From NCBI GenBank assembly GCA_025617375.2, contig JAMYGW020000009.1, positions 496,001 through 560,000 of the forward strand: a stretch of 64,000 nt of DNA, in the 5' to 3' direction. This DNA is from Acarospora socialis (Eukaryota; Ascomycota; Lecanoromycetes; Acarosporales; Acarosporaceae). Numbering within the stretch: the first letter of the stretch is position 1; every line of letters begins with the position of its first letter. Shown one piece after another: positions 1 to 64,000 of this stretch. Under the pieces are notes generated by a model, which saw only the letters and a program-made list of their open reading frames with translations, did not search any database and had not been told where the DNA came from. A program made the position numbers and the translations under genes.

Positions 1-1
1 G

Positions 2-691
2 CGTTGGGTGTTCCCGTCCTCTCGCATGCTTTGGAGCACTGCATTTCAAGAAGAGATGCCCGCCTGGTTCGAGGCACACTCATTGACTGATATCAATGCA
101 GAGCAGAACTTGCAGATGGAGGGGATTCGAAAATCGGTGGCCTACTTACTTAGAATTTTGGATGTGGAGGTCGAACGTCTCGGCGGGGTCCCGATGAACG
201 CCCTCCTCGGTGGGATTAGCCAGGGAGCTGCGCTGGGCCTCTGGACACTGCTTTGCCAGACAAGAACGGCAAGCAGGATAGGGGGGTTTGTTGGTGCGAG
301 CTGTTGGCTCCCTTTCGCAGTGGATGTTGAGCGTTTCCTCGGAGGGGTCTCCAACACCAAGAAGTTGGACTCGAGCTCGGTTTCAGAGACCTCGGAGGCC
401 TTGACCTTCGTCCAGAGCATGATGGGAGCCACGAAGCAATCGCTCCTCGAACATGGTGGTTCTCATGCGCTCCGATCCACCTCTGTGTTTCTAGGTCATG
501 GCATTGACGACGCGTATGTCGATGTTTCTTTGGGCCGTCAGGCAAGAGATGTTTTAGCGAAGATCGGCATAGTGGTGCAGTGGAATGAATATGCTGGCGC
601 TGAAGAAGAAGGGCACTGGTTGAAAGAGCCCGAGGAGCTGGATGATATTGCAGCGTTCTTACAAGCCATTGAATGCACGGGCAGAGGTTGA
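2..691 (+). CDS. Acyl-protein thioesterase / carboxylesterase-like alpha/beta hydrolase (5' end outside window)
   Basis: The reading frame is already open at base 2 (reading RWVFPSSRM) and ends at TGA 689-691, so this is the C-terminal ~229 residues of a gene that begins upstream. Seen: the nucleophile elbow GGISQGAALG (Ser in G-x-S-x-G), HGIDDAYV carrying the likely catalytic Asp, and GHW near the C-terminus carrying the catalytic His. This order and spacing are those of the phospholipase/carboxylesterase family (APT1-like), which hydrolyses thioester or ester bonds, in some members removing palmitate from proteins. Fungal members of this type often lie in accessory clusters, so the true substrate is unknown. 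No break is visible in the part present. Confidence 0.8.
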   Translation, partial: RWVFPSSRMLWSTAFQEEMPAWFEAHSLTDINAEQNLQMEGIRKSVAYLLRILDVEVERLGGVPMNALLGGISQGAALGLWTLLCQTRTASRIGGFVGASCWLPFAVDVERFLGGVSNTKKLDSSSVSETSEALTFVQSMMGATKQSLLEHGGSHALRSTSVFLGHGIDDAYVDVSLGRQARDVLAKIGIVVQWNEYAGAEEEGHWLKEPEELDDIAAFLQAIECTGRG

Positions 692-761
692 CGTAGTCAG
701 TGAGGAGTCTGTTAGGGAATGGCGATAACAGAGATAGTGTATCAGCAGACTCTTAACCCAG

Positions 762-1754
762 TCAACGACTAATCAGCTTGTCGATGGCGAACTCTGCCGG
801 CCATGCCCTAATAGCTTCTATTGGAGGAACTCCGGCCAGTCCTCGAGCATGCGACGGTGACCGATAGTATGCAGTGACTTGATGATTTCTAGTAGTCCGA
901 ATACCAGCCACTCAACTCCCACTCAAGTATTTTGGGTTATTATGACATCCTGCCCCGAGTCTACATGCATTGACTGATCGTGATAGCTTCCGGCCCCACC
1001 CACCACGTCCATTATATTTTGGGCATGTAGGTCGCCGTGCGCCATGACGATGCTATGACCATCTCACTTGAACGAACAGATCATTTTGATCCCAGGGTCT
1101 TTGACCTCCCCGGTTCCGAGCCAAAGCAATCATTTAAAGTTGATTCATTTTGTATAGGTTCACGCTCGCCGTGTTCTGATCTCTAGGCATCCTTGCAGAT
1201 GAGCGGAGACCACCGCCAAACAGGGCATCTCCTTGCTCTTGGGGACGAGGAATTGATCGGTGGCTCCTACCATAGAATTGAGTCATTGCTAGATGGAGGC
1301 TCTGTAAATGACCGAGCTTGGGTTATAGTTCGTCCAGCGAGATGCCAGGTATTCGCGAGATAAAGAGTCATAGTCCCTCTTGGGGATACCGAGGATACCT
1401 GGCGTTAGAACATCTGAGACATGCGTCTGAATGTACTGCAGAATGGTAACATTGACGATATCGATTCAGCGGCCGACCTTAACATCCACTGATAAGTCGA
1501 AATCCACCACAACAGTGCTTCAGGTCCCATATGATATTGTCGTTCTTGACGCTCCCGTCAGGTCTATGCTCCACATACTCCAGTAGACCCTCAAGGATTG
1601 CCTCCTCCTCGGAGGATAGGTCTGAAGTCACGAGGACGGGTCCTGCACTTCGCAAAGGATAGACGACTTGGACCGCCGGGGATAATAGAGCGACACATCT
1701 AATGTCCGTCGGGATTGGTGCAGGTCCTTGGTCCACCGCCAGAGCCTGTCAACG
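762..1754 (-). pseudogene. Decayed APH-type phosphotransferase (aminoglycoside-phosphotransferase-like kinase) gene
   Basis: Reading the minus strand, family pieces appear in the right order but in different frames. First come LEYVEHRPDGSVKNDNIIWD and a beta-strand region (about 1736-1480), then DIVNVTILQYIQTHVSDVL and GILGIPKRDYDSL (about 1465-1370). The catalytic-loop motif MAHGDLHAQNIMV follows near 1010-1050, and the C-terminal EAIRAWPAEFAIDKLISR ends in a stop at 762-764. Fungal APH-domain proteins are about 270-300 aa and carry exactly these blocks. Here the frame changes near 1490, a TGA sits at 1466-1468, and a further in-frame stop follows a short way downstream. The segments between blocks do not look like GT..AG introns, and no ATG precedes the first block. 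I therefore call it a host pseudogene. An expressed gene with many odd introns is less likely. Confidence 0.7.
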
Positions 1755-2746
1755 CACTGCGTCTGCTAGCGCGTTCTGAGTTCTGGGTTAAGGATAACGC
1801 CTACTGCTCCAATATCTCGCATAAATCGAAAGCATGGCCCTCATCAAGACGTGAAGTCAGCTGCTTCATTGTGATTGTGTTGGCGTGTACGTACGCTTCC
1901 CACCCTCATTTCTCTGCAATCGAGGAGTTGGCATCTTAGACTCAATTGGGCCATCTGTACCGTTGGGTTGGTGGTATGCCTTACGAGGTATCTAAGTTAA
2001 TGTCTCCGGACCTCTGCACGGTCTTTGACGTAACATAAGTGTCGAGTAGATGGATGGAGGGTTGGATGGTTGTCTAAGCCATTCAACCTTGATCATACCG
2101 GGGCAATCTCCAGGCCCATGCCACCAGAAGTCTGCTCTGGGGGCATCTTCTCAAAGCAGACATTCATTGTGGTTATCTGTAGATTGTGACAAGCTCTTCA
2201 TAACATGCTGGGGATGTATGTGCTGTGATGTTGGACATTGATATTTGGTACTTTTTTTGGTATACAAAGCCGTCTAAAGCAGTGTGGAACCCTTCCGGTG
2301 TACAAAGGCAATGGGCACAAATGTCGCCATCAATGACAATGTTATCGATGTAGAAGATCGTGGCAGCTGGACAGAAGGGGGTGGCAGACAATGCTGCTCG
2401 ACCACCTTCTTACGAGATTAGAATCATTCGGGACAATATGTCCCGAGTATCTTGACCTCGGCTTCCAAAAACACGGACGACATACTCCAACACCGCTCAA
2501 GCAGAGTGCTCTCACTCCGATGCAGCTGCAGCTTGCTGAGAAAAATGCTGCCACTCGCTCTGTTGGTTAATCATCTGTGTGCCTTACTCTGTTCATTCCA
2601 ACTCGGGGCTTCCCCACAACGGTCCCCTAGCTCTACTCTTTGACGCGGCGTATCGTAGAGGTCTCTTTCCTAGTTCTTTTGCTGGCTCTCAAATTACATC
2701 GTTTCCTTTCTCTCAATCGTGTCTTGATCACGCCTGTGTTCCAATC
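1755..2746. other. Intergenic, no gene seen
   Basis: About 1 kb between the kinase relic and D-galactonate dehydratase. Short open frames of 60-75 codons occur on both strands but none has recognisable motifs or family-like composition. The last 100-150 bases before 2747 are pyrimidine-rich, as expected for a fungal promoter or 5' UTR. Confidence 0.5.
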
Positions 2747-4148
2747 ATGGCCAAGATCAAAAGCATAGAGTATTTCCGTGTCCTGCCTCGGTGGCTATTC
2801 GTCAAGATCTGCGATGAGGACGGTGGTTACGGCTGGGGCGAAGCGACGCTGGAAGGACACACCGAAGCTGTTGAGGGCACGTTGAATGCTATGATAAAGC
2901 GCTATGTGGGCTACGAAGCAGAGTACTGCTCTTTGATATGGCGTGGATGCCCCCGTTGCTGATATTGTCGTAGTAACATTGAGTTCTTGTGGCAAGACTT
3001 CTATAGAGCTTCGTTCTACAGAGGTGGACCGACCATGATGTCTGCTCTGTCGGGAATTGACATAGCGTTGTGGGATCTCAAGGGTAGTGCAATTGTCTCA
3101 TTTACCTTTTAGCTTTCGAGGAAGTCGTTGAAAGTCGCCCAGCACGCAGCTGTGAGCAAGCCTCTGCGTGTCTGGCCGATGTTTATCTTATCGTCTACAT
3201 ACTGACCTAGCATAGCCCGTAAGCTGGGCGTGCCTATCTACGAGCTCCTCGGTGGAAAAGTACGAGACAAAGTCAAAGTCTACTCCTGGATAGGAGGCCA
3301 CCGACCATCCGAAGTCGAAGAGGCGGCGTAAGCTACCCAACCATCCCGAGAACGCCCCAGATCCGTCCGCTAATCACACCACCACCACTCACAGCAAAGT
3401 GCGCATCGCCCAAGGATTCCGCGCCATCAAAATGAACGCCACCTCCGACCTCGACTGGCTGGACTCCCCGCTCGCCCTCACCTCCAGCCTCACCCGACTC
3501 CAAACGGTGCAGGCGCTCGGCCTGGACGTCGCCCTCGACTTCCACGGCCGCCTGCACAAGCCGATGGCCAAGCAGCTCGCCAAGCTGCTCGAGCCCCACC
3601 ACCCGCTCTTCATCGAAGAGCCCCTCCTGTCCGAGCACGCCGAAGGCATCGCGCAGCTCTCCCGGCTGACCAGCACCCCGATCGCGCTGGGCGAGCGCCT
3701 CTACAGCCGCTGGGACGTCAAGCGCTTCCTGCACGACACCTCCGTCGACGTGCTGCAGCCGGACGTCGCCCACTGCGGCGGCCTCTCGGAGCTCCGCCGC
3801 ATCGCCGCCATGGCCGAGGCGTACGATGTCGCCGTCGCGCCCCACTGTCCGCTCGGCCCGATCGCCTTGGCGGCCTGCATGCAGTTTGCGCTGGCGACGC
3901 AGAATTTCGTCATTCAGGAGATGTCGTTGGGCATTCATTATAACACGGAGGCGGGCGAGCATGATATCACGAATTATGTGAAGGATGCGAGCGTGTGGGA
4001 TGTCAGGGATGGGTATGTGGAGGGGTTGAAGGGGGTGGGGTTGGGGATCGAGGTCGACGAAGAGGAGGTGAGGAGGGTGGCGAGGACGGCGGCACCGTGG
4101 TTGAATAGCGGGTTTATCGGGCCTGATGGCGCGATTAGGGAGTGGTAA
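2747..4148 (+). CDS. dgoD: D-galactonate dehydratase (mandelate racemase/enolase superfamily)
   Basis: Exons 2747-2922, 2974-3083, 3216-3327 and 3395-4148 give 383 aa, the length of bacterial DgoD (382 aa). The frame runs cleanly through three GT..AG introns of 51, 132 and 67 bp. Seen: FYRGGP and [11 protein letters not shown] in the N-terminal capping domain, then the barrel metal ligands in DFHGR, FIEEP and GER, and the catalytic His in APHCPLGP. The QPD-HCGG segment and the closing GxxxREW are also typical. The family dehydrates D-galactonate to 2-keto-3-deoxy-galactonate, probably in the cytosol. Substrate is assigned by family and not proven; related acid-sugar dehydratases share the fold. 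Exon 4 is much richer in C- then G-ending codons than exons 1-3. Confidence 0.9.
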
Positions 4149-4398
4149 AGAATAACAACAATGTCCTTTCCTGCTGGACTGATCGATCCTATCCAACAGC
4201 CTTCCAACGCCCCGGGAAGGAAAACAAATCCATCTCATCCGGGCGGCTGCCGAGACTCTAGCGAGCACCCCACCTCCTTTCCTTCCACCCTCCCTCCGCT
4301 CGTAGACACACCCGCTCTAACACCGCCCCAAACCACTCCCTTTCGCCCAAGCTCGCTCACACTCTTACCACCCAACCTCCACCCCATCCAAAACCCCA

Positions 4399-5745
4399 CT
4401 ACACCCTCCTTCCCGTCCCCGCCCTCTTCCGCCTCCTCTCCCGCCGATATCCCAACGCCTGCACCGTCCACCGCCTCCTCTCCACCTCCACCCCCATCCC
4501 CCACCCCACCACCCCTCCCTTCTTCCCCACGCGTGTCCCCGTCCCCGTCCCCGTCCTCGGCGCCCGAATCGCCTTCCTCCCCCTCTGATTCAACCTCTTC
4601 CGCGCCTCACCCAGCTCCCTCTGCGCGTCCGCCACCCCCTCCCTACCCCTCTTCATGTCCCCCATCCCCCCACGCTTAATCACCTCATCTCCCCTCCCCC
4701 AACCCCCCACCCTCGTCGCCAACGAGTCAACAACCTTCACGCTCTCCTCCACCTCACCATATCCCCGCCTTTCCCTCTCCCCCTCCTCCTCCTCCTCCTC
4801 ATCGACCACAGTCTCAGCGTCCGAGTACAGATCCTCGCCCCCGCACAAGTTCCTCGCGACCAGCAAGCGGCGATAGCGCCGCTCCTCCTCGCGCAGGCAG
4901 TGGGCGCGCAGGGCGAGGAGGGAGAGGGCGCAGGCGAGCTTGTGGGCGTGCGGGGCGGGGAGGGAGGAGAGTGCGTTGGCGGGGGAGAGGGCGTGGAGGT
5001 GGTGGTGGTGGTGGTGATGGTTTTGGGTGCGAAGGCGGTTTGTTGCGGGAGGCGAGGTGGAGGTGCGGAGAGCGAAGAGGCTGGTCAGGGCGGTTTGCTC
5101 GGCGGGCGAGAGGAGCGAGGCGGAGGTGGAGGTGGATGGTTCGGGGTGTGAGGAGGAGGGGAATTGGAGACGTCCTGGTGGTGGTGCGGAAGGAGAGGGC
5201 GAGCAGTCTGCCGACGACGATGGCGATGGCGATGGCGATGGCGGCGACGAGGAGTGCCGGCTGCAGGGAGAGGCCGAGGTGGCGGTTTGCAGCAGGTATG
5301 CGACGGTCGAGGCCGTGTTGGGGTGGGTGATACTCGCGCATGGGGAGATGGGCGGCGCGCCGAAGGAGTTGGGGACGGTGTAGGCCTCGCGTGGATGGTG
5401 GACGCTGCGGTGGTGTGGTGATGGCGAGGAAGGGTGGGGTCGAGGCCGAGGGTGGTGGTCTTTGTTGCAGGCGGACGGCGGTGTTATGGACGGCGAAGCC
5501 AGACCGTTTCCGTTGCTGTTGATCCCTTTGGCGTAGTTTGTTCCTCTGGATTCGCGTGCGGGGAATCCGTGCTGGCTTGGGCGACGGGAAGATGCGTGGT
5601 TCTTGGGTGTCTGGTTCTCGAAAGCTTGGATTCTGCGTGTGGTCGGTGTTGTTGGGGATGGCTTGAAGGGTAGGACACCGTGGGAGGAAGCTGTTTGGTC
5701 AGGGCCGAAGTTTGTGGTGGAGAGATCGAGTATTGATGAAGCCAT
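4399..5745 (-). CDS. Low-complexity orphan protein, 448 aa
   Basis: A single open frame from ATG 5743-5745 to the stop at 4399. An in-frame upstream ATG at 5833-5835 would add 30 hydrophobic residues, but the start MASSILDLS looks more natural. Seen: a Ser/Pro/Thr-rich N-terminal half, (SP)n encoded by a GATGGC repeat, a His run, a central helical segment with LSPAEQTALTSLFALR and HKLACALSLLALRAHCLREE, an acidic Glu run, and a basic Arg/Lys-rich C-terminus. The central helices are the only part that looks folded. I do not recognise a family. The opposite strand is also open for long stretches because of base composition, so the strand choice rests on the sensible start and the helical segment. 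Confidence 0.55.
   Translation of the reverse strand: MASSILDLSTTNFGPDQTASSHGVLPFKPSPTTPTTRRIQAFENQTPKNHASSRRPSQHGFPARESRGTNYAKGINSNGNGLASPSITPPSACNKDHHPRPRPHPSSPSPHHRSVHHPREAYTVPNSFGAPPISPCASITHPNTASTVAYLLQTATSASPCSRHSSSPPSPSPSPSSSADCSPSPSAPPPGRLQFPSSSHPEPSTSTSASLLSPAEQTALTSLFALRTSTSPPATNRLRTQNHHHHHHHLHALSPANALSSLPAPHAHKLACALSLLALRAHCLREEERRYRRLLVARNLCGGEDLYSDAETVVDEEEEEEGERERRGYGEVEESVKVVDSLATRVGGWGRGDEVIKRGGMGDMKRGREGVADAQRELGEARKRLNQRGRKAIRAPRTGTGTGTRVGKKGGVVGWGMGVEVERRRWTVQALGYRRERRRKRAGTGRRV
5219..5242. repeat. (GATGGC)n microsatellite inside the orphan gene
   Basis: Four tandem six-base units, read on the coding (minus) strand as alternating Ser-Pro codons. The unit is a multiple of three, so length changes keep the frame. 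Confidence 0.8.
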
Positions 5746-6623
5746 GGTGAGATCTAGTGATAAAGTGAAACGATAACAAGTCTGAAAGAGAGTGAGGAGC
5801 AATTGGAACGGCTGTGTTGCTGTTTTCTGCTGCAAGTTGGTGTATCGATGTTGGAATGACAGACGGACTGTTCAGCAGATTGTAACGGTCAACAGAATGG
5901 GTTTGGATAAACAAATGCCTCGACAATCAGTCTAATGATGAGAGTTAAAAGAATGGTCTGATGGATGTTGTCTGTGGAGGATGACCTTGACCAGAAAAGA
6001 CTGTGACGATACTTGACCTGTATGGGTATTCACCAAGTGAACGATGTCGCGACTTAATGGGTGAATAACGTCCCAGTGTAGCTTAGCATCGTGGCTCAAT
6101 TGTTAGTGCATCTACCGAGTCCATTTCGTGATCTCAGAGGGCCCTCCTGAGCTAGATCAGCCCATTTCAGAACGTTGTCATGGTCAGTAAGGTACGGCAC
6201 AGATCAATGGGGAAAGCACGAAGTGGTGGCACAACATTCAATTCTCAGCAAGGGCGACTCTGCATTCGTTACGGCGCTAAACCCGAGACTCACTGACCAT
6301 CTCAGGAGCTGCAACAGGAAGCTAAGGTATCGAAAACTTGTACAGAGGGAGAAATGAGACAGGCTATGCATCAGTTTCTTCTGTCAACTGAAATACAATG
6401 CCAACTCCGTTCAACGAATGTGATTCTCCGTTAGGAGAACATAGACCGGCACCCACCATGGTGCAAAAGAGCGACTGGGACGCTAAAATCAAGATACTGA
6501 TACTCTTGGGAAGTCCCCGTAGTAGGTATGAACGCCTTGCAAAAATGAGAAGTTCGTAGTATTGGCAGTAGTCGGAAACCTGTACATAGTGCCTTTCCCC
6601 TTCTCAAAAGCATTTCAAACTGA
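5746..6623. other. Intergenic: upstream of the orphan gene and 3' of the J-domain gene
   Basis: Moderate-GC spacer between two minus-strand genes, holding the promoter of the left one and the terminator region of the right one. A tRNA-like stretch near 6084-6150 does not fold convincingly. No coding region is supported. Confidence 0.4.
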
Positions 6624-8603
6624 TTAATGCACATACTCTGCCCTGCCCACTCCAGAGTGACGGTGCGACTCGGGATAATTCGAACGAGGATAAGCATCTC
6701 TGGCAGCGCTATCAGACCCTTTCCGGCTATGGTTTGACCAACGAATACTATCAGGTGTGATCTTTGGGGAGTATCGGACCGAGTATGCCTCCTCTTTGGG
6801 AATTTCGCCGTATAATTGAGAGCCACTCCGCCCGGGCATGCCACGAGCTGGAGGCGGACCTTCACGCGAAGATGCCATACGTGTGAAGGGTGGAGCACGA
6901 GCTGACTCGGTACGTGAAAGTGTTGGAACTTGACGAGACGAAGGCGCCGCCTCCGGAGAAGGTGCATAAGACATCGAGCGACTTGAGGGGGCGTATCGTG
7001 CGCTGGTAGCGGCCCGCCCTGAAAGCGTGGGCCGCTCGGGTGTGCGACGGGAACTGGGAGAGATACTCCTCGGTCGACGATAGTTACTGTCAGGCTCGAC
7101 AAGGACGGTACGGTGTCCTCGCGTGTAATCGTCGTCTTCATCGACAATCTGGTACTTGCGAGAGCTAGGTTGGAAGCCTCCTACAGGATACTGCATCTCA
7201 GGCGTCCCTGGACTCGAGTAGCCAGAATCGTGCGTCTCGGGGATCTTTAGTTCTGAGGCCTTGGCGCGTCCGTTGTCATTACGTCGGGATGTCGTGTTAG
7301 CCATTGGAGCTGTTTCACGCCGTCGGATAGTGGGCGTGTCATGCTTCGAATCACGGACATACTGTAACGTCGTCGAGCGCTGAGGTTGGGTGGTGCTCCT
7401 TGAATTCGTGGGAACCTTGATATTCGCTGGTGAGGACGACGAGGTTGGCATGCCGGGAACCTTCCTCGACTCGTGACCTCTACTCATCGGTTCGACAATC
7501 TCGATGGATCCTTTTCGATCCCTGCCAGAAGATCTCGGCCGACTATGCTCTCGGATACGGTCTCGATCGCGGTCTCCGTCTCGGTCACGGTCACGATCTC
7601 TAGTCGACAACCGCCTCGGAGCGTCTACCGGCGACGGAAATGGAGGCTGTGAAGCCCTCGGCTCACCATACGGTCCAGCTCTGGTGGTGCTTCTGTAAGC
7701 AGAAGGACGACGGGTTTCCGCCTCGACCGGTCCTCCGATGCTTCTAGACTTCTGCATGTGCTCGCGAGCCTTCATGAGGTTGTGTTGCACGTCATCCATG
7801 TCCTCGGCCTCTCTCTGTGATCTAGACCTCGATGGTGTTGCAGGCATCGCTCGATCTTTCCTCCGCAGATCCTCATTTCTCTTCCTGCTGTCACTTCCGT
7901 GTCTCCTGCCTACGTAAACCTCGGTGTCATCACTGTCGGAGTCAGTCACTTCCTCCACATACGATCGATGGCTGTATTTATCGTCGTAATCCCTCCTCCG
8001 GTCCTTCTCACGTGTTCTTCGACGGTCGGAATGACTGGACCGCTCCGACTCCTTCGCCCAGTCCTTTTGCAGCCGAGCACGTTCCCGTTCGTCCTCCACC
8101 GCCTTGTCTCTCCTTCTCTCATCTTGCTCTCGGGTCGAAGATCTTCTCAATGAAGGTTCGTAGCCGTCGTATTTCCTTGCTGACGCTCGCTGCTGTTCGT
8201 AGCGCGAGGACATGTGATCCTCGTCGTACGTCCGGCTGGGTACTCGCTCTTCGTACACTCTATTATTTCGTATCTCGAAAAACGGCGACGCCATGCTGCC
8301 ATTTGAGACTTGGTAGTGCGCAGCTCCTCTACCACCTCCCCGTTCCAAGACCTCTCTCCTCAGTTCCGCAAGCCTGGCCCGCTCATCATACTCTCGGCGC
8401 TTCTGCTCGTCGCTCAAGATTTCGTACGCCTGATGGACCTTCTGGAACTCATCTTGCTTCTGTGCTCGTAAGGACTCATCTTTGACCTTGTCTGGATGAC
8501 ATTGAAGGACCAGCTTCCGATGGGCAGTCTTGATGGTCGCGATGGTCGCGTCTTTGGGAACCCCTAAAGCCTGGTAAGGATCCGGTGGAAGTGGCGATGC
8601 CAT
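6624..8603 (-). CDS. J-domain (DnaJ/Hsp40) protein with long disordered tail
   Basis: One exon, 659 aa, starting at ATG 8601-8603 (MASPLPPDPYQALGV); an upstream in-frame ATG at 8691-8693 is less likely. Residues ~8-72 are a J domain: YQALGVPKDATIATIK, then the HPD signature in LQCHPDKVKDES and the helix-4 segment VHQAYEILSDEQKRREYD. Everything after is charged and disordered, with an RDRDRDGDRDRDR run, many SR/RS pairs and Ser/Pro-rich segments. No Gly/Phe region or zinc-finger repeats are seen, so it is a class C J protein. Such proteins recruit and stimulate Hsp70; the RS-like tail hints at a nuclear or RNA-linked client, which is inference. Confidence 0.85.
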   Translation of the reverse strand: MASPLPPDPYQALGVPKDATIATIKTAHRKLVLQCHPDKVKDESLRAQKQDEFQKVHQAYEILSDEQKRREYDERARLAELRREVLERGGGRGAAHYQVSNGSMASPFFEIRNNRVYEERVPSRTYDEDHMSSRYEQQRASARKYDGYEPSLRRSSTREQDERRRDKAVEDERERARLQKDWAKESERSSHSDRRRTREKDRRRDYDDKYSHRSYVEEVTDSDSDDTEVYVGRRHGSDSRKRNEDLRRKDRAMPATPSRSRSQREAEDMDDVQHNLMKAREHMQKSRSIGGPVEAETRRPSAYRSTTRAGPYGEPRASQPPFPSPVDAPRRLSTRDRDRDRDGDRDRDRIREHSRPRSSGRDRKGSIEIVEPMSRGHESRKVPGMPTSSSSPANIKVPTNSRSTTQPQRSTTLQYVRDSKHDTPTIRRRETAPMANTTSRRNDNGRAKASELKIPETHDSGYSSPGTPEMQYPVGGFQPSSRKYQIVDEDDDYTRGHRTVLVEPDSNYRRPRSISPSSRRTPERPTLSGRAATSARYAPSSRSMSYAPSPEAAPSSRQVPTLSRTESARAPPFTRMASSREGPPPARGMPGRSGSQLYGEIPKEEAYSVRYSPKITPDSIRWSNHSRKGSDSAARDAYPRSNYPESHRHSGVGRAEYVH

Positions 8604-11193
8604 CTTCGAAAGAACGTCAAAGTCGCTGAGATCTTCGTCAACGCGTAAAGCGATCAAACAAGTACGATATTGATGAGTTGATGAAAAGGTCAATGGACGG
8701 AGAGCATAACGTTAAGTACAGGGTGTCGAGGTCAAGAGTCAATGGTCGATGAGTGTGGCGATGCGAGGCTGTCCGGTGATACCAAACCTGATACACAAAG
8801 TTGGGGGTCGCAAAATGAGATGTTGTTATTATTGTTGTTGTCCTGCCCAATCTCGCGAAAGTAAGGCTTAGAAGTATGGGGTCTGAGAGAAGGTCAAGGT
8901 CGCTGACAGAAGTTTAAGTTGACAGTTAGTGAGCGAGTTTATGTCAGGAGTCGCTTGCGTGGAGATCTAAGAAGGAGAAGTCTTGGCGATACGGTACTCG
9001 GGACGGTACGGAATGGCCGAAAAATAAAGCGAGAAGCGAGGTTCGTTCGTTCGTTCGTTCCTTGTCTCTCTCAGTTTGCATTTGCTTGTGCTTTCGTGCG
9101 TTGCGTTTGCGTTGCGTTGCCCTGCTTTGCTCCGCCTCGAACGATGGAAGACGCAACTGCCGTGAAAAAGGCGCAGAAGGAATGTTGACTCAGCGGCCAA
9201 CAAATTTAGTAAACGTGCCTGGAGCTTGATCACTCCTCGATAACGAAGAGAACTGGAATCAACTTCCAGAGTTGGTCAGAAGTGGATGATAGGTAAGTTA
9301 GGTGATCCTTGGAAGGTGTCGGACAGTCGTCGCGTTCGGTCGGGGCTTTGTAGGTAAGCGTGATAGGTATGAAGGTGCCTAAGTTATAGGGGTGTATTCC
9401 GGCCCCCGAAAGGAATCCTTTTCCCCTTCGTTGCTTGTTCTTCCAGCTCCCTTCTCAGATGGGAGGAAACGGCACCAGGTCCTGTCAACCCTGGGCTTAG
9501 CTTGATGATTGATTGACGAGTTCCTGAAACGTCGTTGCGTGAAGGCCACTGCGGAAGGAACAGTAATAATCCCTTCCAGTGAGCGTAGTAGTGAGGCAGA
9601 GTAGAAAGGGAAATGAGCGGCTGTGATGTTCCTGTTTGAACTGCAGCCTTGAATTACTTGATACAATTATGGTATGGCAGTTGCAACTGATCCGGGTGGG
9701 GGTTTTACGGGCGGTCGCCTTGTTTTGATGGAGGAGGTCGGTGTGAGCTGGCTGACCCGAATTGACAAGTGAAGTCACTAAGTGATGTATTATTGGTGAA
9801 AGACAAAATGTAGTTCCTACGCTCTGTCGCTCATCGGGCAGGCAAAAGAGGCATGAGGCATTCGTTCGATCTCGGACGGTGCTGCTTGGCTCCGTGCTTA
9901 TTGGCTTCGTTGTCGTCCTGCTGCATGAGGCCATTGCTGCACTGCTGTCTAGAGCTGTCTCTAGTCCGCCCGGCCGTCGCGATGTGGCTGGCCGCGGATG
10001 ACAGTGGAGGGAGCAGCAAAATGATGATTGATGGCGAATGGGTGGCCGGATCCGGTGAGTGGGGATCAGGATGGGCGGCATTTGTGGGCTGTTACAGGGA
10101 CCGGTGCATGCTGTGTGAATGGATCGCTGATTGTTTCGGCGGTTACAGCTGCTGCAGCGGGAGGACGTTCACTTTTCAACAAATCAGACTCATGTACAGT
10201 ACTCGTACCTTGGGCCACTTCATAAACAGCAATATACCCATTCGTCAGTGTGTTTGTGTCTTTTCCTTTCAACTCACATTGCTTCCCGACACATAGCGGG
10301 GCATTCTTCTTGTAGTGGTGGGGCAGCGATAGGCCAACCTGATACAGTACAAATGATATGTTCTCTGCTCGTTGCTTCGTGACATCTATTTGAAGTACCT
10401 TGGAGGGGTCCAAGTCATCAGGGCGCTTCGGTCATGCGCAGACGGACCTGATGACCGAGGCTGTGTTGAGCGAGGAGGTGGGAAGCACGACAGAGGTGTA
10501 CGACGCAGCTGACTGCGAGTATCGTGAGTCTGTACATAGTATGAAAAAGAGAAGAGTGGGGATGATCTGACAGTTGTTGTCTTCACCTATGAGATATCGA
10601 GCAGTAATCTAAGTTACCTTACGTTATATGTGCAGAGCTGGATCGTCGAATTTAGAATCTTCCATTTCCTCCCTCGGCGATTCTATATGTACTCCACCAT
10701 TAGATACGTATCATTATTGATTGCAGGTGGAGAACAGAAGGTTTGCACTGACACTCTGCGGGTGCGGGACTGACTCCCGAATGCTCATCACCCCAATCCC
10801 TATCGAAGAGATCTGCTTATATTCTAGTAAGCTTATATGCCTACCTATACATACGACGAGTAAAGAGTCCCCTGAATGGGTACCGGCTCATTATCTCACT
10901 CTGCGTTGTCATCAATTAGCGGGGGTTTAAAGCTGATCGTGGTAAAAGGGGTATATTCCCGAGCCTGACTCGCGTGCGGAAGCCAACGCATGGAACCACA
11001 GGCACCAAACGCCTATATCGAATACAACCATGCCTTAACCCGCAGCATACACAGATACTTTCTTGGGCAGCCAATGCTGTATATAGACGCGAAGTGACAC
11101 CAATAATGACGACATTGCAACGATATGACGTTGGACTCGATGATGGTCGACTGATCCGCTGTCAGCCGGGTTGGTACAGTATTACTGAACATG
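8604..11193. other. 2.6-kb gene-free stretch between J-domain and phosphoesterase genes
   Basis: It should contain the J-domain promoter at its left end and the 3' region of the phosphoesterase at its right. Open frames up to ~195 codons exist on both strands around 9.5-10.4 kb, but they overlap each other, lack motifs and have no convincing splice partners. GGTACGG-type motifs occur near 8990-9015. Nothing else is supported. Confidence 0.4.
9041..9060. repeat. (GTTC)5 microsatellite
   Basis: Five tandem GTTC units about 440 bp upstream of the J-domain start codon, followed at about 9097-9121 by imperfect GCGTT repeats. Confidence 0.85.
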
Positions 11194-12506
11194 TCAGCCT
11201 GAGATATCGTCTGCCGGAGCCCTCCAAACAGGCATATCGATATCAACAACGATTGGCTTGTTGAATCGCTTGGCGACACTGCCTTTGGGCGTCCAACTGG
11301 ATGCCTTGATGGCGGCGTTTATGACGCATGTTTCCTTCCTGCCCATTCTTCCGGAGAGAGCTTCCATATCACAGAGGCCTGATGGAGGAATGCCGCCTTG
11401 CCCTCTGGTGTAAGCAACCGCTCCCTCAATACTAGAAGGGAGAAGGACAGAGCTACCAGCTACAGTCGGTCGATGGGAAAAAGCCATTTCCGTAGACTCT
11501 GTAACTGCATTGGTCTCATCGCCTGGAGAACTAACGGATGCATCCCATGGCAATTGATAACTCTTGGGCTTGAAAGATGTCAATTTTTTGAGAGGAACTG
11601 CGCTGCTCCTGCTAGAAGTACTCGGCGGGTGTAGCTCTGTCACAGGTGTTGGCTCATTTACATCGGTGGTCTCATAGTCAAGCGCGGCACCACCCCGGGC
11701 TGTCAGGTCGATCAGCGACTGCTTCTTGTTGTCCTCTGCAGGGCCAATCCAGTGCTTGGTATCGCTCTCTTTGTACTTGACATTCGACTCGTGCAAACCC
11801 CATAGGATCCGTTCGGCACCTCTTCCCTCGTGGATATGGCCGCAAACACTCAATCGAGGTCTCACCCGCCACAGCGTTTGGCGAAGTACCTCGCAACCGG
11901 CATAGCGACGACCCTTGATCTCATCACAATGGTACTTTGGCGGCGTATGAGTAACCACCACGTCCGTGTCCATTGGGATCTGATCCCAAAGATGCAGAGC
12001 ATCCTCCGTCGATCCATAGCCGAATGCCCACAGTTCAAATGCCGGAGAGTATGGGGAACCGAAAATCTTGAACGTAGTTCCAGGTCCGTTCAGCTTTATG
12101 ATGGCCGACTCGTGGTTCAGGTATGTAATAGACGGAGAGCTCTTGAGTAACTCCACGCAATCTTTCGAGCTTTGAGGCCGCTGGTTGTGAAAGGATAAGC
12201 CATGCTGTGCGTAGAAGTCTGCATCCAGCGTAATATCATGGTTACCTGGATGGGAGGTAAGCGTTACAGCAGGCAGCAGCAACAGCAACCATATCTGATA
12301 CCGGCGATGACGATCTTTGCCTCAAAATCTGCCTGTTCGATCCAATCGACAGTTTTCCGGAGCTCAGACAGATTGCCCTGGTTCGTCATATCACCTGCGT
12401 GAATAAGTACATCGCCTTGCGGCAGCTTGAAGGCGCCGTGAGCCGGTGACGCATTATGCGTGTCTGAAACACAAACGAATCGTGTCTTGCGCTGTGTAGG
12501 TTCCAT
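11194..12506 (-). CDS. Calcineurin-like metallophosphoesterase (MPPED/239FB type)
   Basis: Exons 12302-12506 and 11194-12245, joined by a 56-bp intron (12246-12301) that falls inside the GNHD motif; the spliced product is 418 aa. Metal-binding motifs appear in family order: SDTHN, HAGDMT, GNHDITLD, VVVTHTPP and CGHIHEGRG. These coordinate two metal ions in the active site of calcineurin-like phosphoesterases. The arrangement after GNHD and the closing NKPIVVDIDMPV are those of the MPPED1/MPPED2-like group, common in fungi, whose members hydrolyse phosphodiesters or phosphomonoesters of unknown physiological identity. Between GHIH and the C-terminus lies a ~120-residue Ser/Thr-rich insert. Start chosen at ATG 12504-12506, just before the conserved strand TRFVCVSDTHN. 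Confidence 0.9.
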
Positions 12507-12906
12507 TTCTCCTCCTAAAGACCCGAAGGTACATGAAGGCGCAGTGTATATACTCGTATTAGAGCAGTCGGACGCATGGAGGTGGCTTGAGTTTGCGGAG
12601 CTGTACTTCGTAACCGGGATATATAAATACCACAGTGTGACAGAACTCTGCTGACTAATCAAAGCTCGCTCATACCTTATAACTTACGTGTAACGTTAAC
12701 AATTAAATTGTAATTCCTTTGAGGTTCAGGTAATAATTTGTGCAAGGTTGAGAGGTCTCATTTCTATAAGTTCAGTGTCTATTCAACTATGCTGCATTGC
12801 TTGCCCTGGATCACATTCCTTACTCAGACGATATTGAAAGTGACGGAAGCTGTGTGGTTGATCCGTCTAAGAACTTACAATCTAGGATTCAGGGCATGTT
12901 GAACCA
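12507..12906. promoter_or_regulatory. Upstream region of the phosphoesterase gene, with TATA-like box
   Basis: A 400-bp spacer between two minus-strand genes. About 110-125 bp upstream of the phosphoesterase ATG, the minus strand reads TATTTATATATCC (plus 12618-12630), a plausible TATA element. The rest is AT-rich with no coding signal. Confidence 0.4.
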
Positions 12907-15528
12907 CTATATGTCCCTAGGTAACCTGTTCTCTGCAGGCCGATATGGCTGTCCAGCGTGTTCGCGCGCCATATCGTTTATCCATCGCCCATGTGGATCC
13001 AGGTTCTCTCCCTTGGACAATTCTGATGCGAGATAGAACCACGAAAGAGCGTTGCCGACTGTGTTTACTTCGTCGCTGACACTGTGGATGGCATATCTGC
13101 TCATAGCATCATAGAGTGTTTTGTCAGTCCACAGGTCATATAGATGTTTCGCAACGGCATCGGTGTCCCCGACATCAACCAAGAACCCGTTCTTTTCGTG
13201 CTGGACCTGGAGAGGAATGCCACCAGCACGTGTAGCAATCACGGGCTTTCCCTTGTGGAGAGCCTCCGAGACCTTGACCTCGAACCCCTCGCGAGTGGAA
13301 AGCTGCAGTGTAACATAGCACTCCGACAGTAGAGTATTCAGTAGCTGGTCGCTAGGCCCTAAGCGCATGACGGAAACGTCGTCAACGAGATCCGAAAAAT
13401 TCTTCTCCAGAAGCTCCATGGTCTGATCATACACCAAAGACCCATCCGGGTCGTCGATAGACCCATGACCGCATCTGCCACGACCCAATTGCGTAAGCCC
13501 ATTGTCCGTCTCAAGCTGAATCAAAGTAGCGCTGGATGAGACCTACATGAGCAGCTGCGGTGTCTCTTGAACAGCTCGATCCTTGAGATAGTCCCTGCGG
13601 AACTTCGCGTATGATTTGATGACATCGGGAATACCTTTTGAAGGATCAAAACGGGCTATTTGAACAATATAGTCGCCTACTCCGTTTCAGTGCGATACAG
13701 TCCGCAGAACATCCATTATTTGCATGGATGTCATGCTGAAACTCACGTAAGGGATACTCTAGCTTTGTCCTGAAGTAACCTTGGGTGAGCGACGACCACG
13801 AGAATCTTCTCTAATAGGGCAACCTACATCATCATCTCGTGGCATTGTGTGCTGTACACGTGGCCATAATAGCTCTTATCCCATGCACTTAGATTCTTGT
13901 TCAATCCGTCAAGCCTAAGGACGTAAGTAGGTCTTCCTCAGAGGTCAAATTCGCTCATGTAGTATGGTCACGTACCAATCCGTCGCGGCCGGTAGATATC
14001 CGGTCATTGATACAGGCACAGTCGTCGGGACGAACTGCTTCACAGGATGACTGATGAATACATCCGCCTTTTGAACATTATCCCACATATATTCCCAAGC
14101 ATCTGACTGAGGGCTTCCGCGTTTCGCTACTAGATCACTTCTTATCTGGATGTGACTTCGGAAAATAACTGGCCTCTTGGCGGCAGCTGCCTTGGCCAGG
14201 GGAATGAGGCCATGCATCTGTGGATCGTCCACAATAATCACATGGGCACCCCCTTCTGGAATCGGACTCAAAGGACCACCCGGAGAGAGCCAATAGCGTT
14301 CAGCATTGTCATGGATCCAGTCGCTTAAACTTCTCTTCTGCTCTTCTGTTATCCGCTCGTCAGGTTGCGACACACCTTGCAAGATATTGTGATTCGTTTT
14401 TGTGATCCGGAATACCCCAGGTTTCGGCTTGGGAACGTACCTGTGGAGGCAGCCCACGTTAAGCTTGAGCTGGATACTGGAACGTGCGAGAGGACTTCGC
14501 CGTACTCACCATTTGACGTCAAGACCCAAGACTTTTGAGAACCGCACAAGAGCATGTCTCATAAGGGCGACTCCACCACCTTGTGGCGTAGCACTGAAAA
14601 AAGCAATCTTTACCTTCCTCCGCCGTAAATCCGTGGCATATTGCATGATGGATTTCCACGTGGCAGCACTAACGGTACCCTCATAATCATCCAAGGTTAC
14701 CAATCGGGCATGGTATGCGGCATCGACCTGAACTACACCTCTCGAGCCTACCTGTAGCAGAGGTTCTCGACTGGGGCCGAAATACCTAGAAGGCAGAACT
14801 TAAGTTAGCGTCAGCCCGAAATACAGTGTCGAGGAGGTCAACTAACATCACCGACTTCCTAGCCATAGAGTCTGCCTGCTCGTCGGGCCTCTTTGCATCC
14901 CAGAGACTCTGACCCTGTACTAATGCTGTGTCTTGCTTGTAACCTTCGCCGATGTGCAGAGCAATGGGTACGATATCGAGCTCGGCCCATAATCTTGAAG
15001 CCAGTTTCGGACTCCTGGACAAAAGGCTTTCCGGTAACCCCGCGCTCAAGAATTTGCACAGATGCTCACGTTCGTATTTGGTCAGCTCCGAGACAACGTG
15101 GTTGGCGACATGCGTTCCGGCGTCGATGCCTGGAGGTAAGGCATCGAACTTCAGGTGATTGACACAGAAGTCAACGGAGTATATGGTGTCTCGTATGGTG
15201 ATGGCCAGCACTGCAGCATCCGAGTCGGAAAACACAGCTGAGATTCCTGCATGCACAACCTATAATGTGGAAATCGTTCATCGCCAGTCAGTCCCAGCAA
15301 TCCTCACAAGCTCACTGGTGGATTAATGGACACTGAGACCGGTAAATAGGATGACTCAGAGAACCGTACATTCAGAGGAGCAGCAGAACCCCCCTTTCTC
15401 TCCACTGCCTCGCTGAACTTCCGCTTATGGTGCGCAGAGGTTCTGGCCTGGAAGCCACGACCATACCCAAAAGCTGTCACAGCATGAACATATGGCCTGA
15501 GGTGCTTTTGTTCGGGCCTTTCCGCCAT
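12907..15528 (-). CDS. Trehalose phosphorylase / trehalose synthase, CCG-9-like (GT4 family)
   Basis: Eight exons: 15316-15528, 14847-15259, 14510-14785, 13976-14440, 13828-13914, 13747-13769, 13547-13676 and 12907-13474. They give 724 aa with every phase matching. The introns (56-72 bp) have GT..AG ends and good branch sites. Seen: DAAYHARLVTLDDYEGTV, FFSATPQGGGVALMRHALV (glycosyl-acceptor domain), YVPKPKPGVFRITKT, IVQIARFDPSKGIPDVI and CGHGSIDDPDGS (nucleotide-sugar/phosphate side), and the GT-B E-x7-E region around STREGFEVKVSEALHKGKP. Family members interconvert trehalose plus phosphate with glucose 1-phosphate plus glucose; Neurospora CCG-9 is the close type, linked to conidiation and the clock. 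The gene looks intact despite a 23-nt exon. Location is probably cytosolic. Confidence 0.9.
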
Positions 15529-17007
15529 CAGATTTTTCGTTGCAACGTTATTGAAGTACTACAAATCACTCCGATACTGAGAATGATGTGTGAATTCACT
15601 GGGCTGAAGGAGCAGGTTCCCCGAAACGTTGCGCGAGTGCTTCCTAAGGGTCCAGGTCAATGTCGTCATCCGGCATCTCTACTCGTCAACTCCGTCTGAA
15701 AGACAGCCGCGAGATGACTCCAACCCTAGCTGTAAACAGAGTACCGTCGCAGTACTTCTCTCGAATAGGCCTTCGTGCCAGTCTGTTATGCTGTAAAGTT
15801 CCCTTCATATGAATCTCTTCGATGCCCTATCTTTGAAACGAAGCCGGTCAGGTCGTCAGCACGCACAGTAAGCGATTTGGTTCACGTCGTGAGCTTCAAA
15901 CAGCAGCTATACAGAATGATGGCAGCATTAGGGTTTAAGGCACTACCGCCAGTCCTTGTGGTTCGAAGTAGGTAAGGTAATCCCAACTTAGGTAGCTTTC
16001 TAGAAGGTGAGGCCGGTTCAGGGTGTAAATACACATCCGTATTCTTAGACCCCTCGCATGCCAGATCTATACAGTACATACACCGATCTCTCCACCCTAG
16101 CAATCAAACGTAAAGAGCCACGGCACGAAGTATCGTACTCTATGGCGATGGTTTCTCAGTATCAAGGGCTCTGCAGTTTCAGTTTAAGCGACCAATCAAC
16201 GATCCTCGCCTCGAAGGTGAATCTCGCTTGTGTTAGGCTAAGTAATATAGCCGAGAAAAGTTTGCAAGATCACTCCGACTTACCCGGCCATGGGAGGGTA
16301 TATATTCTTTTACGATCCCTTTGCAAAACCTTTTCTTTTCTCTTCATACTTACCTTGTTGGGGCGGCCCAGATCAAGAAGTGGGCTTGCCATTGAGAAAA
16401 CTCTCCATTGCACAGCGGGGCAGTGATCTCGATTGAATTTCCTTCGGGGACTTCACTGGCGGAATTTTTGATGGTTTCCAAGGATATCCTTCTGGATCTT
16501 ACTCTCTTTCATCATTGTCGTCGCCTCGCGCGATGCTTTGGAGAAGGTTGAGCTGTAAATCCATCTGTAGATCACCTAGTAATATCTTCTACCATTACAA
16601 CTCATAATCGAGCATCTGTTGTCATAATTAATATCACCTATAGGAAAGCTTGAGACCTGTGGTTCGATGTGAAGTGTTTGGTCGACATCTTGAATTGGTG
16701 TCAAACTCATGGCTACACTGAGGCTCGTGGTGTTGGCGGGCAGCGATAAATATGCTTAGCCAAGCACTCTATTGTATGTCAGTGAGCGTTCTGAGGATGT
16801 AACATCAGCCATATCTCAAGTTCCAATTCAACGAGTGGGTTGGAGGAAAGTATCACCTATTGAGGGACTGGTCCTTGTGGTAAAACCTGTACCGCGTTAC
16901 ATCATACCCTTCTTGTCTGTATACTACCCATCGGCGTCATCGAGCACTGGTGAGCACGTCCGACATCGAAAGCTCGAAGCTTAACGTCTAAACCACCAGA
17001 CATCACG
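15529..17007. promoter_or_regulatory. Divergent 1.5-kb promoter region between trehalose phosphorylase and AIM18
   Basis: Both flanking genes are transcribed away from this spacer. One CCCCT element (16050-16054) matches the stress-response element core; a single copy is weak evidence. An open frame at 16058-16426 has no family features and is not called. Confidence 0.35.
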
Positions 17008-18216
17008 ATGTATCCGAGCCCTTTGCTATCTCCCCTCCGTCAACAAGCGCCATGTCTACGGCATGTCCCCAGACCATGTCTCCATCAAATCATCCGCCAA
17101 CAACGCTTCGCCGGCAGCTCACGGCGTCCCCAAGACGCAAGCCGCATATCTCTCGATCCCATCACCCTACGGCGAATAGATGCCCAACGCCGCGCCCACC
17201 GCAATCGAAGATCATATTATCTCGGGACCGGCATGCTCTTCAGCATGGCGGCGCTCTACATCCTAGCAACGTCATCGGACCGCTGGCTTAAACCGGAGCA
17301 GAACGACTCACCCCGGGGCGGCATGCCAGGCGTCGAGCGGGGAACACCCGTAGTGGCGGGCGTCACGGGTGGAGCTGAGCTCCGGAAACCCGGAGAAGAG
17401 GGCACCGCGCCGCCGACCTCGCCCAGCAACGCCGAAGACCAAGCCGAGCAAGTCCCAACGGGAACCAGCACGGTCCCGACCTTCCCACGAACGCTGCAGC
17501 TCACCGACGACGACGGCAGCAAAGCGACCGCGGGCGTCCCGACCGAATACCACCTCATGGGCCTCGGCATCCGCACCGTCTCCTTCCTCAGCATCCAAGT
17601 CTACGTCGTGGGGCTGTACGTCGCGACGGACGACATCGCGGCGCTGCAGCAGATGCTGATCCGGCAGGTCGACCCCGTCGCCACGACCTTGGTGCCGGAC
17701 GAAAAAGAGAAGTTGCGCGCGCAATTGCTGGATCCGGAGACGGGCGAGGAGGTGTGGACGCGGGTATTGAAGGATGCTGGGATCCGGACGGCGGTGAGGA
17801 TCGTGCCGACGCGGAATACGGACTTTATGCACTTGCGGGACGGGTGGGTGAGGGGTATTACGGCGAGGACGCAGAGAGCGAGCCAGAAGGGGAGTGTGGA
17901 GTTTGAGGATGAGGGGTTTGCGCTTGCGATGGCAGACTTGAAGGGGCTTTTCTCAGGAAAGAAGGCCTTATCGAAGGGGAAAACGCTTTTGTTGACGAGG
18001 AATGGGCAGGGGGTGCTGCGAGCTTGGTTGGATGAGGGGAAGGAGGGTGTGACGAAGATGGGGGAGGTGAGGGATGAGAGGGTCAGCAGGCAGGTCTGGC
18101 TGGGTTATCTCGCCGGCAAGAATGTGGCGAGCGAAGCGACAAGGAGGAGTGTGGTAGAAGGGGTGATGGAGTTTGTAGAAAGGCCAGTCGGTACGGTAGC
18201 CACGCAGGTTGTATGA
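17008..18216 (+). CDS. AIM18: AIM18/AIM46-like mitochondrial protein with chalcone-isomerase fold
   Basis: Single exon, 402 aa. The first ~65 residues are Arg-rich and lack acidic residues, as in a mitochondrial presequence. They are followed by a membrane segment around residues 70-88 (YYLGTGMLFSMAALYILATS), a Pro/Gly-rich linker, and from ~residue 160 the chalcone-isomerase-like domain. In that domain, YHLMGLGIRTVSFLSIQVYV (~180-200) and the RIVPTRNTDFMHLRDGWVRG segment with conserved Arg residues are typical of Aim18/Aim46. Yeast Aim18 is a mitochondrial inner-membrane protein; the fold resembles fatty-acid-binding and isomerase members but no enzymatic role is established. Codon use shifts from C-ending to G-ending at about 17.7 kb. 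Confidence 0.85.
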   Translation: MYPSPLLSPLRQQAPCLRHVPRPCLHQIIRQQRFAGSSRRPQDASRISLDPITLRRIDAQRRAHRNRRSYYLGTGMLFSMAALYILATSSDRWLKPEQNDSPRGGMPGVERGTPVVAGVTGGAELRKPGEEGTAPPTSPSNAEDQAEQVPTGTSTVPTFPRTLQLTDDDGSKATAGVPTEYHLMGLGIRTVSFLSIQVYVVGLYVATDDIAALQQMLIRQVDPVATTLVPDEKEKLRAQLLDPETGEEVWTRVLKDAGIRTAVRIVPTRNTDFMHLRDGWVRGITARTQRASQKGSVEFEDEGFALAMADLKGLFSGKKALSKGKTLLLTRNGQGVLRAWLDEGKEGVTKMGEVRDERVSRQVWLGYLAGKNVASEATRRSVVEGVMEFVERPVGTVATQVV

Positions 18217-18373
18217 TAGCATCGCTCTCGAACATGTCTATATCCTTGTACAATTGAACATGATTTAATGAGAGCTTGGTGGACATTCCATCTGATAGCC
18301 GCAAGCCTAACATGACAGCATTTCATCAATGACCAACCCCATTTGCAACATGTCTACGACGTCTTGGGCTATC

Positions 18374-18776
18374 TCAAACCGCACCCGCCTCCTTCAACAG
18401 ATCCGGCAACTCGCTCTTCTTCTCCTGCAGGTCCGAATTGCCACCGATATGCTTTTGCTTGATGAAGATATTCGGCACGCTCCTCTGGTGCGTCATCTCC
18501 TCTAGCGCATCTTGGATCGCGGCCCCGTCATCTGCCATCTCATCACTCATCAGCAACCTAATCCCTGTGACCGTAGACGGGATATTGGAGATGGGAGAAT
18601 GGAGGGAAAGGGACGAGGTACGCACCGACTTGGTCCAACTCGATGATGAACGGCTTCGCGCCCATGGAGCTCAGCGTCGCTTTGGTCGCCTTGCAGTACG
18701 GGCAGTACGACTTGCTGAAGACGGCGACGGCGTTGTCGTCGATGATCTTCTGCGCTTTGGTCTTGGCGGCCGACAT
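18374..18776 (-). CDS. Dithiol glutaredoxin (Grx1/Grx2 type, CPYC)
   Basis: Exons 18626-18776 and 18374-18531 with a 94-bp intron (18532-18625) give 102 aa, the usual length of a classical glutaredoxin. Seen: MSAAKTKAQKII, the redox motif SKSYCPYCKATK, RSVPNIFIKQKHIGGNSD with the cis-Pro (SVP) and glutathione-binding GG, and ELPDLLKEAGAV at the end. It reduces protein and low-molecular disulfides and glutathione mixed disulfides using glutathione. The chosen ATG (18774-18776) gives a cytosolic form. The frame stays open upstream to another ATG at 18987-18989, adding 71 Arg/Ser-rich residues that could act as a mitochondrial presequence (see findings). Confidence 0.92.
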
Positions 18777-19455
18777 GCTGGCTGGACTGCGGCTGCGGCG
18801 GGCGGAGGCGAAGAGTTGGCGTAGGAAAGAAATTTTGGCGTTGGAAAGGCTGTTTCTTGATGAACTGGGGAATTTTGGGCAACGTCGGCTCTGTTTTTTA
18901 AAAGGTTTATATGGATGTATGTTCGGATGAATGGTGATGGCGAAGTTAGTTGATGACGCAATGGGAGAGGTGTGCTTACTCATACTCATTTTTTGGTTCT
19001 TTTGGAAGGTGTGATGACTGATCTGCCGGCTGACGGCAATTGGTTGAAGGATACCTTGTGCACAATGACAAAGCCAGTCGTGTCTGGCTAGGAACGATTT
19101 CAGGTTGTATCAGCAGAGTCTGTGTGTATAATGCGAGGCAAGGCAGGCAAGGCAGGGCAAGGCAAGGCAAGCAGAGATAGTGCGTTTTCAGACGGGATAT
19201 CTGTGACTAGACATCTCCTTCTGCGAAGAGTCGTTTGGGAAGTGTCAATACCCTTTGCATTACTACTAACTGGTGCACTGAAGAGCACCAAAAGAGTTCG
19301 TCCCTCAACCAGCTCAGCATTGGAGTAGTCCATGTGGACTTTGGCCCACCAAACTCTATTCCTGTCCTCGAGGATAATAACGCTATCTAGAGATCCGTGG
19401 CCTCTTCAACTACCGCTGGAGAGGCCACCGAGTCTCCAGGAAAGCACACCACAGA
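18777..19455. other. Spacer: glutaredoxin promoter and cysteine dioxygenase 3' region
   Basis: Contains the possible in-frame N-terminal extension of glutaredoxin (18777-18989) and an AGGCA-type simple repeat near 19136-19172. No separate gene is seen. Confidence 0.45.
19136..19172. repeat. Imperfect (AGGCA)n simple repeat
   Basis: About seven tandem units of AGGCA/GGGCA, upstream of the glutaredoxin gene. Confidence 0.8.
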
Positions 19456-20362
19456 TTACAACTTCTGTCCTAGCTCGGAGTAAAAGTAGCATTGCTGGAC
19501 ATGGCTTGACTTGCCCGTCTTTTCGTCGTACGTATGGCAGCCAACCTTTGCTGCATTGGGCGGCGTGTACACTGCACTGATTAGCAAGAAGCCCGGAGGT
19601 ATCAGAGAGCTCCGCCCATGCAAAAGTGGGCTCCGGCGTGCGGGTTACTAACGGTGTAATGAAACGGCAATATTGTCGGGATCTGGATTCGATATCTTGT
19701 GGAGACCTAACTGCAAATTTCTTAGCATTAGAGTGTTTCGGCGTCAACACTTCATGACGTTACATTATCTGACATATATGTCACTCTATTCTCGGTGTAG
19801 ACTGTTTCCTTCTTGACGATGAGAGGCGACGACCCGCCGTCGTTGATCACATTCCGGTCCGGCCAGTTGTAAAGTGTTTCCTTCAATGATCCTTTGAGGA
19901 CCTCCAATCGAAAGTAAGCAGCAGCCCAAGATCAACACCATATGCTCCTGAATGTACCTTCATAATGCAATGTGCGTCCGCATGGTCATGTATCGGACTC
20001 CCTCTCCCAGGCGTCCAAACTAAGATGAGCTATGTATCCTCATGAGCCACTGCTGATCCACAGAACGATCGTCCTCACTGTTCACCACAGCCTACCAGAT
20101 TGCTCTTCCCATTGCCTCTGTCTACGAGGTTCCGCGTGTACGCTCTAGTGTAGTCTGACCAAGCATATTTGGCCCATTCACTCGGCGACGAAGTATACTC
20201 TTCCATGAGCTTTTGAAGATCCAGTGGATTGACGTCTGCTGAGTCTAACCCTGAGGAAGGTCCCAGGGTGGCACTGAGATCCTGCACCAGCCGATGAAAC
20301 GAGTCAATTGTTTTTGGGGAGTAGTAGTGCCCCATAAGGGCATCTTGTGCAAGAGCAGGCAT
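19456..20362 (-). CDS. Cysteine dioxygenase type I
   Basis: Five exons: 20096-20362, 19958-20029, 19764-19901, 19653-19710 and 19456-19571. They give 216 aa with all phases consistent; introns are 53-81 bp. Seen: the first two iron His ligands in [13 protein letters not shown], with the Cys of AHC in the place of the thioether-forming Cys; the later SLHLYTPP, which supplies the third His and the crosslink Tyr; and the DWP-like YNWPD. This cupin enzyme oxidises cysteine to cysteine sulfinate with Fe(II) and O2, the first step of cysteine catabolism. The gene lies head to head with DRG1 across 350 bp, and downstream on the same strand is a glutaredoxin. The family length and all key residues are intact, so I see no defect. 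Confidence 0.93.
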
Positions 20363-20713
20363 GATGTGAGGTCTCCCGCGAGATTTCTAGGGACGGGTAT
20401 GAATTGTCTGACTCTGGTGAAGAAACAAGTTCAGTAAGATATGCTTCAACCCTAGCGCCATATTGTTCCCGTTCCTGCGAGCTTGTGAGACTTTCACGAT
20501 CATGTGAATGAAATCATCACAATGTTTCGAACGACGGATAACGGGATAAGTTTCCGCCGAAATTCTGCCGGTAATATGTTCCACCGTTCCGGGGGACCCC
20601 ACCACTGTTTTGACTTCATTCTTCGAGGACGTTATCGTAAACCTTGGCATCAATTTGCAGCTCTCCACAATCAAACATTAGTCTCCAATCTTGCTCCCAG
20701 AAAACGATCAAAT
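20363..20713. promoter_or_regulatory. Divergent promoter between cysteine dioxygenase and DRG1
   Basis: A 351-bp spacer transcribed outward on both sides. An open frame on the minus strand crosses it but has no family features. No specific element is identified. Confidence 0.4.
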
Positions 20714-22260
20714 ATGTCTACCACCGCAGATAAGGTAAGTGACTTCTACATGTGTTCGTTTTTAGAACTGTTTCAGCTAACGTGTGATAACATAGATCAA
20801 GGAGATCGAGGCTGAAGTATGCCCGCCGCAAAACTCCAGAGCAGACGTACCCAAACGCCACTGACAATCATGCAGATGGCCAAGACTCAGAAAAACAAAG
20901 CCACATCATTCCATCTCGGTACCTTCATGGAGAAGACCTAAGTTTCTGCCTAGAGTGCTAATACAATGGACCAGGTCAACTGAAAGCCAAGCTTGCGAAA
21001 CTCAGACGCGAGCTTCTAACCCCGTCATCCAGCGGTGGTGGAGGTGGATGTACGGCGTTCTTCTCCTTGATGCTGAGAGGTATAGCTAATGGACCTGTGA
21101 TAGCTGGCTTTGACGTTGCGAGAACCGGTGTAGCCAGCGTGGGCTTCATAGGATTTCCTTCCGTAGGGAAAAGTACTCTCATGAGTCGACTTACGGGCCA
21201 ACATTCGGAGGGTATGTGAACGGCACCGTCCAATTTAGCTATATATGCTAATATGTTGAATCGATAACAGTCGCGGCTTATGAATTCACCACCTTAACCA
21301 CGGTTCCCGGTCAAGTTATGTACAATGGAGCAGCGATTCAGATGTTAGATCTTCCAGGTATCATCCAAGGAGCAAAGGACGGCAAAGGTAGAGGAAGACA
21401 AGTTATCGCCGTCGCCAAAACATGTCATTTGATATTCATCGTCCTGGACGTTAACAAGCCACTGACGGACAAGAGGGTTATTGAGAATGAACTGGAAGGC
21501 TTCGGCATTCGAATCAACAAGGAACCACCGAACATCGTCTTCAGGAAGAAAGATAAAGGCGGCATCAGCATTACCAACACTGTCCCGCTGACTCATATTG
21601 ATCATGATGTGCGGTGCACAAACTTTCTGACATCTGATAGTGAGGCTGACTCGAGCAGGAGATCAAGGCTGTCATGAACGAATACAAAATCTCGTCAGCT
21701 GATATTGCCATTCGGTGCGATGCCACGATTGATGACTTGATCGATATCCTCGAAGCCAAGAGCAGAAGTTACATCCCCGTGATATATGCCTTGAACAAGA
21801 TCGACTCCATATCAATCGAGGAGCTAGATCTACTCTATCGGATACCCAACGCCTGTCCGATCAGTGCAGAGCATGGTTGGAATGTCGACGAGCTTCTGGA
21901 GCAGATGTGGGAGGAACTCAACCTACGGAGAATCTATACCAAACCAAAAGGGAAGTCACCTGATTACTCCCAGCCGGTAGTCTTGAGGAAGAATGCCTGT
22001 ACGGTTGAAGATTTTGTAAGTGTCCCTGATACAGCAGGGGGTACGCTTACTGAGTGCGATCCAGTGCAATGCCATTCATAAGACCATTCTGGAACAGTTC
22101 AAGCATGCAATAGTCTACGGACGATCAGTCAAGCACCAACCTCAGAGAGTTGGTCTGACACATGAACTAGCGGACGAGGACATCAGTAAGCTCGGCAAAA
22201 ACCGATTGATTCCTGTGCAGAAGTGCTTACGTAGCAACAGTTACTATTATCAAGCGATAA
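20714..22260 (+). CDS. RBG1: Developmentally regulated GTP-binding protein DRG1 / RBG1
   Basis: Nine exons: 20714-20734, 20796-20816, 20876-20918, 20975-21043, 21104-21211, 21271-21608, 21659-22015, 22065-22185 and 22241-22260. They give 365 aa, as in eukaryotic DRG1. Seen: the N-terminal basic helix [21 protein letters not shown]1 GFPSVGKS, G3 [10 protein letters not shown]4 NKID, G5 region ISAEHGWN, and the C-terminal TGS-domain core ([19 protein letters not shown]) closing TIIKR. DRG1 is a translation-associated Obg/DRG-class GTPase that works with a DFRP partner on ribosomes. The 3' end of exon 4 is uncertain by six bases: a donor at 21044 or 21050 both keep the frame, and the first gives the conserved AGFD. 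The gene is highly fragmented, with two 21-nt exons at its start. Confidence 0.93.
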
Positions 22261-24683
22261 TTTCGACGGCATCACCGATTCGTTAATGAAGTAGTGGCGC
22301 CGCGGGTCAGCACTGGTACCTTAGTATGAGTATGCCACAGGTCGCATATCGATGCAAGCCATATAGTCGTATGGAGCATGTGGACGGCTGCTGCAGCCCT
22401 TTCCATTCGAGGACCAAAGGGGGACAGTCGAAACGTCACTTTGGTCACATCACGATCGTCTGGCACTCCCCAACAGGCGCGATACCTATCGGTCCGATGG
22501 CGATTGAGAGCATTCGAACTTAAGAGAGTATCAGTAGGACTTGTGGTGAGAGCTCAGGCAGTCACATCTGCCAGATGGCTGTGCAAGATTTGAGAACATA
22601 TCAATAAATCAATCGACCAATTGAGTTTTGAAGCCTTGTTATTGGATGCGTTCGAAATGTTCTTGTTGGATTAATCTACGCATACGAGCACAGCTTATTC
22701 AAGGAGCCACAATGATTCCAAAGGATGGGTTCTAGGATTAATGCTAGTGAAGTACGAATCGAGCATCATCTGCGAGCATCGCTCTATGACCATTCGACAC
22801 TCATCGAAACATACTCCGTACCAAAACTTGGAAAGTGCAAACGCCTAGAATTGATTTAAGTCAATCCCTTGAGGTTCAAGTCAGATTGCTAAGACGAGTT
22901 GATGTTAGGGATGTGGCAAGATATACTGTGGATCACCGACGAGGTGCGGTTCACAACCCGTTAGATTTCCCAGGCTGCTAATGTTGTCGGATGCTGTACT
23001 TGAACATCTCCAGGCGAACTGCTTGCAGGCAACGTGTCGCAATCGAGTCTAGGTCCGGGATTGACACTCACGGCCTGGCGTCGGTCTTGTGTCTATCCGC
23101 TTTACAGAGTACTGGCAATGGGCTCCCGCGATTACCGTACGTTAGCTTTGGTGTTGAGCACACATCTGACCGAATGCGCCGTTACGACCTCCCAATTCAG
23201 TGCTCAAAACCATGGGATCTGAGATAAAAGGACTGTTCTCGGCGAAGCACTAAAGCCGCCTTGCCTTCCCATTTGCTAGGATCGGACCAACAACGAAGGC
23301 GAGCTGCAAGCCTCGTTTTGGTTCTGGCGTTACCCGGAGGCTTTTGACCACTCAGCTCACGCCGTCATTTCGATCAGCAACACCCTTTTCTGTATGGCAA
23401 CGCTATTCAAATAACGTTTCTCGAAGGCCGAAGTCAAGATCCCAGCCTTAAGTAAGCCGGCTCTCTTTTCTCGTACAGACCCCAAAGCAGCAGTAACCGG
23501 TTGCCCTATCCGCAATGGTATCGGAACAATGCGAATAATTATTACCTTAGTCAAGGTGACACCGTACGAGCTCGGATCTTCTCCTCTACTTGGTACAGGC
23601 CATGTCTAGGTATACAACACCACATGCATGCCACCTGCACATACACATAAGGTAGGTCCGGACGATGCCGATCCCCTCGTTGGGCTTGAGCTTACAGTAC
23701 CTTAGGCTCAGATTTAGGCTCTGGAGCTACCCTGGCCTCATCCCAAGGCTGCACCGGAGTCCGTCCATCCCTGTTGCCGACTGCCTATAACTAGTTTTTA
23801 TGGACAATACCTTACAACGATAGATGTTGGCGATGATCATGGTGAAGGTAAGAAAAGGCACGGGTCCTTTGTACCTGTAAGAGTCTTCCATGACATATTA
23901 TGACAATTTAAACACCTGATGGTGATTTTCCAAGTACTACGTGTATGAGTTGCATCGATAGGTTACAGTCTTTGCAACACGCTTCTACCCTTGTATCTCA
24001 CATCTTCCCAGAAACACCTTTCTCGATGGTTATATACCGGTATGGTTACACGTTTGATTCTTTACGCCTGTCAGTTCTTTCCTTACCATACAGGTACTGT
24101 ATTTGTACATCTGGTAAGTAAGTCAAACCTAGGCCAGAACTTGTCGCTTCTCCGCAAATTCGCCTGGATCAGCGAATAGGCATTTCGCTCTTTTCTCTGC
24201 CGTATCTATTTGATTAATTATTGCGGCGCCTTTCCAAAATGACAAAGTGATAAACTTTGAGGCACATGATAGTTACTCCGTATATCGATTGCAGTCATGC
24301 TTGTTATTATTTTTTCTGGTGCTTGATCTCATTGGAGTTGCTCTCGTACCTTTGGTTTATCTATCCTCTTCCGCTCGCTGTGGCACCCAGTCTGCGCGCC
24401 CTGTTTCCCTGCTGCAGAACAGTTCAGAAAGGGGACCAAAGGGTGGATTGTGCGATGCATGCAGTCTGCCGGACTGAATGACTTTTAGCCAGGAACGTGG
24501 ACTATCGTCTGCGGTGTAGAGCAAGGAACGGCACTGGACCCACGTTCCACAACTCGCTCGGTTGTGTTGGGTGTGGGCACTTCTGACCTTCGGTACTCGT
24601 ACCTTGGGTTCGAGGCAACCACCAAACTCTGATCCGACGAACACCCCAAGAGGTCGAACGTGCTCGATCGAGTTCTTTTGAGG
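22261..24683. other. 2.4-kb stretch without a supported gene
   Basis: Only short, motif-free open frames on both strands. Composition is ordinary, with no CpG loss and no obvious repeats. It includes the promoter of the CENP-B-like gene at its right end; otherwise I see nothing. Confidence 0.4.
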
Positions 24684-26429
24684 ATGAACACGCTCACGAT
24701 GGAGACCGAGCAGCATCACGGTCAGGATAATGAATATGGCAATGCTCAATGGGCGGATATCAGCGGTTACAACTCGTCACAGCACCAGTCGCCGATGCAT
24801 GAGTACAACGGATTCGGATTTGTAGCACCGACCACACTGCCCCTCGAGCCCTCCTACAATCGCGCCATTCCTCCCCCGTTTCCAACGCATCAACACTTGC
24901 AACCATTGCTGATGCCTCAGTGGCCGAGTATGATGACGAGCCAGTCTACCTTTACCCCGTCCATGGTGCCCACTGCGCCAGCTTCGGCGCCGGTATCGGC
25001 ATCCACCCCTAGTCAACCCATACACACGACGTCGACACCGAGGAGGACGTTAACAGACGCGGATCGAAGGCGGATGTGCATGTATCACGAAGAGAATCCG
25101 ACTGTTAAGCAGACCGAGATCGGAGGTAATGCACGCCCACAACGAATTTCGATGGCGCAAAATTGCTGACTTGGTCTCTTAGCTATGTTTGGTGTGGAGA
25201 GAAGGTACTTGCATATTGCGCATTCACGGCTTCTCGCTCTTGACGCTGACGCTGGCTATAGCACTGTCTCCAAGGTATTGCGCCAAAAGGAAAAGTATCT
25301 CTTTCCCGATGATGGTTCCAGGTCTCCGGTGAAACGGTCGAAGGGAAAATTTCCAGACATAGAGAGGGCATTGTCGAATTGGGCTAGGAATCACCAGCGG
25401 CGGGGTTTGCCCATGAATGATAGCATCATCAAAGAAAAAGCCCGATTCTTCGCCACCACCGTCGGAAACTCCGAAAGCCATGTGAAAGTCAATAGCACCA
25501 GCTGGCTTGAGAAGTTTAAGCAGAAAAACAATCTTCCCGGGGCCAAAGCAAGGAAAGGGTCTGATGCTAATGACTCCGATGGGGGCTTTAACGCGGACTC
25601 GAATTGCACCTCTGGTTCGCACACCCCTAACGGGTTCTCTCCCATTTCACCCAGCGGCTTGACATCACCCCCGACCATGTCCCCAAGCAGAAGTCAAGAT
25701 GGGCTGAAGACCGACAGTCCAGAGACTTATCTCGACATGGCTGCCGGGTACCGACACGCTCATTCGCAGAGCACCACCTCCCTGGCAAGTGTCTTTTCGG
25801 ACAATACCGGACAATCATCGTTCTCAGCCGGACCCACGAGTCCTATGTCCCCATACTTCTCTCCAGACCCGAGCTTCGGATCCGCCACTTTTCTACCCTC
25901 CCAGCAGGCACACGGCCTCCCATCAAGTAGCAACTCTGTCCGGCCACGCAGTCAGACGTTCCCAATGCTTGGTGTCGAACCGTCCTATATTTCTCCGCCT
26001 GCCTCCTCCGAGCCGCTAACTCCCAAGTATCTCCAACAGTCCTTGGCCACTCCGGCTTTGGAATCTCCTATGGAGGAGATGCCACCACCGCTAGTCAAGA
26101 ATGACGAGGCTTTACACCACAGCACCAGCTCGCCTAATTTCAGCAACGTCATTAACTGTTCGACTTCAATGCCACCTCCACCCACTCCCACAGCATCGCC
26201 TCAGAGTCCTGCAGGCTCTCCCTCCCAGGATGAGGCCCGGCGCGCATTGGAGCTTGTCATGACCTTTTTCCAACAACAGCCGTCCGGACTGGTCGATCCG
26301 CAGGAGTACATCACCATGGGCAAGCTGATGGAGAAGCTGAAGCTCCAGCAAGGCGGCAGCTTACCTGGGGGTCTGCATCAGATCCCAGAGCGTGAGATGG
26401 GCAGAAAGAGAAGTATCCACTCTCTGTGA
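24684..26429 (+). CDS. CENP-B-type HTH DNA-binding protein (transposase-derived, no DDE domain)
   Basis: Exons 24684-25125, 25183-25204 and 25262-26429, introns 57 bp each, give 543 aa. First ATG 24684-24686 has A at -3. Residues ~1-125 are disordered, rich in Gln, Pro and Ser. Then come two helix-turn-helix units: a psq/CENP-B N-terminal-like HTH (LTDADRRRMCMYHEENPTVK, then EIGAMFGVERSTVSKVLRQ, built across both introns) and a CENPB-type HTH (FPDIERALSNWARNHQRRGL to STSWLEKFKQKNNLPG). The remaining ~300 residues are Ser/Pro-rich, ending in a helical DEARRALELVMTFFQQQP segment. There is no DDE nuclease, so it looks like a domesticated pogo-type DNA-binding protein, comparable to yeast Abp1/Cbh proteins or fungal transcription regulators. 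Nuclear location is inferred. Confidence 0.85.
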
Positions 26430-27427
26430 TTCGAGCAGTGCTGTCTTTCATCCCGTCGAGACGGCCTTTCTGTCGCATTGACATCGATGCCTCTTGTACG
26501 ACCATCTTCTTCATCACATTATCTCTCGCAGTGTCCTATCCCAGCCAGTCGCATCACGGCTTTCGGACACCAGACTGTCGCCCATCTTCATCACACCGTC
26601 CGGCGTTTTTCTTGGGCTTGAACTATACACGCATTCAGCCTCACGGCCTCCTCACATGACGACATCTAGCATCAACAAACCTTCAATCTCTTTTTGCTTC
26701 TACTCTTATATCTTGTCTATCCCTTTCTAGCAATTTTTCGCTCATTGTACGCTATTCATCGAGGGGTCAATCGGGACTTTTTTCCTTTTTCACGGCCGGG
26801 CTACAGGCTACAGGCACAGGACACACGGCACGGTACGCCATAGGCACCGGGCGCGGGCGCGGACAGGGGCACGGGCAGGGACACAGGGGACCAAGGAGCT
26901 ACTCTTAAGACGGATTCGGAACCGCTCGCGCGGGCATCAGCTTTATACGATATCAATTTGGGGATTTCTATGTTTCTCAATCACTCGATCCTTTCTTCGT
27001 TTTAGCATTCTTGCTTGGATTTGGAATCTTCTCTTCTATACTATCCTTCCGGATCGGGACCGCGAGGTTATTCCATCCAGAGGTCGTTTTTGTTTTCACG
27101 ATCACACTTCTTTGGTAAGAGGGATGGGAAAGAGAGGGAAAGTTCGGGGTTTTGTACAGGGAGGGGAGGGAGGCAGGAGGGGGAATATCGAACGGCTGAA
27201 ATGCTAGCTCAGGGATACGAGTTCCACCATTGTACCATATCAGAGTGGCCTCGACTCCAAGATGCTTGATTGGCATGTTCATACACGAAGTGTTGGTTCT
27301 TTGACCGAGCGTTTTCATGTTCGCTGTTCCATACTCTCTCACTTGCCCCAGTTCCACATCGTCCCCCCCTCTCACTATCAAATCCAAAAGTTTGCCGCCC
27401 AGATTTCCCCTCCGTTCCGCTGCTTGC
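26430..27427. other. Convergent 3' spacer
   Basis: About 1 kb between the ends of the CENP-B-like gene and the PXA gene, expected to hold both terminators. A low-complexity stretch rich in GGCACGG/GGGCGCGG units lies at about 26800-26900. No gene supported. Confidence 0.4.
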
Positions 27428-30400
27428 TTACCCCACCCCGCTCACACCGCCCTCACTCTCCAACCCTTTCCCCTCGCCTTCCGAAATCCCCATCTCCGGC
27501 ACGATCCTCACGATGATGCATTCCAGCACGCTGTACAGTAGGTGCTTGTTCAGATACTCATCCGCGAATAGATGTAAGATGCGTTCTTCGATCTGTTGCG
27601 TTGGTGTCGAGTGGGTGCCTGCTGGTGGGTTGAAGAATGTCTGGAGGAAAGAGTGGGGCAGAAGGAGGGTCAGGAGGTTGTAGATTGCGGTGGAAGATCG
27701 GTGTTTGATTTCGAGGAGTTTGTGAGGGGCGAGTTGGGGGCGGGAGGGGAACGGGGAAGGTTGCGGTGCGGGGTCTGGAAATGTTGAAGATAGAGATGGG
27801 ATTGAGAAGGATGGAGGAACAGGTATCGGTGGGGGGTTTCTGGTCTGTGGGGAAGGTGGAGATGAGGAGGAGGGGGTTGAAGGTGCCGGGGGGTCAAGGG
27901 TGAGAGGTGGTATGGATGTCGGCGCAGATGGATTCGAGTTCGTGAGTGGATTGCCACTTAGTGGTGAAGCTGTTGGTGCGGGCGTAGATGTAGGCATATC
28001 GAGGAGGGAGGAAGACGAGGGGAAGGTCTCGTGGATAAATGACGAAGCCGATGAGGAGGAGGAGCGGGAACCCGGATCTGGCATCGAGGACGATGCGGAC
28101 TGAGGGTCCTGCGTGAGGGCCGGAGGAGGCGGTGGCGAATCCCGTGCAGGCAGCGTGTCGTTGGGGAAGACCGTAGTGCGGAGAGCGAGTAGGAGGGGCG
28201 GGAGGACGGTGCCGGGGTCTAGGAAGTGGGTGGTGAGGGTTTGGGAGAGGAATCTGGATCGACGATATGTCGGTTTGTCAGCCACCAAAACGTTGTGCCA
28301 CATAACTCGATTAGGAAGCTCAATAAGCTTATGGAGTCCGATCAAAGAAAAGGGGTGGGAACTGAAAGGTGATTGGATGATGAACAACGTTGTCTGATTG
28401 GATAAATCGTATGTTATCCAGGAAAGGGAAATGGAACGGTCAAAAGCGAAATAAAGCGTGAAGGATTTGGAAATCTTGGAAAAGGAGGGAGGGAGGGATG
28501 GCCCGCTGTCCCGGCCCATGCCGTACCGTACCAAAATCCACATGTAATTGTGTTTGGTAACGCGGTACATAACTGCGTATTATACGGTACGGTACGACAG
28601 GAGATCGGCGGTCCCACTCGGCGCTTAAACGTGGCTGTTGTAAGGCGGGACAAAAATTGATGCTGACGCAAAGAAATGTAGAGGTTGGCTTATTGCATCC
28701 GATGATCCAATCAATCTTGCAACGAGCGGCGGTGTACAAGGTAGACGGTTAACAAGGCATCGAACCAAGGAATGGAATGACAAAGTCAAGGGATGCTAAA
28801 AGTAACGGGCACAAGTGCCCAGTAGTGGCACGTCAAAATTGCAGGAATGAGGTATATTATCGACAGCCACCAACATTCGATTGCTTTCGAGGCGAGGTAG
28901 AAAACATGCGCGAGTGGACACCACGAGTTGAGTAAATTTACAGCCAGACGGATTGGTGCATATGCAGCACGATAACGGAAATGCGCATAGAACATCCCCC
29001 ACGGCCCGCCCGTGCGCACGATGGCGCCGGCTTGCATGCATACAATACGAAGTCAAGTGACCAGAAGTGTATGCGAGTCTGGCCCGTAGCGCGGGATGCT
29101 AGTATCCAACGGGATCAGAGATGTGAGATATTAAATCAACTCACCTGTCGAGCAGGCCGTCCGTAGCGCCAACACGTCCGACCCCGGTGAGCAGTTGGTA
29201 TTGGAGGAATGAAAGCGAGCCGGTCAGCCAAGGCATTCGGTCCGCTAGATCGGCCAGATGCCAGGCAAGTGACCAGATTCTCATCGTGATGATCGGGCGT
29301 TTGGACCCTCGTGGCGATTCGAGGGTCGGTGCTTCTCCAGGTTTGACCGTTGGTGGTGGATTTGTGGACCGGTTCGAAGGATTCGCTGACGTCGATGATC
29401 GTGACGGTCGTGATGTTGCTGTGTACAGTCCGAGCGTAATGAAGCGCATCACGATAAACGCTAGATATCCATACTGCAGGATTCGCCAGAAGATGGTTGA
29501 AATACACAACGGTATTACAGAAATCTGCGCTGCTTTCTCTGCATCTGACTTTTCATTCGTGGATAGCAGCCCAAACTTCTCCAATCGAGTCCGAGTATCA
29601 TTTACAATTTCCTTCCCCGCGAGTTTCGGTGCGAGTCGTGTTCTGACCGCCTCCACTATCTTTGTGATACCTTCCCAGATGAACCAGCCTTCGCATGCAA
29701 CTCGGCCGATCCCCCTTCCCAGTATCACTTCTCCGAAGACGTCGGTTAGCAACGTCCGGAAGCAGGCATTTTCCAATTCCTCCGGAGGCAGAAGGACTGC
29801 CAGTACGCCTTGCGCCATCAATCTGAAATACGCGGCCTCGTTCTGTTGCTGTTCGATGATGGTTGACGGCACCGTGGGATCCGGTATCGGGCTCAATGCC
29901 GGATGTGGACACAATGTATGATAAACCTCATGGGGTCCACGTTGTAACGGTGGAGGTTGTAACTGCTCGTGCGCAGTCCTGTACGCTAGTCCGAAGCAAC
30001 TTCAGTTCATACTGATTGGAATTCTTCGATTATTGAGTGACGAATGCTCACCGAACACATGTCGCTCGATTAATTCCGGTATTTCATCGAAGAACAGCTC
30101 CTCCAGATCCACGTGCCTCAGCCTCCCCTCCAGCGCCCTTGTGCAGTGGGCAATGAGCCGTACCAATTCCTCAATAAAGTCATGGTCCGGTGTGAACCTC
30201 GCATACCAGCTATACACGAATTCTCTGATGATTACCGCAACGATAGCGTAAAGCTGCACGTCCACTTCGTTGCTACTCGTCAGTGAAGGCAGGATCTCTG
30301 AGATCGGTAAAGCTGTATCGCCATTTTGGGCAATCCGAGTCTCAGGACACAGTACTCGCCGGATGAGCGCGGCAGTCGCTTCATCGGAGATATCAGGTGG

Positions 30401-30562
30401 ATAAGTAGGTTGCTCAATGGCAGACTTACGCGTGCTGGAGGATGCGCGAGAGGCTTGCGGGATTGTTGATGCGGTTGCTGCGATGGCAAAGCTGCTGGAC
30501 GATGGTGCGGCTTTGGGACGTGGTTGGAGAAGGGATGGAGGCCGCGAACCGGCTTGGGTCAT
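27428..30562 (-). CDS. PXA-domain (PX-associated) membrane-trafficking protein
   Basis: Exons 30052-30562, 29145-29985 and 27428-28253 give 725 aa. The first intron is 66 bp, the second 891 bp (28254-29144). After a Ser/Ala-rich N-terminus, the PXA domain starts around residue 55 (PPDISDEATAALIRRVL) and continues through YAIVAVIIREFVYSWYARFT, AYRTAHEQL, YHTLCPHPALSPI and LAVLLPPEELENACFRTLL. A hydrophobic stretch (ISTIFWRILQYGYLAFIVMRF) may span a membrane. The C-terminal block ILHLFADEYLNKHLLYSVLE is also found in fungal PXA proteins. PXA domains occur in sorting-nexin-like endosomal proteins, so a role in endosome or vacuole trafficking is likely. If the long intron is wrong, a separate short gene could start at ATG 28301-28303, but the joined product fits the family better. 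Confidence 0.8.
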
Positions 30563-31306
30563 CGCCAGTATCTAGAATCGAGGTGATGCATACCTGAACA
30601 GATCTGATGGCCGAGTGTCAACTGTGGATGGCGACAAAACAATGAGGCTTAATTTTTCAAGGAATGACGGGCCGAGGGCGATCGGATCTCGGGAGCTAAC
30701 CATATCGGGCGTTAGGTTCTCTCCCTACCAAGGGCTTTCCTCAGTCAGAGTCATGCTTTCGATTCCGACAAGTGACGAACTTCTGGGGCTATAAGCAGGT
30801 GAGAGACACTGGAAATACAAGGCTTTATCCTCCATGCGTCGGATCAGGATCCACCACATCCTCGGGCTGTACCACCTTGTCATCAGGACTTTGAAACAGC
30901 GCGTAGTGTGGAGCATTAATCTATTGGCATCACTTGATATACAGCCAAGTGACCTACCGAACGGTGGTAGCAATTATCCTAGACATGAGGGATATGGCGC
31001 AAATCTTCTATAAACACAAGGTACTTGGGGTAATATAGACTTATCTTCAACGCCAGAAACGGCTCGATTATAAACAGATATCGGTCTCTCGAGGTTTTGG
31101 TTTATTCATCATTGGCAATCCCAGAGCTTCTCCACCTCACAGTAAGACATCGGCGCTCTCTTTGTGATTCAACACCTAGTCATGTAGGATTCCAGTACTG
31201 CGCCGAGTAACCCGCGAGATACAAGTTAAATCGTCGCGATCTAGAGTACAGTACGAGTACCTAAATACAGTTTCTGCCGTTGTGGGTTCAACCCGGAGCA
31301 GTAGTT
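30563..31306. other. Intergenic: PXA promoter up to the transposon edge
   Basis: Ordinary composition with normal CpG content right up to the element boundary at 31309. No gene supported. Confidence 0.4.
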
Positions 31307-31308
31307 TA

Positions 31309-31386
31309 CAGTGCGGGAAAAAACTCTGTGCCGTTCACATCGTAGGCAAAAAAACCACCACTTTTTCTAGTAAATCCTGCCACCCC
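31309..31386 (+). repeat. Left terminal inverted repeat
   Basis: Matches the reverse complement of 40480-40557 with about one difference over 78 bp. Sequence similarity fades inward beyond this. Confidence 0.85.
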
Positions 31387-33534
31387 ATATTCACTCACAA
31401 AATCACACACCCACAAGACCAATTGACACCCCCTGAGCCCTATAATGACAGTCTCAATGCTGAAGAGTAAAAAGAAGAATTTTAAGATGAAAACTTCATC
31501 AAAATTGATCCTGAAAGACCTCAGACATTCTTTCTTGTCTCTATTATTCAAGAATGTTGAGAACATTGATGTCAATGAATTTGAGAACATTGACACTGTC
31601 AATTTGACAAAGAAGATTTCATCTAAGATCTCAGTTATGTTTCTCATTCATTGAACTGTTTTTCTGAATAAGATAAATCAGTATTTTAAGATTAAGATGA
31701 TTGATTTCATCAATTTTGACTATTCAATGTTTCTGACAAATAAACAGATCAGATTGAAGAAAAAAACTCAATCAAAGAAATATCAAGTGCAACAACAGCA
31801 GATTAGAACAGAACTATTGTTCAGTGAGATTAAAAAACAGAATATCATGATCTTGAATCTGAAGAATGTTGAGAAATGAATTAATTTAAAGACTATACTT
31901 CTGATCTGACACAAAAACAAGAAAAAGAGTATTCAGATGTCTATAGACATCAAATTTGCACAGAGAACAGTCTCAAAATCTGTTTAAGACTTCTTCACAG
32001 ACAACAATAAGTCAGAGTTTTTGAAAGAAGAAGAAGTTCTCTTTTGAAAGAAGAAGATAAGTTAATTGCTTTTTGTAGAACTTTTATATTAATTTTACTT
32101 AAAAAACAGCTACAGACAAGCATCAGACAGTCATGAAGAAATGAGAAAAGCTAAAATTGAAACTGAACAATCATGTGAAACAGCTAATGCATTAATGACA
32201 TTGTGAAAATGCAGAGTGCAAGAATAAGAATGAAAAATGCTTAATATTAAAAGAAAAGCATCATGTTCTGAATTCTAATCATTTCACTGTCTGAAATAGA
32301 ATCATTAACAATGATGATGTCATCATTGAAAGTTCTTCTCTTTGAGTGCTTCATATACTTGATTGACTTTCTTCTTTAATCTTTAAGTCTGCTTCACAGT
32401 CTGCTTCATTCTTCACATCATTCTTATTTTTTGCATCTGTTCATGTTCACATGAAGCAGACATTATTAATGTTGTTAATATCATCAATGTTGTCAATGTT
32501 CATGCAGAGTTTCTGACAGTACTCATTGTCATACATGTCTTCTTCACTCTATCTGTCTTCATCATCATATCTGCAACTTTATCAGCATTCATATGCTACT
32601 CTATCTTCTTCATCTTCTTCACAATATTTTTTGCATTATTCAATGCATTCTTCTTGTTCATTCTTGTCTTAACTATCTCTGAATTCTTCTCTGAAGTCTG
32701 CTTCACAGTCTTTGCATTACTTGTCTTCACAATGATCTGTTTCACATGAAAAGAAAAGCAGCTCTGTCAGCAGTGACAGCATAGAGCTCATAAAGCTTCT
32801 ATATCAGTATATAGAGTGATTTAAGAAGTGAGTATCAGAGTACTCAATGTTGCTGAAAAATGCATACAAATAGCTGCAAAATCAGCTGTATAATGTGAAA
32901 CAGATAAGAAAAACAGAGATTTAAGACTGAAAAGACTTGAACATTTCTCTAGATCTAGAAAAACAGTTAAAGAAAAAAGTTAAAGAGTGAAATAAAGAGA
33001 GAAGAATTATGAGAAATATGAGAATTATAAGAAAAAAAAGTGATACTATTAACTCATTAATGCAGTTAACAACAGTTGCAGAGTTTCTGAAGTCTTAAAT
33101 AGTATTAAATTTATATATTTCTATCTTTTAAATCTATTTACAACTCATAGTCATAGTTGTAATCATTGTCAATGACTGTTAATTTCATTTCTATATATAC
33201 ACTTCAAAAATGTGTTTCTGAATGTTTGTTCTTGTTATATTTCTTCACTGTCAATTGTATAAATTCTTCAAAGTCATTTTTATACTTCTTCACAAGATCT
33301 TCATGTTGCTGCATTCACTGCTTGAGAATGACAAAAAACTGTTCAATGAAATTGTAGTCAGAAAAGTAGAAAGAAAGAAAAACAAGCTCTACATCAGTCT
33401 CAGTACATATGTTGACTAATTTTTAATAATCTGTTAATTAATAAACACAGAGAAATCAGAAGACATATTTTGAAACAATGAATAGATGCATTATTCATGA
33501 TAAAAACAGATTTTGATCTCAAAAAAGAACTACA

Positions 33535-33888
33535 TGTAATGTTCTGACCTGAGCTTTCTCAAGTATGTAGAGTTAAGAGTTTGTGCTTATTGATATAACA
33601 GTTGATCTGAAATGATTCTGATCTTTAACTCTTAGATGATTATTTAAGTTGAACATGATCATTTTCATAAGAAAAACAATTCTACTATATAGAACATGCT
33701 TGACATCTCTGCATTGAGCATTCTTGATGTTTTGATGTTTCAATGTTGAGAAGTTGAGCTCTCAGCTTGTCTGCTCACTGTTGAGCTGTTGTGCTGTCAC
33801 ATGACTGCTGTTTAAATATTCTTTGAATATATACTTTCTGCATGTATGCATCAGTTTGTTTTAAGTTTGTTCTGACTTGATCATAACA
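33535..33888 (-). repeat. LTR of the gypsy fossil (3' LTR in element orientation)
   Basis: Starts TGTAAT and ends ATAACA; aligns over its full 354 bp with 39341-39694. Confidence 0.9.
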
Positions 33889-36800
33889 CTATTTTTTTCT
33901 TCTCAGGTGCTAGTTCTCTAGAGTTTATATAAGTGAGAATATTTACATCATTCACTGTCAGTGATGATACTTTCTAAAAATTCAAATTGTCTAAGAATCA
34001 CAAAGAAAATTCAACTCAGTGATAGTCTCATCACATTTCTCTGTGAATTCTGTACTGCCTGTGATCTTGATTGCTTTGTCATGATTGATGAAAGATTAAA
34101 ATGTGATAAGTGTACTTGTCACAGTTGTTCATGCATTGCAGTTTTGTGAAAGTCTCTCAACAGAACTTGTCTTTTTCTCTAAAAGAAAATAAGTGATGTG
34201 AATGTGATTCTTAATGTTCTTGCTGTCAAGATGATGCATTTTCAAAAGACTTTGAATCAGACAGATTGTCATGCTACACAAAAAATTGACTGTCTTGCTG
34301 CTGAACTTGATAGTGATAATGATGAAACTGAGAATGAAGATTCTCAAACAATGTTGTAACTTGTCAATTTAATGTTGTCATTCTTCTGAATTAATATCAA
34401 TTTCTTTTCTTAAAACATTGAAGTGTTTTTGCACAGTTCTTGAGATTTTCTCTTGATTTTCAGATATTTTCTGAGATATCATATTCTTTTCATTTTATGA
34501 GATAGTGAGCTTTTTCACTAATCATTCTCTTCTTTAAAATGTTCTCAACTTCATATTCTTCTTTGAGTTCAACAAATGTTTCTGTAATTTGAAGTGATAT
34601 GAACTGATTGCAATGCTGTAACATGAATGCATGAAATACTGAGTGTATTCTCATTTTCTTGAATAAGTCTAGCTCATAGCTTAACTCTTTAATGTTTCAT
34701 ATGATCTTGAATGATTCAATGCTCTTATTTTCTAGCTTCTTGCTTCTTTTCTTAGTTCATATGTTGTCTGTTCTTAGATATACTCTTTTTTCTTTTTCAA
34801 ATGATTTTGTCTCTGTTGTTTGTTCTATCTGCTGTTCAATTCATTTCATTAGATCTTGATGCAGTCTCTTTATTTGAGTAATATTCAGAATTACTTTCTG
34901 ATTTTGTGATTCATGTTCTTTGAAATCTCATCATATCTCTGAGTTATAGTCATAGTTCATGTAGAAAGATGTCTCTTCTGTGATTTCACTTTTTGTGTTG
35001 TTGTATGCAAACTGTGTCATTGACAATAGTCATACTCAGTTGTTCTGATTCTTGTTGACATAGTGTTTTAAGTATGTTTTCACTGTTTAATTCATTCATT
35101 TGCTTTGTTCATCTGTCTGTGAATGATATGCTGTTAATATCTTGTGTCTTATTTCAAGTTCTGCTGTGAGTATTTCTCAAAATCTGCTTGTAAACAGCTT
35201 GTCTCTGTCAGTGATAAACTCTTTTAATAGTTCATGATTGCTAATCAATTTCTGTAGTATCATATATGTCAATATTGATGCTGTTGTGATTTCTTTGAAT
35301 GAAATGAACATTGTGTACTTGATTAATCTATTCACTATGATCAATATACTATTGAATCTCACTCTTCATGCTGAGTCTTTAGATGATGATAACTTCATAA
35401 TAAAGTTCATGATAATTGACTTTCACAGTGTGTCTGATGTGTTGAGTCATGTTACTTCATTATATTGTTTATCTTAATTAATCTTATTTCTTTAACATAA
35501 GTCACACACAGCAATCATTCTGATGATTCAATTTCTAAAATTGTTAATGTTGCATCTTCTTCACACTAGATTCTCAGTGTGTTTAACTTCTAGATGTTCT
35601 TCAGTCTTGTCATAATGACACATCTCAATGAGTTCTTTATTTGTCAAGAAAGCTTGCTTTACCTTGTACATTGCTGCTAAGTCTTTCATGAGAATTTTCT
35701 TATTGTCTTTGCTGAGAATTTCAATATATACTGTTTGTACATCTTCATGATCAGATCATCTACTCAAGACATCTGCTTTGTTATTCTCATTATTTTTCTT
35801 GTAATGAATTTGAAATTCATAATCTGCTAACTGCTTCACTCAACAAATCTGTCATTGATTAAGTTGCTTTGTCATTGCAAAGTTTCTCAAGTTCTTGTGA
35901 TCTGTGTAGATCTGAATTGACTTGTTCATTTCTGCAAAATAAGATCTTCAATCTTGCAGTGCTTTCACTATCACAAGAAGTTTCTTGTCATAAATCTCAT
36001 ATCTTTTCTTGAGTTCTGATAGCTTTCTAAATTGATACACTATGAGTTTCTGTTGCTCATTCTCAATCTGATATAAACATGCTTTTATTGTGAAATCTGA
36101 AGCATCAGTTTTCAGTGTCTTTTTACATGCTGAATTGAATATTCTCAGATGTGTTGTTTCACTAAGACTTTTCTTTAATATGTGAAATGCATTCTTCTGT
36201 TCTTGATCTCAGTGTTATTTTTTGTTTTTGTGTGTCAAATGCATCAACAGTTCTGCAATTCTTGCATAGTTCAGTACAAACTTTCAATAATAGTTCATTA
36301 ATTCTAGAAAGATCTGTACTTTCTTGATTTGTTTTGAGGTTGATCAGTTTCTGACTGCTTTTATCTTTTTTGAATTCTTCTCAATTTGTTCAGATTGAAT
36401 CACATAGTCTAGAAACTTGACTTTCTTAGTCTCAAATCTGCTTTTTGACTTTTTCATGTACAAAACTCTCTCATTAAGCTTTGCTAATATCTTGCACATG
36501 TGTCTGCAGTACTTCTCAAGATCTTCTGAGTATATCAGAATGTCATTAAGATATGTGATCACAAAATCATTGAGATATTCTCTCAACATATCATTGATCA
36601 ATCTCTGAAAGATAACTGATGCATTTTTCAGTTTAAATAACATGACAATGTACTCATAGTGTCTGTATCTTGTTCAGAATGCTGTTTTTCATTTTTTATC
36701 TTCTTTCATTTTAACTCAGTAGTAGATGTTCTTAAGATCTAAGCTCATAAATCACTTAGTCTTACTTAACTGATCTTGCAACTCTTCTATTAATGATAGA

Positions 36801-39340
36801 AAATAACTATCTTGATGAGTTATTTTGTTGAGTTGTCTGTAATCAACACATAATTGTTTCTTGTCATTCTTCTTTGATACAAACAGAATTGAATATTCTG
36901 TCAATGATTTTAATGATTTTATGAATTCTCTCTTAAGATTCTCATCAAGATAAGTTCTAACTTTCTTGAGTTGATTCTTGCTCATTGAGTATAATGACAT
37001 TTATCTAGATTGCTTTTCATTCAATAGCAGTATTTTGTGATCTCATGACTTATACTTTGATAAGCTCATTTCTGATTGTTTGAGAATCTTGTATGTGTCT
37101 TCAATTGCATATATTTCTTTCATAATTCAATCAATCTTTAAATTTCTTTCACACAATCAGAACATCCCTAGCACTGTATCATATTCAATTGATTTCATAA
37201 CATTAAACATTATCTCTTGTGAATTTTCAAGAATCAAGACTTTCACACAGATTTTCTCATTGATTCTTTCAATGACTTCATTTGTCATTTGTATGTTAAA
37301 TGAACAGCACACTCATCATGTCTCTAATTTTAACATATTGACTGTTTTTTGATTCATAATGTTACTGTCTGCTTTGAAATTCATTAATGTGTTGATATGA
37401 TGTCTGTTGATTGTAATCTTGATTTATATTCAATGATCATTGTCTTGTCTTTGAGACATCACTAGCTTCTTATTCTTTAGTCTTGTTGAGAAAGCTTTTC
37501 ATTTTTTGACTCACTTGATTGTTCAGCTCATCTTCAAAGCTCTTAAAATTATCTGAGTTTTCTTCTGATCATGAGATTTACATATTTTAGATTGTGCTGC
37601 TCAATGCATCTTTCTGAGTGTAGTCAGAGTTCATACTGATTGTACTTCATCTGCAACTGACTCTCACAGACTTTTACTCTTTGCAGAAATTCAAATGATA
37701 TGTATTCTTTACTGAAGATTCATCTGTTTTCATTCTGCATGATATACTCTTCAGATAAGTATATCTTGACTTTGTAACTCTTTGTTTTTCACACAAGAGA
37801 TTCTGACATTGATTTTCTTGTAACTGTTTATACATCTCTCATTAAATTGTCAAATCTTTCACATGTCTCTGCTTTCTGATCTTGAGTTCTTTGTTTTTTC
37901 TTCAGTATCTTCTTGCTAATTGATGCTGCTTTTCTTTGAGCACTTAGATCTTTTTCAATCTTCATTCAGTATTTCTTTGAGAGTTCTGCCTCAACATTGT
38001 TCAAATTTTCTCTTGTGAGTGCATTGCTGTCAGAAAATATTCATGATTTGTCAATCTGAGATTCATGATCATCAGTCTCTTCAATGTTATCTTTAAGAAC
38101 ATTGTCTTCTTTCTCAGCATCAAGAACTCTTTTCTTGATAAGAATAGCTAATTCTTTTTTGTAGATTAATCTATTGCATTTGTCTTTGTCTTTTCTTCTA
38201 AACTTCTGTGAATATCATCTGACTCTGTTTTTTGTACTTATGTGTACTCTGCACATGTCATTGTAGCAGACTGTTTAGCTGAGAGCATCATGCACTATGC
38301 ATGTATTCTTCTTGACTGTCACTGCAACATTCTTTCTTTTTATTCAAGATCTGTTACACTTTCAAACAAGATGTTCAGATTTTCTGCAGTTGTAATATAT
38401 TCATATTTTGTTTTGCAGTGTCATCTGAGACTTAGTGAACTGCTCTGACTGACATTCATGCTCTGTTCATTTAGTTTTTCATGATTTCTGACAGCACTTC
38501 TTAATCACATTGAGATTCATAGAGTCTGTCTCTCTATGTCTTATTGATAAAACATATCACTTCATTCACAGTCAGAAGCTTTCTTCTTGATCTTCTATCA
38601 TAAGTGACATTCAATATTCTTTTTGTTTCATCTGTCATTTTCATTGACAACTGTCAATATTAATACTCAGATCAATCATTTTCTGAAGATTGTCTGATCA
38701 TTTTGTTTGAGCTATCTTGTCTTTGATGAACTTTCTCAACTTACAATAGTACTGATAGATAAGTGCTTCATTGTTTCATCTGATAAGTGCTGCTAACTGC
38801 TGAAACTCTGTGATGTATACTGCTGTCAATTCATTCTGTTGCAAGATATAAACTTGTCTTTTTACTGTTCTCTCTTTGTCAATTACTCTGAAGATCTTTC
38901 TTAATTCTTTTTTAAACTGTGTGTAGTCATTGAACATAGACTTCATGTCTGCATTGCACTTCTCATACTCTTTTTCTAGAAACTCATGCAGCTTGAGATC
39001 AACTCAATTGAAGACTGCATTCACAAGATAGATCATTGCAAACAATATTTTCTCTTGATTGATCTGAAACTTCAGTTGATTGAATTCAATATATAGATTG
39101 AGTTTTGTCACAAAGACTCACAGTTTTTCTCATTCTTCATCAAAAATATCTGATATCTGTATCTTAGGTGCACTCAGAAATAGTTGTATTGCTTGAGCTG
39201 ACATCATCACTGATTGTGCTGTCATTCTTCTCAGAGTAAATGATAAAGATAAATTTGTCTGAACTTGTCTCAAGAACAAGATTGAGATGTTTTTCTGTGT
39301 GTCAGACATCATACTTGTTATATTGTAAGAGTGTTCAAAG

Positions 39341-39694
39341 TGTAATATTCTGACCTGAGCTTTCTCAGGTATGTAGAACTAAGAATTTGTGCTTATTGAT
39401 ATAATGACTGGTCTGAAATGATTCTGATCTTTAACTCTTAGATGATTATTTAAGTTGAACATGATTGTTTTCATAAGAAAAACAACTCTACTATATAGAA
39501 TGTGCTTGATGTCTCTGCATTGAGCACTCTTGGTGTCTTGATGTCTTGATGTTGAGAAATTGAGTTCTCAGCTTGTCTGCTCACTGTTGAGCTGTTGTGT
39601 TGTCATGTGACTGCTGTTTAAACATCTTCTGAATATATACTTCTTACATATATGCATCAGTTTGCTCTAAGCTTGTTCTGACTTAATCATAACA
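39341..39694 (-). repeat. LTR of the gypsy fossil (5' LTR in element orientation)
   Basis: Same length and ends as 33535-33888. The differences are essentially all transitions, as expected from cytosine deamination on either strand. Confidence 0.9.
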
Positions 39695-40479
39695 CTGCAC
39701 TGCAACAGAATCTCATTTTGTATGAAGAAGTTAAACAAGACTTCTGTTATAGAGCTCTGTCTAACTGTTCATGTTATGTATTTTTTGACAGTGTATGTTG
39801 ACAGTACACTTCACTGTTTGCTCTGTTTCAATGAGATTGATGTTGAGATTCTCATTTCTTAATGAATTCAGTCAAACTTTCAATTCTTATTCTGTTTGTT
39901 TGCAGCTGACTCATCAATAAAGACAAGCTGATCTGCAGTTCAATTGACTAATTATACAAGTCATTCTGCATGTAGTTCATGATCTTGTTGAGCAACTTTC
40001 TGTTGTAGCTATTAAAATCACAAGTATTAGTTATTGAATCATCAAACAAAGATTCTTATCATCTTTCATGTATGCTTCATTCTCTTCAGAACATTAGACA
40101 ATGTTCTGAGATTGACATTGATTTCAAATTTGTTTCAAAGAAATCATCTCATCTCATCACAGTATGTTCAGAGTCTTTTCTCAAGATACTCAGCAAGAAT
40201 TTCTTTCATTGCTGAGATCAGAACTTTAGAATGATCATTTTTTTTAAGTCTGAGAGTCTTAGAAGACTCTCATACTCACTGATTGCTTCACATCTTCTGA
40301 ATTTGTTGAATAGACATCTCTGTGTTCTCATGAATTGATGGGATTGACATCTCACAGAACAATTGGCTGTTGATGAGATTTCTAGTATACTCAGACAATG
40401 GGTGAGATATTGCTGATGTATGGGGTGCAGTTGTGGAGGTTGTGGGCTTTGTTTTGTGGTGGTAGAATGGGTGGATATG

Positions 40480-40557
40480 GGGGTGGCAGGATTTACTAGA
40501 AAAAGTGGTGGTTTTTTTGCCTATGATGTGAACGGCACAGAGTTTTTTCCCGCACTG
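40480..40557 (-). repeat. Right terminal inverted repeat
   Basis: Inverted copy of 31309-31386, ending CCCGCACTG before TA. Confidence 0.85.
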
Positions 40558-40662
40558 TACTTACACCTATCGACGAATCCACGACATTGCCCGTTTCGTG
40601 ACCTCAATTCCTTGTCTACTCGCAAGAAGACATGGTAGTGGGCCACTGCTGATGTCTGTCCA

Positions 40663-43600
40663 ATGCGACTTCTTCCTGCCTTCAACAGTAATGCTTTCGG
40701 GTCATCGTCGGTTACGCTCATTGCGGCGCTACTCCTCTGCAATGCCATCATAACATTGGGCGCGCCCCGAACGCACTCATTGCTGGTTTATGCTGTTTCC
40801 TGGGCATTGGTCTGGTTATGCTCAGTGTTCAACAAGTATGAGAGAGTGGGGAACTCGGGCAGTCGTGGGAGGAAGCAATGCTGGGCTGCGGGAGGGCTCC
40901 TGGTCTTGGCGCAGATCTGTGACCGAGTTGCTGGAGGCCGAGAAGAGACATGGTGGATTCGAGTAAGAGCTTCAGCTGTGATATTGAGGGCTTGACTCAT
41001 TGAATTCTCTATCAGGCAATTACACCCTGCGCACTTGTGGCCATACGCTGGTTGGGTCGGGACGATAGCAATTCTCAGCCGCACGTGTTAACCTCGCCCA
41101 TAGACAAAGGAAAGCTGCCGAATCGATTCGCTAAGGTCCTCGTTGTCATCATAACTGTCTTCTCAGTCTCTGCCCTCTCGCCATCCTACATGGGATCCTC
41201 CGCATTTGCGCTATGTCTTTGCAACATCTTACTCAACTCTCTGGCTTACACTCTTCTCGAAGACGTCATCAGCAGTTCGGATTTAGGGCTATACGACACT
41301 GCCAACGGTCATACCACGCCTGACAGTTTGAGCTCACCGCGACGGCTCAATGGCCCTATAAGAACAACGCATGCTGTACTACAATATCTTTCAGCGACAA
41401 TTGCACTCGGCTGCGCCGCAGCCTCCATCTTATTGGAGAAGCATGGTGTTGATGGTCTAACTTACAGACGTGAGCTTGGCTTCGTGGAGGGAAGCTGGAA
41501 GCGAGATATGAGACAACTCGATTTCGGTCAAGGCTTCTCAATGTGTTTAGTAGGCGCCTTGAAAGGTTACCTGACCGTTTCTGCGGTAAGTCAAAAGCCG
41601 AGTATAAGATGCACAGGCGTTCTTGTTCGTTTCTAGTGCTGTTACACATGCGAAGCTGCGTATGAGTGCTTAGCTGGTGTGCTTAAGCTAGCTCCTTTTC
41701 CAAGTCTTAGGATCTGATTGTATAGATAATCTCGAGGCTACTGGGTCCTGCACTCCCTGAGCCTTTCCTCTTCTGTCCGCACGCTGCCGGCTAGGATGCT
41801 TATTACTATGTTAACCTACGCCCGGATAAGCATGCTGACTTGTATAATGGTACTAGATACGAAGACAAGGTGCCCTTAGCCTGACATTGGTTGAGCTGAG
41901 CGCTGTTCTTTGCATCCATCTCGCAGTTGCTTCCACAACGCTGCGAACATTGTTCACCGTCCTGTCCTTTGCTGCCATACTTTCTTTCCACCAGCCGATG
42001 TCTGCTTCGTACAGCGGCTCTGTTCTCAGGAAACGGATGAAGGCGAAGCAACTCATATCTGTGCTGGCCGTGCTGTCCCTTGGAAGCTTGAGCATTATCC
42101 TCTGGTGTCAACCTAAGTTTGCTTCGCGAATCGGTCTTGGAAGGGCTTTGTCTCGTCAGCGGGAGACATACACGGAGCCTTCTAAGCCTCTCCCAGCCAC
42201 AGAGTTGTATTCGCATCCAATCTCTCAGCTAGTTGCCAAAGCCGAGGCACATTTCACGGAACTACAGGCTCACCAGTCCAAGTCTTTGACAGAGGCTGTT
42301 GCGGAGTACAGACGTCGGTATAACGTACCTCCTCCACCCAATTTCGATATCTGGTACGAATTCGCGAAGGCCAGGGGGATACAACTCATTGACGAATACG
42401 ACACTATCTTCGACTCTTTGTTGCCTTTCTGGGCACTCGAGCCATCTGTAATCAGGGCCAGAACTAGGGAAGCTCTTGGATTCGATAACGCATTGATAGG
42501 ACTCTTAATCAGGGGTGGGGAAGCGGTGAAGATCGAGAATGGCGCAGACTGGCAACAAAAGGCTACAATAGGCATGATTGAGGAATTTGTGCAATATCTA
42601 CCGGACATGGATGTCGCCTTCAATATCCACGACGAACCGCGTGTGATGGTACCCCATGAAGATCTTGCACGTCTAGTGACCCGCGCCAAGGATGAAGCTT
42701 TACCAGCGGCGTTCCAAAACCCATCGCCAAGGAACAAATGGTCCGATAGACCGAAAGATGTGGCGAACGGGCGACGTATCGCAGAGGTCAAAACAACACG
42801 CTTCAACACCTTCGCGCATCAACCTACATGGACCAATTCGCGCCTTTCATGCTCCCCCGACAGCCCAGCCCGAGTATTGGACGAGAACACCGCCGACAAC
42901 ATAACATCTTACGCCATCGGCGATTTAGGCTTCATCTACAACAAGACCGCCTTCTCGGACATCTGCATGTCGCCGTCGCTCAAGGAGACCTACGGCTTCT
43001 TCGACCGACCCAACGCCTTCAGCATCGTGCATGACCTCTTCCCCATCTTCTCGCAGAGCAAACTGAGCTCCTTCCAAGACATCCTCTACCCCAGCCCCTG
43101 GTACTGGTACGGCAAAGTGACCTACCACGAATCCTCCGACATGCCCTGGGCCTCCAAAAAAGACGCCCTCTACTGGCGCGGCTCCACCACCGGCGGCTTC
43201 TCCCGCGACGGCGGCTGGCGGCGCCAACACCGGCAACGCTGCGTGCAGAAGATGAACGCCCTCGACACCGCCAAGGTCCTCATCCACCCCACCACGCCCG
43301 ACGGCACCTGGCAGGTGCAAGACATGCCACGGACAGACTACAAGTCCCTCATCGACGTCGCCTTCTCCCACATCGGCCAATGCGACCCCGGCGACTGCGA
43401 CGCCCAGCGCGAATTCTTCACCGTCGCCGAGTCCGCGTCGCAGGACGCCGCCTGGGCCTCCAAGCTCCTCCTCGACGTCGACGGCAACGCCTTCAGCGGC
43501 CGCTTCTACGCCTTCCTCCGCAGCTGGAGCTTGCCTCTCAAGCTGGCCATCTTTCGCGAGTGGCACGAGGACTGGTTGCGCCCGTGGCTGCATTACGTCC

Positions 43601-43937
43601 CGCTGGGCTTCAAGGGGGACGAGTATGTGGAGGCGGTCAGGTATTTCCTGCAGGAGGAGGAGGGCAAGGAAGTCGCGGAGCGGTTGGCGCTGAGGGGGAG
43701 GGAGTGGGCGGGGAAGGTGCTGCGGAAGGAGGATTTTGAGGTTTGGTTTTTTAGGGTTTTGCTGGAGTGAGTCGTTCCCCTTCTCTTTTCGTTTTTCTTT
43801 TGGGTTTGGGTAGTTTCTGGTCGGAATCGGCTTGGTGGGGTTGTGGGGATTGGGGACGTGTACTGACTGTTGCGGTGTATAGGTACGGTCGGCTCGTCGA
43901 TGACGACAGGGCAATTATTGGCTATGCGGGACCTTAA
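40663..43937 (+). CDS. CAP10-type glycosyltransferase, family GT90, with multi-span N-terminus
   Basis: Exons 40663-40962, 41016-41585, 41857-43766 and 43883-43937 give 944 aa, normal for fungal CAP10 proteins. The N-terminal ~280 residues hold several membrane segments (for example SSVTLIAALLLCNAIITLG, FAKVLVVIITVFSVSALSP). The lumenal catalytic CAP10 domain follows, with FNIHDEPRVMVPH, SDICMSPSL, KKDALYWRGSTTGGFSRDG, FKLLLDVDGN-like KLLLDVDGNAFSGRFYAFL and HYVPLGFKGDEY. The last exon gives YGRLVDDDRAIIGY, the usual end. CAP10 proteins of Cryptococcus transfer xylose to glycans, so a Golgi beta-xylosyltransferase-like role is likely. The 271-bp intron 41586-41856 is long and may hide a small exon. 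The gene starts about 105 bp from the transposon end yet is intact. Confidence 0.85.
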
Positions 43938-44294
43938 TCCTGTGCCTGTACATATCGTTCCGTCGTGCAGCGTAACTTCATTCTCAGGTTGGGGAGTTCG
44001 GGTATCTGTACTTGTGTGCCCTGTCGGGACTGTTATGTGTCCATTATGTAGAGGCCTATTCCATGACTTGCTTGTTGAATTCACGTCCCCTAGGTTTGAC
44101 ACTTCCTACTGGTGAGTTCATATATCGGCGACTCAACAGCGAACAGTTCAAATCCAGCCGCCTGTTGTGACCGCCTAACCTAACGCACACGTAACTAGCA
44201 TCCAGCGCCATCCGTGAGAAAAGAAGTTTAGCAGGACCTCCGAGCAAAGTCGCTATCGTCAAAAGATCAAAGGCGCTGCGGCCAAGTAGAGACG
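43938..44294. other. Convergent 3' spacer
   Basis: 357 bp between the stop codons of the GT90 and AP-1 gamma genes, presumably holding both terminators. No gene seen. Confidence 0.4.

Positions 44295-64000: not shown

Follow-up and report, generated by a model that had tools for sequence, protein, structure and literature searches.

What process could have removed every CpG dinucleotide from 9,190 bp of a fungal chromosome? The block (positions 31343-40532, GC 0.31) lies in the window, the 64-kb stretch of Acarospora socialis DNA analysed here (C9:496001-560000 of a 31.15-Mb assembly in 38 contigs). An earlier note made from the letters alone had pointed to the absence, and it is real: the numbers of C and G in the block itself predict 224 CpGs, the CGs that bound it start at 31341 and 40533, and the second-longest stretch without CpG in the window is 172 bp. 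In 1-kb bins clear of the block, the observed/expected ratio (o/e) of CpG was 0.68-1.25. GpC, CpA and TpG remained common, as the earlier note had also said (o/e 0.98, 1.57 and 1.58, respectively), and TpA was low (0.54). Half of the signal had been overlooked, since CpC and GpG were nearly gone too, with o/e of 0.11 and 0.15 across the whole block. The core (31451-40300, 8,850 bp) retained nine CC and six GG (o/e 0.04 and 0.03), with TC (1.48), GA (1.52), CA (1.57) and TG (1.59) in excess and TA low (0.54), so that hardly any C in the block has C or G as its 3' neighbour. Residual CC lay mostly toward the left end of the block and residual GG mostly toward the right end.

Ordinary RIP directed at CpA is scarcely credible as the cause. 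Both RID-type and DIM-2-type genes are present in the genome, as this reading would have it, but the dinucleotide counts contradict it, since the CpA preference and TpA gain that characterise RIP are replaced by abundant CpA and scarce TpA. The indices of the block were 0.58 for TpA/ApT, 1.70 for (CpA+TpG)/(ApC+GpT) and -1.11 for the composite; all three place it farther from RIPped DNA than its normal flanks, and by the cut-offs quoted in PMC7882544 the composite would count as unmutated. The suggestion that the target context is not that of Neurospora therefore holds, and the CpA depletion with high TpA/ApT that had been named as evidence against it is not what was found. An index built on C before G or C (CpS), (CC+GG+2CG)/(TC+GA+TG+CA), gave 0.019 for the block and 0.86-0.91 for the flanks.

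The block is one transposon within another, both of them mutated (Table 1). An element of about 3.09 kb with terminal inverted repeats (TIRs; 80 bp, 99% matched) carries an LTR retroelement, which from its layout is probably gypsy-type. The body of the TIR element has matches at eight other loci in the genome, and uninterrupted copies of 3,086 and 3,066 bp occur elsewhere. The two LTRs of the nested element differ by 40 transitions, with neither a transversion nor an indel between them. A search of the genome for DDE_1, made to find the transposase class of the TIR element, gave 17 places, none of them at TIR elements. Two of the DDE_1 domains, at C5:1087735-1088241 and C8:465028-465543, are free of stops, the open frames around them being 577 and 471 aa long, and are perhaps unmutated single copies or domesticated genes; most of the other matches carried stops.

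Table 1. Features of the CpG-free block and its nested elements (positions in the window)
Feature	Position	Strand	Remarks
TIR element with TA at both extremities, carrying the nested LTR element	31307..40559		3,093 bp without the insert
Left terminal inverted repeat	31307..31386	+	CC kept; GG absent just inside
CpG-free tract, core also nearly without CpC and GpG	31343..40532		Dinucleotide counts
Target-site duplication CTACA	33530..33534		One G/A difference from partner CTGCA
Nested LTR retroelement, stop-disabled	33535..39694	-	Probably gypsy-type, from layout
LTR, 354 bp	33535..33888	-	Against partner LTR, 40 transitions and nothing else
Reverse-transcriptase (RVT_1) domain, 4 TGA stops	36404..36874	-	C9:532404-532874
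LTR, 354 bp	39341..39694	-	Partner of 33535..33888
Target-site duplication CTGCA	39695..39699		Partner CTACA
Right terminal inverted repeat	40480..40559	-	GG kept (+ strand reading); CC absent just inside

The same state was found in other copies of the LTR element. A search of the genome with the whole block gave 22 matches, from 12 candidates scored among 433 first-look candidates. Eleven LTR-element matches (L014-L024, L024 being partial) contained 59 CC and 50 GG in 64,751 bases and no CpG at all; CpG in such copies would have spoken against the reading of the earlier note. When the window copy was aligned with L014-L023 (11 sequences), identity was 82.7% and transitions made up 92% of the differences. 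CA faced TG in 15,180 of 107,320 comparisons, which is the trace of a single CpG resolved both ways. The first C of CC read T in the partner copy in 797 of 1064 comparisons, and for CpA and CpT cytosines outside CC the corresponding fraction was 0.23-0.29. The second C of CC resembled these other CpA and CpT cytosines (CCA 89/479, CCT 134/552), indicating that the 3' neighbour determines the target; any of the four bases can precede a mutated CC. CpA and CpT were also altered in these saturated copies, CA to TA in 0.12 of CA comparisons and CT to TT in 0.19.

Could the pattern have arisen in the sequencing, as an assembly or base-calling error at methylated cytosines? The assembly does resemble long-read sequence, and two rDNA copies in it are 98.7% alike with 25 gap positions. 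This origin is nevertheless very improbable, since the same CpG is read as CA in one copy and as TG in another, CpG counts are normal immediately outside the block, and the bias is present at synonymous sites of intact LINE frames (see below). The rDNA copies, L038 (C18:106431-106584) and L039 (C28:20530-20680), differ mainly by gaps, which points to unpolished long reads; the pair was considered as an unmutated and mutated control and rejected because the second 5.8S copy (L039) differs mainly in this way.

Target rates could be read directly in a LINE family with RVT_1 and RNase H domains, whose copies are 96-99.8% alike. Six lightly mutated copies were compared, in 900-bp pieces, with the 884 columns at which four intact copies agree, and totals were summed by hand from the per-copy lines. 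The sites mutated were 55/227 for CpC, 7/654 for CpT and 2/907 for CpA, the last again at odds with CpA-type RIP; CpG gave 4/24, too few sites for a firm rate. By coding strand, the CpC mutations were 46/161 for G-to-A and 9/66 for C-to-T.

An intact frame of the family (L059, 957 codons) showed the CpS bias at synonymous third positions. There, C/(C+T) was 0.50 before A, 0.35 before T, 0.10 before C and 0.02 before G, and G/(G+A) was 0.25 after A, 0.44 after T, 0/120 after C and 0.08 after G. One host frame of the window served for comparison and lacked the bias, the values being 0.70, 0.61, 0.48 and 0.48 for C/(C+T) before A, T, C and G, and 0.50, 0.58, 0.42 and 0.45 for G/(G+A) after A, T, C and G. 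On the simplest reading, the LINE lineage would have lived under CpS mutation while selection preserved its protein. L059, to which L060-L067 and L069 are related, is a living element nearly without CpG (o/e 0.06 in the intact frame, with GpG at 1.04), and CC and GG are retained where a change would alter the protein.

We examined how the mutated tract ends at 17 TIR-element termini, read inward, from the window and the eight other elements. Fifteen of the 17 had a CpG-free tract that started 7-41 bp in from the end of the element, and the flanks carried ordinary CpG at 16. At one terminus (L051) no CpG occurred until 36 bp outside the element, and another (L043, 3721) adjoins mutated DNA. Thus, in the copies examined, CpG and CpC have undergone C-to-T and G-to-A change almost to saturation, and this change is confined to the repeats and ends inside the element termini.

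These termini also displayed a strand polarity. Of former CpGs within 50 bp of an end, 37 had become CA (bottom strand mutated) and five TG; at 51-200 bp the numbers were 62 and 29, and beyond 200 bp the strands were even (264 and 270). Columns at 7-9 bp align poorly, but 21-50 bp taken on its own gave 35:4; at site 26 a divergent subfamily may, judged by eye, simply have inherited CA, and sites 35 and 41 alone gave 23:3. Counted by terminus, the bottom strand was favoured at 15, the top strand at none and neither at two (sign test 6e-5, which is optimistic since the copies are related). Between 46 and 200 bp inside, the 16 termini with normal flanks each retained 5-23 CC and 0-1 GG, and the terminus adjoining mutated DNA retained neither. 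This comparison suggests that sparing is governed by how far a site lies from where the mutated tract ends rather than by the TIR sequence, although it is one case and the edge CpGs of that terminus were still 4:0. At left-type termini the CpG bias was confined to the outer 50 bp (19:19 at 51-200 bp), and at right-type termini it extended to 200 bp (43:10). When CC was compared with GG at three edges outside the TIR family, L026 agreed with the polarity and L014 and L017 were neutral. The polarity is therefore strong in one TIR family, and its generality is so far limited to that family.

A cytosine deaminase of the APOBEC type, acting on single-stranded DNA at exposed strands or on element cDNA, would fit a polarity in which the strand ending 3' at the boundary is the one more often mutated, and would also fit the excess of G-to-A over C-to-T at CpC on the LINE coding strand. 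We consider it improbable all the same: the TIR element, a DNA element, is mutated alongside the retroelements, the strands are even in the interior, and within CC it is the first C that is mutated (GG to GA). APOBEC3G acts on the second C of CC.

Slow decay is also unlikely, if less easily set aside. On this reading CpG and CpC in heterochromatin would be methylated, by DIM-2 or by some other methyltransferase, and then lost through spontaneous deamination, with no dedicated mutator. A DIM-2 orthologue is present in the genome, and methylation followed by deamination has been put forward as a route from CpG to TpG in fungi (PMC4352252, PMC4014442). Against this, the 40 transitions and no transversions of the LTR pair demand fast change, total CpG loss stops within the element termini, and the ends are polarised by strand. 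Decay of methylated CpG would be marked by loss of CpG only, and here CpC and GpG are lost as well, CpC almost as fully as CpG.

The earlier note had proposed a search for methyltransferase genes of the RID and DIM-2 types, and both were found. Matches to PF00145 in the genome amount to three genes (on C2, C3 and C8). The C3 gene has a frame of 1158 codons in which DUF7893 and a full methylase domain were recognised, along with a BAH match below threshold; the closest solved chains to its protein are 9bap and 9baq, the source records of many of its relatives carry the label Dim-2, and from its sequence the protein is predicted to be a DIM-2-type methyltransferase. In the C2 gene the methylase domain is split over two frames that a plausible intron would join, and we take this gene to be RID/Masc1-like from its layout and motifs rather than from a tree. 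The third, at C8:611500-618500 (L037), is cytosine-methylase-like with a layout typical of neither DIM-2 nor RID. A metagenome bin labelled Pleopsidium flavum supplied the nearest named relatives of the DIM-2 (62%) and RID (46%) proteins.

Taken together, we favour, with a probability of roughly 0.7, the reading that a RIP-type defence directed at C before G or C, on either strand, disabled the nested transposons. It is supported by the absence of CpG and near absence of CC and GG from the LTR-element copies, by the dominance of transitions between copies and in the LTR pair, and by the CA/TG mismatches that a CpG resolved either way would leave. The LINE rates that favour CpC, the synonymous-site bias in the LINE frame and not in the host frame, the end of the tract inside termini with normal flanks, the polarity of its ends (37:5 against 264:270 inside) and the presence of RID-type and DIM-2-type genes argue in the same direction. 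What counts against it is the sparing of CpA, the usual RIP target, together with the CpA and CpT changes in saturated copies, the L051 terminus, the CpG rate from 24 LINE sites, and a polarity that comes from one TIR family, with left-type termini at 19:19 at 51-200 bp and two of the three other edges neutral. Of the CpG-directed, RIP-like loss first proposed, the RIP-like C-to-T mutation in repeats stands, and the target has to be widened to include CpC. We accordingly file the phenomenon as RIP-like with a new target: transition-dominated differences, confinement to repeats with spared unique flanks and a RID/Masc1-type gene are all found, and the CpA preference of RIP is not.

Under such a CpS-directed defence, homologous copies would be recognised and a cytosine-methyltransferase-like enzyme, presumably acting in the sexual phase, would convert CpS cytosines, with CpA and CpT hit much more rarely. 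At element ends, the strand that terminates 3' at the boundary is mutated nearly to its end and the other is partly spared over about 50-200 nt, which suggests a mutator that travels directionally along one strand and halts at the end of homology. The RID-type protein is our preferred mutator, since mutation ceases at the edge of the repeat, whereas Neurospora DIM-2 acts on single-copy DNA between flanking repeats (PMC12543289). This choice is weakened by the report that in old Neurospora repeats RIP ceases only when RID and DIM-2 are both lost (PMC11969663); in Zymoseptoria, Dim2 is reported to promote mitotic C-to-T change at CpA (PMC8016269). A fuller proposal can be advanced only tentatively, and we hold it somewhat doubtful: that RIP was re-aimed from CpA to CpS, that its mutator moves 5' to 3' on one strand only as far as homology extends, and so produces the polarity, and that the LINE family that forms one cluster per contig survives by having recoded its synonymous sites to be nearly free of CpS.

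How does this compare with known systems? RIP in Neurospora crassa is likewise C-to-T change in repeats in the presence of RID-type and DIM-2-type genes, and 91.9% of its mutation clusters are reported to affect one strand at a time (PMC7296669), in keeping with the end polarity here. Its order of preference, however, is CpA>CpT>CpG>CpC (PMC5496416), whereas here it is CpG and CpC that have reached saturation, with CpA spared. In Trichoderma reesei, CpG is a main target besides CpA, followed by CpT, but CpC comes last (PMC5496416); here CpC is a main target and CpA is not. Transposons have lost CpG in basidiomycetes with CpG hypermutation, and Tuber has a CpG signature (PMC4352252). In the three CpG-only basidiomycetes of that source, RID and Dim-2 were not found and a Masc2-like gene was, unlike in the present genome with its RID-type and DIM-2-type genes. 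In Microbotryum the context is TpCpG, whereas all four bases precede a mutated CC here. The nearest precedent for CpG plus CpC is Rhizoctonia solani AG8, in which Table 2 of PMC4014442 gives mutation at CpC every 214 bp, CpG 370, CpA 422 and CpT 491, uncorrected for abundance; there, genes are mutated as well as repeats. Repeats of Stagonospora (Parastagonospora) nodorum, whose RIP is CpA-dominant, are likewise depleted in CpC, CpG and GpG (PMC2621366), but CpA and TpG are depleted and TpA raised there, the reverse of what we observed. CpG signatures in fungi are thus known; no description of a repeat-confined CpG-plus-CpC target sparing CpA was found in the literature searched, in which older papers are incompletely covered, and to that extent the target is new.

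Dead transposons without CG, nearly without CC or GG and with CA mostly intact point to a repeat-targeted defence whose target is not the textbook one. A kingdom-wide survey of 2025 describes CpA preference as common to RIP-like defences (PMC12543289), and the genome of Acarospora socialis would be an exception. Scans that use standard RIP indices would overlook RIP of this kind. An altered target alongside both RID-type and DIM-2-type genes makes the determinant of RIP sequence context testable, and the end polarity offers a handle on mutator movement that needs nothing but sequence.

The LINE-type reverse-transcriptase matches (41 among the matches listed, picked by eye) form one cluster on each of 13 contigs (C1-C12 and C14, with a single match on C12). 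The clusters, among them C1:2.65-2.80 Mb, C10:187-265 kb and C14:11-85 kb, span at most 144 kb each and are possibly centromeres. Among the matches listed, at least 23 RVT_1 matches had no internal stop. On C16 (L068), a contig of 182 kb that may be the mitochondrial genome, the RT matches carry TGA, and a sampled piece gave o/e of 0.54 for CpG, 1.39 for CC and 1.70 for GG.
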